In this document: positions 1 through 64,000 of the stretch, in pieces
Position numbering within the stretch: position 1 is the first letter of the stretch
Layout of the letters: each line of letters begins with the position of its first letter
Assembly (NCBI GenBank): GCA_030220185.1
Contig: JASPKZ010004953.1
Span: 966,501 to 1,030,500 of the forward strand
DNA: 64,000 nucleotides
Reading direction: 5' to 3'
From: Diploptera punctata
Taxonomy: Eukaryota > Arthropoda > Insecta > Blattodea > Blaberidae
The notes under the pieces: generated by a model
The model's database searches: none
Seen by the model: the letters and a program-made list of their open reading frames with translations, nothing else
What the model was told of the DNA's origin: nothing
Made by a program: the position numbers and the translations under genes

Positions 1-529
1 AAATCCAAAGGGGTCATATCTGGGGATCGAGCAGGCCATGGTACAGGACCACCTCTGCCAATCAACTTTTCTGAAAACCGTTGGTTCAAGAATCGACACA
101 CACACGACTGAAGTGTGCCGGCGGCCCATCATGTTGGAACCACATGCAATGTCTTGTAGGGAGCGGGACGTCTTCCAGCAATTCTGACAATGCTCTGGCG
201 AGAAAATTGTAATAGTGCCTGCCATTTAATGCCTAGGTAGGAGATATGTCCCAATTAAACAGTCCCCAACAACACCGGCCCACACATATCAGTGTACTCT
301 CTCCAGGTGTATCACTCCATTAGTAAACAGATACAATTCACTACTACACTGGTGGACAAAACAATTCCTACCATCAACAGTAGTTGCAGTCATGACAATT
401 GAAGAGCATTATACGCTCTCTACCGGTTTAAATAATCCTCATGGGAAAAAATGGCAATAGGGGAAAATATTTGTTTTAGTGCCCCCTACAACCTCCCAGA
501 GTTTGTCGGTTTAAATAATTTTCACTCTG
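1..529 (-). mobile_element. Decayed Tc1/mariner-type transposon, 3' coding end, cut by the window edge
   Basis: On the minus strand, positions 1-130 read with frame breaks as the C-terminal part of a DDE transposase: EKLIGRGGPVPWPARSPDMT then PLD, the typical (W)P(P/A)RSPD(L/M)TPLDFF block. Near 521-529 the end reads CAGAGTGAAAATT outward and is bordered by TA, as in this superfamily. Frameshifts throughout mark it as a fossil. Confidence 0.7.
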
Positions 530-774
530 TATAATTGAACCTATAATAGTTAGGTTTTGCATTATTGTGGAAATTAGAAATAATTTTGTATAGAATCTTT
601 CTTCAACAAATATATTTTTTATTTGAAGAATTAGTACTGAATATGAATTAATTTATTCTCTGCTATAAATTCATTATTAGTATCTTTACTATAATTGTTT
701 TAAATGTATATATATCCATTCCAGATAGTATTATTGCATTTCACCACCAAGAACAAAATAAGTCAAGTGTTCAT
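530..774. other. AT-rich intronic DNA, nothing recognised
   Basis: No ORF, tRNA-like sequence or terminal repeat was seen. This is the only stretch before the first PLE. Confidence 0.5.
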
Positions 775-1396
775 GTTAAATATGGAAAATAACATTATGA
801 GGTCCTTAAATTCAATGAATCAATGAGTCATTTATTATCTTACCTCATACAGTAGTTATGTTTTCTCAAAACACGGGAACTGCAGTTTTCAAGAGGAACA
901 TCCCTCCCATTTTCAACTGATGTTATCACTACCAGATTTTCGTTGGAATCTCCATCTATAATGTTGCCATCTGGTGTTGATTTGATGAACTTTGAGATCA
1001 GATCCTGTTCATCGGGAATTTCAAAATTCATGGATCTAAATTTGTTCTTCTGAATATATATCTTCACCCAAACTGTCAATTCTAAAGATTTTTTCCAATA
1101 TTTTGAAATTTTGGCCTGTTTTCCAATTTCATGATTCTCCAACAAACTATGTGCTGCAATAGCTGATTTTTCAATTTCACCATTTTTAATATTTCTAAAG
1201 CATTCCTTTGTGCGACTGTCCAAATTCCTTTTTGTTTTTCCTATGTATACTTTATGGCAGTCTTTACAACTAATTTGATAAATTGACATAGATGGAGATT
1301 CCAACGAAAATCGGTAGTCATAATATCAATTGAAAATGGGAGGGATGTTCCTCTTGAAAACTGCAGTTCCCGTGTTTAAGAAAACATAAACTATGA

Positions 1397-2104
1397 GGTC
1401 TTCTTCTTCTTCTTCCTTTCATGTGATAGACCTAGTGGTCTGTTACGGTCTCAATCCAACGTTTCAAGGGTCTGCCCAAAGATCTCTTGCCTGGTGGCTG
1501 GTAATTTAAGATTTGATGTGGTATTCTTGTTCTGCTCATTCTTCTTACGTGAGATTTCCAGTTGTTTCTGTATTTTTGTACATATTCCATGAATGATTCT
1601 TGTAATTCTCTGAGAATCTCAGAATTCCTTTTATGGTCTGTTCTTGAGTAACCTGCAGTATGTCTCATAAATTTCATTTCTGCCTCAGTTAGTCTTTGTT
1701 CATCTACACTGCGAATTGTCCAGGCCTCACTGCCGTAACATAATACGAGTCTGGCCAGTGTTTTATAAATTCTAGTTCGTGTGTGTTGCTGTATTGTGTT
1801 TGGCTTGAAAATATTATTTATAATTCCTGTTAGTCTTAAATTTTATAATTTTTTGACTAAAATCTTTTTCCTCATCTTATGTAACTTGGTATCCGAGGTA
1901 ATTAAATGTGTTAGTTTGTTCTAATATTTTATTATTAATAACAATTTTACTGTGAACTGGGTCTTTTCCTAAGAAAGCCATGACTTTAGATTTTTCTGTT
2001 GAGATTTCCATGTTGTAGTTTATTGCAATTTGGTGAAAAGAATGGACTGAACGTTGTAGGTCATCTTCTGAATTCGCTATAAACACAATGTCATCTGCAA
2101 ATTA
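1397..2104 (-). mobile_element. LINE 3' part (reverse-transcriptase end) with (GAA)n tail
   Basis: Minus-strand reading contains FADDIVFIANSEDDLQRSVH (the RT catalytic box as FADD) at about 2104-2040, a thumb region ending TNTFNYLGYQVT, and the C-terminal RNNWKSHVRRMSRTRIPHQI then GRPLKRWIETV. Frames are interrupted. A (GAA)n run at 1397-1416 (CTT on plus) is the 3' tail. The clade is not assigned. Confidence 0.75.
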
Positions 2105-2236
2105 TATAATCTATCAGTCTGGACAAGCTGACGATAAAACAGAATTGTTTTGATACATGTTCAAGAACAAATCAACATTAATATTGAGGTAAGATGATCA
2201 GACTAAAAATAATATAACTATTAAGTGGTATTGAGG
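2105..2236 (+). mobile_element. PLE terminus fragment with a mutated hammerhead core
   Basis: From 2128, CTGACGAT, stem II AAAACA/TGTTTT, then GATAC where other copies have GAAAC. It is followed by the family tail ATTGAGGTAAGATG. It is identical in layout to 18655-18740. Confidence 0.7.
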
Positions 2237-2316
2237 TAAGATAATAAATGACTGATTTATTCATTCATTAAATTAAGAACCTCATAATGTTATTTCCCAT
2301 ATTTAACTATGAAGAA

Positions 2317-2886
2317 AATTTTATTATTTCACCTCATAATCATCTTCTTCTTAGACTGGTTTCAGGACCTTTTTTGAAATCCATCATCAATATTTTCACG
2401 ACCATTGTTTTGTCGTTCTAATGGGCCACCTCTTGCTCTCTCTGTTAGTAGACTGAAGAACCTTTAAATCAAATCATTTCAATTTCAAAGTTTCTCCTTA
2501 ATTTCTCCTTTTTCATTTTTTAGAATGTAGATTTTCCCCAATAATTCACAGTTCGGGGAAAAAATCTCTCTATCTTCGGGTTTTTACAACTGCTGCTGTC
2601 TTCCTGTGCCAAACCTCCAAAGCCTACGATCTTGGGCATCTTCAGTGCTTAGTCCTTTGCTATATACATTTAAAAAAAAGGAAAGGAGAAATTAATTAAC
2701 TTTGAAATTTCAGGGGAAAATTATATTTGATTTCGAGGTTCCTCAGTCTACCAACAAAGGGAGCAAGAGGCAGCACTTCAGGACAATAAAGGAACGGTTG
2801 TGAAAATACTGATGATAGAACTGAAGAAGGACCTAAAACTAGTCCAAGAAGGAGAAGATTATGAGGTGAGGTAATAAAATTTTACT
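2317..2886. mobile_element. PLE fold-back immediately upstream of brahma exon A
   Basis: The left arm (reversed tail, TTTCACCTCATAATC, AGACTGGTTTCAGGACC) and right arm (CTGATGATAGAACTG, GAAGGACC, ATTATGAGGTGAGG) are inverted relatives. The middle (about 2520-2690) holds PLE C-terminal remnants and unrelated DNA. The right arm ends 50 bp before the exon A acceptor. Confidence 0.65.
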
Positions 2887-2936
2887 TAAATAAATTGTGG
2901 CTTTATTAATGACATAATATTGCTTAATTTGTTTAG

Positions 2937-3133
2937 GAATTCCTAATATCGGTTCTACAACATGGTAAGGATTTCAAGGAGTATCACAGGAATAATCAAG
3001 CTAGGGTGGTTCGTCTAAATAAATCTGTTATGAATTACCATGCAAATGCAGAACGTGAGCAAAAGAAAGAACAGGAACGTATTGAAAAGGAGCGTATGCG
3101 ACGTCTTATGGCAGAAGATGAAGAAGGATACAG
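2937..3133 (+). CDS. brm: brahma exon A: HSA domain, first part
   Basis: Acceptor TTTAG precedes 2937 and donor GTATTG follows 3133. It encodes 65 codons plus two bases: [20 protein letters not shown], a run with [20 protein letters not shown], and the end EDEEGYR. This is the HSA (helicase-SANT-associated) segment, which in this family binds actin and actin-related proteins. The split Arg codon AG/G joins exon B. A PLE fold-back ends about 50 bp upstream of the acceptor. Confidence 0.96.
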
Positions 3134-3258
3134 GTATTGCATTAATGAATTGATTTTGAACTTCAATAGATAAAAAATTAATATTAAGAAGCTAAAGCTG
3201 TTACTATGATTGAAATAAGTATATTAAAGTACACAACTAAAATATTGTAATCAAATGG

Positions 3259-3405
3259 TAAAGAGAAAAATTTACGCCTGAACCGGGAAGGATTTATGCT
3301 TGGATGGGAGGGAAGTCTGAATTAGCTCATTGGTTAAGAGCATGAGCACAGAAAGCTGAAGGCTTGGGGTTCAATTCCCAATTCAAGCATACATTTTTCT
3401 ATTGT
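3259..3405 (+). repeat. tRNA-like unit (diverged family)
   Basis: AGAGAAAAATT and ATTTTTCT flanks face each other around a tRNA-like core at about 3318-3390 (TTAGCTCATTGGTTAAGAGC as A-box region, GGGGTTCAATTCC as B box). This is the same flank arrangement as the GCCTCGG family. Confidence 0.65.
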
Positions 3406-4455
3406 TTATTCTTTCTTCACTCACCTCATACTTCTTAACTCCCACACATACTCGAGTTTTGTCACTTCATTTGTGACATTCTCAATGCTGTATTACGTTC
3501 ACAACTGATGTCCAACGGCCTTCTATCCTGCAGACTGACCTCCGCGCCGTCTGATGGCTGACCGACGAACTTCCAAATCAACCCCTTCTCCTTATAATCG
3601 GGTATTTCAAAATTCATAGTTGTGTTTTTATTCTTGCATATGTAAATTTTTTCCCAAATTGTGAGTTCCTTCGGTTTTTCCAATTGTTTAAGTAATTTTG
3701 TTTTGGTTTCTATTCTATGTTTTTCTGACCAGGCATGTGCAGCTATTGCAGATTTTTCTGTTTCTCCATTTTTAACATTTCTGAGGTGTTCCTTTAATCT
3801 TGTATTTAGATTCCTTTTTGTTTTTCATATGTATATCTTTTCACAATCTTTACAATTAATTTGATAAATTCCCGATCTTTTGCAGTCTTCAATCTTTTCA
3901 TTTTTGTTGGTGTTTATTAAATTACCTAATCTGTAATCTTTTTCAGTGCTAATTTAATGTTGAATTTGTTGGAAGATTTTTTTGAAACTTGTCAAATACT
4001 AAAGGATGGTATGTGAACTTCTTGAATTTTTTACCAATATCTTTACCTGTCAGAAGAGTACTTCCATTAATCATTTTTTTGTTCCTTAAATTTATTTATT
4101 TTCTTGTGTATCATCATTTCTTGAAATCCATTATCCTTTGCAATTTTTATGATGTGTTTTTTCTCTTTATTGTAATTTTCTTTGCTCATGGGAACGTTCA
4201 CAAGTCTGTGTGTTAGACTATTAAATACTGCCTGTTTGTGTGAAAAATGGTTAAATCCTGTAGCTTTTATATAATTGTTAATGTGAGTTTCTTTTCTGTA
4301 GATTCCAAATTCTATTTTCTTTTTTTCTTCATTCCTGATCAATTTAAGGTCTAAAAATGGTATTTCATGATTATTTTCTACTTCCATTGTAAATTTGATT
4401 GTTTTATTTTGAATATTTAACAGTTTAATGGCATCTTCTAAATTGTTTCTGTTTT
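3406..4455 (-). pseudogene. 5'-truncated PLE: RT C-terminal region and GIY-YIG, frameshifted
   Basis: From right to left on minus: NNHEIPFLDLKLIRNEEKKK, YNKEKKHIIKIAKDNGF, KSAIAAHAW-like endonuclease, and KPKELTIWEKIYICKNKN ending MNFEIP. It belongs to the same family as the ORF at 11325-13661 but is broken by indels. The 3' tail (CACCTCATACTTC) is at 3420. Confidence 0.85.
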
Positions 4456-4499
4456 AATTAATAAACCAAAGTCGATCCATTATATATATAAACTAACTT

Positions 4500-4946
4500 A
4501 ACTTTCTGGCACGATCAAACCCTTAGACCTATGTCCATCCATCCCCATTCTGAGACAATGTTTCCAATCATCCTTGTATAATCTACTTCACTCAAATCAT
4601 GGTTAATGTTATTCTCCCACCTCATTCTTGGCCTGCCTATTGGATATTTTCCCTCTAGTTTTCCTACAAGGAATTTCCATGCCCCTCTTTCATTCCCCCA
4701 TTCGTGCCACATGTCCTGTCCATCGCAATCTATGAGACTTAACTTTTCTTATTATATCTGGTTTCTCATAAAGGTCGTATAGCTCATTGTTATGTAGTCT
4801 TCTCCATGCGTCTGTCTGTTAATTTCTCGTTGGTCCATAAATGTTTCTAAGAACTTTATCTCAATTCTTTTCTCTTGTCTAAGAGGCCATGTTTGGCATC
4901 CATATAACATAACTGGAGAATAACAATTTTATGTATTTTCATAAAT
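4500..4946 (-). mobile_element. LINE 3' fragment (second family)
   Basis: Minus strand: KRRLRW-type region near 4740, then GNERGAWKFLVGKLEGKYPI, GRPRMRWENNINHDLSEVDY. Same C-terminal end as 29135-29545 and 28215-28565, diverged. Confidence 0.7.
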
Positions 4947-4958
4947 ACACTTTAATAA

Positions 4959-5450
4959 GTTATGTAGATAGGAAATAACACTATGAGGTTTTTTTAATAT
5001 TTATTAGTATAAAGTAGTGTTAAATTCCCAATTAATGTCTTCTTAACTAAGAAGCCACCATTTGCAAAGATAGAAGCTACGGTTTTAAGGCATTTGGCGC
5101 GAGGGAATTACAATGTATATAAGATAAAAATTTGCATCTAGATCGCAACTCGCCTCGATAGCTCAGTTGGTAGAGCACTTGGCCCGGAAAGCCATGGGTC
5201 CCGGGTTCGAGTCTCGGTCTAGGCGAAAATTTTTCTCTTCAAATATTTTTTAATATTGTTTATTTGTTTCTTCACTCACCTCATACTTCATAACTCCCAC
5301 GCAAACTTGAGTTTTGTCACTTCATTTGTGACATTCTCAATGCTGTATTACGTTCACAACTGAGCATTGAGAATGTCACAAATGAAGTGACGAAACTCGA
5401 GTTTGTGTGGGAGTTATGAAGTATGAGGTGAGTGAAGAAACAAATAAACA
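4959..5450. mobile_element. PLE fold-back with nested tRNA unit; 12-bp target duplication
   Basis: The duplication ACACTTTAATAA is at 4947-4958 and 5451-5462. The left end is the long reversed tail (AGTTATGTAGATAGG, ACACTATGAGGT) and the right arm ends short (GAAGAAACAAATAAACA). The inverted arms meet near 5365. A tRNA-like unit (about 5010-5255) is inserted in the left tail. Confidence 0.88.
5010..5255 (+). repeat. tRNA-like unit of the GCCTCGG family, nested in a PLE tail
   Basis: The tRNA-like core is 5152-5224: A box TAGCTCAGTTGG, B box GGTTCGAGTCT, anticodon-arm stem CTTGGCC. Body upstream holds AAGAAGCCACCATTTGCAAA, shared with all members. It starts within the body, so it is truncated. 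Confidence 0.85.
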
Positions 5451-5544
5451 ACACTTTAATAAATTAATGTTTATATATTTTGTTTCTTATAACTAAATAA
5501 ACATGACTAAATACTAAATAAATATTGTACATATTATTAATATT

Positions 5545-5720
5545 GAGTGGAGAACATATTTTTAATAACTCACTTCATAATTCAAATTTATTTGAAACCA
5601 ATGGTCTTAAATAAATTTGAAATTGTATGAGGTGAGTTATTAAAAGTATGTTCTCCACTCAATATTAATGATATAACCTCATAATGTTTACTTCCCATCA
5701 TTAATTTTAATATATTGTAT
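5545..5720. mobile_element. PLE fold-back, GGAGAACATATTTT family
   Basis: Inverted arms around about 5605 (GTGGAGAACATATTTTTAAT and its reverse complement). The right long tail reads ATAACCTCATAATGTTTACT. Relatives are at 28050-28210 and 39693-39845. Confidence 0.8.
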
Positions 5721-5975
5721 ATATTAATTGAATATTCAGAAAGTAACATAATAATTAACCAAGCTGCTGAACAAGGGACAGTCTACTGAGAGAAAGACAC
5801 ATGTTTTCTTCACTGTCAATACTAAACAGATGATTTATCACCGCCCTTCCACCTGCATATTGTAGCTATAGCCTACTTACGGAAGGTAGAGAGGGAAAGA
5901 AAACCCTTTGACCTCTATCAACTCATTTGGAATATGGTTTAGCACAGTGGTCTCTAAAAATATTGTTAATATTAA

Positions 5976-6650
5976 CACGTTCAGTACCAGGCACTGAGCA
6001 GGGCATTTAAACCCATAGGCCAGCCATTTAAATACCCCAGCTACCCTTTTTGTGGCACTTCAGAAAATGGACCATTATTCACAAACTATTAGTCCTAGAA
6101 AATTCAAATTTCGTACATACCTAAAGGAGATATCCTAGCAGGATTTGATGGTGAAATAACTTGGGTGATTGACATCACATGGTATCAGCGTATCAATTTC
6201 AGGAAGTGGAAGTTCATCTTCACTTTCACTTTGTGAATCTTCTAATTCAGGAATTAGTTCATCACCTGATTCATCATCATACAAAATATTCACTAATTCT
6301 TCTTCAGTGAGATATTTTTCTTTTGCCATGGTTTCACTCACGCACAAACAACAGCGCAATAACAAGAAACATATTGGAGCCTGGAGGCAAGTTTGGGTGA
6401 ACGAATTCCATGTGTTGTTTGTTTTAAAAATAAAAGGGTATTCACCAATGTTAAACATGTGAAACAGAAATAGAAAATGTACATTTACATGCCATCTATG
6501 ATCTCCAAGACATACTAAGCCAACACAATATTTAGGCACCGAATATAAATGCGGTATGTTCGCGCACGCTCTAAACGAGTTAACTGACCGACGGCCGCAT
6601 ACACGATAGTCTGTTTAAATGCCTTAACTGGTTTATGGTACTGAATGTTT
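5976..6650 (-). mobile_element. Internally deleted piggyBac-like element
   Basis: TTAA borders at 5972-5975 and 6651-6654. Termini CACGTTCAGTACC and, inverted, AAACATTCAGTACC. From the ATG at 6329 the minus strand reads MAKEKYLTEEELVNILYDDE followed by an acidic stretch, the usual N-terminal region of piggyBac transposases; the DDD catalytic core is missing. Carries NYTNSFTQ-type upstream DNA of no clear meaning. Non-autonomous. Confidence 0.72.
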
Positions 6651-6682
6651 TTAATGTTACATCATGCGATATATATATGTAT

Positions 6683-6993
6683 GTCCACCACTGTGGTCTT
6701 GAGGTAGCGTGCTGCCTTGTCACGCAGTGGACCTGGTTTCAATTCCCAGTCGGGATAGGCTCCTTGGTGAGGTTTTTTTTTGGGGTTTTTCCTTACCTGT
6801 AAGACAAATGCCAAGAAGCTTAGAGCCCAATGGTGCCCGAAAATCATCATCATTCTTATCATTATCCTTCACTGGTGTGCAAAGCAAGGGGAAGCTACCA
6901 CACCTACAATTCTCTAGTAAAGCTGCAAAGCATAGCATGAAAATGCCATGATTGCAGTGAAAGAACTGCCCTCAGGCAGAATTACTATAGAAT
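6683..6993 (+). mobile_element. tRNA-headed SINE, GTCCACCGCTGTGG family
   Basis: The head GTCCACCACTGTGGTCTTGA with A-box-like and B-box-like (GGTTTCAATTCC) segments is followed by the family body (GAGGTTTTT, TTTTTCCTTACCTGTAAGAC) and end GCAGAATTACTAT. The same family appears eight more times below. Confidence 0.85.
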
Positions 6994-7132
6994 AGTGTGT
7001 GTGTGTATATATATTGCTCGTGTGTATTTGAAAATAAACTCAAATTATAGTCTTTTTTTTCACTAATGTAGATTGCTACATTCGTTATCTAAAGTAATAA
7101 TGAAATAAACTAATACTTTGTACTTTTTATAG

Positions 7133-7274
7133 GAAACTAATTGATCAGAAGAAAGATAAACGTCTGGCATTCTTGCTGTCACAGACAGATGAGTATATTG
7201 GAAATCTCACTGAAATGGTGAAGCAACACAAGATAGAGCAAAAACGTAAACAACAGGAATTGAAACAGAAAAAG
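7133..7274 (+). CDS. brm: brahma exon B: HSA / post-HSA helix
   Basis: Acceptor TTATAG and donor GTAATA. It completes the Arg codon and encodes [20 protein letters not shown] followed by [20 protein letters not shown], a highly charged, probably helical post-HSA region conserved across brm orthologues. It ends on a complete codon (KK). The open frame runs on into the intron, so the donor rather than a stop sets the end. Confidence 0.96.
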
Positions 7275-7314
7275 GTAATATTTAATTCTATAATTTGGTA
7301 TCATAAAAATTCAG

Positions 7315-7450
7315 ATATTTTGAAGAGAAAAATAGACTGGGGTTTGAACCTAGGACCTTTGGCTCTCTATGCCAATGCTCTTACCAACTGAGCTACCTAG
7401 GCCTCCAATCTAAATGCAAATTTTTCTCTTATACATAGTTAATTCCCATA
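7315..7450 (-). repeat. tRNA-like unit (TCTAGAC...GGGGTTTGAACC family)
   Basis: Minus-strand B box near 7340 (GGTTCAAACCCC reading), A box near 7392 (TAGCTCAGTTGG). Flanked by TTGAAGAGAAAAAT and AATTTTTCTCTTATAC. Confidence 0.8.
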
Positions 7451-7474
7451 TTATTTATACAAGTAACCTCACCT

Positions 7475-7545
7475 CAAATTTTTCTTCTTCTCCTTCCTCT
7501 TCTTCTTCTCCTTCTTTTTCATCTTCTAAAATTGTATCACCTCAT

Positions 7546-7615
<70 letters not shown>

Positions 7616-7910
7616 TCCTTCTGCTCCTCCTTCTCCACCTCCTCCTCCTCCTCCTTCTTCTCCTCCTCCTCCTTCTTCTCCTCCTCCTCCTTCTTCTCCT
7701 CCTCCTCTGCCTTATTCTTCTTCTCCCCCTCCTCCTTCTTCCTTCTTCTTCTTGATCTTGTTGCTGTTCTTCTCCTCATCCTCCTTCTTCTTCTCCTTCT
7801 TCTTCTTCTTCTCTTCTCCTTCTTCTTCTCCTCCTCCTCCTTCTTCTTCTTCTTCTCCTCCTCCTTCTTCTTCCTTCTTCTTCTTCTTGATCTTGTTCTT
7901 CTTGTTCTTC
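7475..7910. repeat. (ATT)n and CTT/CTC polypyrimidine tract
   Basis: A pure ATT run spans 7547-7612, followed by about 300 bp of CTT/CTC/TCC on the plus strand. The long Leu-, Ser- and Glu-rich open frames here are repeat translation, not genes. A PLE-like end (CAACCAGTTTCAGGACC, about 7905-7990) borders it. Confidence 0.9.
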
Positions 7911-8154
7911 AACCAGTTTCAGGACCTTATTCGTTTTCAACCTCAGTACTTTCATGACTGTTGTTATGTTGTCATGAACAACCTCCTCCTGGCGAGGTGT
8001 ACAATTTTACTCTACTTATGTTGTTTTATTGTTGAAGAGTTCTGGACAGTTTTGCTCAATATAACTGATGTTCCAGATTCATTCTTGAATTTGATTGACT
8101 GTGTAAGGTGCATTCTTCATAATATGTAATTATTAATCTTGAAAATTTGTAAAA

Positions 8155-8280
8155 AATAGTACTAGGAGGTATTAATAAAAATAAGACGTCACCTCCTATT
8201 TTGTCTTCTGAAATATGAAGTAAGGTGTTATTTTTATTAATATTAAATTAATCATTAATACCTCACAGTTTTACTTTCTA
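8155..8280. mobile_element. Small PLE-type hairpin
   Basis: AGGAGGTATTAATAAAAATA faces TTATTTTTATTAATATTAAA, with internal CACCTCCTATTTTG. It ends in ATACCTCACAGTTTTACTTT, a diverged PLE tail. Confidence 0.5.
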
Positions 8281-8307
8281 TAAATGTTGAAGATAATCAG
8301 TTTATCA

Positions 8308-8667
8308 AAGGAGTGCCTTGTCACACAGCGGGCCCGGGTTCGATCCCTGGTCGAGACAAGTTTCCTGAGTGAGGTTTTTTCGGCGTTTTTCCTCACTTGT
8401 AAGACATGTCAGGAAACTTTAAGGCCCAAACATTTTCTGAGCATCATATGGCCATCACAATCATCATCATTCATATTTAGCTTAGATTAAGTTTAGAATT
8501 AAGAACTCTCCTGGTGCACCACTATCATCATCATCATCATCCTTAATATCATCAGGGCAGTGTAACCCTGCCTTCCAGGCGCCTCAACCTCAGGAATGGG
8601 TTACAATTATACCAATGCCAGGAGAGAACACCAGAAATGTCAAAGTGACAACTTGGGGCATTAAACA
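8308..8667 (+). mobile_element. SINE of the GTCCACCGCTGTGG family, 5'-truncated, long 3' body
   Basis: Starts inside the head (GTGCCTTGTCACACAGCGGG, B box GGTTCGATCCC). The 3' part includes GGGCAGTGTAACCCTGCCTT and GCCAGGAGAGAACACCAGAA. Confidence 0.85.
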
Positions 8668-8689
8668 AAAATAAAGTTTATCAAAGTAT

Positions 8690-8935
8690 GAGGTAAATAT
8701 CATTAGAATACAGATATGAATCATCAGCCTTGGTGGTCTAAGATTAAGTTTCATGCCTCTAGTCCTCAGGGTCACAGTTTCAAACTAAATTGGAATCGAT
8801 GGAGATTTTAATCCATGGGTCCCCAGTATGAAGATTTTCAGGCTAGTAAAAGAATCTCAAGCCAAAATTACAGCCTCTGAGCAAAATTTAATTTGTATTT
8901 ACCATCCAAATAATACCTTGGTTAATGGTTTATTT
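8690..8935 (+). mobile_element. Degenerate tRNA-headed SINE (GGTGGTCTAAG family)
   Basis: Head CAGCCTTGGTGGTCTAAG with a decayed B box (AGTTTCAAACTA); body AAGAATCTCAAGCC. Related to copies at 32950, 39470 and 40525. Confidence 0.6.
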
Positions 8936-8936
8936 T

Positions 8937-9288
8937 AGGAAGTTATATTTTGAGGTTCTTTTAATCAAGTTTTTTTTTTAACTAGTATCATCTTACCTCA
9001 ATTTAATGTTGATTTGTTCTCGAACATGTTTCGATATATATTCTATATCATCATCAGCTTTTGGCCAGACTGATGAGTTTTATGTTGTGAACCCTGGATG
9101 TCGATATCAGCTCCCTCTTCCGGCTGGCCGAAGAACCTCCATACAAGGTCATGTTCAGCAGGAATTTCAAAATTCATAACTCTATTTTTGTTTTTCTGAA
9201 TATAAATTTTTTCCCAAATGGCGAGTTCCTTTGTATTTTCTAACTGTTTCAATAATTTAGCATTCAAATTTACATTATGTTTTTTGGC
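8937..9288 (-). pseudogene. PLE 3' fragment with canonical hammerhead core
   Basis: Minus strand encodes the C-terminal AKLLKQLENTKELAIWEKIY then MNFEIPAEHDLVWRFFGQPE and its 3' UTR. The tail ATTGAGGTAAGATG and long end are at 8937-9000. The ribozyme-like core is listed separately. Confidence 0.85.
9022..9057 (-). ncRNA. Hammerhead-ribozyme-like core in a PLE terminus
   Basis: Minus strand reads CTGATGA, U, stem II GATATA/TATATC with loop GAATA, then GAAA and CATGTTC. All invariant core residues are present, with the minimal stem III typical of metazoan PLE hammerheads. Activity is inferred. Confidence 0.7.
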
Positions 9289-9372
9289 CTACTAGATGTC
9301 TTAGAGGCTATAAGCTAATCACTTTTCACGCCCTGACATCTGTAGGGAAATAAATGTAACTAAACTAGCTTG

Positions 9373-10206
9373 TATTTGAAGAGAAAAATTTTCGCGTAGA
9401 CCGAGACTCGAACCTGGGACCTTTGGCTTGCCGGGCCAAATGCTCTACCAACTGAGCTACCGAGGCAAGTTACGATATAGACGCAAATTTTTCTCTTATA
9501 TACGTTGTAATTTCCTATCGCCAAATGCTTAGCTTATTTTTCTCTTCAAATATAATTTATCTTTCAGTGAGAAATGTTAAATCAATAATAAAAACATCAT
9601 TAGAAGGCTTACTAGCTTTATAAAGTAATGTTAAATTCCCAATAAATGTCTTCTTAACTAAAAAGCCGCCATTTGCAAAGATAGAAACAATGGTTTCAAA
9701 AGCATTTGGCGATAGGGAATTACAACGTATATAAGAGAAAAATTTGCGTCTATATCGTAACTTGCCTCGGTAGCTCAGTTGGTAGAGCATTTGGTCCGGC
9801 AAGCCAAAGGTCCCAGGTTCGAGTCTCGGTCTAGGCAAAAAATTTTCTCTTCAAATATAATTTATCTTTCAGTGAGAAATGTTAAATCAATAATAAAAAC
9901 ATCATTAGAAGCCTTACTAGTTTTATAAAGTAATGTTAAATTCCCAATAAATGTCTTCTTAACTAAGAAGCCGCCATTTGCAAAGATAAAAGCAATGGTT
10001 TCAAAAGCAATTGATGATAGGGAATTACAACGTATATAAGAGAAAAATTTGCATCTATATCGTAACTCGCCTCGGTAGCTCAGTTGGTAGAGCATTTGGC
10101 CCGGCAAGCCAAAGGTCCCAGGTTCGAGTCTCGGTCTAGGCGAAAATGTTTCTCTTCAAATATAATTTATCTTTCAGTGAGAAATGTTAAATCAATAATA
10201 AAAACA
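9373..10206. mobile_element. Concatemeric tRNA-unit array (one inverted, two direct units) with a single target duplication
   Basis: TAAACTAGCTTG at 9361-9372 and 10207-10218 flanks the whole block. tRNA-like cores: 9394-9466 (minus), 9764-9836 and 10069-10141 (plus); the direct units repeat every 305 bp. Each unit has the tRNA core, the flank TTTTTCTCTTCAAATAT, and a body with GCCGCCATTTGCAAAGATA. Ends in AATAATAAAAACA. Confidence 0.9.
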
Positions 10207-10224
10207 TAAACTAGCTTGGTTAAG

Positions 10225-10590
10225 AAACTCCCAACTCAGTGATATGAAACATTAATATTAGCTTTTCTTATGCCACCTGTTAGGGGTTGAATGAACTTTA
10301 AGAACAAATCTTGCTTGCCAAGAACTTTAAAATTGATTGTTTTGTTCTTCTGAATATATATATTTTCCCATATTGTGAGTTCTTTTGGTTTTTCCAAATG
10401 TTTTAATAATTGAGTCTCTTTTAATTTTCTGATCCTGTATTAAACAATGAGCAACTACTGCCAACTTTTCAGTTCCACTATTTTTAATATTCCTAAAATA
10501 TTCTTTAGTATGAGTATCATATTTCTTGTTGTTTTTCCTATGTATACTTTACTATAGCCATAGCAAATAATTTGATAATTTTTAATTGAA
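10225..10590 (-). pseudogene. PLE C-terminal (GIY-YIG) fragment, diverged
   Basis: Minus strand: residues resembling KVYIGKTTRN near 10550-10525 and KELTIWENIYIQKNK near 10380. Stops and frameshifts throughout. Confidence 0.7.
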
Positions 10591-10591
10591 A

Positions 10592-10700
10592 AGAAAAATG
10601 AACCCTTGAACCGAGATTTGAACCTGAAACCTGTAGCTTCGTAGGCTAAGCACACTGACCATTACATGCTGAATGTTATAATTGAAATATAAAGCTTTGT
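10592..10700 (-). repeat. tRNA-like unit, GTAATGGTCAG-type
   Basis: Reverse complement has TGTAATGGTCAGTGTGCTTA (A-box region) and GGTTTCAGGTTCAAATCTCG (B box). AAAAGAAAAAT flank. Confidence 0.65.
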
Positions 10701-10975
10701 TGCAATGATGTTTATGTGAAATTCTAATAAAATGTCTTCTTGATTTAGAAGCTGTTAGATGACATTATAAGCGATGGATTTCTGCCTTGTGACGATAGAG
10801 AATATGAAACAAGAAAACTTATTGCTTCCACTGGAAGCCTGACTATATAATGGTCAGTATGTTAGCATATAAAGCTAGAGGTTTTCGGTTCAAATCCTGA
10901 TTCTAGTGTTAATTTTTCTTTTCAAATAAAAATTTGTCCATCATTGTGAATGTTAAAATTTTAATTATAACATCG
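10690..10975 (+). repeat. tRNA-like unit with body, GTAATGGTCAG-type
   Basis: Body at about 10700-10830 with AATGTCTTCTTGATTTAGAA, then core 10838-10910 (TATAATGGTCAGTATGTTAG; B box GGTTCAAATCC) and tail TTAATTTTTCTTTTCAAATA. Same module order as the 306-bp family but with a different tRNA. Confidence 0.7.
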
Positions 10976-11116
10976 AAATGGTTTTATAATTTTAAAATTT
11001 TGAACCCTGCTAGGTATTGAACCTTTATCCTTTGTTCATGAAGCAGGCATGCTCCTAGCTTAATATGTGACTATTTTAGGGGAAATGTGAATCGCTCTTT
11101 ACATATACATTTTCAG

Positions 11117-11231
11117 AAAAAGAAAAAGAAGAAAGCCGAAGCTGAAGCAAACAAGGAGGGAGGTGAAGGAGGAGAAGAAGATGGATCTCAGCCAGCAGAT
11201 GCAAGAGTGACTGTTGTAGAAATAGTGACAG
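11117..11231 (+). CDS. brm: brahma exon C: basic/acidic linker leading into BRK
   Basis: Acceptor TTTCAG and donor GTAAAT. It encodes a run of six lysines, then an Ala/Glu/Gly-rich acidic stretch, then the conserved VTVVEIVTG that opens the BRK region. It ends with one base of a Gly codon, completed in exon D. The linker composition is lineage-variable, and the C-terminal residues anchor the assignment. The double PLE insertion starts about 30 bp past this donor. Confidence 0.93.
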
Positions 11232-11324
11232 GTAAATTGTGATTGAAATAACAGTATTATTTGTTTATTTTTTATCATTTCACTCACCTCATACTTCATA
11301 ATTTATAGCAGACCCAGGGTTTCT

Positions 11325-13661
11325 TCACGTAATTCGTGACATTGTCAATGCTGCGTCATGTTCACAACTGACGTCCAACGGCCTTCTATCCTGCAGACTG
11401 ACCTCCGCGCCATCTGGTGGCCGACCGAAGAATTTCCAAATCAGGCCTCTTTCTTTATAACCGGGTATTTCAAAATTCATAGTTGTATTTTCATTCTTGC
11501 ATATGTAAATTTTTTCCCAAATTGTGAGTTCCTTCGGTTTTTCCAATTGTTTAAGTAATTTTGTTTTGGTTTCTATTCTATGTTTTTCTGACCAGGCATG
11601 TGCAGCTATTGCAGATTTTTCGGTTTCTCCATTTTTAACATTTCTGAGGTGTTCTTTTAATCTTGTATTTAGATTCCTTTTTGTTTTTCCTATGTATATC
11701 TTTTCACAATCTTTACAATTAATTTGATAAATTCCCGATTTTTTGCAGTCTTCAATTTTTTCATTTTTGTTGGTTTTTATTAAATTACCTAAGCTGTAAT
11801 CATTTTTCGGTGCTAATTTAATGTTGAATTTGTTGAAAATTTTTTGAAACTTGTCAAATACGAAAGGATGGTATGTGAACTTCTTGAATTTTTTGCCTAT
11901 ATTTTTATCTGTCTGAAGAGTACTTTCATTGATGACTTTTTGTTCTTTGAATTTATTTATTTTCTTGTGTATCATTTTCTTGTGAAAACCATTATCCTTA
12001 GCAATTTGTATGATGTGTTCTTTCTCTTTATTGTAATTTTCTTTGCTCATGGGGACATTCACAAGTCTGTGTGTTAAACTATTAAATACTGCCTGTTTGT
12101 GTGAAAAATGGTTAAATCCAGTAGCTTTTATATAATTGTCGATGTGAGTTTCTTTTCTGTAGATTCCAAATTCTATTTTCTTTTTCTCTTCTTTCCTAAT
12201 CAATTTAAGGTCTAAAAATGGTATTTCATGATTATTTTCTATTTCCATTGTAAATTTGATTGTTTTATTTTGAATATTTAACAGTTTAATGGCATCTTCT
12301 AATTGTTTCTCTTTTACTATTGCTATGATATCATCTACGTATCTTCTCCAAAATTTAAACATCAAAGGATGTGCTTTAGTTACATGACATTCAAAATTCC
12401 CCATAAACATGTCTGCTAAGAATGGTGATAATGGATTTCCCATTGCGAGTCCTGATTTTTGTCTAAAGTATTTTCCTCTAAAGGTGAAGAACATTTGATT
12501 TAAGCATAATTTTGTTAGTTTTATGTATTCTTTAACGCTATCATCATCTAATTTGTTTTCTTTCAACCATTTTTCTAAAATTTTCAAAGTTGTGTCAGTC
12601 GGTATGTTTGTGAATAATGAAGTAACATCAAATGAGACCAATCTTTCTGAAGGTTCTATTTCTACATTTTCTAATTTCTCAACTAATTGGTAAGAATTTT
12701 CTACTGCTAAATTTTCAAATTTTTCCATACCTTTAAATTTATTGTTAAGCCATTTGGATATGTTATATGTCGGTGAATTGATATTGTTGATGATAGGTCT
12801 CATTTTCTTTCCGTCTTTGTGGATTTTAGGAAGACCATGAATGTTGGGGTTTCTGGGATTTGGTATTTTTAATTTAAACTTTTCCTTTTGTGTCATAATT
12901 TTTTTAATTGATTTTAGGTTGGTTTCAACTTCTTTAATTGTTTTTGCGAGAGGATTTGTTTTAATTTCTTCATATTCTTCCCCCTTTAATAAATTCTCCA
13001 TCCTATCATTATAATCGTCTTTATCCAAAATTACCAAATTATTCCCTTTGTCTGACTTTGAAAAAACAACATTTTTATTATTAATGTTTCTTATTTTCTT
13101 CATATTTGTTTTGCATATGTTTTTTATTTTTGTGTTTTTAATTTTTTCAATAACTTCCCCACATTCTTTTCTGATTATTGTTTGTTCTTCAAAATTCATG
13201 TCATCTATAGCAATTTCAATATCAGCTATGTAATCTTCTAAATTGTTAGAGTAACTAATGCATGTTTTCAATCCCTTGTCCAAAATAGATATTTCTTCTT
13301 TTGTAAAGTTTTCAGATGATAGGTTAATTACATTATTCTCAATTTCTTTATCCCTTCCTAATGTAGTGGTTATACTTTTTGTACTTATATTTTTCTTCAA
13401 TTTTTTTAAATCAGGTTTTAAATTAATTATCTTTTTCTTTTGTACATCAAATTTTTTCTTCATTTTGAGGTTCAATTGGTTGTAGAAGTTTTTTTCTAGG
13501 TTATCCCAAATTATTTGTCCTAAATTGTTGTTTAATCTTAGATGTAAAAAGTACAGTTCTACGTCTATTTTACTTATAGTTGTGTAATGTTTGACTTTTT
13601 CCAAATTGAGAGTTTTCTTTTCTAAACTTTTTTGGTGTTGGTTATTGTTGTTTTTAACCAT
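11325..13661 (-). CDS. PLE polyprotein: telomerase-like reverse transcriptase plus GIY-YIG endonuclease, 778 codons
   Basis: RT: VSFDVTSLFTNIP (motif A, about residue 345), QKSGLAMGNPLSPFLADMF (motif B, about 410), FWRRYVDDII (motif C YVDD, about 440). Upstream is HGLPKIHKDGKKMRPIINNI. The C-terminus has SGIYQINCKDCEKIYIGKTK (GIY-YIG, about 645) and a conserved KELTIWEKIYICKN...MNFEIP end. It should copy element RNA at a nick made by the endonuclease. The ATG at 13659-13661 is probably not the original start: an upstream frame (13654-13833) opening MAASNIQ joins it once a 7-bp tandem repeat near 13682-13695 is discounted, restoring the PLE ITPKF motif. Confidence 0.92.
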   Translation of the reverse strand: MVKNNNNQHQKSLEKKTLNLEKVKHYTTISKIDVELYFLHLRLNNNLGQIIWDNLEKNFYNQLNLKMKKKFDVQKKKIINLKPDLKKLKKNISTKSITTTLGRDKEIENNVINLSSENFTKEEISILDKGLKTCISYSNNLEDYIADIEIAIDDMNFEEQTIIRKECGEVIEKIKNTKIKNICKTNMKKIRNINNKNVVFSKSDKGNNLVILDKDDYNDRMENLLKGEEYEEIKTNPLAKTIKEVETNLKSIKKIMTQKEKFKLKIPNPRNPNIHGLPKIHKDGKKMRPIINNINSPTYNISKWLNNKFKGMEKFENLAVENSYQLVEKLENVEIEPSERLVSFDVTSLFTNIPTDTTLKILEKWLKENKLDDDSVKEYIKLTKLCLNQMFFTFRGKYFRQKSGLAMGNPLSPFLADMFMGNFECHVTKAHPLMFKFWRRYVDDIIAIVKEKQLEDAIKLLNIQNKTIKFTMEIENNHEIPFLDLKLIRKEEKKKIEFGIYRKETHIDNYIKATGFNHFSHKQAVFNSLTHRLVNVPMSKENYNKEKEHIIQIAKDNGFHKKMIHKKINKFKEQKVINESTLQTDKNIGKKFKKFTYHPFVFDKFQKIFNKFNIKLAPKNDYSLGNLIKTNKNEKIEDCKKSGIYQINCKDCEKIYIGKTKRNLNTRLKEHLRNVKNGETEKSAIAAHAWSEKHRIETKTKLLKQLEKPKELTIWEKIYICKNENTTMNFEIPGYKERGLIWKFFGRPPDGAEVSLQDRRPLDVSCEHDAALTMSRIT

Positions 13662-13833
13662 TTTCCGGACAAATTTTGGAGTGATGAGTGATATTATTTT
13701 CTAAACATTTATTAATGAATTTGATATCTGCAGCTCTTTTATTTCTAAGTTCTTTTAATTTCAAATATCTTTTAATTTCTATCTTATTTTCCGAAAAATG
13801 TTCGTTGAAATGTTGTATATTTGAAGCCGCCAT
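13654..13833 (-). pseudogene. PLE N-terminal segment, frameshifted off the main ORF
   Basis: 59 codons from ATG 13831-13833 (MAASNIQHF..., RAADIKFINKCLENNIT) ending in TAA that overlaps the downstream ATG. A tandem 7-bp repeat (ATCACTC twice on minus) precedes the frame change. Without it, ITPKFVRKMV would continue directly into the 778-codon frame. Confidence 0.7.
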
Positions 13834-13984
13834 CTTGTTCCAGTTGTTTACGTTATTCTTGTTTTCCTATGACTTGATAGCCAACTTTATTAAGTTATGT
13901 AGATAGGAAATAACACTATGAGGTTCTTTAATATTGTTTATTTTTTATCATTTCACTCACCTCATACTTCATAATTTATAGCAG

Positions 13985-16310
13985 ACCAACACCAAAAAAG
14001 TTTAGAAAAGAAAACTCTCAATTTGGAAAAAGTCAAACATTACACAACTATAAGTAAAATAGACGTAGAACTGTACTTTTTACATCTAAGATTAAACAAC
14101 AATTTAGGACAAATAATTTGGGATAACCTAGAAAAAAACTTCTACAACCAATTGAACCTCAAAATGAAGAAAAAATTTGATGTACAAAAGAAAAAGATAA
14201 TTAATTTAAAACCTGATTTAAAAAAATTGAAGAAAAATATAAGTACAAAAAGTATAACCACTACATTAGGAAGGGATAAAAAAGAAATTGAGAATAATGT
14301 AATTAACCTATCATCTGAAAACTTTACAAAAGAAGAAATATCTATTTTGGACAAGGGATTGAAAACATGCATTAGTTACTCTAACAATTTAGAAGATTAC
14401 ATAGCTGATATTGAAATTGCTATAGATGACATGAATTTTGAAGAACAAACAATAATCAGAAAAGAATGTGGGGAAGTTATTGAAAAAATTAAAAACACAA
14501 AAATAAAAAACATATGCAAAACAAATATGAAGAAAATAAGAAACATTAATAATAAAAATGTTGTTTTTTCAAAGTCAGACAAAGGGAATAATTTGGTAAT
14601 TTTGGATAAAGACGATTATAATGATAGGATGGAGAATTTATTAAAGGGGGAAGAATATGAAGAAATTAAAACAAATCCTCTCGCACAAAAACAATTAAAG
14701 AAGTTGAAACCAACCTAAAATCAATTAAAAAAATTATGACACAAAAGGAAAAGTTTAAATTAAAAATACCAAATCCCAGAAACCCCAACATTCATGGTCT
14801 TCCTAAAATCCACAAAGACGGAAAGAAAATGAGACCTATCATCAACAATATCAATTCACCGACATATAACATATCCAAATGGCTCTTAACAATAAATTTA
14901 AAGGTATGGAAAAATTTGAAAATTTAGCAGTAGAAAATTCTTACCAATTAGTTGAGAAATTAGAAAATGTAGAAATAGAACCTTCAGAAAGATTGGTCTC
15001 ATTTGATGTTACTTCATTATTCACAAACATACCGACTGACACAACTTTGAAAATTTTAGAAAAATGGTTGAAAGAAAACAAATTAGATGATGATAGCGTT
15101 AAAGAATACATAAAACTAACAAAATTATGCTTAAATCAAATGTTCTTCACCTTTAGAGGAAAATACTTTAGACAAAAATCAGGACTCGCAATGGGAAATC
15201 CATTATCACCATTCTTAGCAGACATGTTTATGGGGAATTTTGAATGTCATGTAACTAAAGCACATCCTTTGATGTTTAAATTTTGGAGAAGATACGTAGA
15301 TGATATCATAGCAATAGTAAAAGAGAAACAATTAGAAGATGCCATTAAACTGTTAAATATTCAAAATAAAACAATCAAATTTACAATGGAAATAGAAAAT
15401 AATCATGAAATACCATTTTTAGACCTTAAATTGATTAGGAAAGAAGAGAAAAAGAAATAGAATTTGGAATCTACAGAAAAGAAACTCACATCGACAATTA
15501 TATAAAAGCTACTGGATTTAACCATTTTTCACACAAACAGGCAGTATTTAATAGTTTAACACACAGACTTGTGAATGTCCCCATGAGCAAAGAAAATTAC
15601 AATAAAGAGAAAGAACACATCATACAAATTGCTAAGGATAATGGTTTTCACAAGAAAATGATACACAAGAAAATAAATAAATTCAAAGAACAAAAAGTCA
15701 TCAATGAAAGTACTCTTCAGACAGATAAAAATATAGGCAAAAAATTCAAGAAGTTCACATACCATCCTTTCGTATTTGACAAGTTTCAAAAAATTTTCAA
15801 CAAATTCAACATTAAATTAGCACCGAAAATGATTACAACCTAGGTAATTTAATAAAAACCAACAAAAATGAAAAAAATTGAAGACTGCAAAAAATCGGGA
15901 ATTTATCAAATTAATTGTAAAGATGTGAAAAGATATACATAGGAAAAACAAAAAGGAATCTAAATACAAGATTAAAAGAACACCTCAGAAATGTTAAAAA
16001 TGGAGAAACCGAAAAATCTGCAATAGCTGCACATGCCTGGTCAGAAAAACATAGAATAGAAACCAAAACAAAATTACTTAAACAATTGGAAAAACCGAAG
16101 GAACTCACAATTTGGGAAAAAGTTTACATATGCAAGAATGAAAATACAACTATGAATTTTGAAATACCCGGTTATAAAGAAAGAGGCCTGATTTGGAAAT
16201 TCTTCGGTCGGCCACCAGATGGCGCGGAGGTCAGTCTGCAGGATAGAAGGCCGTTGGACGTCAGTTGTGAACATGACGCAGCATTGACAATGTCACGAAT
16301 TACGTGAAGA
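13985..16310 (+). pseudogene. Second PLE copy, plus strand, broken by small indels
   Basis: Same protein as the minus ORF but split by about seven 1-3 bp indels. They lie near 14279 (+3), 14687 (+2), 14884 (+2), 15458 (-1), 15829 (-1), 15878 (+1) and 15925 (-1). I count only about three substitutions by eye. YVDD is at 15295 and GIY-YIG near 15897-15955. N-terminally truncated. Confidence 0.9.
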
Positions 16311-16338
16311 AACCCTGGGTCTGCTATAAATTATGAAG

Positions 16339-16388
16339 TATGAGGTGAGTGAAATGATAAAAAATAAACAATATTAAAGAACCTCATA
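16339..16388 (+). promoter_or_regulatory. PLE tail motif: TATGAGGTRAG facing ACCTCATA
   Basis: TATGAGGT at 16339-16346 pairs with ACCTCATA at 16381-16388 across a 34-nt AT-rich loop, just before the element end. The same pair occurs in every PLE terminal family in the window, e.g. 63296-63303 with 63337-63344. The role (RNA hairpin for RT recognition?) is inferred. Confidence 0.6.
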
Positions 16389-16439
16389 GTGTTATTTCCT
16401 ATCTACATAACTTAACAGTATTATTATTATTTTACTAGA

Positions 16440-16535
16440 AGTCAATAAAAGACCCACATCACCAAATTAAAATTTAAAAGAGCCATCTAGTTTCAATAGT
16501 GAAGTTACCATTCTCAAGGCTAACTATTGACTAAA
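16440..16535 (+). mobile_element. PLE-like terminal fragment (CATTCTCAAG family)
   Basis: GCCATCTAGTTTCAATAGTG and ACCATTCTCAAGGCTAACTA resemble the arms of the 41739-42285 fold-back. Confidence 0.45.
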
Positions 16536-16555
16536 CAAATTAATATATATAATGT

Positions 16556-16891
16556 ATCCATCCATAGTAATTCTGCCCAAAGGCAGGTCCTTCACTGCAA
16601 TCATAGCATTTTCATGCTATGCTTGCAGCTTTACTAGGGAATTGTGTAGGTGTGGTAGCTTCCTGTTGCTTTCCACACCTGTGAAGGATGATGATGATAA
16701 TGATAAGGATGATGGCCATATGATTTCGGGGACCATTTGGCCCTTAAAGTTTTCTTGACATTTGTCTTACAGGTGAGGAAAAACCCCCATAAAAACCTCA
16801 CCCAGAAAAAACTGCCCCGACCAGGGATCGAACCCGGGCCCGCTGCGTGACAAAGGCAGCACGCTACCTCGAGACCACAGTGGTGGACATA
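16556..16891 (-). mobile_element. SINE of the GTCCACCGCTGTGG family
   Basis: Full-length, reverse orientation: head at 16891 (GTCCACCACTGTGGTCTCGA), B box at about 16826 (GGTTCGATCCC), end AGTAATTCTGCCC at 16570. A (GT)n/(TA)n run follows the head at 16895-16923. Confidence 0.9.
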
Positions 16892-16894
16892 TAA

Positions 16895-16925
<31 letters not shown>

Positions 16926-16929
<4 letters not shown>

Positions 16930-17140
16930 TTGTGCCTTGTAAGTTGGATCCCTATCAATAGCCCTGAATCCAAAAATACTAGGAGTTTTGTTCTATCAAC
17001 TCGAGTTTCAGAGATGGAGTTAAGCCACCTGACATGCTTGTGTGAAGTAATCATTTCATTTTGAACTATATATTTCACACAATGCATGTTGAGAGCATTA
17101 ATGGACAGTGTGGGTCACTGATGAAATTAAATACAACTAT
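16926..17140. other. Unassigned intronic DNA
   Basis: No family recognised; it does not encode an ORF of note. Confidence 0.4.
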
Positions 17141-17600
17141 AGAATAATAATGAAATGAATCGTGATTTTCTTCTTACCTCATACTTCTATGTTTTTTTAA
17201 ACACAGCACTGCAGTATCGGCGACACGTTGTCGTCATCATCAGCTGTTTTTACAACTGTCAATTTTTTCTTTCTCCATTTGCCGGCAATTATTCGGACTG
17301 CCATCTGGTGTTATTTTGAATGAATCATTTTCTAAACTGCTATCTGTTGTATTTTTGAAGAACTTTGTAATCAAGCTCGGTTCGTCCGGAATCTCAAAGT
17401 TCATAGTTCTAGTATGGTTTTTTTGAATATATATTTTTTCCCAAACTGTTAAATCCAAAGGTTTAGATAGATGTTTTAAAAGTTTTGCTTCTTTTTCAAT
17501 CCTATGATGCTCTAATAAACTATGTGCTACTATAGCTGATTTTTCAATTTCTCCATTCTTTATGTTTCTGAAGTACTCTTTTTTATGAGTTTCCAAGTTC
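17140..17600 (-). pseudogene. PLE 3' part, CACAGCACTGCAG family
   Basis: Minus strand encodes KKEYFRNIKNGEIEKSAIVA, LLKHLSKPLDLTVWEKIYIQ, MNFEIPDEPSLITKFFKNTT. The 3' end has CAGCTGATGATGACGACAAC (hammerhead-like, GAAA replaced by GATA) and the tail GTATGAGGTAAGAAG. Confidence 0.85.
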
Positions 17601-18740
17601 CAACTCGTGAATGTAAAATCACTAAAGCACATCCCACAATGTTTAAATTTTGGAGTAGATATGTTGATGATATAATTTGTATTGTTAAAGAAAAACATGT
17701 AGAAGATTCCCTAAAACTATTAAATTTACAGAGTACAAGCATTAAATTCACAAAAGAAATAGAAGACTATAAACAAATACCTTTTTTGGATCTTAAATTG
17801 GTCAGAAACGAAGAAAAAAGAAAAATTGAATTCGGGTTTCATAGGAAAGAAACTCACACGGAAAATTTTATAAAATCAACAGGGTTCAATCCAATTGGAC
17901 ATAAATTAGCAGCATTTAATAGTTTAACTCATAGATTGGTAAACTTACCCTTAAACGAAGAAGATTTCAAACATGAGAAAAAACACATAATCAAAGTAGC
18001 AAGAGAAAATGGGTTTGATGAAAAAATGGTACATAAAAGGATAGAAAAGTATAAAAAAACAAAAAATGATAAACAGAAGTAATCTTGAAAAAGAAGAACC
18101 ACCTATGAAAAAAAAAATATATAAGAAATCCACATATCACCCCTGGGTACATAATAAATTTCAAAATATATTTGAGAAGTTTAATATTAAATTAGCACCA
18201 AAAAATAACTACAGTTTAAATAAACTAATAAAAACCAACAAAAATGAAAAAACTGATAAAAATAAAAAGTCAGGAATATATCAAATTGAATGCATGGGTT
18301 GTGAAAAGATATATATAGGGAAAACAAAAAGAAACCTAAAAATTAGAACCAAAGAACACATAAAAATATTAAAAATGGAGAAATTGAAAAATCTGCAGTT
18401 GCTGCTCATGTTTGGTCTGAAAAACATAATATAAATTCAGACACTAAATTATTAAAACAGTTAGAAAATACAAAAGAGCTGACTATTTGGGAAAAAAATT
18501 ATATTCAGAAGAACAGAAACAGAGTTATGAATTTTGATATTCCGATGGAGGGTGACCTTGTTTGGAGGTTCTTTGGCCAACCACAGGATGGAGCTGACAT
18601 CGACATCCAGGTGGTGCAATATAATGCAACATAAATAAAACCAGTCTGGGAAAGCTGACGATAAAACAGAATTGTTTTGAAACATATCCAAGAACAAATC
18701 AACATTAATATTGAGGTAAGATGTCCAGACCAAAAATAAT
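17600..18740 (+). pseudogene. 5'-truncated PLE, GATATCGACATCCAG family
   Basis: Begins within RT (KAHPTMFKFWSRYVDDIICI), continues through IPFLDLKLVRNEEKRKIEFG, GIYQIECMGCEKIYIGKTKR and ELTIWEKNYIQKNRNRVMNF, with two frame breaks near 18080 and 18370. Its 3' UTR holds a hammerhead core and ATTGAGGTAAGATGTCC tail. It abuts a different PLE family at 17600. Confidence 0.88.
18655..18691 (+). ncRNA. Hammerhead-ribozyme-like core in a PLE terminus
   Basis: CTGACGA, U, stem II AAAACA/TGTTTT around GAAT, GAAA, then CATATCC. The cleavage-site side is slightly diverged from the sister copy at 19021-19055 (CATGTTC). Confidence 0.7.
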
Positions 18741-18754
18741 ATAATTTCATTAAT

Positions 18755-18935
18755 GTCTTCTTCAGCTAGACCTGATCGCATTGCCAGCAATGGCATGCTG
18801 CTTCAACCTTAGAGTATATGAGTAAAACAAAATTGATATTTGCACCGGAAGCCTAAATCAGTGTAATGGTTAACATGTTGGCATATAAAACCAGAGGTTT
18901 GGGTTCAAATCCAAGTGCAGACATTAATATTTAAT
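18755..18935 (+). repeat. tRNA-like unit, GTAATGGTTAAC-type
   Basis: Core 18849-18925: GTGTAATGGTTAACATGTTG and B box GGGTTCAAATCCAA. Upstream body includes AATGTCTTCTTCAGCTAGAC. Confidence 0.7.
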
Positions 18936-18936
18936 T

Positions 18937-19090
18937 TTAGGAAGTTATATTTTGAGGTTATTTTAATTATATATTTTTAGTCTGGACATCTTACCTCAAT
19001 ATTAATGTTGAGTTGTTCTTGAACATGTTTCAAAACAATTCTGTTTTATCGTCAGCTTTCCCAGACTGGTTTTATTTATGTTGCATTATG
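18937..19090 (-). mobile_element. Solo PLE terminus with hammerhead core
   Basis: Long tail (GGAAGTTATATTTTGAGGTT), TTACCTCAATATTAATGTTG, then the minus-strand core CTGACGA, AAAACA/TGTTTT, GAAA at 19021-19055 and the start of the 3' UTR. Confidence 0.82.
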
Positions 19091-19149
19091 TTTTCTTTAA
19101 AAATTAATAATTTGCAAGTTTTACAGTTAATTTAATTAATTTTTCAAAT

Positions 19150-19240
19150 TAAAATGTTCAACCACACTGGGTATCAAACTCACTCTGCTAGTCAGGAAGT
19201 AGGTAGGTATGCTACCACCTGAGCCAGCTTCATTTACTGA
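19150..19240 (-). repeat. tRNA-like fragment
   Basis: Reverse complement has GGCTCAGGTGGTAGCATACC and a B-box-like GAGTTTGATACC. Short and diverged. Confidence 0.5.
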
Positions 19241-19342
19241 GATTTAAATGTTAATTATTGATTAATAATTAAAATAAACCTCATCGTGTCACTTCCTTTA
19301 AATATTAAGATAATTAAATGTTATTGTTGTTGAATTTTGCAG

Positions 19343-19519
19343 GCAAACAGTTAACGGGTGAGGAAGCACCACTGGCCAGTCAGTTACAGGCATGGCTTGA
19401 TGCACATCCTGGTTGGGAGCAAGCGTCTAATGAAGATGAGGATGAAGACGACGATGAAGATGAAGACGATGATGAAGAAGGTTCTGAGGAGGGATCAGAT
19501 GATGATGATCAGGATTCAA
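19343..19519 (+). CDS. brm: brahma exon D: BRK domain and acidic tract
   Basis: Acceptor TTGCAG and donor GTGAGT. The reading KQLTGEEAPLASQLQAWLDA followed by HPGWE is the BRK domain. It is followed by an Asp/Glu-rich tract of about 25 residues. The donor lies inside what looks like a longer ORF, and using GTGAGT restores phase with exon E (an Asn codon split A/AT). A Tc1-like deleted element starts 37 bp after the donor. Confidence 0.95.
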
Positions 19520-19555
19520 GTGAGTATTTTTCATTTAAAACCAGATAAGATACTA

Positions 19556-20215
19556 ACGGGCTTCCAATATAAAACTGGACCGGCCTCACGGAGTTTCACC
19601 CGGCACGCAGTGCTGTCTCTTCCTCCCGCAATTCACCCTGCCTGCTACTCGTCCTTGAACTGTTTCTTACCTTATAGAAAATGCTGGAAATGTTGTCCTG
19701 CCGCACACGTGCTATGGGATCACCTTGGTTTAGACAATGAACACTTGTACACTTGTAAGGTTTGAGTTTTAACAATTTTATTGCTGTATGTGCAGAAGAT
19801 ACTGAAATCCCAACTTGTTGTGCTAATTTTGGTAATGATTTTTGTGGTGAACGTTCCAAATTTTCACCAATTTTGTCTAATTTTTCTTCGGTGAGAACCG
19901 TACGTCTTCGCGTGTGTTTCTTATTTTTTACTGAACCAGTGGTCTCAAATTTAGTCACAAGATCGTGGATTGTCGATCTGGAAGGAGGTAATTGTCCAGG
20001 GAAGTTCCGAATAAATTCCTGATTCGTATTTATAATAACATTTACACACATAAATGCGCTGCTCTAATGTCAGCTGACGTCTCATCTTGTTGAACGATAG
20101 TAAACTGACTAGTTCAAGGACGAGCGGCTGGCAGGGTGAAATATGGACGAGGAGAGAGCGCTGCCTGACGGGTGAAACCCCGTGAGGCCGGTCCGGGTAT
20201 ATATTGGAAGCCCGG
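19556..20215 (-). mobile_element. Internally deleted Tc1-like transposon with about 50-bp TIRs
   Basis: TA borders at 19554-19555 and 20216-20217. Termini ACGGGCTTCCAATAT and CCGGGCTTCCAATAT inverted, continuing through GGACCGGCCTCACGG. The minus strand encodes only the N-terminal HTH part of a transposase (SRSTIHDLVTKFETTGSVKN, RRTVLTEEKLDKIGENLERS, SVSSAHTAIKLLKLKPYK). The catalytic domain is gone, so it is non-autonomous. Confidence 0.88.
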
Positions 20216-20409
20216 TATGTGGTCAAGAGAGAGGAAATGTGAGCTTTTTTAGTAAAACAGTGGACCATGTCCACTTTTCGTGCATTGAAATATATGTGTA
20301 TTTAGTGATAGTTCAAAAACATCTGTTAAGGAAGAAGGGGCCTTGTTATGAAATGCATCTGTTGTCATGTACCCCATATTAATATCTTATGAAAGGTAAA
20401 GTAATCTGC

Positions 20410-20700
20410 TACAGTTCTTAGGGGGCCGTTCAGGCATTAGGAGGTTATGACTCCCATCTTTCTAGACATTCAGCATAAGATTTCAGCCGAGTTAGCAGCC
20501 ATGCATAATGGCTGCCTTTACCCTTAGAACATGCATCTGGTACTCATTTCAATTTAGAGGCTGACCCTACTCCAGATCCATGGTGCCACCAGAAGGTTTA
20601 GGCTAGCTTAAAAATTCTGATCCCATCAAGACTTAAATCAACAACCTTCCAGCTTGTAATGTACCAACTACACTATGGCATGTCCCTCACATAATACGTT
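20410..20700 (-). mobile_element. SINE, GGCATGCCATAGTG / CTCATTTC family
   Basis: The tRNA-like head is at the right end (20630-20695, minus), with GGCCGTTCAGGCATTAGGAG at the left end. Same family as 47955-48250 and 58040-58235. Confidence 0.7.
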
Positions 20701-20734
20701 ATGTAAACTAATAAATAAATTAAATTGAAGTAAA

Positions 20735-20830
20735 ATTTTTTATCACTCACTCATATTATTCTCCTTATTTAATTATAAACTAGTTTTGGAACTTAGTTTC
20801 CTTTCCATCTTCAGTATCATCAATGAAAGT
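20735..20830 (-). mobile_element. Solo PLE terminus
   Basis: CTCACTCATATTATTCTCCT, AACTAGTTTTGGAAC and CCATCTTCAGTATCATC match the 33204 and 62963 family; reverse strand reads CTGAAGATGGAAAGGAAAC. Confidence 0.7.
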
Positions 20831-20833
20831 TCA

Positions 20834-21040
20834 GTTTTCTTCTTCTTATTCCTTCCAAGTGAGGCCAAGGCCTGTTACGGTCCTATAGAAAATTTTCCCT
20901 CCAGCATTTCATAGGATGGCCCAGAGATCCTTCCAGGAAATTCTCGTATAAGACTGAAAGCATAATAATAGTCCCTTCGATTGGTTGCTGACCAAAGGAA
21001 GGCAAGACCAGTGATGGGGCTACCATCTTATAGCCTCTGG
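20834..21040 (-). mobile_element. LINE 3' UTR fragment with (GAA)n tail
   Basis: CTTCTTCTTATTCCTTCCAA, GGCCTGTTACGGTCCTATAG and TCCCTTCGATTG; the same sequence recurs at 40839-41035. Confidence 0.65.
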
Positions 21041-21580
21041 TCTGGCTTTTGTGGAGAAGAAAAGGAAAGAAGAAATGGAATAAAGGAAAGACTCCCTAGC
21101 CCTGGATGCCCTAATAGCACCGGGGTCGAAAAAACAAGAGTTAACCAAGAGAGGTTAGATAGTAAAGTTAAAAGAGTGCAAAACACAAGTAAGTGGAAGA
21201 AATGTTTTGATCAGCTTGGGCACTCAAAATGTTGACATGGCTTTATTTTTTTTCTGAAGAGCTCATGTGGTAACCTCTTATCCAAAACTAGACTTTCCTG
21301 CAATATCATCACAATTAAACAGCATAAAATTTGCTCCTAGATGGCTTTACTTTACATATGGAAAATGTAAATACAGTATTACCCCTCTTTTACACCCTTC
21401 AAGGGGACCAGAGGGAAAGTGGTATAAATTAGAGGAAAGTGTAAATTATGGGAAACGAGGAGGAGCTAAAAAATGTTAAACCCCATATTCTGCAACCGTT
21501 CTAGAACATGCAAAAAAAAGCACTGACTGGAATAATATGCAATATTGGCTAAATAATGTAATGTTTTTTAAAAATTTAAA
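21041..21580. other. Unassigned repeat DNA
   Basis: Positions 21360-21560 resemble 37810-37985 (GTGTAAATTATGGGAAACGA GGAGGA; CAATATTGGCTAAATAATG), so this is an unnamed interspersed repeat. No ORF of note. Confidence 0.5.
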
Positions 21581-21589
21581 ATGAAATTA

Positions 21590-21700
21590 TCGACACCCCA
21601 CCTCATATTCTGTCTTTTATTTATTTAGAAGACGGATATGAGGTGAGGTGTAAATAATTTTAAATTAAACCTGATAGTGATATTCCTATATTAGTTCAAT
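21590..21700. mobile_element. Minimal PLE hairpin
   Basis: CACCTCATATTCTGTCTT and AAGACGGATATGAGGTGAGG form an inverted pair; a diverged ACCTGATAGTGATATTCC tail follows. Confidence 0.65.
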
Positions 21701-21748
21701 TTAATGTGTTTTGAACTGCTGTAAACATAAAATTAATTTCTTTTACTT

Positions 21749-22080
21749 TATTAAGTTATGTATGTAGGAAATAGCACTATGAGGTTTATTTTAATATTGT
21801 TTAGTTGTTTCTTCATCACCTCATACTTCTTAACTCCCAAGCAGACTCGAGTTTCTTCACTTCATTTGTGACATTCTCAATGCTGTATTACGTTCACAAC
21901 TGATGTCCAATGGCCTCCTATCCTGCAGATGATGCGGAGGTCAGTCTGCAGGATAGAAGGCCGTTGGACATCAGTTGTGAACGTAATACAGCATTGAGAA
22001 TGTCACAAATGAAGTGAAGAAACTCGAGTCTGATTGAGAGTTAAGAAGTATGAGGTGAGTGAAGAAACAACTAAATAATA
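21749..22080. mobile_element. PLE fold-back with 11-bp target duplication
   Basis: TTCTTTTACTT at 21738-21748 and 22081-22091. The left end is long tail (AAGTTATGTATGTAGG) and the right end short (GAAGAAACAACTAAATAATA). Arms meet near 21938. Confidence 0.9.
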
Positions 22081-22091
22081 TTCTTTTACTT

Positions 22092-22620
22092 TCTCTATTT
22101 AAAAAATAAATAACAAGGAGAGGTGCAGCAAGCAGCACTATGCATCTTTATTGAGAGATTAAATTAATTTTGTTTTGCCATAGTAGTACACGGATTGAAT
22201 TTCAGAATTGTTGGTTGGTATCTAATGTTAAGCACTTGATAATGAAATCATTCGCTCTGTTTCATAATTGTTTGAAGCACTGAACCAGCTTCATTGGCTC
22301 AATGAACATACTATTTTCTTTATCGATTGTACAGAAACGAGATAATCAATCAAATAAATCAAATATCTTCGATATTTAATGCTGAAGGTCGAAGTGATGT
22401 GACATAAATTGCAAGAAAATAAAATTACAGAAACGTAAAATTGAGGATTTTAATACATTGTGAATATAAGGAAACTGAAGGGACCTTTAAAAAATGTTGT
22501 AAAATACAGGAAAATGTTAAATGCAGGAATGTAAAAGTGGGGTAATACTGTATATTTAAGTAAATTCTGCTTACAAATTTGTAATTTTTTTATATAAAAA
22601 GCCTACATTTAATAAACTTT
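22092..22620. other. Unnamed interspersed repeat
   Basis: Shares segments with 39850-40440 (AATGATCATGCCC-like, GGAAAATGTTAAATGCAGGA) including the end CGTAAAAG-GAGGTTATA. No coding potential seen. Confidence 0.45.
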
Positions 22621-22626
22621 AAAAAT

Positions 22627-23032
22627 AATATTGTTTATTTTTTATTATTTCACTCACCTCATACTTCATAACTCCTCGCAAACCCAAGGTTTCGTCACAT
22701 CATTTGTGACATTCTCAATGCTGTGTCACATTCACAACTGACATCCAACGGCCTTCTATCCTCCAGACTGACCTCCGCGCCATCTGTTGGCTGCAGGATA
22801 GAAGGCCGTTGGACGTCAGTTGTGAATGTGACACAGCATTGAGAATGTCACAAATGATATGACGAAACCTTGGGTTTTGCGAGGAGTTATGAAGTATGAG
22901 GTGAGTGAAATAATAAAAAAATAAACAATATTAAAAAATAAATTTATCTTTCATTGAGAAATGTTAAATGAATAATAAAAAACATCAATATTAAAAAACC
23001 TCATAGTGTTATTTCCTATCTACATAACTTAA
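22627..23032. mobile_element. PLE fold-back containing a solo tRNA-unit tail
   Basis: Inverted arms meet near 22790; the long tail is on the right (AACCTCATAGTGTTATTTCC, CTACATAACTTAA). A 48-bp insertion at 22938-22985 splits the right tail. Confidence 0.85.
22938..22985 (+). mobile_element. Solo 48-bp tRNA-unit 3' tail with 12-bp target duplication
   Basis: The sequence is the family tail only (TTATCTTTCATTGAGAAATG, AATAATAAAAAACAT). CAATATTAAAAA occurs at 22926-22937 and 22986-22997. This shows extreme 5' truncation, as expected of priming from the 3' end. Confidence 0.85.
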
Positions 23033-23454
23033 CTATATTGCATGTTTATTGTTAGAATAACTTAGTTGGATTATCTGTGTTTTTCAATTTTCCGTGCATA
23101 TCTTGGTCCCAATTAACATGGATAATCAGGAGTTTGCTGTATTCAGAAATAACAGTCTGGCCAATCTAGAATCCCAGTGTGTTGCTGTAAAGCAATAACT
23201 CAGTGACTTAATGCTTTTCCTTCTCTGGTTAATTACTATAGCAGCAGTTTACAGTTAAAGAAAAAAATATTATTTTTTTCTTAATGCCTTTCACCTCTGA
23301 TTGATTCAGTTGTACTATTAAATTCTTGAAAAAAGTATTTAAAATAATGAAAATGTTTCTGAATTTCTAAAGATATTTTAAATAAACATTGAAACATAAT
23401 TGAACTTTTTTTTATGTGAGATTTTAAGTTTAACATTTTCCATTGCTGAACATT

Positions 23455-23580
23455 ATTATTTTGAAAATGAAAACGATCGCTTGAATCGGGACTTGAACCC
23501 TTGATCTTTGCTGGAGAACGAGATGTCCAGAGTTCAAGTTCTGATCCAAGCGTTAATTTTTTTTTTCAAAATAATTGAAC
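23455..23580. repeat. tRNA-half hairpin
   Basis: TTATTTTGAAAATGAAAACG...TTGAATCGGGACTTGAACCC on the left faces GAGTTCAAGTTCTGATCCAA...TTTTTTTTCAAAATAATT on the right: two T-arm halves in inverted orientation. Confidence 0.65.
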
Positions 23581-23639
23581 ATGCTCCTCTCTTGCTAGCA
23601 ATCTCATTTACTATAGATTTTATTTTTCCATGAACAATT

Positions 23640-23790
23640 TGTAGGCAATTAACTATGTATAAGAGAAAAATACGTGTTTAGATTGAGGGCCTAGGCGCTC
23701 ACTTGGATAGAGCATTGACATAGAGAGTCAAAGGTACTGGGTTCAAACCCCAGTCTAGGCATATATTTTTCTTTTCAAGTATAATTTATA
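23640..23790 (+). repeat. tRNA-like unit, TCTAGGC family
   Basis: Core about 23683-23760 (GGGCCTAGGCGCTCACTTGG; B box GGTTCAAACCC). Flanks AAGAGAAAAATACG and ATATTTTTCTTTTCAAGT. Confidence 0.75.
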
Positions 23791-23839
23791 AGACTTCAAA
23801 CTTTAATTTCTTTGAAAATATTTCATGCTGATATAAATA

Positions 23840-24150
23840 TTGTTCTGCGCCATATCGGTGTAGTTTAAGGCATGATTCCTTGGTACAGAGCTGAAGGATA
23901 TGTACTGTATTTTGAGTACTCGTGAGGGAAGCAGTGTGGGACCAGTGTCTAGCAGAGCATTGTGAAGAATTTGGAAGCTACAATAAGAATGGCTCCAAGT
24001 TAAAAATAAAAAACAGCTATAATGGCTGGGAGTTCCAGCTTGCTGACTGTATATCATCCTTGAACTGACTAGATGGTCATTCACTTCTATGATTAACATG
24101 TGTGGATGTGAGGCCAAAATCTGAGTTTATAGGTCAAGCGCCTTCTAGAC
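23840..24150 (-). repeat. SINE-like interspersed repeat
   Basis: Shares TGACTGTATATCATC..., GGTCATTCAC and GGTCAAG-GCCTTCTAG with 25795-26130/27535-27590, 42640-42960 and 58450-58560. Confidence 0.6.
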
Positions 24151-24255
24151 CTTCATGCCATGGTTGTAAATATTGGTAAATTAGGGTCTTGGTTTCTTAC
24201 ATTCAAAATGTTTCTCTCTTTCTTCTCGGATCATAATTCTTATTTTTTTTTACAG

Positions 24256-24388
24256 ATGCAAAACCTAATACATCCAAGAATAACTCTTCAGATGAAGATA
24301 AAACAAAAGATGCCAAAGATATGATAAAGAAAGCAAAGGTGGAAGATGATGAATATAAAAATTCAGCTGATGAACAAACATATTATGG
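24256..24388 (+). CDS. brm: brahma exon E: linker before the ATPase
   Basis: Acceptor TTACAG and donor GTAAAT. It encodes a Lys/Asp/Ser-rich linker ending in DEQTYYG; the Gly is split across the junction. EQTYY followed by IAHT(I/V)HE is the family signature just upstream of the Snf2 N-terminal lobe. The low-complexity linker cannot be identified alone, but phase and the distal motif fix it. Confidence 0.93.
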
Positions 24389-24615
24389 GTAAATATCTAA
24401 ATTTGTTTAGAGATACAAAATGCTATTTTTTTCCCCATGTACTTACAGGCTCTTATTCTGTAACTTCCCCAACTGATTTAAAGTATTCATAGATTTTAAT
24501 CTTATAATATATCTGATTTTGATGTATTGCTTCTTTTTTTTAATATTTCATTATTCGATCCCTATTAGGTTCGTCTTCCGGGCATATAGGCCGTGGTCCA
24601 GTCGTTCTTCTACTC

Positions 24616-24650
24616 GACGTTTCGTCTACTGCTGCGGTAGACATCTTCAG
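24616..24650 (-). ncRNA. Hammerhead core, left (inverted) Penelope end
   Basis: Reads CTGAAGA, U, stem II GTCTAC/GTAGAC around CGCAGCA, GAAA, CGTC. Identical to the right-end copy at 25536-25570. Confidence 0.75.
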
Positions 24651-24675
24651 GAGATACTGCGTGCTCTCTGTGAAT

Positions 24676-25539
24676 AAGCAGTCCAACCATCATCCCAGAC
24701 AAAAACGCGGAATAATTAAAACCCTGGTGGAACGAGCCAAAAGGATTTCGGAACCACAGTATCTACAAGAAGAAATTAATCATCTCCAAGCAGCGTTTCA
24801 ATCCAATGGATACAGCAAAACAGATTTTCGCCGAGCCATAAATCCCAATAAATACAAATCCGAAAACGGGAACAAGGAGGAGGCTAAGGGTAAGGTGTAC
24901 CTACCATATATCAAGACAATAACGGAGAGAATTGGTCGAATATTAAATAAATATAACATATCTACAACCTACAAGCCAACACAAAAAATCAGCAATATAC
25001 TGCGCCCAGCCAAAGATACAAGAGATCCGTTAAGTACTGCCGGTATATATCGCATCCCTTGCAGTTGTGGAGAAGTTTATATCGGCACAACAAAAAGAAT
25101 GGTTACCACAAGATTGCAAGAACACAAGAGGCATTGCAGACTAAAACAAAAGGAAAAATCAGCCGTAGCGGAACACTGGATGAACAACCAAGAACACATA
25201 ATAAGATTCGAAGAAACACAGGTATTGTCCCAAACATCACATTATTACACCAGACTGTACAGAGAAGCCATTGAAATATATAAACACAAAAATTCCTTTA
25301 ACAAAAAAGAAGAAACCATGAAGATAAACAAAATCTGGATCCCGGCATTGCACAATACGACAACGAAGCCTATGACTTCTGCTAGCGACAGCCTGGACAA
25401 AACAGCACGCAACACGGACCGCGCAGAAAACCGCCTCTCCACCAGGGGCGTGCCTATAAATAGGGAGGGAGTTTCCAACGACCAGCCAGTCTGCAGCCGA
25501 CTGTTGAGGAGTTCACAGAGAGCACGCAGTATCTCCTGA
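24676..25539 (+). pseudogene. Penelope GIY-YIG endonuclease region, open frame without RT
   Basis: Frame open from inside the left arm to TGA at 25537-25539. Contains RGIIKTLVERAKRI, LPYIKTITERIGRILNKYNI, STAGIYRIPCSCGEVYIGTT then KRMVTTRLQEHKRHC (GIY-YIG with the CxC insertion typical of Penelope) and EKSAVAEHW. The RT domain is lost to 5' truncation. Any ATG at the left end is fortuitous. Confidence 0.9.
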
Positions 25540-25570
25540 AGATGTCTACCGCAGCAGTAGACGAAACGTC
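25536..25570 (+). ncRNA. Hammerhead core, right Penelope end
   Basis: CTGAAGA, U, 6-bp stem II, GAAA and CGTC, a minimalist PLE hammerhead. It overlaps the stop of the endonuclease frame. Confidence 0.75.
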
Positions 25571-25794
25571 GAGTAGAAGAACGACTGGACCACGGCCTAT
25601 ATGCCCGGAAGACGAACCTAATAGGGATCAAGACGCCGGCCGTGAAAGCCTACAGTTATACATTTCATTATTCATTTATTTTATTATTTTAATTTTTTTT
25701 TAGTTATATCTTTGGTCACAGGGAATAAGTTGTAAAGTCAAAAAATTACAAAAATTAATTAAGTATGCTGTGATCATTTCCCAAGCCAGTCTGC

Positions 25795-26130
25795 CATCCT
25801 GGCTCAGTGATAGTATGTCTAATTCCTGAGTAGCAAGACCTGGGTTTGATACCTGGTGGGGTTGAAAATTTTATTTGTAAAATTTTGAATCTCAAGGCCA
25901 GGAGAGGCGATGGTGTACAATTTTAAATCACTAGATTGTGACCAGATTTCTGCATTAGATTCCAAATCCCTCTGCAATAAATATTTTGAGAAGGCTTGTG
26001 ATAGTGATTCATTCATCAGACAGGGACTACAATAAGTAGTAGCTCCAGGTTGAGAAAATCAGCTGTAACAGCTGGGGGACAGGATATGCTGATCTATATT
26101 GGGTGGATGATCATTCACCTCATATACATA
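25795..26130 (+). repeat. SINE-like repeat, left half (interrupted by mariner)
   Basis: tRNA-like beginning (CTGGCTCAGTGATAGTATGT, B box GGGTTTGATACC) and the family body to TCATTCACCTCATATACATA. It resumes at 27535-27590 (GGATGTTGAGCC, AGGTCAAGGGCCTTCTAG). Confidence 0.7.
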
Positions 26131-27534
26131 CGTAGGTCACTAGATAAGTTTCGAGATGTGCAAAAATGGGCCATGATAAAGTTTCCATACCTATCACATC
26201 TTTTCAATCAACCCTTCAGCACATTCTATACACCGTTGCATCCTCTGGAACGACTTCTGGAAGCAGCCACGCCACTCGATCTCAGACATTGCACTAAGCT
26301 CCTCCAACAGCATCTTGTGGGCTAGGAAATTGGTGTCCGCACATGCAATTCTTCACGTTCAGAAACAGGAAATAGTCGCACGGTGCTAGGTCCTGACTGT
26401 AGGCTGAATGAGACATTAATTTCACCAGCGTCTTTTCCAGAAACCTAATTGTTGTATTGGCTGTGTGCAAAGAGGCATTGTCATGTTGGAGCAGAATTCC
26501 CTGCAGTCCAGTCTTTGGCCACTTCTCCTGGATCTTTGAGAAGACTTTTTGCAGACCGACTTCAGTATACCATTTAGTAACTGTCTTCTGATCCTCTAGC
26601 ACAACTGTAGCCAGATTACCACTTGTTGAGAAGAAAGTGGCCATCATTTTCTTCCCTACACTCTTAGGTCTTTTGACTTTGGTCGGAGGCTGCTCATCTG
26701 GGAAGACCCACACCTATGATTGGTGCTTTGTTTCATGGTCATACTGGTAGATCCAAGTATCGTCACCTGTCACGATGTCTGACACCTGGCAGGAGTCCCC
26801 GTTGTTGAATCTCGCCAGCATTTCTCTACACAATTCCACCCTAGTGTGTTTATGCCCTTCTGACAAGTGGTGTGGCACCCATCGAGAAGAAATTTTCCTC
26901 ACCCTTAAGTATTGGTGCAGGATGGTGGAAACACTTGGCGAACTAATCCCTAGGGCCCCCTCAATGTCCTTATAGGTCAGTCGTGGATGGATCTTCCTTA
27001 ATCAGAGTCTCCACTGCAAAGACGTTTTCTTCTGTCACCACTGTTGTTGGCCTCCCACTTCTTCAGTCATCTTTAAGGGATGTTCTCTCCCTCTTAAATT
27101 CTGGAAATCAGCGGAAAGCTGTTGCACTCGAAGGAGCAAGATCCCCAAATGTTTGTGTGAGTTGCTCAAGTGTTTGCAACTCATTTAAACCGCACTTATA
27201 ATCATATAAAATCATAGCAAGAAAATACTCCCTCTCAAGCTCCATAGAACACTTACTTATTTTAGGAATTCTCACTGTGAGGTATATTCATTAAGGTAGA
27301 ATTTTTTATCAATATGAGGTGAGTGATAAAAAATTCTACCTTAATCCATAGGACACGTTTGATTTCACCACACACAGACTACTTCAAAAAAGGTGCTGCT
27401 CAGAGACAACTGAAAGGAATCGTTTCTACCTGCTATGGTTTTGACGTTCAAGAGTTGGGCTTTCAAATGGTATATTAGTTTATTGCATTCCTGTCGCCAT
27501 ACTGCCGTGTCTCAAAACTTATCTAGTGACCCTC
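26131..27534 (-). mobile_element. Mariner element with decayed transposase and nested PLE hairpin
   Basis: TA borders at 26129-26130 and 27535-27536. Inverted ends share GGTCACTAGATAAGTTT. Minus-strand fragments: VTGDDTWIYQYDHETKHQS (first catalytic Asp region), then LLQHDNASLHTANTTIRFLE and YSQDLAPCDYFLF (D34D signature). The reading frame is split by stops, so it is inactive. Confidence 0.9.
27253..27344. mobile_element. 92-bp PLE-terminus hairpin inside the mariner
   Basis: TCCATAG(A/G)ACAC at 27241-27252 and 27345-27356. Left: AGGAATTCTCACTGTGAGGT and GGTAGAATTTTTTATCA; right: ATATGAGGTGAGTGATAAAA then ATTCTACCTTAA. Only tail sequence is present, on both strands. Confidence 0.88.
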
Positions 27535-27664
27535 ATATATGGATGTTGAGCCTGCAGTTAGCTAGTAGGTCAAGGGCCTTCTAGGTATTTTGTGCAATTG
27601 AGGTTTTTATCGTTGCTTCTCTTTTTTCATGTTTTCTGAAGGAACAATTTTTTTTTGTTTTCAG

Positions 27665-27746
27665 TATTGCACATACAATTCATGAGATTGTGACAGAGCA
27701 AGCTACTATCCTAGTGAATGGAAACCTTAAGGAATATCAAATTAAG
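27665..27746 (+). CDS. brm: brahma exon F: entry to the Snf2 ATPase lobe
   Basis: Acceptor TTTCAG and donor GTAAAC. This short 82-nt exon encodes IAHTIHEIVTEQATILVNGN then LKEYQIK. The LKxYQ(I/L)K segment is the conserved beginning of the Snf2 N-lobe, followed in exon G by GLEWLVSL. Confidence 0.96.
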
Positions 27747-27954
27747 GTAAACATTTTTTTTTTTTGTATATAAAACATTTTAATAACATTGAAATTGCTA
27801 TTGTTTTTCTAGTAGCTCAATTTGGGATCATCGTCTTTCTTAGCAGAAAGCTCTAAGCTTTTTTATGTTCTAATTTGATTTTGCATGGTATAGATTATTT
27901 GCTTCTTACAAGATCACTTTTACTGTTCTTTCTTAGGGAAACATGGGTGTTTTA

Positions 27955-28046
27955 TTATAATTATATTATTTTTAGTCTGGACATCTTACCTCAATATTAA
28001 TGTTGATTTGTTCTTGAACATGTTTCAAAACAATTCTGTTTTATAT
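27955..28046 (-). mobile_element. Solo PLE terminus
   Basis: TTAGTCTGGACATCTTACCT, AATATTAATGTTGATTTG, CATGTTTCAAAACAATTCTG; cut inside hammerhead stem II. Confidence 0.8.
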
Positions 28047-28049
28047 TAA

Positions 28050-28210
28050 AATTAATTTTGGGAAGTAAACATTATGAGGTTATATCATTAATATTGAGCG
28101 GAGAACATATTTTTAATAACTCACCTCATACAATTTCAAATTTATTTGGGAAATTTGAAATTGTATGAGGTTAGTTATTAAAAATATGTTCTCCGCTCAA
28201 TATTAATGGG
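28050..28210. mobile_element. PLE fold-back, GGAGAACATATTTT family
   Basis: Left long tail GGGAAGTAAACATTATGAGG; arms GCGGAGAACATATTTTTAAT and reverse complement meet near 28145. Confidence 0.82.
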
Positions 28211-28214
28211 GGTT

Positions 28215-28565
28215 TTCGTTGCTCATTTTACACAATCCAGAGAACACATATGACTTGAAAAAAAAATTACAGATACAGGCATAACTATCTAACTCACCGG
28301 CTCTATCGAACCTGTAGGTTCATGGCTGCATGGACATAACTCTCCATACAACCCTATCCTGAGCTAATATTTTCCAATCATCTTCTGAATAATCTACTTC
28401 CCTCAAATCATGGTTAATTTTATTCCCCCACCTTATTATTGATCTACCAACTAGCCGTTTTCCCTCTGGTTTTCCTACAAGAAGCTTCCATGCACCTCTT
28501 TCATGCCACGTGCCCTGCCCATCACAGTCTACGAGACTTAACTGTTCTTATTATATCTTTCTTCC
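28215..28565 (-). mobile_element. LINE 3' fragment, (AAGT)n-tail family
   Basis: Reverse strand encodes the GKPEGKRLVGRS and VDYSEDDWKILAQDR C-terminal region with breaks; same as 29135-29545. Confidence 0.7.
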
Positions 28566-28779
28566 TACATATGTTAATTTATAATTGCTGATATTGTCAG
28601 TGTATTTGTTATTCAATAAACCTTTGGTCTCAGGTGTTGTCTAGAATTGAGGAAAAATTGAAATTTACTTACAGAAAGACAACATAGAAATGTTTATAAA
28701 GGAGTTACTCATTCTTTGGACTTGTAATAGCTACAATTGGAGTCTAGAATTAGAGTATAATGTTGTCAAATTAAATTAA
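28566..28779. other. Unassigned intronic DNA
   Basis: AT-rich, no ORF or terminal repeat recognised. Confidence 0.4.
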
Positions 28780-28945
28780 AGTGTTTAATACCTCACCTGA
28801 TATCCAGTCTTCCAATTCCGGTTTCGAAGCTTGGACAGCTTCATCTTCAGTAATTTCTTGTTGACTGATGTTATGTTGATCAGGAGAACTGCTTCCTCCC
28901 TCTGTTGGCGGACAGATGAACCTCCAGATCAAATCATATATAAAC
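28780..28945 (-). mobile_element. PLE 3' fragment
   Basis: Tail AATACCTCACCTGATATCC, hammerhead core at 28819-28850 (CTGAAGA, GAAGCT/AGCTTC, GAAA) and a remnant of the RFICPPTEG-type C-terminus. Confidence 0.75.
28819..28850 (-). ncRNA. Hammerhead-ribozyme-like core
   Basis: Minus strand: CTGAAGA, U, stem II GAAGCT/AGCTTC with loop GTCCA, GAAA, CCGG. Confidence 0.65.
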
Positions 28946-29134
28946 ATTCAATATAACTGATGTTTTTATTATTAATTTCAAATATAATGTTGTCATGTAT
29001 GAAGTTATGATGATGGCAGAGTGGGCACCAGTACCCCAAATTATTTTAAGGAATTCATTGTTTACATCTTCATGTTTGTAGAGTTTGAAGTAATTTGTAT
29101 CATTGTTTAACAACAATGGACTCTTACTTTAAGG

Positions 29135-29570
29135 GAGGAAAGGAGATTAAAAGTATTTGAGAATAAAGTACTTAGGAAAATTTTTGGACCAAAGAGAGAT
29201 GAACAGACAGGTGAATGGAGAAGACTACATAACAATGAACTACATGGTCTTTATAGGAAGCCAGATATAATAAGAACAGTTAAGTCTCGTAGACTGCGAT
29301 GGGCAGGACATGTTGTACGTATGGGGAATGAAAGACTTGCATGGAAGCTTCTTGTAGGAAAGCCAGAGGGAAAACGCCCAGTTGGTAGACCAAGAATGAG
29401 GTGAGAGAATAACATTAACTATGATTTGAGGGAAGTAGATTATACAGGGAATGATTGGAAAGCATTAACTCAGGATAGGGATGTATGGAGAGCGTATGTA
29501 CGTGCGGCCATGAACCTATGGGTTCGATAGTGCCAGTGAGTAAGTAAGTAAGTAAGTTTAACAACAATCT
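29135..29570 (+). mobile_element. LINE 3' end with (AAGT)n tail
   Basis: Plus reading: RRLKVFENKVLRKIFGPKRD, LRWAGHVVRMGNERLAWKLL, GKPEGKRPVGRPRMR then a stop, NNINYDLREVDYTGNDWKAL, AAMNLWVR. The tail is GTAAGTAAGTAAGT at 29548-29560. A decayed C-terminus of a non-LTR retrotransposon. Confidence 0.82.
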
Positions 29571-29614
29571 GAATTGAAGTTTATAGGATGTAACACTATG
29601 TGGTATATATTGAA

Positions 29615-30120
29615 TTTAAAAAATATCTATCACCTCTATTTTTTTTATCACCTCACCTCATACTCCGTCTTCTGTTTAGACAAGGAATTTCAAAATTCAT
29701 TAATTTCTTCTTTTTTTTTAAATATATTTCTCCCAAACCAAGCGCTTTTTAGGTTTATCTGTTTGTTTGATTAATTTAGCCTTTCTTTCAATTAGATGTT
29801 TTTCAGACCAAACATGAGCAGCTACTGTAGATTTTTCTAATTCCCCATTTTTGACATTCCTAAGATATTCTTTCACTCTGGTTTTCAAATTTGATATGAA
29901 AATTATTCCAAAATCGGTCTAAATAAAAGATGGTGTATGAGGTAATAAATATTTTTTTTATTTTAAAATACAATAGGAAGTAACATTAAGAGGTTTTTTA
30001 AACACAGCACCATGGTCTCAGAGAACCATTGTTCCCATCCTCAGCTGTTTGGTTCTCCGATACCACAATGTTGTGTTTGAAGAAACATAGTTGCATATGG
30101 TAAGAAGAATTCACGATTCA
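29615..30120 (-). mobile_element. Clustered PLE 3' fragments
   Basis: 29630-29905 encodes a broken MNFEIP / EKYI / KHLIERKA-type C-terminus on minus. 29930-29960 is a plus tail (GTATGAGGTAATAAAT), and 29975-30120 a further pair of ends (ACATTAAGAGGT; CATGGTCTCAGAGAACC; CATCCTCAGCTGTTTGG; AGAATTCACGATTCATTTGA). Confidence 0.65.
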
Positions 30121-30249
30121 TTTGATTCCTATTTAGAAAACCTCATAATGTTAAAATTCCCAAATTTATTATATTAAATTAAGAGGTTTGTTTAATAATT
30201 AAGACTTTTGTCTGTACATTCTTACCTCTTATGGTTGTTTTTGTCGAAC
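30121..30249. mobile_element. PLE tail pieces
   Basis: AAAACCTCATAATGTTAAAA then CATTCTTACCTCTTATGGTT and GTCGAACATATGTTTCAT: a cut PLE end whose remainder continues after the next fold-back (ATGTTTCATGTTAAT). Confidence 0.6.
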
Positions 30250-30260
30250 ATATGTTTCAT

Positions 30261-30508
30261 TAAGTTATGTAGATAGGAAATAACACTATGAGGTTCTTTA
30301 ATATTGTTTATTTTTTATTATTTCACTCACCTCATACTTCATAAATCATAGCAGACCCTGGGTTTCTTCACGTAATTTGTGACATTGTCAATGCTGCGTC
30401 ACGTTCACAACTGACGCAGCATTGACAATGTCACAAATTACGTGAAGAAACCCAGGGTCTGCTATGATTTATGAAGTATGAGGTGAGTGAAATAATAAAA
30501 AATAAACA
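30261..30508. mobile_element. PLE fold-back with 11-bp target duplication, 65 bp upstream of brahma exon G
   Basis: ATATGTTTCAT at 30250-30260 and 30509-30519. The left end is long tail (TAAGTTATGTAGATAGG), the right short (AATAAAAAATAAACA). Arms meet near 30415. Confidence 0.9.
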
Positions 30509-30573
30509 ATATGTTTCATGTTAATAATTAATTAAATAATTTTTTTAATTTAACAATCTGAATATTTTTCTAG

Positions 30574-30786
<213 letters not shown>

Positions 30787-30856
30787 TAATTTATGACCTT
30801 AAGATTAAATTAAAATGTTTCATAGCTCACCTCATATCCACGCTTCTAAGTAGACC

Positions 30857-30889
30857 GCTGTTTCAAAGCCTTGGTGGCTTCATCTTCAG
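30857..30889 (-). ncRNA. Hammerhead-ribozyme-like core
   Basis: Minus strand: CTGAAGA, U, stem II GAAGCC/GGCTTT around ACCAA, GAAA, CAGCGG. Confidence 0.65.
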
Positions 30890-31005
30890 TACTTTCTGGT
30901 CGACTGATGTTATATCGATAAGAACTACTTCTTCCATCTGTTGGTGGACTGATAAACCTCCGGATCCAGCCAGAATCGATGGGAATTTCAAAGTTCATAA
31001 GTTTT

Positions 31006-31044
31006 ATGAACCTCATAATGTGTTTCCCAATTTTAACTTTGAAG
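31006..31044 (+). mobile_element. Solo 39-bp PLE 3' tail with perfect 15-bp target duplication
   Basis: AAGTTCATAAGTTTT at 30991-31005 and 31045-31059 flanks only GAACCTCATAATGTGTTTCC plus AATTTTAACTTTG, the outermost part of the tail seen at 59214-59240. Confidence 0.9.
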
Positions 31045-31872
31045 AAGTTCATAAGTTTTCTCATTCTTGTTTTTTTATGTGGATTTTTTCCCAAACCATG
31101 AGTTCTTTTTGTTTTTCTATTTGTTTAATTCAACTGGCTTTTGATCCAATTAGACGTTTTTCAGACCAAGCATGAGCAGCTATTGCTGACTTTTCCACTT
31201 CACCATTTTTGACATTTTTGAGATGTTCTTTCACCCTTGTTTTCAAATTTCTTTTTGTTTTCCTATGTAAATTTTGTCACAATCCCTGCATTTGATCTGA
31301 TAAATTCCTGATTTGTTTTCTTCTTCAATTTTTTTTATTTTTATTGGTTTTGATTATCCTATTTAGGCTGTATTCGTTCTTCAGTGCCAATCATATATTA
31401 ATCTTTTTGAACGTTTTTTTAAACATGTGGTTTTTCAATGGATGGTAAGTGAATTTCTTGAATTTTATTTTTACTTCTGTTTGTTTTTAAGAGTGCTTTC
31501 GTTAATTAATTTTTATCTTTTAAATTTATTTATTTTCTTGTAAACCATATTTTCTTCAAAGCCGTTTTCTGCTGCAACATTAATTATATATTCTTTTTCT
31601 TTTTCATAATTTTCTTTGCTCACAGGTATATTTACAAATCTGTGTGTTAAACTATTGAACACTGCCTCTTTGTGAGCAAAATGGTTGAATCCCGAACCTT
31701 TAATATAGTTATCTATATATCTTCCTTCTGTATATTCCAAACTCTATCCTGTTTTCTCCATTTCTTGTTAAATGTAGATCTAAAAATGGGATTTGTCTTT
31801 CAATTTCAGTTTCCATGATAAATTTTATAGTTCTACTCTGAATGTTCAAAAGCTTTAAAACATCCTCTATTT

Positions 31873-32091
31873 TAAAATACAATAGCAAGTAACATTGAAA
31901 GGTTTGTTTAATAATTAAGACAATTTGTCTGTACATTGTTACCTCTTATGGTTGTTTTTGTCAACATATGTTTCAAGACTTCTGAGCCCCATCATCAGCA
32001 ATTACAGACTGATGGGGCTCAGAAGTCTTGAAACATATGTTTGACAAAAACAACCATATGAGGTAAGAGTTTACAGAGAAAATGTCTTAAT
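31873..32091. mobile_element. 219-bp PLE fold-back nested in an older PLE, 12-bp target duplication
   Basis: CATCCTCTATTT at 31861-31872 and 32092-32103. Left long tail AGTAACATTGAAAGGTTTG; the minus-strand core CTGATGATGGGGCTCAGAAG with GAAACATATG; the right arm is its inverse with the short tail. Confidence 0.9.
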
Positions 32092-32644
32092 CATCCTCTA
32101 TTTGTTTATGATTCACAGTAACAATTACATTGTCAACATATCTACTTCCAAATTTGAAAATTAAAGGGTGTCCACTTGTTATTTTCTGCTCAAAACTTCC
32201 AATAAATAAATTAGCCAAAAAGGGTGATTTTCCTATGGAAAGTCCAGAACTTTGTTTGTAAAATCTTCCATTATGTGTACAAAACATTTATTCAATGCAT
32301 AATTTAGTTAAAATTGTATATTCCTTTATGGTTTCTTTTCTCAAATTTGTTTTTGTTTTTTTGACCTTGTCTTATACAGTATTTTGCATGAAGAAATCTG
32401 GAAGGACTGTTTATATTGGTGGTATGAATAAAAGGGCTATTGTGATAGAATAGATAATGCAAAATTCTTTTGCCATCACTACACCTCATTATCTACGCTA
32501 CACTAAGCAAGAAGCAAGTTTACATTTAATAGATTTAAACTATCCCTAGAAATATAAAAAATTCCTGTGCAATTCATGTTTCCTGCTAGTTTTCAAATAT
32601 TCTGATTTTTTATATTTATATTGATGTTAATTTATTGTTTGCAG

Positions 32645-32822
32645 TACCCTTTCTAACTGGGTTCTGGAGTTTGATAAATGGGCTCCATCAGTAGTAGTGG
32701 TAGCATACAAAGGCTCTCCTGCCATGCGGCGACAGATACAGAGTCAGATGAGATCTACAAAATTTAATGTGCTTCTTACAACTTACGAATATGTAATAAA
32801 AGACAAGGGCATGTTAGCAAAG
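32645..32822 (+). CDS. brm: brahma exon H: ATPase lobe, motifs Ia-Ib
   Basis: Acceptor TTGCAG and donor GTAAGC. It encodes [20 protein letters not shown], then [14 protein letters not shown] and [20 protein letters not shown], typical of BRM/BRG1 lobe 1 (motif Ia TLSNW, motif Ib LLTTYEY). A 55-bp PLE tail is inserted 13 bp into the following intron, and its target duplication repeats the donor sequence. Confidence 0.97.
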
Positions 32823-32835
32823 GTAAGCTAGTATA

Positions 32836-32890
32836 AGTTTCTTATTAAGAAAACCTCATAATGTAAAAATTTGCAAATTTATTGTATTAA
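32836..32890 (+). mobile_element. Solo 55-bp PLE tail at the splice donor of brahma exon H
   Basis: GTAAGCTAGTATA occurs at 32823-32835 (the true donor) and 32891-32903. Between them is AAGAAAACCTCATAATGTAA and CAAATTTATTGTATTAA, the tail of the family at 30125 and 46217. Confidence 0.88.
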
Positions 32891-32939
32891 GTAAGCTAGT
32901 ATATTCCGTTTTATATAATTTTTTTATTGCAAATCTATT

Positions 32940-33150
32940 CTCAGTTGTGGTTTCTAGGGGAGTAACATGCTTGCCAGTGCATCCAAGACTTGTAGGTTTG
33001 ATTCTTCAGTGGGTTGTATATCATAGATTTATGTCACCCTAAAAGAATCTCAAGCCTGAAATTAGAGGTCTGTGAGCTAAATTTGTCAGACCTTTAACAT
33101 CCAACTTTGATTCACAATGAGCTGAAATGTTAAAGAACACTATTAAATTA
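32940..33150 (+). mobile_element. Degenerate SINE (GGTGGTCTAAG-related)
   Basis: A tRNA-like beginning (GGGGAGTAACATGCTTGCC; GTAGGTTTGATTCTTCAG) and AAGAATCTCAAGCCTGAA body. Confidence 0.55.
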
Positions 33151-33203
33151 AACATTACTTTTAATAAAATTACTATGATAAATTATCAATTTATATAATC
33201 CTA

Positions 33204-33601
33204 ACTACTTATTTTAGGAATTCTCACTATGAGGTATATTCATTAAGGTAAAATTTTTATCACTCACCTCATATTGTTCTTCTTATTTGACTATAAACTA
33301 GTTTTGGAACATAGTTTCTGTTCCATCCTCAGTATCGTCACGACCGTTGTTCTGTTGTCTTGAAGAGCTGTTCTTCGCTCCTTCCATTGACTGACTTGAA
33401 CTTTGAAATTCCCGGTGAGAATGACCTGGTTTTGAGGTTTTTCAGTCAGCCAATGGAAGGAGCGAAGGACAGCTCTTCAAGATGACAGAACAACGGTCAT
33501 GACGATACTGAGGACGGAACAGAAACTATGTTCCAAAACTAGTTTATAGTCAAATAAGAAGAAAAATATGAGGTGAGTGATAAAAATTCTACCTTAATAA
33601 T
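33204..33601. mobile_element. PLE fold-back, AAACTAGTTT family, 12-bp target duplication
   Basis: TAT(A/G)TAATCCTA at 33192-33203 and 33602-33613. Arms of about 165 bp include GTTTTGGAACATAGTTTCTG and the CTGAGGATGG hammerhead start; the GAAA element has decayed to AAAA in both arms. Left long tail CTCACTATGAGGTATATTC. Confidence 0.9.
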
Positions 33602-33649
33602 TATGTAATCCTATTCATATATATATATATGTAAATTAAATATTATTTA

Positions 33650-33780
33650 TAATAAATAAGGAGAGCCTGTTTTTATCTTACCACACAGAAGTTGAGTTCT
33701 TTTAGGACATATTTCAAAACAAACTTGTGTTTTATCTTCAGCTTGTCTGGACAAGCTCATTAGTCTAATACAGAGTTACC
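33650..33780 (-). mobile_element. Solo PLE terminus with hammerhead-like core
   Basis: Minus strand from 33755: CTGAAGA, U, AAAACA/TGTTTT, GAAA, TATGTCC, then a diverged tail (TGGTAAGATAAAAA). Confidence 0.65.
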
Positions 33781-33789
33781 TTACTTATT

Positions 33790-34729
33790 TTAGGAATTTA
33801 AACTATGAGGTATATTCATTTAGGTTGAATTTTTATCACTCACCTCATATTGTTCTTCTTATTTGACTATAAACTAGTTCTGGAACATAGTTTCTGTTCC
33901 ATCCTCAGTATCGTCATGACCGTTGTTCTGTCATCTTGAAGAGCCGTACTTCGCTCCTTCCATTGGCAGACTGAAACACCTCGAAACCAAGTCATTCTCC
34001 CCAGGAATTTCAAAATTCATCAACTTCTTCTTTTCACTCTTTTGAATGTATATCTTTTCCTAAACAGTTCTTTTGGTTTTTCTATTTGTTTTAATAATTT
34101 AGCTTCTTTCTCGATAAGATGTTTTTCAGACCATGTGTGGGCAGCCACTGCAGATTTTTCTACTTCCCCTTTCTTGACATTCCTGTGATGTTCTTTCACT
34201 CTTGTTTTCAAATTTCTCTTAGTTTTTCCTATGTAGAATTTCTCACATTTTTCACATTTAATCTGATAAATTCTACATAGGAAAAACTAAGAGAAATTTG
34301 AAAACTAGGGTGAATAACATCTCAGGAATGTCAAGAAAGGGGAAGGAGAAAAATCTCCATGGCTGCCCATGCATGGTCTGAAAAATATCTTATAGAGAAA
34401 GAAGCTAAATTATTAAAACAAATAGAAAAACCAAAAGTACTTACTGTTTGGGAAAAGATCTACATTCAAAAGAGCAAAAAGAAGAAGTTGATGAATTTTG
34501 AAATTCCTGGGGAGAATGACCTGGTTTCGAGTTTTTCATTCTGCCAATGGAAGGAGCGAAGGGCAGTTCTTCAAGACGACAGAACAATGGTTGTGACGAT
34601 ACTGAGGATGGAACAGAAACTATGTTCCGAAACTAGTTTATAGTGAAATAAGAAGAACAATATGAGGTGAGTGATAAAAAATTCTACCTAAATTAATATA
34701 CCTCATAGTGTGAATTCCTAAAATAAATA
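33790..34729. mobile_element. Large PLE fold-back with two C-terminal coding arms
   Basis: The left arm (minus) and right arm (plus) both encode the endonuclease end (KSAVAAHTWSEKHLIEKEAK; KLLKQIEKPK; KLMNFEIPGENDL). The arms converge on a 50-bp inverted repeat at about 34220-34320 (TAGTTTTTCCTATGTAGAAT and reverse complement). Frameshifts in each. Confidence 0.88.
34602..34655 (+). ncRNA. Hammerhead-like core with stem III but a changed cleavage site
   Basis: CTGAGGA, U, stem II GGAACA/TGTTCC, GAAA, stem III CTA/TAG with loop GTTTA, then TG instead of the expected UH, so predicted inactive. Confidence 0.6.
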
Positions 34730-34744
34730 AGCTTTTATTGTATT

Positions 34745-35253
34745 TGAAGAGAAAAATTTTCGCCTAGACCGAGACTCGAACCCAGGACCTTTGGCTTGCC
34801 AGGCCAAATGCTCTACCAACTGAGCTACCGAGGCGAGTTGCGATCTAGACGCAAGCCAAAGGTCCCGGGTTCGAGTCTCGGTCTAGGTGAAAATTTTTCT
34901 CTTCAAATATAATTTTTCTTTCAGTGAGAAATGTTAAATTAATAATAAAAACATCATTAGAAGCCTTACTGGCTTTATAAAGTAATGTTAAATTCCCAAT
35001 AAATGTCTTCTTAACTAAGAAGCTGCCATTTGCAAAGATAGAAGCAATGGTTTCAAAAGCATTTGGCGAGAGGGAATTACAACATATATAAGAGAAAAAT
35101 TTGCATCTAGATCGCAATTCGCCTTGGTAGCTCAGTTGGTAGAGCATTTGGCCCAGCAAGCCAAAGGTCCCGGGTTCGAGTCTCGGCTAGGCGAAAATTT
35201 TTCTCTTCAAATATAATTTATCTTTCAGTGAGAAATGTTAAATCAATAATAAA
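34745..35253. mobile_element. tRNA-unit array with a single 15-bp target duplication
   Basis: AGCTTTTATTGTATT at 34730-34744 and 35254-35268. tRNA-like cores: 34762-34834 (minus, complete), about 34853-34890 (plus, 3' half), 35121-35192 (plus). The first two form a tRNA hairpin at the left end. Confidence 0.92.
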
Positions 35254-35433
35254 AGCTTTTATTGTATTGAAATAAACAGTCAGGCACCAATTAAATATAA
35301 GGAAAATGTCCTTGAAACTGGTCATGGAGAGAATACTAAATATTAGGTGAGATGTAAAATGTGATTAATTTGCTGATTTACTAATATATTTTTAATTAAG
35401 GATATTTTTATGATTTTTAAAATTAATTTTCAG

Positions 35434-35676
35434 TTACATTGGAAATACATGATTATAGATGAGGGACATAGAATGAAGAATCATCACTGCAAGCTGACCC
35501 AGGTTCTCAACACACATTACCTGGCCACTCATAGGCTGTTACTCACAGGGACTCCTTTGCAGAACAAACTTCCTGAATTGTGGGCACTCCTCAACTTTCT
35601 CTTACCATCCATCTTCAAGTCATGTAGTACATTTGAACAGTGGTTCAATGCTCCCTTTGCAACGACGGGAGAGAAG
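35434..35676 (+). CDS. brm: brahma exon I: DEGH box and motif III
   Basis: Acceptor TTTCAG and donor GTTTGT; 81 whole codons. Contains [14 protein letters not shown] (motif II, Walker B DEGH), [20 protein letters not shown] (motif III) and [17 protein letters not shown] (family-specific segment). No substitutions are seen in the catalytic motifs. It is the most strongly conserved exon in the window. Confidence 0.98.
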
Positions 35677-35818
35677 GTTTGTATTGATTGGACTATGATT
35701 TTTTCCTCTATAATAATTTCTATGATGATTACCAAAACTGTCAAAATCTTCAATACATTTACTTCCAATTTAACCAATACAAATAGTAGCTCTAACTGGA
35801 AAACAATTCTCCCGGATC

Positions 35819-35984
35819 CAGGCCGGTATTCAGAAACCAATCTTTATGCAAAGAGCGACTCTTTCCCCCATTCTATGCCGTAGAGAGTATTCATAAAACC
35901 GGTTTCGTGAATACTCTCTACATCATAGAGAGGGGGAAAGAGTTGCTCTTTGTGTAAAGATTGGTTTCTGAATACCAGCCTAAA
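35819..35984. mobile_element. MITE with about 60-bp inverted arms
   Basis: AGGCCGGTATTCAGAAACCA to CTTTCCCCC on the left is inverted on the right (GGGGGAAAGAGTTGCTCTTT to TGAATACCAGCCT). The centre AACCGGTTT joins ATTCATAA/GTGAATA. No coding content; target duplication not resolved. Confidence 0.75.
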
Positions 35985-36168
35985 ACCTTTACTAGAAACT
36001 CATCATAAATTGTCTCTAGCAATTTTGTGGATGATTACTGGACATAGTTGCCTGAAATAAGTACTGTCTTAATTTAATTTATTATTAAGTGAAAAAGCTT
36101 CAATAATTTTATTGTATAAGAATACCTTATAGATTTTAACAATTTAAATAAATTATATTTAATGTGTT

Positions 36169-36481
36169 TAACTTTCACAGGGAAAGAACACTATGAGGTT
36201 TAATTTAAGAATTAAATTAATGATTTTATTACCTTACCTCATATATATTTTTTCTTCTATACTGCAGTTTCGGAGCTTATCTCCATCTTCAGTAGCCTCT
36301 GGTCGACTGGTGTTATGTCGTTTCTTGGCAGTTTTCTTCCAATATAGAAGTAAGAAGAAAACCGCCAAGAAACGACAACACCAGTCGATCAGAGGCTACT
36401 GAAGATGGAAATAAGCTCCGAAACTGCAGTATAGAAGAAAAAGGATATGAGGTGAGGTAATAAAAACATTAATTTAATTCT
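36169..36481. mobile_element. PLE fold-back with 15-bp target duplication
   Basis: TATATTTAATGTGTT at 36154-36168 and 36482-36496. Left long tail AGAACACTATGAGGTTTAAT; arms carry CTGAAGATGGA(G/A)ATAAGCTCCGAAAC cores on both strands. Confidence 0.92.
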
Positions 36482-36496
36482 TATATTTAATGTGTT

Positions 36497-37467
36497 AATT
36501 TATTTAATTTAAAAATAATTTTGTTGCAATAATCTCTCTCTTTATGTTAGTTTAACCTCTCCCTTTCTAGGTATTTTTACATGCACCATGATACCCGGGC
36601 CTTAAAGAAACTTCATCTGTCGGGAGAGGATTTGTAACTCTGGATCATACACATATTATTTTGACCAAACAAGGGCATAGAGGGTCTCCCTGGATGAGTG
36701 ATCAGCTCAATGTCAGGGCCACCTCTGAGATAACATGAACATGTTGGAATAACCAATTCACCAAAATTATACTGTGTCATCGGGAAGTGGAAAAGAATGT
36801 ACACTACAACAAAATATGTGAAGTCCTCTGGATGCATCATGATCTAACAAAATATTGAGAAGTAATGAGAGAATAACTTTATTGTTAAATCAAGAGCATT
36901 AGATACATATTATATACATTATATGGCTGCCCTTGTTCTGATGGTTAGTGTAAGCAAAGAAACATCCTAAAACAATTACATTTTGATTCCAGAGGATATC
37001 ATTAATTTTGTGTTTGTATATATAGTCCATCCGAGGCTTGGTTTGAGACTTGAAAGCAAATGTAATTTTTTTTTTTCCTCTTTGAGACCGTAACAGGCCA
37101 CATGACCTAATATTTGCATGGATGATGATGATGATGATGATGTATATAGTCCAGCCCCCTATTATCCGGCCCTGACATTTAAGTTGTACGAGGGGTAAAG
37201 GGAGAAACTTGTCCTCTACTGCCAATAAGGAAATAGTTGAAGTGCGAGTAGATGTTTGCCACAACCAATCACTGCTCTTGACGCCGCTAGTACGTTTTGA
37301 AAATGCTGCAATGTTGTCGGCTGTATTTCTGCTAACCACGTGACTTCAGTGGTACATAAAGCGGTCTCTCCCATTGAATATCCATATCGGCAACGCTGTT
37401 GTGAAAAGTCAGAGCCGGATACTCGGCGGCCAACCCCATTTTTCATGGTTTGCCAGTCAAAAAAAGA
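36497..37467. other. Unassigned intronic DNA with (GAT)n
   Basis: 36845-36900 (AATAACTTTATTGTTAAATC) resembles 49525-49560. A (GAT)n run lies at about 37120-37141. Open frames at 36899-37473 lack recognisable motifs and show no neighbouring conservation signal, so I do not call them genes. Confidence 0.4.
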
Positions 37468-37550
37468 AGGCAAAATATGAGACGAGGATACATTTTTAAT
37501 ATTTAATTATCAATATGTCATAGTGTTACTTTCTATTAAGTTAAAATTAA
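37468..37550 (+). mobile_element. Solo PLE tail just upstream of brahma exon J
   Basis: AAATATGAGACGAGGATACA, then ATATGTCATAGTGTTACTTT: a diverged TATGAGGT/ACCTCATA pair. Confidence 0.5.
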
Positions 37551-37564
37551 TTTTGTATGTTTAG

Positions 37565-37731
37565 GTTGAACTAAATGAAGAAGAAACCATTTTGATTATT
37601 CGTCGTCTACATAAAGTTCTGAGACCATTTCTGTTGAGACGCTTAAAGAAGGAAGTTGAATCTCAGTTACCTGATAAGGTAGAATATATTGTTAAGTGTG
37701 ACATGTCAGGTCTCCAGAGGGTCCTCTATAG
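37565..37731 (+). CDS. brm: brahma exon J: inter-lobe region
   Basis: Acceptor TTTAG and donor GTGAGT. It encodes [20 protein letters not shown], then [20 protein letters not shown] and a segment ending GLQRVLYR. The [13 protein letters not shown] block is the Snf2 motif between lobes 1 and 2. The Arg codon is split AG/G into exon K. Confidence 0.97.
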
Positions 37732-37809
37732 GTGAGTTATACACTTTTTGTGACATTCATTTTAAACAATATAATTTGATTTTTAAGAGTTATGAATGAG
37801 GAGAATATA

Positions 37810-37985
37810 GTATTACTCTTCTTTTATAATTTTCAATGGACCAGAAAGAAAGTGCTGTATATTAGGGGAAAGTGTAAATTGTGGGAAACGAGGAGGAATG
37901 AAAAAAATGTTTATCCCCATACTCTGCAACCATTCCAGAACATTCAAATAGAAAAACACTGAATAGGATAATATACAATATTGGC
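37810..37985 (+). repeat. Unnamed interspersed repeat
   Basis: Matches 21360-21560 closely (GGGAAACGAGGAGGA; ACTCTGCAACC; CAATATTGGCTAAATAATG). Confidence 0.6.
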
Positions 37986-38002
37986 TAAATAATGAAGTAT
38001 GT

Positions 38003-38494
38003 TAAATTTGAAGAGAAAAATTTTCGCCTAGACCGGGACTCGAACCCGGGACCCTTGGCTTTCCGGGCCAAGTGCTCTACCAACTGAGCTACCGAGGCGA
38101 GTTACGATCTAGACGCAAATTTTTCTCTTATATATGTTGTAATTCCCTATCGCCAAATGCTTTTGAAACCATTGTTTCTATCTTTGCAAATGGCGGCTTC
38201 TTAGTTAAGAAGACATTTATTGGAAATTTAACATTACTTTAAAAGCCAGTAAGGCCTCTAATGATGTTTTTATTATTAATTTAACATTTCTCAATGAAAG
38301 ATAAATTAAATTTGAAGAGAAAAATTTTCGCCTAGACCGGGACTCGAACCCGGTAGCTCAGTTGGTAGAGCACTTGGCCCGGAAAGCCAAGGGTCCCGGG
38401 TTCGAGTCCCGGTCTAGGCGAAAAAAAAAAAAATTTTCTCTTCAAATTTAATTTATCTTTCATTGAGAAATGTTAAATTAATAATAAAAACATC
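38003..38494. mobile_element. tRNA-unit array with 12-bp target duplication
   Basis: AATGAAGTATGT at 37991-38002 and 38495-38506. A full minus unit (tRNA core 38026-38098), then a fold-back turning point inside the T arm at about 38345 and a plus core to 38419, followed by an A run and the family tail AATAATAAAAACATC. Confidence 0.93.
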
Positions 38495-38529
38495 AATGAA
38501 GTATGTATTTTGAACTTTTATAAATGTGT

Positions 38530-38880
38530 TGCTGTGGCGTAGTCGGTAGAGTCCCTACCTTCCACTCCAGCAACCCAGGTTCCATTCCCGGCGGGGTAAT
38601 GAATTTTAATATCTCAATCTTGGGACTGGGCGTGTCTTAGTTGTACCCATTGGGTTTTATTCCCCTACCTTCCACTCCGGTGACCCATGTTCCATTCCCA
38701 GCTGGGTAATGGATTTTAATATCTCAATCTTGGGACTAGGCTTGTCTTAGTTGCACCCATTGGGTTTTATACCTTCCACTCCCATGACCCGGGTTCCATT
38801 CCCGGCGGGGTAATGGATTTTAATATCTCAACCTTGAGACTAGGTGTGTGTCGTGTCCTAGTTGTACCCATTGAGTTAAT
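38530..38880 (+). repeat. tRNA-headed SINE with internal tandem triplication
   Basis: Head GCTGTGGCGTAGTCGGTAGA; the segment from TACCTTCCACTC through GGGTAATG and ATCTCAATCTTGGGACT to CCCATTGGGTTTTA is repeated three times with a period near 107 bp (about 38556, 38664, 38770). Confidence 0.8.
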
Positions 38881-39039
38881 TCCTCTAAAAAAATGTAAAA
38901 TGACTTCTTTCTCCATTTTAAAAATAAATAATAAAGAGAGTTACAAAAAACAAAACAAGTTGTCAGAAACTGCAGGAAAGTTACATACGGTTGTTGAATC
39001 CAAACCAAACAATGCCCAAAAAAATAATAAGAACAAAAA

Positions 39040-39270
39040 TAATAAAATAATTGAGTTTGTATTTTTTAAACATTCTTACTTCATATGATATTTTTGTCGG
39101 ACATATGTTTCAAGGCTGTTGCCCCATCTTCAGCTTTTCACAAACTCAATTTTGTGAAAAGTTGAAGATGGGGCAACAGCCTTGAAACATATGTCTGACA
39201 GAAATATCATATGAGGTAAGAATGTTTAAAAAAGTACAAACTCAATTATTAAAATTAAACGTCATAATGT
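39040..39270. mobile_element. PLE fold-back, GAAACATATGTC family
   Basis: Arms share GAGTTTGT, CATTCTTAC, GACATATGTTTCAAGGCTGT; right tail AACGTCATAATGTTACTTC. The left arm has a complete hammerhead core; in the right arm the first C is T. Confidence 0.88.
39100..39133 (-). ncRNA. Best-formed PLE hammerhead core in the window
   Basis: Minus strand: CTGAAGA, U, stem II GGGGC/GCCTT with loop AACA, GAAA, one-pair stem III C(ATAT)G, and UC cleavage site. This matches the minimalist PLE hammerheads in which activity is thought to need dimers. Confidence 0.75.
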
Positions 39271-39339
39271 TACTTCGTTCTTCTTGTATCTTGTAAGCCC
39301 ATGTTTCCCTTAACAGAGGTTTAGGCACTCTCCCACTAC

Positions 39340-39690
39340 AGGGAGGAATTTGAACCATATTAATTTAGTTACACTTGTTTTCGTATAGGTGTAATTTGAG
39401 TGGTCCGTGGTCAGCGTTCTGCCTCATACTGACATCTAGGAAACCAAAGTAGTACTAGGATGGGAAAATTCGGTAAATTTAGCTTCGAGGCCTTTTTATT
39501 CAGGCTTAAGGATCTTTTACAGGCCTGAAAATCTTCAGACTCGGGACCCACGGCTTAAAGTCCCTCCCGGAGGACTTGCTCCTTGGATTTTTCCATCCTA
39601 AAAAATCCATCGACCCCGGCCGGGTTTGAATCCGTGACCTTCGGGACCAGAGGCAAGGAGCATAACCACTAGTCCACCGCGGCCGATTAA
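39340..39690 (-). mobile_element. SINE with GGCCGCGGTGGACTAGTGG head
   Basis: Reverse strand: head at 39688, B box GGATTCAAACCC near 39629, body with AAGATCCTTAAGCC. Confidence 0.8.
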
Positions 39691-39692
39691 TG

Positions 39693-39845
39693 TTACTTCA
39701 TTAATAGTGAGTGGAGAACATATTTTAATCGACTCACCTCATACATTTTCAAACTTCTTTGATACCGACGGTTTCAGACAAAATCATGTCCTTCTTCAGT
39801 CATGGCTTCCATAATCTCATAATGTTTACTTCCCAATATTAATTG
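39693..39845 (-). mobile_element. PLE terminus, GGAGAACATATTTT family
   Basis: GAGTGGAGAACATATTTTAA, CTCACCTCATACATTTTC, then the minus core at 39766-39799 (CTGAAGA, GGACA/TGTCT, GAAA, CCGTC); ends with CATAATGTTTACTTCCC. Confidence 0.78.
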
Positions 39846-39849
39846 AAAT

Positions 39850-40515
39850 ATAATGTTACTTCATAATGATTTTAAAATAATAAAATAACTGAATAACTAA
39901 AACAGTAAGTTTAGAGCAAAATAAACACACTAGAATCAACACACTACATAAGCAGTGGTGGCATGTGTAGAATAATGGAAAGAAACTGTAATGGGGAAAA
40001 AAATTATTTTGTGGGAGATAAAAAAAATTTTGTTTTGCCAAGTAGTAGCAGATTGAATTCAGATGGTGTTGCAATAAGCTCTGAGCCAGTTTTGTTTTCT
40101 CAATGATCATGCCCTACTCTGTATCAATTTTTCAGAGGCAAAATAATTGATCAAATAAATTGAATATATTTGATCATGAATGAACCAAATGAACGCTAGG
40201 TAGTACAAAGACTAAGAACATCATCACACATCGCTTTGACAAGAAGTGTTGTCATGACCAGTTCTATTACCTCTGCATCTCCTTTGATTTTTTTGTGCTA
40301 AAGATCATTATGATATTATGTAAATAGCAGGAAAATAAAATTGCAAACATGTTAAATTGAACATTTTTAATACATTGTGGATATAGGAAAATGTTAAATG
40401 CAGGAACGTAAAAGCGAGGTTATATTGCAATTCATTTATGTGTGCTGACAGCCAGATTAGCATTCTGCTGCTATCTTCATGTAGAGTGTGGTTCTTTATC
40501 CTGAAGTTAATGATA
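39850..40515. other. Unnamed interspersed repeat and unassigned DNA
   Basis: Shares TTTTGTTTTGCCA and AATGTTAAATGCAGGAACGT with 22110-22550. No coding signal. Confidence 0.45.
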
Positions 40516-40524
40516 AATTATTTG

Positions 40525-40765
40525 GCATCGGTCATGGTGGTTTAAAGGTTATTATGATCGACTCTGGTTCTGAGATTTGCCGGTTCAAACCCAGCCAGAT
40601 TTTATGGATTTTTTGAGGGTGTAAAAATCCTGAGCATGGGTTCCTTCAGAAGGGAACTGAAATGGTGGATCCCATGTGATATTATTACAGCAATTTGAAA
40701 GAATCAAAAGCCTAAAAAAAGAGGCCTTGAAAAAAATTGTCAGCCCTTTTTATGCTAAGATTTGA
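40525..40765 (+). mobile_element. SINE related to the GGCCGCGGTGG family
   Basis: GGCATCGGTCATGGTGGTTT head, GCCGGTTCAAACCCAGCC B box, body AAAAATCCTGAGCATGGG. Confidence 0.7.
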
Positions 40766-40838
40766 ATTGTGATTCTAATAAGTAATAACCTTAGATGTTA
40801 AATACAATAAAGTATTTGGCACAAGTATCTTAAAATTC

Positions 40839-41035
40839 TTCTTCTTCTTCTTCTTCTTCCTTCCAAGTATTAGGCCGAGACCTGTTACGATCCTATAGAA
40901 AATTTTCCCTTATGGGAAATTCTCGTATAAGACTTGAAAGCATAATAATAGTCCCTTCGATTGATTGCTGGCCAAAGGAAAGCAAGACCAGTGATGGGGC
41001 TGCCATCTTATAGCCTATCTTAAAATTCAAAATCT
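40839..41035 (-). mobile_element. LINE 3' UTR fragment with (GAA)n tail
   Basis: Copy of 20834-21040 (CTTCCTTCCAAG, CCTGTTACGATCCTATAG). Confidence 0.65.
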
Positions 41036-41104
41036 TTAATCTGAATAAAAGCATCAACATTTTGGTACAAAAAAACTCTGAAAGAGAAATACAGTAATTA
41101 AAAC

Positions 41105-41690
41105 TCTTTAACTTTTATAGGTATTTACAATAACTCTCCAATCTCCAGAAAAGTGTTGGAAATAAAAAAGATAATAAGATTATTGACCAAACAAAATAAA
41201 ATTATCCAGCTCCAATGGATTCCGGGGTACATGGAAATGAAATGACGGATCTTTTAGCAAAAAAGAGCACCAAAATTTTACAGAAAACAAATCAATCCCT
41301 GCCCTACCATTCTGCAAAAATTATAATTAAAAGAAACTTCCAGAAAGAACTGATGGAGCACTTCAAATCACAAAGTAATAAGAAACCACGGGCAGCTATC
41401 TCGCAGAATAAAAACTTAATACCTGAACAACCAAGACATGAAGCAGTAGCAACATTCAGACTGTTAACAGGCCATGACTACCTGGCAGCACACCTCCATA
41501 AAATTGGAATCTTCAACTCTCCAAATTGTATCCTGTGCCAAGACAATAACACTACCATGAACAAAGATCATCTTGCTAGCTGTGAGGCTCTGAAGATGTC
41601 ACCTACAAGAACTCTGGCAGGACTCTATTGGGAAGCAAGAATGGAACAAATGGAACACATCCAAGCTAATGGGCATTAGACTACTACTAC
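41105..41690 (+). pseudogene. LINE RNase H / C-terminal fragment
   Basis: QLQWIP then a frame shift and GVHGNEMTDLLAKKSTKILQ is the end of an RNase H domain. Further on, ATFRLLTGHDYLAAHLHKIG and CILCQDNNTTMNKDHLASCE give a CxxC...H...C zinc-knuckle-like motif, as in I/Jockey/R1-type LINEs. Ends before a T/A-rich stretch. Confidence 0.82.
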
Positions 41691-41738
41691 AATTTTTTTT
41701 TTTTTTTTAGTACACAATTGATCTTCTTGGTGATACAA

Positions 41739-42285
41739 TATTAAAATATATATACAGTCAATATGCCCATTTCACCAATAAATATTTAAAATGGTCAACT
41801 AGTTTCTACAGCCAAGCTGTCATTCTCAAGACCAGATATTGACTGAAGACAATATAGATAAAAATAAAGATACAAATTCAGTTAAAAACAAACTACGTCA
41901 CATGACGCAATCATTCACAAGTGAAAGTAAAACATAATAAAACTAATCCTCTTTTTTATCAATTAGAGAAAAGAGGGGGCTGTACGAAATTTATAAAAAT
42001 AAGGATAAAATAATGAACAAAGACAAAGGCCCTATTCCGTACAGCCCCCTCTTTTCTCTAATTGATAAAAAAGAGGATTAGTTTTATTATGTTTTACTTT
42101 CACTTGTGAATGATTGCGTCATGTGACGTAGTTTGTTTTTAACTGAATTTGTATCTTTATTTTTATCTATATTGTCTTCAGTCAATATCTGGTCTTGAGA
42201 ATGACAGCTTGGCTGTAGAAACTAGTTGACCATTTTAAATATTTATTGGTGAAATGGGCATATTGACTGTATATATATTTTAATA
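41739..42285. mobile_element. 547-bp fold-back with about 248-bp near-perfect arms
   Basis: Arm 41739-41986 is the reverse complement of 42037-42285, with a 50-nt loop. Arms include CATATTGACTG, GCTTGGCTGTAGAAACTAGT and GACGTAGTTTG. ACTACTACAAT just outside each end suggests a target duplication. No protein coding; probably a further PLE-type terminus. Confidence 0.88.
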
Positions 42286-42309
42286 CTACTACAATCATTA
42301 GTAAATAAT

Positions 42310-42534
42310 AACACTATGAGGTTTAAGTTATGTAGATAGGAAATAACACTATGAGGTTCTTTAATATTGTTTATTTTTTATTATTTCACTCACCTCATAC
42401 TTCATATGAAGTATGAGGTGAGTGAAATAATAAAAAATAAACAATACTATGAGGTTTATTAATAATTTATGTTGAGTTGTTTTTGACTCACCTAGTGAAG
42501 TATGAGGTGAGTCGAAAACAACTCAACATAAATT
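42310..42534. mobile_element. PLE hairpin with a second PLE hairpin nested in its tail
   Basis: Outer duplication ATTAGTAAATAAT at 42297-42309 and 42535-42547. The inner element 42326-42445 is bounded by ACTATGAGGTTTA at 42313-42325 and 42446-42458. The inner copy is just tail plus inverted tail, meeting at ACTTCATATGAAGT. Confidence 0.93.
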
Positions 42535-42639
42535 ATTAGTAAATAATCCTAATTATTTTTCCTATTTCAAATTTTTTTCTAGTAATAACTTTTTTATATA
42601 TAATAATACCATATAAAAATAATTGAAGTAAATGGACAA

Positions 42640-42960
42640 ATTGTTCCGCACTGTAATCAAACGGTCTAAGGCATCCTGTCTTGGCACAGAGCTGTGGGGC
42701 ATATGCTAAACATGAGAAAGAAATTTTCTGTAGGAATTTCAGCCAGTATGAGACCAGTGCCTTCCCAGGATTGTCAGGAATTTGGGTAGCTACAATAAGT
42801 AGTGGGTTCAGGTTAAGAAAACTACTGGAGGACCCAACATGCTGACCATATGTCATCCATATACTGGCTGGATAATTGTTCACCTGTGTAAATGGCACGT
42901 GTGGAGATGAGCTCAGCAGCAAGTTGGTAGGCCAATGACCTAGTCCTATCGTGTCGTGGA
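42640..42960 (-). repeat. SINE-like interspersed repeat
   Basis: Same family as 23840-24150 (GCTGACCATATGTCATCCAT; GTAGGCCAATGACCTAG). Confidence 0.6.
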
Positions 42961-42998
42961 GTAAAAAAAGGTTGAACAAATTCTGTTTTATTTTCCAG

Positions 42999-43187
42999 GC
43001 ACATGCAGAGCAAAGGTGTATTACTCACTGATGGTTCAGAGAAAGGCAAACAAGGAAAAGGTGGTGCTAAAGCATTGATGAACACCATTGTTCAACTAAG
43101 AAAACTGTGCAATCATCCCTTCATGTTCCAGAATATTGAAGAGAAATACTGTGATCATGTAGGCTGTCAAACTGGTGTTGTGTCTGG
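42999..43187 (+). CDS. brm: brahma exon K: start of the helicase C-terminal region
   Basis: Acceptor TTCCAG and donor GTAAGT. It encodes [20 protein letters not shown], then [20 protein letters not shown], ending in a Cys/Gly-rich linker GCQTGVVSG. The [14 protein letters not shown] block is conserved in Snf2 ATPases. A 42-bp insertion starts about 15 bp after the donor. Confidence 0.97.
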
Positions 43188-43202
43188 GTAAGTTCTGTAT
43201 TA

Positions 43203-43244
43203 ATATTTAATGTTGAGTGATAAATTTAAAGTAAAAACATCAAC
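43203..43244 (+). mobile_element. 42-bp insertion next to the brahma exon K splice donor
   Basis: AAGTTCT(G/A)TATTA at 43190-43202 and 43245-43257. The insert ends AGTAAAAACATCAAC, resembling the tRNA-unit tail. Source uncertain. Confidence 0.55.
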
Positions 43245-43255
43245 AAGTTCTATAT

Positions 43256-43340
43256 TAAGTTATGTAGATAGGAAATAACACTATGAGGTTCTTTAATATT
43301 GTTTATTTTTTATCATTTCACTCACCTCATACTTCATATG
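43256..43340 (-). mobile_element. Solo PLE terminus
   Basis: AGTTATGTAGATAGG, ACACTATGAGGTTC, CACTCACCTCATACTTCAT: full-length tail of the 11262 family with nothing behind it. Confidence 0.85.
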
Positions 43341-43394
43341 TTTGATTGTGTTATCATGTGCTCTTCAGATTTTAATTTTAATCAGTATTACAAT

Positions 43395-44330
43395 GGGATA
43401 AGAATCAAATGAATCGTGAATTCTTCTTACTTCATACATCTATGTTTTTTTAACACAGAACTGCAGAAAAAAGCATCTTTTCCATCTTCAGCTGTTTTCA
43501 CAACTGTCAATGTTTTCTTTTGCTGGTAATTTTCTAACCTGTCATCTAATGTACTTTTGAAGAACTGTGTAATCAAACTTGGTTCGTCTGGAACCTCGAA
43601 GTTCATGGTTTTTTTAATGTATATCTTTTCCCAATCTGTTAATTCCAAAGGTGTAGATAGATGTTTCAAAGGTTTTGCTTCTTTTTCAATTCTATGATTC
43701 TCTAATAAACTATGTGCTGCTATAGCTGATTTTTCAATTTCACCATTTTTTATGTTTCTAAAGTGTTCTTTTTTGTGAGTGTCTTAAGTTCCTTTTTGTT
43801 TTTCCTGTATATACTTTATTGCAATCTTTGCAATTAATTTCATAAATACCAGATTTTTTAATGTCTGGGATGTTAACTTTTTTATTAGTTAACAGAAGAT
43901 TACCCAAGTTGAATTTGTTAATCGTAGCCAATGTTATATTAATTTTTTTTTAAATCTTTTGAAATTTGTTATGAACTTCTGGTTGGTAAGTAAATTTCTT
44001 GAATTTGTCATCTTTCTTGGAATTATACGTTGCAGAGTGGTGTATTCATGTAACCTTTATTTTGTTGTTTCAATTTCTTTAATTTCTTCTCTATTAAGTC
44101 TTCATCAAAACCATTTATTTTAGCTGTGTGTACAATATGATTATATTCATTCTCAAAATCCTCTACATTAAGTGGAATATTTATTAATCTGTGTAATAGA
44201 CTGTTGAAAATTGCATGTTCATGTGAAACATGATTAAAACATGATTTCCGATACTGCAGTTCTATGTTAAAAAAAGTAGATATATGAGGTAAGAAGAATT
44301 CACAATTAATTTGATTCTTATTAACCTTTA
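43395..44330 (-). pseudogene. PLE 3' part with inverted terminus, CACAGCACTGCAG family
   Basis: Minus strand: KHLSTPLELTDWEKIYIKKT then MNFEVPDEPSLITQFFKSTL; relic of GIY-YIG near 43850; HVSHEHAIFNSLLHRLINIP near 44220. The right inverted terminus (GATTTCCGATACTGCAGTTC; ATATGAGGTAAGAAG) runs into a TTAA where a piggyBac-like element is inserted; the tail resumes at 46217. Confidence 0.85.
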
Positions 44331-44686
44331 GAAGACTTGTGGGACATATTTGTCCCATGAAATGTAAAGCCCTAAAGGACTTAGTGGACATATTTGTCCC
44401 ATGATAACATTATTTCTTCGTAAAATTACAAAAATTCAGAAAATATTGTAAAGAAATTATTAGTGGCTCTAACCTATTGTGTTCCGATCAAGTATTCACA
44501 AAAAATAAAAAAAAACACATCAGGTGCCTTTTTTTTTTTACCCCTAATTTTTACATATTTTTCCCATGATAACATTATTTCTTTGTAAAATTATAAAAAT
44601 TCAGAAAATGTTGCAAGGAAGTTATTTGTGGTTCTAACCTATTGTGTTTTAGATCAAGTATTAATTTTTTTTTATTATTATTATTA

Positions 44687-45020
44687 GTCCACCGCTGTGG
44701 TCTCGAGGTAGCGTGCTGCCTTGTCACGCAGCGGGCCCGGGTTCGATCCCCGGTCGGAGCAGTTTTTCTGGGTGAGATTTTTATCGGGGTTTTTCCTCAT
44801 CTGTAAGACAAATGTCAGGAAAACTTTAAGGCCCAAACGGTCCCCGAAATCATATGGCCATCATCCTTACCATTATCATCATCATCATCCTTCACCGGTG
44901 TGGAAAGCAACGGGAAGCTACCACACCTACACAATTCCCTAGTAAAGCTGCAAGCACAGCATGAAAATGCTATGATTGCAATGAAGGACCTGCCTTCGGG
45001 CAGAATTACTATGGATGGAT
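44687..45020 (+). mobile_element. SINE of the GTCCACCGCTGTGG family, full length
   Basis: Head GTCCACCGCTGTGGTCTCGA, B box GGTTCGATCCC, end GCAGAATTACTATGGATGG. Confidence 0.92.
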
Positions 45021-45049
45021 TATTATTATTCCGGCTTTTATAATGAATA

Positions 45050-45290
45050 TACTTTTTTCCGGTACCCATGTTCACAGTTAACTACACATTTGTTTCAACA
45101 CATTTTTCCATTCCTGTCTGTGCATCCATATATCTTCTTCTATTTCCCATTCCTTCTTAGCTTCATTGATTCCCTGAATCCACGTAATAGTTGGTCTACC
45201 CTTCTTTATCCTTCCCTATGGTTCCCAATCCATGATTATCTTAGGTAGTCTTCCTTCTTCCATTCTTCTAATGTATCCGTACCAATTCAA
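45050..45290 (-). mobile_element. LINE C-terminal fragment
   Basis: Reverse strand: WYGYIRRMEEGRLPKIIMDW and GRIKKGRPTITWIQGINEA, a typical non-LTR C-terminus with stops. Confidence 0.65.
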
Positions 45291-45388
45291 GTATTCATAA
45301 AAAATATAAAAAAAACATGTGGTGTCTTTTCCACCCCTAATTTTGTATTTAAATTATAATGAGTTAACATGGTAAATATCTTGTTAGT

Positions 45389-45608
45389 TTTTAATGTTAA
45401 TATTATTAGTTTTTAAACATCTTAATGATGGACAAATTATATTTGAAAAGAAAAATATACGCCTAGACTGGGGTTTGAACCCAGGACCTTTGACTATCTA
45501 TGTCAATGCTCTTCCATCTAAGCTACCTAGGGCTCCAATCTAAATGCGTATTTTTCTCTTATACATAGTCAAACCGCAGTCTAGGCGTATATTTTTCTTT
45601 TCAATTAT
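45389..45608 (-). mobile_element. tRNA unit with fold-back end; 13-bp target duplication
   Basis: ATATCTTGTTAGT at 45376-45388 and 45609-45621. Minus tRNA core about 45460-45535; the right end turns back within the T arm (CAAACCGCAGTCTAGGCGTA) and ends TTTTTCTTTTCAAT. Confidence 0.9.
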
Positions 45609-46216
45609 ATATCTTGTTAGTATTTATTTTTAAAAAATATCTGATATGCTACTCACATTATTTTAATAATCCAGGATGCCATATACGTGAAGCCATTATA
45701 TGTTAAAAAACAAACCACAGTCTACAGTTACTAATTCAAGACTGAATGTTATAAGGTTTGCTAAGGTTTGAGTGCCACAGAAAAAAAAAAATGTGCTGAT
45801 AACTCTGTCGGCAACAAGGCAGGGTACTCATGTGTATGCTTTCAAAGCAGATTTTTCATGGCACACCTGTTCCAACTACGTCATCAAATCCCTCTTGCAA
45901 GAGTACAGTCGCCTTCAAATCATAAACTGAACCCGTTATAAAGTCAAACCAAAAAATATAGACCTCGCAAATAAATTTTAACTTTTAATAATGAAATTGT
46001 CTATTGTATGTAAAAATTAAACATTTCATTGAATAATACACTCCTTTATGAATGAAATAAAAGTTATTTTATACTTATATCTCTTATAGTTTATCGTAAA
46101 CAATTATTTTTGTTAGTATGCGCTCTCTACCATCCATTTAATATCATGGACTGGGATTTAAATTCCGTCCTGCAGTTCATGCGGTATTTTTAAATACCCC
46201 GGAATATAAAGGTTAA

Positions 46217-46260
46217 GAAAACGTCATAATGTAAGAAATTCCCAAATTTATTATATTACT
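46217..46260 (+). mobile_element. Continuation of the PLE tail split by the piggyBac-like element
   Basis: AAAACGTCATAATGTAAGAA then TTCCCAAATTTATTATATTA; same tail as 30125 and 32845. Confidence 0.8.
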
Positions 46261-46265
46261 TACAA

Positions 46266-46415
46266 TGGGAAGTAATACTATGAGGTATTTACAATTTATA
46301 TAATGAATCAGAGAAAACTTTTTAAATCTCACTTCATAAAATTGGGTGATTTTCACAAGACCGGTTTCTGGAATGTTGTCAAAGTTTAAGTGCTGTAGTG
46401 ATTTATAGAAGAATA
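46266..46415 (-). mobile_element. PLE terminus, ATTGGGTGATTTTCAC family
   Basis: ATGGGAAGTAATACTATGAG, ATCTCACTTCATAAAATTGG, ACAAGACCGGTTTCTGGAAT. A copy in the other orientation is at about 62095-62280. Confidence 0.65.
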
Positions 46416-46432
46416 AAGATATATTGGATTTA

Positions 46433-46936
46433 ATAATTAAATTAATGTTTTTATTACCTCACCTCATATCCTTTTTCTTCTATACTGCAGTTTCGGAGCT
46501 TATCTCCATCGTCAGTAGCCTCTGGTCGACCGGTGTTATGTCGTTTCTTGGCGGTTTCCTTCTTACTTCTATCGGTGGACCGATGAACCTCTGGATCAGG
46601 TCAAAATTTGCGGGAGTTTCAAAATTCATGAGTTTGTCTTTTTTTGTGTTCTTTTTTTTGGAAAAATCCATATCCAAAAAAAAACAAAAAAGACAAACTC
46701 ATGAATTTTGAAACTCCCGCAAATTTTGACCTGATCCAGAGGTTCATTGGTCCACCGATAGAAGTAAGAAGGAACCGCCAAGAAACGACATAACACCGGT
46801 CGACCAGAGGCTACTGACGATGGAGATAAGCTCCGAAACTGCAGTATAGAAGAAAAAGGATATGAGGTGAGGTAATAAAAACATTAATTTAATTATTAAA
46901 TTAAACCTCATAGTGTTCTTTCCCTGTGAAAGTTAA
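46433..46936. mobile_element. PLE fold-back with 14-bp target duplication and canonical hammerhead cores
   Basis: ATATATTGGATTTA at 46419-46432 and 46937-46950. Arms of about 240 bp encode MNFETPANFDLIQRFIGPPI on minus and its inverse. Cores CTGACGA, GGAG/CTCC, GAAA, CTGCAG lie at 46484-46515 (minus) and 46814-46844 (plus). Right end long tail ACCTCATAGTGTTCTTTCCC. Confidence 0.93.
46814..46844 (+). ncRNA. Hammerhead-ribozyme-like core
   Basis: CTGACGA, U, stem II GGAG/CTCC with loop ATAAG, GAAA, CTGCAG; its mirror is at 46484-46515 on the minus strand. Confidence 0.65.
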
Positions 46937-47119
46937 ATATATTGGATTTACTCACATTTCAATGTATTCATTTAAATGATATTCATTTAAATCCACAAAA
47001 ACATTCTTCACATTCTGCAAGTGTCTATGGAATCGTGTACCACATCCATACCAGAGAAAAATTTACTAATATAATTTGGTACACAAAGTGTTCGTAAACT
47101 ACATGAAAGTAGGAAACCA

Positions 47120-47320
47120 GCATATATTTATATATATATATGAATATGAACGTTTTCTTCGGTTTTCCGCGTCTTGAATTCAAGTTTGGCCACTGATTCC
47201 AATGCTTCAGCATGATCCCACATGTCGGAATCAGTGGTCAGAGGCCAAACTTGAATCCAAGATGCAGAAAACCCAAGAAAACTTTCATATTCATACTCAT
47301 CCGTGAAAATCTGCAACATA
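47120..47320. repeat. Fold-back of unknown family
   Basis: ATGAATATGAACGTTTTCTT, CAAGTTTGGCCACTGATTCC and the inverse GGAATCAGTGG, GGCCAAACTTGAATCCAAGA, GAAAACTTTCATATTCAT; arms about 75 bp with mismatches. Confidence 0.7.
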
Positions 47321-47343
47321 ATATATATATATATATATATATA

Positions 47344-47912
47344 AGAAGGGCTTAGGGCAATAAAATGATAAGCCACATATTGTATTTGAAGAGAAAAATT
47401 ATACTCTCAGGCGGGGTTTGAACCCAGGACCTTTGGCTTTCTAGGGTTCAAACCTCAGTCTGAGCGTATAATTTTTCCTTATATCTCAGAAAGAACAATA
47501 TGTGACTTGATGTTTTTATTATTGATTTAACGCTTCTCACTGAAGGAAAAGTTATATTTGAAGAGAAAATGTATACGCCAGACTAAGGTTTGAACCCTAG
47601 AAAGCCAAAGGTCCTGGATTCAAACTCCATCTGAGAGTATAATTTTTCCTTCAGTGAAAAGTGTTAAATTAATAATAAAAACATCAAGTCACATATTGTT
47701 CTTTCTGAGATATAAGGATTTTAATATTTCAAAAAATTATAAATACTAATTGTACAGTATTGTTGTTAATACATGTCTATATGTTTAACTCCTCACTAGC
47801 ACACTTATAAATTATTTCATGGATATTTCAATACATCTAATTTGTTATCATTATAATAAATGATATTTCTTAACAGAATGTGGCTTATCATGTTACTCCC
47901 CTAAGCCCTTCA
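47344..47912. mobile_element. TIR element (AGAAGGGCTTAGGG) interrupted by a tRNA-unit insertion
   Basis: TA at 47342-47343 and 47913-47914. Ends AGAAGGGCTTAGGG...ATGATAAGCCACAT and the inverse ATGTGGCTTATCATG...CTAAGCCCTTCA. A paralogue starts near 57703 and lacks the insertion. No coding content. Confidence 0.8.
47384..47689. mobile_element. tRNA-half units inserted in the TIR element; 10-bp target duplication
   Basis: CACATATTGT at 47374-47383 and 47690-47699. Contains two T-arm hairpins (about 47400-47470 and 47575-47640) and, between them, an inverted copy of the family tail plus flanking target sequence (TATCTCAGAAAGAACAATAT). Ends AATAATAAAAACATC. Confidence 0.85.
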
Positions 47913-47954
47913 TATATATGTGTGTATATATATATATATATTTTTTTTTTTAAA

Positions 47955-48250
47955 GTGATCCCACAACAGACCTTAGGAGGCCCTTGGGGTAGTAGGAGGT
48001 TAAGGCTCCCACTTTTTCTAGACAATCGGCACTTTATGTCAGCCGGGTTGTCAGCCCTGCGTGACGGCCGCCTTTACCCCAGAACAAGCGTCTGGTACTC
48101 ATTTCAGTTAGAGGCTGAGTCGACCCCAGGGCCATAGTGCTGCCAGAGGGTTTGGGTCAGTTTAAAAATCCTGACCCCAACGGGACTTGAACCCTCGACC
48201 CTCCGGCTTGTAGCTCAGTGCCTTAACCACTATGCTAAGGCGTGCCCCCT
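47955..48250 (-). mobile_element. SINE, tRNA head at right
   Basis: Head 48248-48175 (minus; CTTAGCATAGTGGTTAAGGC; GAGGGTTCAAGTCCCG), body with GTACCAGACGC and CTAGAAAAAGTGGGAGCC. Bordered by (TA)n runs. Confidence 0.88.
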
Positions 48251-48280
48251 ATATATATATATATATTTATTTATTTATTA

Positions 48281-48940
48281 TGAGTTAGTTATTTTGATTC
48301 ACCTCATATTTTTTTGATATTCTGCAGACTACAGTTCTGTCGCATCTATGCAACATTGTCAATGCATTCTAACTGTTGTATATGCGGTTGTTGTCCTGTA
48401 GGTTGATTTCTGTGCCCTCTGTTGTCTGACCAATGAACTTCCAAATCAAATTTTTTTTTCCTTTTCCCCGGGAATTTCAAAATTCATAGTTTGCTCCTTA
48501 TTCTTGTGGATGTAAATTTTCTCCCAAACTGTGAGTTCCTTACATTTATTTGTTTCAGTAATTAGGCCCTTGTTACTATTCTGTGTTCTTCTGACCATGC
48601 ATGTGCAGCTATTGCAGACTTTACTATTTCCCTATTTTTAACATTTCTAAGGTGTTCTTTCAATATTGTATTCAAATTCCTTTTTGTTTTTCCTATGTAT
48701 ATTTTTTCACAATCTTTACAATCAATTTGATAAATCCCTGATTTGTTGCCATCATCAATCTATTCATTTTTGTTGGTTTTAATTAATTAATTCAAACAAC
48801 AGTTAGAATGCACTGACAATGTTGCATAGATGTATTGAGACTATAGTCTGCAGAATATAAAAAAAGATATGCAATGAATTAAAATAACTGACTCATAATA
48901 ATTAAAAGAAACCTCATAGTGATATTTTGTACAAATATTA
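48281..48940. mobile_element. PLE with inverted terminus, GTCTGCAGAATAT family
   Basis: Left: ATTCACCTCATATTTTTTTG, ACATTGTCAATGCATTCTAA; minus coding relics (MNFEIP near 48490, GIY-YIG relic near 48740). Right inverted arm from 48790 (CAACAGTTAGAATGCACTGA) to GAAACCTCATAGTGATATTT. Confidence 0.85.
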
Positions 48941-49039
48941 AATATATGTGTGTATGTATATGTATATATGTATACATACACACCTATTGTGTCTGGAAAA
49001 GGATGATCTAATATCAAAATATTGGAGATCAAAGAAGAA

Positions 49040-49190
49040 AATAATTTTATTAAGATTAAATCACCTCATATTTTGTTTTATCACCTAGATATGTTTTGGT
49101 GAATATCGTCACCAATCTCATGTAATAACTGACAAGTTGAATTTATTTTGGTGAATAGTCGGATATTATTGACCTTTTATATGAAAAAAA
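49040..49190. mobile_element. PLE terminal pieces
   Basis: AAATCACCTCATATTTTGTT and AAAATCACTATGAGGTTT; the middle (ATGTTTTGGTGAATATCGTC) is a unique family. Confidence 0.5.
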
Positions 49191-49425
49191 TCACTATGAG
49201 GTTTAACTTAAGATTTAATTAAAATGCTTCATACCTCTCTTCATATCCAGTCTTCTAAGTAGACCGCGTTTTCAAAGCCTCGGTGGCTTCATCTTTAGTT
49301 CTCTTGTCAACAAGAAAGTACTGAAGATGAAGTCGCCACGGCTTTGAAATCATGATCTTCTTAGAAGACTGGGTATGAGGTGAGGTATGAAGCATTTTAA
49401 TTTAATTCTTAGTCTGATATTAGTT
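49190..49425. mobile_element. PLE fold-back, CTGAAGATGAAG family
   Basis: Left TCACTATGAGGTTTAACTTA and TCATATCCAGTCTTCTAAG; right AAAGTACTGAAGATGAAGTC, GAAATCATG and GGGTATGAGGTGAGG. The left core has CTAAAGATG, so it is mutated. Confidence 0.85.
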
Positions 49426-49792
49426 TAGAATAATGAAGATGTTCACTGAAATATATCCAGGTGAGGTGTATATTTCAAATTCAATCTCTTAATAAATTGC
49501 CTCAAAATGTAACATACTATCAGTTTTGTTGATAATAACTTTATTGTTAAACCAAAAGCTTTAGATAGGCATATATATACAGGGTGATTACAAATGATTG
49601 GAGCGATTTCATGATTTATGGTAGCTGTAGTATTCGACATATTTTCACGAACTTTTACAGATACATAGAGCAACTTCCCAGGTTTTTTTTTGAGATGTTA
49701 CAGGTGCTCCATATGCTCCCCCTTGGTGATTCTGCAGATATCAAGTCTGTAATCAAGTTCGTCCCATACTCGACGTAACATGTCCCTATTAA

Positions 49793-50012
49793 CCCTTAAA
49801 TTAAAAATGTATCTTATTGGATACGTTGATTTCATGTATTTAATATAGTTTTTAGATTCAACAGAAAAACAAACGAGAAAAATTAATTAAATTTATGTCA
49901 AATTACGCAATAATGTATAATAATAACATAGTTTTATATGAATTTATTTTCCTTGCGGTCCGGAACATTTAAATAATTGGCACGAGAAAATATTGTATTG
50001 GCAATTTAAGGG
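49793..50012. mobile_element. 220-bp piggyBac-like MITE inside the transposase
   Basis: TTAA at 49789-49792 and 50013-50016. Termini CCCTTAAATT and inverse AATTTAAGGG. Very AT-rich with no coding content. Removing it with one TTAA restores the host transposase frame. Confidence 0.92.
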
Positions 50013-50974
50013 TTAATTTGTTCAAAGGCATTGATTATGCGAGCTCGCAGTTCTGGTAAGTCTACTGGTAAAGGAGGCACAAACACTGAATCTTTCACAT
50101 ACCCCCAAACAAAAAAATCGCACGGCGTCAAATCGGGGGAGCGTGGAGGCCATGACAACAATTTCTGATCATTCTCTCCACTGCGACCGATCCATCGGTT
50201 TGGCAATCTCATGTTTAAAAATTCACGAACATCGTGATGGAAGTGTGGTGGAGCACCATCCTGCTGGTAGATGAAGGTCTCACTGTCGGTCGTCAGCTGC
50301 GGCATGAGCCAATTTTCCAGCATGTCCAGGTACACGTGTCCTGTAACGTTCTGCTCGCAGAAGAAAAAAGGGCCATAAACTTTGAACTGAGAAACCGCAC
50401 AGAACACACTAACTTTTGGGGAGTCGCGAATGTGCTGCACAATAACGCGGGGATTTTCTGTGCCCCAGATTCGCACATTGTGTTTGTTCACTTTGCCATT
50501 CACAAAGAATGTTGCTTCGTCACTGAAGACAAGTTTCTCACAAAAACCATCCTCATCCATAAACTGCTGCATTTGTGTACAAAATTCAAACCGACTCACT
50601 TTGTCAATGGGCGTAAGGGCTTGTAGAAATTGCAAGTGGTAAGGTTTATGCTTCAATCTTTTCCGCAAGATCTTCCAAACGGTCGGTTGTGGAATGTTCA
50701 GCTCTCTGCTCGCTTTTCGTGTTGATTTCTGTGGGCTACGTGTGAAACTCATCCGCACACTCTCAACCTTTTCTTCACTCACTGAAGGACGACCCGTTGA
50801 TTTCCTTTTACAGAGGCATCCTGTAGCTTTAAATTGCGCATACCATCGCCGAATGGAGTTGGCACTCGGTGCATCTTTCTCGAACTTCGTTCTGAAGTGT
50901 CGTTGCACAGTTATCACAGATTGAGTTGAATGAAATTCAAGCACAGCATATGCTTTCTCCTCGCCTGTCGCCAT
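50006..50974 (-). CDS. DDE transposase, 322 codons before the MITE
   Basis: N-terminal HTH pair (EKAYAVLEFHSTQSVITVQR; PSANSIRRWYAQFKATG; STGRPSVSEEKVESVRMSF; PQPTVWKILRKRLKHKPYHL), then catalytic regions VFSDEATFFVNGKVNKHNVR, YQQDGAPPHFHHDVREFLN and SWPPRSPDLTPCDFFVWGYV (third acidic residue in SPDLTPCDFF). No internal stop before the MITE. Beyond it the same frame would continue (NRDMLRRVWDELDYRLDICR) to a stop near 49697, so only the insertion breaks it. Confidence 0.92.
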   Translation of the reverse strand: MATGEEKAYAVLEFHSTQSVITVQRHFRTKFEKDAPSANSIRRWYAQFKATGCLCKRKSTGRPSVSEEKVESVRMSFTRSPQKSTRKASRELNIPQPTVWKILRKRLKHKPYHLQFLQALTPIDKVSRFEFCTQMQQFMDEDGFCEKLVFSDEATFFVNGKVNKHNVRIWGTENPRVIVQHIRDSPKVSVFCAVSQFKVYGPFFFCEQNVTGHVYLDMLENWLMPQLTTDSETFIYQQDGAPPHFHHDVREFLNMRLPNRWIGRSGENDQKLLSWPPRSPDLTPCDFFVWGYVKDSVFVPPLPVDLPELRARIINAFEQINP

Positions 50975-51150
50975 CTTTGATAACTGCTGCGCTCTCTCGG
51001 TTTAAAGCGTGAAACACGGCTGCGAGAGAAAACAAAAAAAAACCTTATGAGTTTTTATACATAACTTTAAAGTTCTGTGAAGATATGTCAAATAAGATCG
51101 CTACAATAAAATCATGAAATCGCTCCAATCATTTGTAATCACCGTGTATA

Positions 51151-51290
51151 TTATATTATTTTTGATCTGGACATCTTACCTCAATATTAATGTTGATTTG
51201 TTCTTGGACATGTTTCAAAACAACATTAATATTGAGGTAAGATGTCCAGACCAAAAATAATATAATTAAAATAACCTCAAAATATAACTT
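51151..51290. mobile_element. PLE fold-back adjoining the mariner end
   Basis: TTTGATCTGGACATCTTACC, AATATTAATGTTGATTTG, CATGTTTCAAAACAACATTA and its inverse; long tail TAACCTCAAAATATAACTTC on the right. Confidence 0.82.
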
Positions 51291-51318
51291 CCTAAAATTA
51301 AATATTATATATATACAC

Positions 51319-52953
51319 AGTGAGATCAGTTTAGTAGTGGGAGGCAGATGCAGGGTTTGTGCTGTGCAATAACGAAGGCTTACGCGTGCAGGCACGGGAC
51401 CTGAAATGTACGCAGCAGTTTACGAGTTCACGGCCACAGTCAGATAGTGTACCTCGAGTAGATAAGGTGCTTGATCACTTTTCCTTGTGAACTGAATGGC
51501 GTGTGTATAATGTAAACTGAATGACATGTGTATAAGTTATTTCAATTTTAAAATTTGTGTCTTATAAAACATAAGTGTAAAGTGAATCACGTGTGTATGA
51601 GTGTAAACTGTATAATGGTTAATAACTTTTTCTACTGAACAACGTGTATTTATTTATGAACAATATTTATTAACTCAGTCTGCCAGCCAAGTAAGAAGAT
51701 GTTTTGAAACAATTCCCGTGTGTAAAAATTCCATCATTTTCAACAGTCCATAATATTGTTTTTATTATTGATTTAACATTACTCAATGAAAGATAAATTA
51801 AATTTGAAGAGAAAAATTTTCGCCCAGACCGGGACTCGAACCCGGGACCCTTGGCTTTCCGGGCCAAGTGCTCTACCAACTGAGCTACCGAGGCGAGTTA
51901 CGATCTAGATGCAAATTTTTCTCTTATATACGTTGGTTTCAAAAGCATTTGGCGATAGGGAATTACAACGTATATAAGAGAAAAATTTGCGTCTAGATCG
52001 TAACTCGCCTCGGTAGCTCAGTTGGTAGAGCACTTGGCCCGGAAAGCCAAGGGTCCCAGGTTCAAGTCCCGGTCTGGGCGAAAATTTTTCTCTTCAAATT
52101 TAATTTATCTTTCATTGAGAAATGTTAAATCAATAATAAAAACATCATTAGAAGCCTTACTAGCTTTATAAAGTAATGTTAAATTCCCAATAAATGTCTT
52201 CTTAACTAAGAAGCCGCCATTTGCAAAGATAGAAGCAATGGTTTCAAAAGCATTTGGCGATAGGGAATTACAGCGTATATAAGAGAAAAATTTGCGTCTA
52301 GATCGTAACTCGCCTCGGTAGCTCAGTTGGTAGAGCACTTGGCCCGGAAAGCCAAGGGTCCCGGGTTCGAGTCCCGGTCTGAGCGAAAATTTTTCTCTTC
52401 AAATTTAATTTATCTTTCATTGAGAAATGTTAAATGAATAATAAAAAAACATCATTAGAAGCCTTACTAGCTTTATAAAGTAATGTTAAATTCCCAATAA
52501 ATGTCTTCTTAACTAAGAAGCCGCCATTTGCAAAGATAGAAGCAATGGTTTCAAAAGCATTTGGCGATAGGGAATTACAACGTATATAAGAGAAAAATTT
52601 GCATCTAGATCGTAACTCGCCTCAGTAGCTCAGTTGGTAGAGCACTTGGCCCGGAAAGCCAAGGGTCCCGGGTTCGAGTCCCGGTCTGGGCAAAAATTTT
52701 TCTCTTCAAATTTAGTCCATAATATGTTCAACAAATTTTATACAGAGGTGTCAAAAATGTATGGACAACGAAGGTGAAAAGTTCCAGCACCTGCTTCAAT
52801 AAAGTTGATAAGTACGACAATTTGTAAAATACTTACGAAAATGTGTGTGGTTGTGTCACCGGGATCCTAGCTGTCCATTCCTCGCCGCGAGTGCGTCAGC
52901 AGTGTATAGTGAAATCCCCGCATCTGCCTTCGACTACTAAACTGATCTCACTG
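51319..52953. mobile_element. TIR element (CAGTGAGATCAGTTTAGTAG) carrying a tRNA-unit array
   Basis: Ends CAGTGAGATCAGTTTAGTAG...GGCAGATGC and the inverse GCATCTGCC...CTACTAAACTGATCTCACTG; TA at 52954. Without the array (51757-52713) it is about 0.67 kb with no coding sequence, so a non-autonomous DNA element. Confidence 0.82.
51757..52713. mobile_element. 957-bp tRNA-unit concatemer (one inverted, three direct) with a single 12-bp target duplication
   Basis: AGTCCATAATAT at 51745-51756 and 52714-52725. tRNA cores: 51822-51894 (minus); 52007-52079, 52312-52384, 52619-52691 (plus), at steps of 305 and 307 bp. All keep A box TAGCTCAGTTGG and most B box GGTTCGAGTCC. The inverted unit begins with the reversed tail. 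Confidence 0.95.
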
Positions 52954-53017
52954 TATATATACACATACACATATATTGAATAGACTAGATTGAAAAAATT
53001 ATGTTCTAAAGTATCAT

Positions 53018-53245
53018 TTATTCATAGTTAAATATGGGAAACAACATTATGAGGTTCTTAATTCGTAAATTAATGAGTCATTTGAACGATTCCAACGAAA
53101 ATCTGATAGTAATAATGTCGGTTAAAAATGAGAGAGATCCTTCTCTCGAAAACTAGTTCCCGTGTTTGAAGAAATATAAAATATGAGGTAAGATGTTAAA
53201 AAATGACTCATTAATTTACGATTTCTAAATTATCATTCTAAATAT
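53018..53245. mobile_element. PLE fold-back directly upstream of brahma exon L
   Basis: AACAACATTATGAGGTTC, AATTAATGAGTCATTTGAAC; right GTTCCCGTGTTTGAAGAAAT, ATATGAGGTAAGATG, AATGACTCATTAATTTACG. The right end stops about 20 bp from the acceptor T run. Confidence 0.82.
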
Positions 53246-53260
53246 TGCTTTTTTTTTTAG

Positions 53261-53591
53261 GCCTGATCTTTATCGAGCATCAGGGAAATTTGAGTTGTTG
53301 GATCGCATTTTACCAAAACTAAAAGCTACAAATCACAGAGTACTGTTGTTCTGCCAGATGACACAGTTAATGACTATTATGGAGGATTATCTGAGCTGGC
53401 GTGGATTTTCTTACTTAAGATTAGATGGTACAACAAAAGCAGAGGATCGTGGTGATCTTCTTCGCAAGTTTAATAGTCCTGATTCTGAGTACTTCCTGTT
53501 TCTTCTGAGCACCAGGGCTGGTGGACTTGGCTTGAACTTACAAGCAGCTGATACTGTTATTATATTCGACTCTGATTGGAATCCGCATCAG
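53261..53591 (+). CDS. brm: brahma exon L: helicase C lobe, motifs IV-V
   Basis: Acceptor TTTTAG after a T run; donor GTATAT. It encodes [40 protein letters not shown] (motif IV), [13 protein letters not shown] and [20 protein letters not shown] (motif V), ending SDWNPHQ. At 331 nt it is the longest exon in the window. It is preceded by a 10-kb intron, the largest here. Confidence 0.98.
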
Positions 53592-53694
53592 GTATATGTT
53601 TAATTAAAAAATGAGAATTTCATTTATTACTGAAGTTGCAGAATTAAATGCAATTATATTTTTTAAATAATTGGTACTATAATTATAAAGTACT

Positions 53695-55460
53695 AGCTAA
53701 TACCCGGTGTGCGCCGTTACGCCCAAATAAATGAAAATTAATGTGCTTTTATGTTTAGTTGAATAAGTAAAAGGAAAAATAATTATAAATTTACTTTTTA
53801 GATAGCCCATGCTGATTACCCAGCATTGCCCGGGAATCTACTTATCCCAATATTCTTGACATAAATGAGCTAAAATACGAAAATTAATGTGTTTTATGTT
53901 TAGTTAAATAAGTAAAAGGAAACATTAATAAATTAATGAGTCATTTTAACATCTTACCTCATAAATTAAATTTGAAGAGAAAAATTTTCGCCTAGACCGG
54001 GACTCGAACCCGGGACCCTTGGCTTTCCGGGCCAAGTGCTCTACCAACTGAGCTACCGAGGCGAGTTACGATCTAGACGAAAATTTTTCTCTTCAAATTT
54101 AATTTATCTTTCATTGAGAAATGTTAAATTAATAATAAAAACATCATTAGAGGCCTTACTGGCTTTTAAAGTAATGTTAAATTTCCAATAAATGTCTTCT
54201 TAACTAAGAAGCCGCCATTTGCAAAGATAGAAACAATGGTTTCAAAAGCATTTGGCGATAGGGAATTACAACGTATATAAGAGAAAAATTTGCGTCTAGA
54301 TCGTAACTCGCCTCGGTAGCTCAGTTGGTAGAGCACTTGGCCCGGAAAGCCAAGGGTCCCGGGTTCGAGTCCCGGTCTAGGCGAAAATTTTTCTCTTCAA
54401 ATTTAATTTATCTTTCATTGAGAAATGTTAAATTAATAATAAAAACATCTTACCTCATATTTAACTTTGAAAAGGAAACATATCGTAATTATTTTTAGAT
54501 ACTCCATGCTCTTTACCTGGCATTGTCCAGGAATCTACTCATCCCGATCTTCTTGGCATAAGTGAGCTGAAAGACGAAAATTAATGTACTTCTTATGATT
54601 AATTGAATAAGTAAAATGAAAAATAATTATAAATGTATGTCATAATTATTTTAAGATTCCCCGTGCTGATTATCCAGCGTTGCCCGGGAATCTACATATC
54701 CCAATCTTCTTGACATAAATGAGCTAAAATATGAAAATTAATGTGTTTTGTGTTTAGTTAAGTAGAAGGAAACATATCATAATTATTCTTAGATACTCCA
54801 TGCTCTTTACCTGGTATTGTCTGGGAATCTACTCATCCCGATCTTCTTGGCATAAATGAGCTGAAAGACAAAAATTAATGTACTTCTTATGATTAATTGA
54901 ATAATTAAAATGAAAAATAATTATAAATGTATATCGTAATTATTTTAAGATTCCCCGTGCTGATTACCTGGTGTTGCCTGGGAATCTACTTATCTCGATC
55001 TTCTTGGTATAAATGAGCTAAAAGATAAAATTCGTTATTGTGAGTTATCCGTAAAAGAATACCCGCCATGTGCTACTATGCTTGCACAGGAATCTATGTA
55101 CTTGCCTTGATCTTCTTGGCATCAATGAAAGACAAAAATGGTTTGTGTGAGTTATCCATAAGATATGCTGTCGTGGACTTTTTTGTAGAGCTTTTTGAGA
55201 TATTCCATTATGTGTACATTAATTTTGTGTATTTGTTATGGTTTAGGCAGTGTAAGCCATTTAAGCGTCCAAAGAGCTATTTTTTTCACATTTTTTCACT
55301 ACAAAGGGCGATTTTTATGGGTGTAGGAGTTGAGTATCACAACTCTCTTATAGCCTATGTTCATCCCGGGAATCTCCTGAACATTTTGCAAAAAGCCCCA
55401 TCACAGTCGGATCAACGGTATGGCCATGCATAAAGTACAAACAAACAATCATTCATTTTT
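53695..55460 (+). repeat. Degenerate tandem repeat, 137-160 bp period
   Basis: Units begin AGAT(A/T)CCC(A/G)TGCTGATTA-like at about 53801, 54497, 54654, 54790 and 54946, each with GCATTGCCCGGGAATCTAC and TGACATAAATGAGCTAAAA. Open frames within are repeat translation. Split by the array at 53963-54443. Confidence 0.75.
53963..54443. mobile_element. tRNA-unit array with 15-bp target duplication inside a PLE-like site
   Basis: AACATCTTACCTCAT at 53948-53962 and 54444-54458. The left inverted tRNA core is 53990-54062 and the plus core 54310-54382. The target itself is a PLE tail sequence. Confidence 0.94.
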
Positions 55461-55491
55461 ATATATTAGATAATTTAATATATTTATATTG

Positions 55492-55870
55492 GTCCACCGC
55501 TGTGGTCTCGAGGTAGCGTGCTGCCTTGTCACGCAGCGGGCCCGGGTTCGATCCCCGGTCGGGACAGTTTTTCTGGGTGAGGTTTTAACGGTGTTTTTCC
55601 TCACCTGTAAGACAAATGTCAGGAAAACTTTGAGGCCCAAATGGTCCCCGAAATCATATGGCCATCGCAATCATCATCATTCATATTCATCTTAGGTTAA
55701 ACTTAGGATTAGGGACTCTCCTGGCGCACCATTATCATCATCATCACCCATCATATCATCGGGGCAACGTAACCCCGACTTCCAGGCGCTCCAACCTCAG
55801 AAGTGGATTACAAGTATGCCATGCCAGGAGAGAAACCAGGAATGTCGAAAGACAATCTGGGGCATTTGAA
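55492..55870 (+). mobile_element. SINE of the GTCCACCGCTGTGG family, full length, 12-bp duplication
   Basis: ATATTTATATTG at 55480-55491 and 55878-55889. Head, B box GGTTCGATCCC and long 3' body (GGGGCAACGTAACCCCGACT). Its right duplication is 27 bp before brahma exon M. Confidence 0.92.
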
Positions 55871-55915
55871 AAAAAAAATATTTATATTGTATATATATAT
55901 ATATTTGTTATACAG

Positions 55916-56146
55916 GATTTGCAAGCGCAAGACAGAGCTCATCGTATTGGGCAGCAAAATGAGGTTCGTGTACTGCGACTAATGACAGTGAATTCTGTCG
56001 AGGAAAGAATTTTGGCAGCTGCTCGCTACAAACTTAACATGGATGAAAAAGTGATCCAAGCTGGAATGTTTGATCAGAAATCAACAGGTTCAGAAAGACA
56101 ACAATTTTTACAGAGTATTCTGCATCAAGATGATGCTGAAGAAGAG
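55916..56146 (+). CDS. brm: brahma exon M: motif VI and post-helicase
   Basis: Acceptor ATACAG and donor GTAAGT; 77 whole codons. [20 protein letters not shown] contains motif VI with its arginine fingers (QDRAHRIGQ). It is followed by [20 protein letters not shown] and an acidic end (HQDDAEEE) that opens SnAC. The acceptor is 27 bp past the target duplication of a tRNA-headed SINE, so the branch-point region is partly TE-derived. Confidence 0.98.
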
Positions 56147-56279
56147 GTAAGTAGTGCATGTCAGCTTGATAATCTTTTCTGTATCATGAAAAGATACCTG
56201 TGATGTAATGATTATACTTGTATGTCTTAATACGATCCTATAGGTCCTGTGTTCAGTATCTATGTGTACCATACAATTT

Positions 56280-56410
56280 GTATTATTTTGAAAAGTAGAA
56301 TTAATACCTGAATTGAGATTTGAACCCAAAACCTCTAGCTCTGTACACTAGTGTGCTGACCATTACACTATTTCAGGCTCCCGATACAAATGTTAATTCT
56401 TCTTCCTCAT
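56280..56410 (-). repeat. tRNA-like unit, GTAATGGTCAGC-type
   Basis: Reverse strand: AGTGTAATGGTCAGCACACT and GGTTTTGGGTTCAAATCTCA; flanks TTTTGAAAAGTAGAATTAAT. Confidence 0.7.
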
Positions 56411-56501
56411 ATACAATTCTCTTTATCATCAGAAGCAGATAGCCATATATATATATATATGACAATGTGCTGGCATTGAATAAATAAATATATATATATA
56501 A

Positions 56502-56981
56502 TGTTTTTATTATTAATTTAACATTTCTCAATGAAAGATAAATTAAATTTGAAGAGAAAAATTTTCGCCTAGACCGGGACTCGAACCCGGGACCCTTGGC
56601 TTTCCGGGCCAAGTGCTCTACCAACTGAGCTACCGAGGCGAGTTACGATCTAGACGCAAATTTTTCTCTTATATACGTTGTAATTCCCTATCGCCAAATG
56701 CTTTTGAAACCATTGTTTCTATCTTTGCAAATGGCGGCTTCTTAGTTAAGAAGACATTTATTGGAAATTTAACATTACTTTAAAAGCCAGTAAGGCCTCT
56801 AATGATGTTTTTATTATTAATTTAACATTTCTCAATGAAAGATAAATTAAATTTGAAGAGAAAAATTTTCGCCTAGATCGTAACTCGCCTCGGTAGCTCA
56901 GTTGGTAGAGCACTTGGCCCGGAAAGCCAAGGGTCCCGGGTTCGAGTCCCGGTCTAGGCGAAAATTTTTCTCTTCAAATTT
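56502..56981. mobile_element. tRNA-unit array between (TA)n runs
   Basis: Reversed tail, minus core 56567-56639, full minus body, then a turn at the tRNA and plus core 56887-56959, ending TTTTTCTCTTCAAATTTA. The target duplication lies in (AT)n and cannot be resolved. Confidence 0.9.
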
Positions 56982-56997
56982 AATATATATATATATA

Positions 56998-57262
56998 GTC
57001 TACTGCTGTGGTCTCGAGATAGCGTGCTGCCTTGTCACGCACAAGGCCCGGGTTCGATCCCCAGCCGGGGCAGTTTTTCTGGATGAGGTTTTTATTAGGG
57101 TTTTTCCTCACCTGTAAGACAAATGTCAGGAATACTTTAAGGCACAAACGGTCCCTGAAATCATATGGCCATCACCATCATCATCCTTCACCGGTGTGGA
57201 AAGCAATGGGAAGCTACCACACCTACAATTCCCTAGTAAAGCTGCAAGCATAGCATGAAAAT
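56998..57262 (+). mobile_element. SINE of the GTCCACCGCTGTGG family
   Basis: GTCTACTGCTGTGGTCTCGA head; B box GGTTCGATCCC; ends in (TA)n after GCATGAAAATGC. Confidence 0.9.
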
Positions 57263-57295
57263 GCTATATATATATATATATTCATTTATTTATTT

Positions 57296-57660
57296 ATTCA
57301 ATGCCAGCACATTGTCATTTTGACATTCTGGTTTACTCTCCTGGCATGGCGTTATTGTAATCCACTTCTGAGGTTGGGGCGCCTGGAAGGCAGAGTTACG
57401 CTGCCCCAATAATATATGATAGGTGGCTATGGTAATGATGCGCCAGGATAGGCCTTATTCCTAAACTTAATGAATATGTTAATGATGATAATGGTGGCCA
57501 GATGATGTTCGGAGACCATTTGGGCCTTAAAGTTTCCTGACATTTGTCTTGCAGGTGAGGAAAAAACCATCACCCGGGGAAACTTGCCCCGACCAAGGAT
57601 CAAACCCAGGCCCACTGTGTGACAAGGTAGCATGCTACCTCAAGACCACAGCGATGGACA
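57296..57660 (-). mobile_element. SINE of the GTCCACCGCTGTGG family, long form
   Basis: Head at 57660 (GTCCATCGCTGTGGTCTTGA), B box GGTTTGATCC, 3' body TTCCAGGCGCCCCAACCTCA near 57375. Confidence 0.88.
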
Positions 57661-57699
57661 GATAGTCATCTATATTGAGAATTGTTAATGAGGAAGATG

Positions 57700-57850
57700 A
57701 ATAGAAGGCTTAGGGCAATAACATGATATGCCACATATTGTTCTTTCTAAAATATAAAGATTTTAGTGTTTCAAAAAATTATAAATACTAATTGGACAGT
57801 ATTGTTGTTAATACATTATGTGTATATGTTTTAACTCATCACTGGTGCAC
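57700..57850. mobile_element. Paralogue of the AGAAGGGCTTAGGG TIR element: empty site
   Basis: GAAGGCTTAGGGCAATAACA, GCCACATATTGTTCTTTCTA and ATTATAAATACTAATTGGAC match 47344-47383 joined to 47700-47770, without the tRNA-unit insertion. Confidence 0.82.
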
Positions 57851-57975
57851 TTTCATACTAGCATACAGAACTGGAGGTCTTGGGTTCAAATCCCAATTTA
57901 GGCATTAATTTTTCTTTTCAAAATAATCATTGTCCATCATTGCGAATGTTGAAATTTAAATTAATACATCAAAAC
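57850..57975 (+). repeat. tRNA-like 3' half and tail
   Basis: TACTAGCATACAGAACTGGA, B box GGGTTCAAATCCC, tail TTAATTTTTCTTTTCAAAAT and CATTGTCCATCATTGCGAAT. Confidence 0.7.
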
Positions 57976-58039
57976 ATAACATTTTTCTTTAAGTATAGGG
58001 TGTGGAATGGGATTCACCCAGCCTCTTGTACGGATAGCT

Positions 58040-58235
58040 GATCAAAAAAGGTAAATTGATCCAACAACAGGCTTTAGGAGTCCCTTGGGGTACTAGGAGG
58101 TTAAGGCTACAATATTTTTCTAGACAATCAGCATGAGATGTCAGCCAAGTTATAAGTCCTGCATGATGGTTCCCTTTATTCACAGAACATAGTCATGTAC
58201 TCATTTCTGTTAGATGGGGCAATGGAGAGTGTTGC
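58040..58235 (-). mobile_element. SINE fragment (47955 family)
   Basis: CCAACAACAGGCTTTAGGAG, CTAGACAATCAGCATGAGAT; the tRNA head is missing. Confidence 0.7.
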
Positions 58236-58560
58236 TAGAGCAATAGTTTTATCCTTATCATTTACAATGTGTACACCAACAGATTACCTTTCATGAGTTA
58301 TGTTCTGCCAGTGGTTCTTGCAGCAGCGTGGTACAATCCGAACTTTCTTTCCTTCATCGAAAGTAAAGTGGGATCTAACCCTATGAGGTATTTTCAATAT
58401 ATAAATGAGTTGTATGAGTTCCTGATTTAATATTACTCACATGAGGAAGCACAGTTCACATGAGATGGCAATGTATGGGTGACATGTGGTTAGCATATCA
58501 GATCCTGCAGCCGTTATAGCTGGTTTTCTCAATCTGGAGTAGCTACTTTCTTTCTTTTTT
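58236..58560. other. Mixed fragments
   Basis: 58372-58430 holds a PLE tail (TCTAACCCTATGAGGTATTT). 58450-58555 is a diverged copy of the 23840 repeat (GCTGGTTTTCTCAATCTGGA). Otherwise nothing recognised. Confidence 0.45.
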
Positions 58561-58565
58561 TTTTT

Positions 58566-58866
58566 AATTCAATTCAATGTCCCAGGTTGTCATTTCGACA
58601 TTATTGGTTTCTCTCCTGGTATTGGCATAATTGTAACCCACTTCTAAAGTTGGGGCGCCTAGAAGGCAGAGTTACGTTACCCAATGATAATGTGTCATAA
58701 ATGATAATGATGCATCATGAGAGTTCTTAACCTAAATTCCACACCATGGGCAACAACAGGAATAATTCCCTTTAAGGAACATTTCCTATGGTTTGACTGG
58801 GAATCGAACCCAGGACCTCATGAAGAGAAGTCAGAAATGCTGACCACAAGGCCATGAGGCTGGCAA
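58566..58866 (-). mobile_element. SINE of mixed type with tRNA head at right
   Basis: GCCTCATGGCCTTGTGGTCA head and GGTTCGATTCCCAG B box on the minus strand (58865-58795); the left part shares GGCGCCTAGAAGGCAGAGTT with the GTCCACCGC family 3' body. Confidence 0.75.
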
Positions 58867-59180
58867 GAGTAGCTACTCTAATTTCTCACGTTGCTGGGTG
58901 GGTGCTATATCCTATTCGCTCTTAAAGTGATCCTCGTCAAAACAAAACCATGTGTCCTGCTCGCTTTTCATTGGTTATGGACACCGATGTACGTTGTAGA
59001 AGCAATATTCTTCCGCCATTTGCACCACAATTACTGTCACTTTTGATATGGAGATGACACAGCAATAGAAGACTCGATATTTTCCGCCATTTTGTTTCAT
59101 TTGAATTGACTGAAGCATTACAAAAAATGTATCACCCAAATGTATCAAAACTATTTTAAGTTGTAACTATTGATTAGGTA
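58867..59180. other. Unassigned intronic DNA
   Basis: No recognised repeat or coding potential. Confidence 0.4.
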
Positions 59181-59189
59181 TATTTTAGA

Positions 59190-59700
59190 ATATATTTGAA
59201 AAGAAAAATATACTTATTCAAAGTTAAAATTGGGAAACACATTATGAGGTTCTTAATTAATAAATTAATGAGTCATTTTAACATCTTACCTCATACAATG
59301 GCGGTTGAAAATGAATGACAAGATCATTTGAAAACTATAGTTACCGTGTTTGAAAAACATGAAATATGAGGTAAGATGTTAAAATGACTCATTAATTTAT
59401 TATTTAGAAAAATATACGCCTAGACTGGGGTTTGAACCCAGAACCTTTGACTTTCTATGTCAGTGCTCTTCCATCTGAGCTACCTAGGCCTCCAATCTAA
59501 ACGCGTATTTTTCTCTTACACATAGTTAATTCCCTAACCCCAAATGCTCCGAGCCGTTGCTACGATTTTTGCAAATGGCGGATTCTTTATTAAGAAGACT
59601 TTTTATTGGGAATTTAAACATTACTTATAAAGCCAGTAGTGCTTCTTTCAATGTTAATATTATTTGTTTTTAAACATCTTAATGATGGACAAATTATATT
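59190..59700 (-). mobile_element. tRNA unit (TCTAGGC family) split by a PLE fold-back
   Basis: Minus core about 59418-59492, body with TTGCAAATGGCGGATTCTTT, reversed end TTAAACATCTTAATGATGGA. A 192-bp PLE hairpin interrupts its flank. Confidence 0.85.
59214..59405. mobile_element. PLE fold-back nested in a tRNA unit; 12-bp target duplication
   Basis: AGAAAAATATAC at 59202-59213 and 59406-59417. Long tail left (AATTGGGAAACACATTATGA), arms with AATGAGTCATTTTAACATCT, short tail right. Confidence 0.93.
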
Positions 59701-60237
59701 TTCCAATTGTTTAAGTAATTTTGTTTTGGTTTTTATTCTAGAATAGAATATTCTATGTACTAATGACAATGTCTATGAGGTTTTTTAATATTGTTTATTC
59801 TTTCTTTCACTCACCTCATACTTCATAACTCCTCGCAAACCCAGGGTTTCATCACATCATTTGTGAATAGAATATTCTAGAATAGAAACCAAAACAAAAT
59901 TACTTAAACAATTGGAAAAACCGAAAGAACTCACAATTTGGGAAAAAATTTACATATGCAAGAATGAAAATAAAACTATGAATTTTGAAATACCCGGTTA
60001 TAAGGAGAGGGGATTGATTTGGAAGTTCGTCGGTCAGCCATCAGATGGCGCGGAGGTCAGTCTACAGGATAGAAGGCCGTTGGACGTCAGTTGTGAACGT
60101 GACACAGCATTGAGAATGTCAAAATGATGTGACGAAACCCTGGGTTTACAAGGAGTTATGAAGTATGAGGAGAGTGAAAGAAAGAATAAACAATATTAAA
60201 AAACCTCATAGTGTTATTTCCTATCTACATAACTTAA
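59700..60237. mobile_element. PLE with inverted ends and nested terminus
   Basis: AATAGAATATTCTA at about 59741 and 59867 brackets a reversed terminus (CTATGAGGTTTTTTAATATT; CACCTCATACTTC). The right plus body encodes KELTIWEKIYICKNENKTMN then FEIPGYKERGLIWKFVGQPS and ends with the long tail CTACATAACTTAA. Confidence 0.82.
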
Positions 60238-60290
60238 TTAATAAATAGTGTTGTACAATTATGAGGTGAGGTGTTAAATCTAACTCTTGT
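60238..60290 (+). mobile_element. PLE tail fragment just before brahma exon N
   Basis: ACAATTATGAGGTGAGGTGT resembles other tails; its origin is unclear. Confidence 0.4.
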
Positions 60291-60322
60291 TTATTAATTC
60301 TTTATTTTTGTTTATTGATTAG

Positions 60323-60511
60323 GAGGAAAATGAAGTGCCAGAAGATGATACAGTTAATCGCATGATTGCTCGTAATGAGAATGAACTAGAACTCTTCTCA
60401 CGTATGGACTTGGAGCGACGGCGTGAAGAGGCAAAGCTTGGACCTAATCGAAAGTCACGTTTGATAGAAGAAGGCGAGTTGCCAGAATGGCTTGTAAAAG
60501 ATGACGATGAA
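60323..60511 (+). CDS. brm: brahma exon N: SnAC domain
   Basis: Acceptor GATTAG and donor GTAAGT; 63 codons. It encodes [20 protein letters not shown], then a stretch with [20 protein letters not shown], ending [11 protein letters not shown]. This matches SnAC, the histone-anchoring segment C-terminal to the ATPase in SWI/SNF motors. Confidence 0.95.
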
Positions 60512-60608
60512 GTAAGTATCCATACTTTAGCTTTCTGAACTTAAAATAAGGAAATTGTTTTTTGTTGACAATAAATTTTATAAAATTTGTTCATTATATG
60601 TCCTTAAG

Positions 60609-60719
60609 GTTGACCGGTGGACTTTTGAAGAAGAGGAAGAAAGCTACTTGGGAAGAGGATCTAGACAAAGGAAGGAAGTGGATTACAGTGACAGCCTCAC
60701 TGAAAAGGAATGGCTCAAG
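60609..60719 (+). CDS. brm: brahma exon O: end of SnAC
   Basis: Acceptor CTTAAG and donor GTTTGT; 37 codons. It encodes [20 protein letters not shown] followed by [17 protein letters not shown]. The [23 protein letters not shown] motif is highly conserved in BRM/BRG1. It is separated from exon N by only 97 bp, the one TE-free intron here. The next exon (toward the bromodomain) is not found in the remaining 3.3 kb. Confidence 0.95.
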
Positions 60720-60874
60720 GTTTGTTATTTCTTCACATAAATTTTCAGTAAGAAACATGAAAATATACAGAACATTCCAATGCAATATTATTTGGCTGAA
60801 ATGTACTAATGACTGTCCCTTTATTCTCATTCTATTCTTACCACAGTTCATTACTCAAAAATTGTAGATCTGAT

Positions 60875-60980
60875 TTTTTAAGAGAAAAATCCATTCCTGA
60901 ACCAGAACTTGAATCCAAGACCTCCAGTTTTATGCTTTGATTCACCACCCACCCACGCCACTTGGGAAATCCCGTCCAGA
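60875..60980 (-). repeat. tRNA-like fragment
   Basis: TAAGAGAAAAATCCATTCCT, GAACCAGAACTTGAATCCAA: flank and B-box side only, A box lost. Confidence 0.5.
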
Positions 60981-61033
60981 CACAAACTTTCTTTCTTTTT
61001 AATAAATAAGTTTGGTCTATTCTTACCTCATAT

Positions 61034-61312
61034 CCATCCGTAGTAATTCTGACTGAGGGCAGGTCCTTCACTGCAGTCATAGCATTTTTATGCTATGTTT
61101 TGCAGGTTTACTAGGGAATTTTAGGTGTGGTAGCTTCCCGTTGCTTTCCACACCAGTGAAGGATGATGATGATGATGATAGTGATAAGGATTTGACATTT
61201 GTCTTACAGGTGAGGGAAAAACCTCACCCAGGAAGCTTGTCCCGACCGGGAATCGAACCCGGGCCCGCTGCATGACGAGGCAGCATGCTACCTCGAGACC
61301 ACAGTCGTGGAC
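61034..61312 (-). mobile_element. SINE of the GTCCACCGCTGTGG family inserted in a PLE tail; 12-bp duplication
   Basis: CTTACCTCATAT at 61022-61033 and 61313-61324. Head at 61312 (GTCCACGACTGTGGTCTCGA), B box GGTTCGATTCC. Confidence 0.92.
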
Positions 61313-61338
61313 CTTACCTCATATAGTTGTTTCTATTA

Positions 61339-61374
61339 GATATATGTTTCAAGGCATGTTTACCCCATCTTCAG
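61339..61374 (-). ncRNA. Hammerhead-ribozyme-like core
   Basis: CTGAAGA, U, GGGG/CCTT with an 8-nt loop, GAAA, C(ATAT)A then TC. Confidence 0.6.
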
Positions 61375-61475
61375 TTGGTACAAGATGGGACGAACATGCC
61401 TTGAACCACCTTTGTCTAATAAACACACCTACTATTGATTGGAAGAATATAAATTAAAACAAACCAAACTCTGAA

Positions 61476-62048
61476 TGTTTTTATTATTAATTTAATACTT
61501 CTCACTGAAGGACAAATTATATTTGAAGAGAAAAATTATATGCTCAGACCAGGGTTTGAACCCAGGACCTTTGGCTTTCTAGGCCAATGCTCCACTCCTG
61601 AGCTTTCTGAGCACTCCAATCTAAATGCAAATTTTTCTCTTATACATTGTTAATTCCCGAGCGCTGAATGCTACGAGCCTTTACTCGATTATGTAATTGG
61701 TGGCTTCTTATTTAAGAAGACATTTATTGGGGATTAAAACGCTACTTTATAACGCGAGTAGGGCTTCTTTTGATGTTTTTTTTGTTAATTTAGTACTTCT
61801 CACTGAAGGACAAATTATATTAGAAAAGAAAAATTATATGCTCAGACAGGGATTTGAACCTAGGACCTTTGGCTTTCTAGGCCAATGCTCTACTGGCGCT
61901 GAGCTATCTGAACACTCCAATCTAAATGCAAATTTTTCTCTTATACATTGTTAATTCCCGAGCGCCGAATGCTACAAGCCTTTGCCTGATTATGCAAATG
62001 GCAGCTTCTTTTTTAAGAAGACATTTATTGGGAATTTAAACATTACTT
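61476..62048 (-). mobile_element. Two tandem tRNA units (TCTGAGC family)
   Basis: Reversed tail TGTTTTTATTATTAATTTAA, tRNA cores at about 61542-61612 and 61848-61918 (step about 306 bp), bodies with AAGAAGACATTTATTGGG. Both cores have lost some cloverleaf pairing. Confidence 0.85.
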
Positions 62049-62758
62049 AAACAGTGAACTACAAGCTCTTTATAAGAAACCAAATATAATAAAACAAAAT
62101 TAATCTTAAAGTTCATAAAATTGGCATCAGATGACCATTCGGAGGTTGATGGTAATGGCAGAATTTCAACCATCAGAGTTTTGGCTGAGGATAGGGGCGA
62201 TGGCCCTTGAAACCAGTCCTGTGAAAATCATTTATAAGGTGGAATGTAAAAGATTTCTCAGACTCAATTTATAAATTTAAAAAGAAAAGAACAATTAATG
62301 TTAATATTCGTTTTTAAACATCTTAATGATGGACAAATTATATTTGAAAAGAAAAATATACGCCTAGACTGGGGTTTGAACCCAGGACCTTTGACATCAG
62401 ATGGAAGAGCATTGACATAGAAAGTCAAAGGTCCTGGGTTCAAACCCCAGTCTAGGCGTATATTTTTCTTTTCAAATATAAAGAACAGTTAAGTCTCATA
62501 GACTGCAATGGGCATGATATGTGGCACAAATGGGAAATGAAAGAGGGGCTTGGAAACTCCTGTAGGAAAGCCAGAGGGAAAGCGTCCAGTAGGTAGCCAA
62601 GAATGAGGTGAGAGAATAATATTAACCGTGACTTGAGGAAAGTTGATTATACTGGGGATGACTGGAAAATTTTAGCTCAGGATATGAATGTATGGAGAGC
62701 TTATGTCTGTGTGGCCATAAACCTACAGGTTCGATAATGCCAGTGAGTTAGTTAGTTA
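62049..62758 (+). mobile_element. LINE 3' end interrupted by a PLE end and a tRNA hairpin
   Basis: ACAGTGAACTACAAGCTCTT and AAGAACAGTTAAGTCTCATA through GTTCGATAATGCCAGTGAGT follow the order of 29230-29545. Insertions: PLE terminus about 62095-62280 and hairpin 62290-62478. Confidence 0.8.
62290..62478. mobile_element. tRNA T-arm hairpin with 55-bp perfect arms
   Basis: Arms 62341-62395 and 62424-62478 are exact reverse complements around a 28-nt loop. Each arm holds the flank (TTTGAAAAGAAAAATATACG) and the tRNA T arm (GGGGTTTGAACCCAGGACC). AAGAACA(A/G)TTA near 62285 and 62480 is the target duplication. Confidence 0.9.
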
Positions 62759-62962
62759 TAATTTCCAGTATCAGAATCAAGACAAACACTGCTCACAAGA
62801 AATTAAAAAGGTTGAATTTCAAACCCACTGAACTTGTAATTAAGATTTCTATTTTACTCTGGAACATAATTTATAACATCAATAAAAATAGTAGTCTATA
62901 ATATTGGTTTATGGTACTTCATTATCATATATCACCCATCATATTATTGGAGTAATGTAACT

Positions 62963-63362
62963 GTCACCTCATATTGTTCTTCTTATTTGATTATAAACTA
63001 GTTTCGGAACATAATTTCTGTTCCATTACTGAGGATGGAACAGAAATTATGTTCCGAAACTAGTTTATAATCAAATATTGTTCTTCTTATTTGATTATAA
63101 ACTAGTTTCGGAACATAATTTCTGTTCCATTACTGAGGATGGAACAGAAATTATGTTCCGAAACTAGTTTATAATCAAATATTGTTCTTCTTATTTGATT
63201 ATAAACTAGTTTCGGAACATAATTTCTGTTCCATTACTGAGGATGGAACAGAAATTATGTTCCGAAACTAGTTTATAATCAAATAAGAAGAACAATATGA
63301 GGTGAGTGATAAAAAATATTCTACCTTAATGAATATACCTCATAGTGAGAATTCCTAAAATA
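62963..63362. mobile_element. Trimer of a 104-bp hammerhead palindrome, single 12-bp target duplication
   Basis: AGTAATGTAACT at 62951-62962 and 63363-63374. Units start at 62973, 63077 and 63181 and are identical by eye. Each is an inverted repeat of about 48 bp carrying CTGAGGA, GGAACA/TGTTCC, GAAA, CTAGTTTATAATC. The right end adds the normal tail (ATATGAGGTGAGTG...ACCTCATAGTGAGAATTCC). Confidence 0.93.
63029..63073 (+). ncRNA. Hammerhead-ribozyme-like core (repeated at 63133 and 63237)
   Basis: CTGAGGA, U, 6-bp stem II GGAACA/TGTTCC, GAAA and a stem-III segment ending ATC. Three tandem copies in the same orientation could form the dimeric hammerheads proposed for PLEs. Confidence 0.68.
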
Positions 63363-63475
63363 AGTAATGTAACTCTGCTTTCCAGCCGCCCCAAACTCAG
63401 AAATGATTATAATTCACAAATGCCAGGAGAGAATAATAGAAATGTCATAAGACTATCTGATGGCATTGAATTTTT

Positions 63476-63784
63476 TTTAAACTATGATTATCAATTTCTC
63501 TCACATACATAGAGAAATGATGGATGTTCTATCTCCAAGCATTGGATCTAGTGAATCAGGAAGCAGAGATGAAAGTTTGGTTTTTCGTCATGTTGTGTAT
63601 CTGGTTTCCATTTGAACACACATTATGTCAGAGTTAAATTTGATTAAATCCAAATTGATTAGCTTATTACAATTTATTTATTTGTAATTATATGCCTTTT
63701 TATATTTTTGGTATTTTAGTGGAATTCATTGGATTTAGGCTGGGACAATAGTGAAATCTGAATGGAAATGGATTGAATATATAT
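63476..63784. other. Unassigned DNA
   Basis: AT-rich; no repeat or coding feature recognised. The next brahma exon is not here. Confidence 0.4.
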
Positions 63785-63980
63785 CAGAAAATTACAATGT
63801 ATATAGAGAAAGATTTGCGTTTAGATCGGCACTTGCTCAGGTAGCTCAGTTGGTAGAGCACTTGGTCTAGAGAACCAAGGGTCCCGGGTTCAAATCCCGG
63901 TCTGAGCGTATAATTTTTCTCTTCAAATATGATTTATCCATCATTGAGATGTACGAAACCAATAATAGAAATTAAGTCTT
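63785..63980 (+). repeat. Best-preserved tRNA-like unit in the window
   Basis: Core about 63834-63907 folds as a full cloverleaf: acceptor GCTCAGG/TCTGAGC (7 pairs, one G-T), D stem GCTC/GAGC, anticodon stem CTTGGT/ACCAAG around CTAGAGA, T arm CCGGG/CCCGG with TTCAAAT. A box TAGCTCAGTTGG and B box GGTTCAAATCC are perfect. The AGATTTGCG/CGTATAATTTTTCT flanks show it is a unit of the repeat, not a lone tRNA gene. Confidence 0.8.
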
Positions 63981-64000
63981 GTAATGTATTGCTTGAAGTG

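What the first reader, a model, noticed from the sequence alone, without database searches (positions are those of the whole stretch)
51757..52713. tRNA-bearing units insert as multi-unit concatemers in single events
Four tRNA-like units (one inverted, three in tandem at about 306-bp steps) share one 12-bp target duplication, AGTCCATAATAT, and sit inside a TIR element. Arrays at 9373-10206, 34745-35253, 38003-38494 and 53963-54443 behave likewise, each with its own 12-15 bp duplication. The unit is circularly permuted: body, tRNA, then tail AATAATAAAAACATC. The junction from tail to next body is seamless, as expected if a circular or tandem RNA was copied. Ordinary SINEs insert as monomers with the tRNA at the 5' end. 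This looks like a retrozyme-like element in which a tRNA-like sequence takes the place of a ribozyme.
Basis: partly seen in the sequence, partly recalled or inferred. Interest (0 to 1): 0.88.

Follow-up and report, generated by a model that had tools for sequence, protein, structure and literature searches.

The report
Tandem tRNA elements inserted Penelope-style
In an unnamed 3.1-billion-base genome, a 304-base repeat carrying a tRNA-like fold has inserted as ready-made strings of copies, apparently by a Penelope-type retrotransposon machinery rolling around a single circular RNA, which resembles the known ribozyme-bearing 'retrozymes' but with a tRNA-like domain and no recognisable ribozyme.

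Summary
The four-unit array at 51757-52713 has exact 12-bp duplications inside a TIR element; a second copy of that element (L020) carries the empty site, and the window carries the empty site of L020's own six-block array. All 24 two-armed arrays examined are head-to-head; in 20 of 24 one end is the unit tail and the opposite-strand arm stops 19-48 nt short (median 38). The genome's abundant GIY-YIG Penelope-like elements (PLEs) insert alike: 11 of 12 sampled 3' ends have an inverted arm; over 14 copies it stops 14-43 nt short (median 37.5). Units within an array mostly share private variants, also across arms, and differ by singletons (108 of 120), so most arrays were copied from one monomer, best explained by a circular RNA; four arrays are mixed. 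No known ribozyme was found. The tRNA-like fold and a competing leader hairpin both have partial covariation support. Verdict: a PLE-mobilised, retrozyme-like tandem element with a tRNA-like domain. Single-event insertion is shown; PLE partnership and circular template are strongly supported; how the circle forms, and the tRNA's part in it, is untested.

The parts
51745..51756 (.). left target-site duplication AGTCCATAATAT
   Evidence: single copy at the empty site L020:4310-4321
52714..52725 (.). right target-site duplication AGTCCATAATAT
51757..51935 (-). arm 1 of the array: ends outward at the unit tail (unit position 302), runs inward to position 124
51934..52713 (+). arm 2 of the array: about 2.6 units in tandem, starts at unit position 92 and ends outward at about 260, about 42 nt short of the tail
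51821..51894 (-). tRNA-like domain in arm 1
   Evidence: 52.2 bits, RF00005
52007..52080 (+). tRNA-like domain, unit 1 of arm 2
52312..52385 (+). tRNA-like domain, unit 2 of arm 2
52619..52692 (+). tRNA-like domain, unit 3 of arm 2
51310..51358 (+). left terminal inverted repeat of the TIR element that received the array
   Evidence: second copy of this element in L020
52913..52961 (-). right terminal inverted repeat of the same element
9373..10206 (.). two-armed array, 12-bp TSD TAAACTAGCTTG
34745..35252 (.). two-armed array, 16-bp TSD
38003..38494 (.). two-armed array, 12-bp TSD AATGAAGTATGT
53964..54443 (.). two-armed array, 16-bp flanking repeat; its plus arm holds one full unit, 54146-54449
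5002..5245 (+). single-arm insertion ending at unit position 265 (not the tail), 12-bp TSD, beside PLE-like terminal sequence
22935..22986 (+). tail-only insertion (unit 254-304), flanking repeat CAATATTAAAAAA, beside PLE-like terminal sequence
36167..36490 (.). PLE 3' end inserted two-armed: arms end at -2 and -34, 16-bp TSD
46428..46937 (.). PLE 3' end inserted two-armed: arms end at -38 and -2, 14-bp TSD

Best explanation
A non-autonomous retroelement with a 304-bp, 37.5% GC unit, mobilised by the genome's GIY-YIG Penelope-like elements. Read-through transcription of old arrays yields RNA from which single units are made circular (inferred). The PLE enzyme cuts the target with an 11-16 bp stagger (stagger shown by the TSDs, enzyme inferred). 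The two target 3' ends each prime reverse transcription on the same sense RNA (inferred from the arms), one at the tail (about 303) and one about 38 nt upstream, in the AT-rich stretch 3' of the tRNA-like domain. Each cDNA runs round the circle a variable number of times, and the two inward-growing cDNAs join at arbitrary positions, usually with short overlap. This gives a head-to-head array of near-identical units within one TSD. The tRNA-like domain is probably kept by selection on its fold and serves RNA processing or recognition; its exact role is open.
For: Single event: reciprocal empty sites of the window and L020 arrays; 15 of the 22 two-armed arrays, plus L040, have exact flanking repeats of 12-16 bp at the array ends. 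Architecture: 24 of 24 two-armed arrays head-to-head, 17 of 24 with one end at 299-304 and the other at 256-269, two more at 274 and 276. Same architecture in PLEs: 11 of 12 sampled 3' ends have an inverted arm, with the direct arm at -1 and the inverted arm at -35 to -44 in 9 of the 11; exact TSDs of 11-14 bp in 7. Median offset 37.5 nt (14 PLE copies) against 38 nt (20 arrays). A PLE frame with RVT_1 and GIY-YIG; 45,022 first-look GIY-YIG candidates, all 150 scored over cut-off. A tail on one end only, with the inverted repeat 37 bp shorter, is in print for a bdelloid Penelope (PMC3846280, passages). Single-unit template: within-array distance 0.0136 against 0.0330 permuted, 0 of 5000 as low; 108 of 120 within-array minor alleles are singletons; L010, L011, L012, L019 and L026 have 3, 20, 10, 7 and 6 array-fixed minority columns, shared by both arms. 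Seam: 2 of 40 indel events fall in the 20-nt bin over the tail/body seam.
Against: No RNA data, so the circle is inferred. L013, L014, L023 and L027 mix unit types, so not every array came from one monomer; of the two-armed arrays with four or more full units, L014 and L025 have no array-fixed minority column and L022 only 1. L013 (304/304), L021 (304/285) and L028 (264/35) break the end rule, and L014 and L025 are cut by the fetched stretch. Single-strand arrays exist (for example L015/L016, L017, L020, L024, L027). By nearest neighbour only 79.2 of 117 units have it in their own array, and 40 of 76 have an other-arm unit nearer than any outside unit (L015/L016 both included). Among PLEs L051 has no inverted arm, L052's ends at -15 and L049's is in several pieces. 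The shared 3' motif with the PLE is only suggestive (136 of 5000 shuffles as good; for the AGA subfamily the best match is another stretch, 724 of 5000). The one PLE/unit abutment looked at closely (L042) has no TSD.
Confidence: 0.72

Rival explanations
1. Linear multimer: a long read-through transcript of a tandem source array is reverse-transcribed once by twin priming, without any circle.
For: Explains tandem units, TSDs and the inverted arm; the mixed arrays L013, L014, L023 and L027 fit a heterogeneous template.
Against: Parallel inheritance would make units within an array as divergent as units of different arrays; observed 0.0136 against 0.0330 permuted, with up to 20 columns fixed across both arms of an array (L011). 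Within-array mutations are mostly singletons (108 of 120), also in diverged arrays such as L019 and L026, so homogenisation after insertion is not evident.
Confidence: 0.15
2. DNA-level origin: a monomer or small insertion grew by unequal exchange, or rolling replication of extrachromosomal DNA fed the insertion.
For: SINE-derived tandem repeats are described for reptiles (PMC10702118, title and start of abstract seen only); L014 and other mixed arrays may have recombined.
Against: Empty sites show whole arrays plus one TSD absent from a sister element; both opposite-strand arms share private variants; outer ends are fixed while the inner flip varies; units seldom share derived variants with only some of their array (12 of 120 minor alleles).
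Confidence: 0.05
3. LINE-mobilised tRNA SINE: ordinary SINE with L1-like twin priming and template jumping.
For: tRNA-like domain with A- and B-box strings, A-rich tail, TSDs of 11-16 bp.
Against: None of 21 longer copies in 114 kb of window and random stretches starts exactly at the tRNA 5' end (unit 165), though the old copy L039:5523-5797 starts at 172 in that alignment (20 nt earlier with the AGA query). PLE arms re-copy the same 3' region from two sites and arrays use two sites the same distance apart, the pattern printed for a Penelope. No indel concentration at the seam. No LINE was searched for directly.
Confidence: 0.08

Closest known systems
Metazoan non-LTR retrozymes (Cervera and de la Pena 2020, PMC7229834; abstract, passages and discussion read; also passages of the review PMC7761336)
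   Same: About 300-bp low-GC units, dimers to long multimers (62-mers), TSDs longer than 4 bp when present, no coding capacity; the authors propose a circRNA template giving tandem cDNA and PLEs as likely partner.
   Different: Retrozymes are defined by a type I hammerhead; here no hammerhead or other Rfam ribozyme is found and a tRNA-like domain is present. Two-armed head-to-head insertion with a half tail did not appear in the parts I read.
Endonuclease-bearing Penelope elements (PMC3846280; passages read)
   Same: Inverted repeat at the 5' end, an optional 31-bp tail at one of the inverted repeats with the 5' inverted one 37 bp shorter, TSDs (8-10 bp in the passages, absent in some copies), partial tandems.
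   Different: The unit here is non-coding, 304 bp and multi-copy per insertion. The authors read the inverted structures as self-priming, perhaps on an antisense template; my reading is priming from both target ends on sense RNA.
Helenus, a TRIM with tRNA-like LTRs (Kojima 2024, PMC10886601; abstract and passages read)
   Same: tRNA-derived sequence repeated in a non-autonomous retroelement; tandem arrays noted for LTR-11_DR.
   Different: 4-5 bp TSDs, PBS and PPT, LTR machinery; no inverted arm mentioned in the parts read.
tRNA-derived SINEs (general knowledge)
   Same: tRNA-like domain with internal Pol III boxes, non-coding, high copy number, TSDs.
   Different: Here the tRNA lies inside the unit, copies are multi-unit and two-armed, and a T5 run starts at unit 243, just after the domain (165-238).

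Membership tests
non-LTR retrozyme | type I hammerhead ribozyme in the unit | tested here: not met
   No ribozyme at gathering score in the window or at E<=10 on the array 51750-52730; no exact CTGANGA core in the unit on either strand, two one-mismatch cores on the minus strand, none followed by GAAA as a core
non-LTR retrozyme | tandem units of about 150-450 bp, low GC, TSDs longer than 4 bp | tested here: met
   304 bp, GC 0.375; TSDs 12-16 bp in 15 of 22 two-armed arrays
non-LTR retrozyme | expressed as monomeric circular RNA | not testable with these tools
   no RNA data; only indirect support from array-wide private variants
PLE-mobilised element | two-armed head-to-head insertion with the tail on one end only | tested here: met
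   24 of 24 head-to-head; offset measured in 20 of 24, median 38, against 37.5 in 14 local PLE copies
PLE-mobilised element | 3' sequence shared with the autonomous partner | tested here: inconclusive
   TCTTTC..TG.GAAA(T)GTTAAA match, 136 of 5000 shuffles as good; AGA subfamily 724 of 5000
tRNA SINE | tRNA-derived domain with Pol III A and B boxes | tested here: met
   tRNA-like domain at unit 165-238, A-box string at 172, B-box string at 217 (box consensus recalled); 24 window matches to RF00005, most of them to this family
tRNA SINE | copies start at the tRNA 5' end and end in a LINE-derived tail | tested here: not met
   none of 21 longer copies in 114 kb starts exactly at unit 165; one old copy at 172. 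LINE-derived tail not tested
Helenus / TRIMp3 | 4-5 bp TSD with PBS and PPT between LTRs | tested here: not met
   TSDs 12-16 bp and opposite-strand arms; PBS and PPT not searched

The most novel reading that the evidence does not exclude
A ribozyme-free retrozyme: the tRNA-like domain itself drives circle formation (one cut per unit by a tRNA-processing nuclease, then ligation), the complementary leader acts as a switch that hides the tRNA fold in the finished circle, and the PLE reverse transcriptase rolls round the circle from both sides of the target cut.
Probability: 0.27. Interest if true: 0.93.

Novelty: new variant of a known kind. Interest (0 to 1): 0.8.

Why it matters
In the papers read, circular RNA as template and PLEs as partner of retrozyme-type repeats are proposals resting on shared features and co-occurrence (PMC7229834 discussion; PMC7761336 passages). 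Here sequence alone ties a tandem element to the insertion signature of PLEs in the same genome and indicates that most arrays were born homogeneous from one unit. The element does this without a recognisable ribozyme and with a tRNA-like fold, so a host tRNA-processing route to circular transposition intermediates becomes directly testable. It also warns annotators: ARAGORN tRNA genes in this window, many of them in these repeats.

Tried and rejected
Hidden ribozyme: Rfam at gathering score and at E<=10 and a hammerhead core scan (which also scanned the loci held then for a minimal hammerhead pattern, 0 found) gave none; microRNA-precursor matches lie at the array's own inverted repeat and below their gathering scores. 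Hammerhead_1 in the whole genome: 0 matches, but only 73 of 296,903 candidates were scored and the control rang nowhere, so nothing follows.

Template jumping on linear monomers: no indel concentration at the seam. LTR/TRIM origin: rejected on TSD and arm structure. PLE/unit fusion as proof of shared machinery: 5 abutments listed; only L042 was read closely, without TSD, not used as proof. L036 has unit fragments about 1 kb from a two-armed PLE; taken as unrelated. PLE frame against solved structures: 0 matches.

Literature searches for a tRNA-bearing, ribozyme-free retrozyme or a PLE-mobilised tandem tRNA SINE (one search listed 20 of 2,546, 20 of 21) showed no paper that describes one, judged from titles and starts of abstracts except for four papers read in part. 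No bioRxiv or subscription papers are held.

Full report
SETTING. The window (34% GC) is C4809:966501-1030500 of an unnamed 3.12-Gb, 10,165-contig genome. The species was not identified; an exon near 53260-53590 reads to me as a SNF2-type helicase (not searched).

OBSERVATION. The array at 51757-52713 is bounded by AGTCCATAATAT on both sides and interrupts a TIR element with 49-nt inverted repeats at 51310-51358 and 52913-52961. Locus L020 holds another copy of this TIR element (87-90% identical in the flanks), interrupted elsewhere by its own six-block array with TSD TGTATAATGGTT. L020:4310-4321 carries AGTCCATAATAT once, so it is the empty site of the window array; the window at about 51608 carries TGTATAATGGTT once and is the empty site of L020's array. 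Each whole array, with one duplication, is therefore best read as one insertion.

ANATOMY. One search joined matches no more than 30 nt apart in the window, in 20 fetched array loci (L009-L028, taken from the top of a search and so biased to long arrays) and in the two of five random 10-kb stretches that held copies. It gave 24 arrays with units on both strands. All 24 run minus then plus, that is with tRNA 5' sides inward. In 17 of 24 one outer end is at unit 299-304 and the other at 256-269 (BLAST coordinates); L009 and L018 have 276 and 274; L021 has 285; L013 has the tail at both ends; L028 ends at 264 and 35; L014 and L025 are cut by the fetched stretch. The inner flip point varies, and in most arrays the arms overlap there by 1-11 nt. 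Of the 22 two-armed arrays, 15 have an exact flanking repeat of 12-16 bp at their ends; L040's array adds one of 12 bp, L039's has none. The longest seen is L025 with at least 20 blocks, partial ones counted. Arrays on one strand also occur (L015/L016, L017, L020, L024, L027), ending at either of the two positions; L015 and L016 mirror each other in structure and TSD and were treated as one insertion.

UNBIASED VIEW. In the window plus the five random stretches (114 kb) one search lists 21 copies longer than 120 bp, 8 of them two-armed; the count depends on the 30-nt joining rule (L039:5364-5488 and 5523-5797 may be one). Three of the five random stretches have none. Linear extrapolation would give several hundred thousand copies, an order of magnitude only because copies cluster. 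None of the 21 starts exactly at the tRNA 5' end (unit 165); L039:5523-5797 starts at 172 in that alignment, and 20 nt earlier with the AGA query.

ONE MONOMER PER ARRAY. From 20 arrays with two or more full units (115 units; L016 dropped) the mean within-array distance is 0.0136 against 0.0330 under label permutation (0 of 5000 as low). In the 13 arrays with four or more units, 108 of 120 minor alleles in gap-free columns are singletons, against a fraction of 0.73 among 361 polymorphisms when labels are permuted. L010, L011, L012, L019 and L026 have 3, 20, 10, 7 and 6 columns (gaps counted) fixed for a state that is in the minority elsewhere, shared by both arms; L022 has 1, L014 and L025 none. 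Parallel descent of a linear multimer would not give within far below between. Against: L013, L014, L023 and L027 mix unit types, of which L013 and L027 lack a TSD, L023 has one of 12 bp, and L014 was not fetched whole; template switching or recombination may explain them. By strict nearest neighbour the signal is weaker (79.2 of 117; other-arm test 40 of 76). Cutting 105 units tRNA to tRNA in 17 loci gives nearly constant lengths in many (L010 10 of 303, L012 4 of 305, L019 4 of 305, L028 4 of 304) but a spread of 297-305 in L011 and one unit of 320 in L014; 2 of 40 indel events fall in the bin over the tail/body seam, so there is no end-to-end jump scar. A circular monomer is the simplest template; repeated copying of one linear monomer is not excluded.

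PARTNER. GIY-YIG domains are very common here: 45,022 first-look candidates, 150 of 150 scored over the cut-off. L042 holds an open 537-codon frame with RVT_1 (1.4e-10) and GIY-YIG (2.3e-9). A 3'-end query listed 40 places; 12 of the first 14 rows were fetched (row 1 is L030 itself, one row was left out). Eleven of 12 have an inverted arm, L051 has none. The direct arm ends at -1, mostly followed by a short A run. The inverted arm ends at -35 to -44 in nine, at -15 in L052; in L049 it is in several pieces, the outermost ending at -30 by BLAST or about -42 once the TSD is taken off. Exact TSDs of 11-14 bp are seen in seven (L044, L045, L046, L047, L049, L053, L054); in the other inverted ones the longest shared word is 6-10 bp and not at the ends or too short to trust. 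Two window copies (36167-36490, 46428-46937) have TSDs of 16 and 14 bp, L030 12 and L036 14. Taking the direct arm as -1, the offset over 14 PLE copies is 14-43 nt, median 37.5 (37.5 to 38.5 by how L049 is entered); over 20 of 24 arrays it is 19-48, median 38 (L036, L051 and L013, L014, L025, L028 left out as not measurable or off the rule). Both PLE arms copy the same 3' region. Pairing arms of the same insertion gives 0.011 difference, reached by 14 of 5000 random pairings, but the PLEs are so alike that the plain means hardly differ (within 0.019, between 0.021). An optional 31-bp tail on one end, with the other inverted repeat 37 bp shorter, is printed for a bdelloid Penelope, whose authors favour self-priming (PMC3846280, passages). 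A 3' stretch ending in GTTAAA is shared by unit and PLE, but only at 136 of 5000 shuffles, and not as the best match for the AGA subfamily.

tRNA-LIKE DOMAIN. I picked 22 diverse copies out of 181 full-length matches. The cloverleaf pairs in 92.8% of cells, covariation score 0.247 against at most 0.110 for slid versions. The 5' leader is also nearly complementary to the tRNA 3' strand and trailer; this alternative hairpin pairs in 89.4% of cells, score 0.137 against at most 0.092, with three of its 24 pairs broken in half or more of the sequences. Columns 107, 112 and 113 change together with partners in both structures. Caution: the number of pairs with changes on both sides was reached by 68 and 82 of 500 shuffles, and further pair types by 500 and 362; the sequences fall in few subfamilies, and the structures were drawn on one of them. 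The unit folds at -99.6 kcal/mol, z -7.2. A T5 run starts at unit 243, just after the domain, and should stop Pol III (recalled rule), so unit-length RNA more likely comes from read-through. My reading, inferred: a switch between a processable tRNA fold and a closed rod, comparable to the blocked hammerheads of plant retrozymes and viroids described in PMC7229834.

RIBOZYME. None found; the whole-genome hammerhead search is uninformative.

VERDICT. Works like a retrozyme, inserts like a PLE, is not a retrozyme by the defining ribozyme. New variant of a known kind, with a possibly new route to circular RNA still to be tested.

Noticed in passing
window 5002-5245 and 22935-22986: Two unit fragments, one ending at unit 265 and one tail-only, lie beside the same PLE-like terminal sequence at what looks like the same site, possibly remnants of one ancestral insertion copied with its host element.
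   Followed up: partly
L013, L014, L023, L027: Arrays that mix unit types; candidates for template switching between circles or for later recombination.
   Followed up: partly
L042:2357-4155: A PLE copy abuts, without spacer, an inverted fragment of the AGA-type unit that ends near the usual second position; possible chimeric insertion, no TSD found.
   Followed up: partly
window 61475-62054, 59406-59646, 45394-45563, 63790-63971; L039: Older AGA-anticodon relatives of the unit, about 73-83% identical to the main consensus.
   Followed up: partly
L043:2062-2163 and 3693-3794: 102-bp direct repeats, 93% alike, on both sides of a PLE frame, like Penelope pseudo-LTRs.
   Followed up: no
window 62971-63285: Three perfect 104-bp tandem copies containing an internal inverted repeat (100% matches).
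   Followed up: no
window 38553-38849: 2.8 copies of a 110-bp tandem unit close to the array at 38003-38494.
   Followed up: no
window 56306-56377; L038:295-366: A different tRNA-like repeat (Cys-type anticodon aca), not matched by the unit.
   Followed up: no
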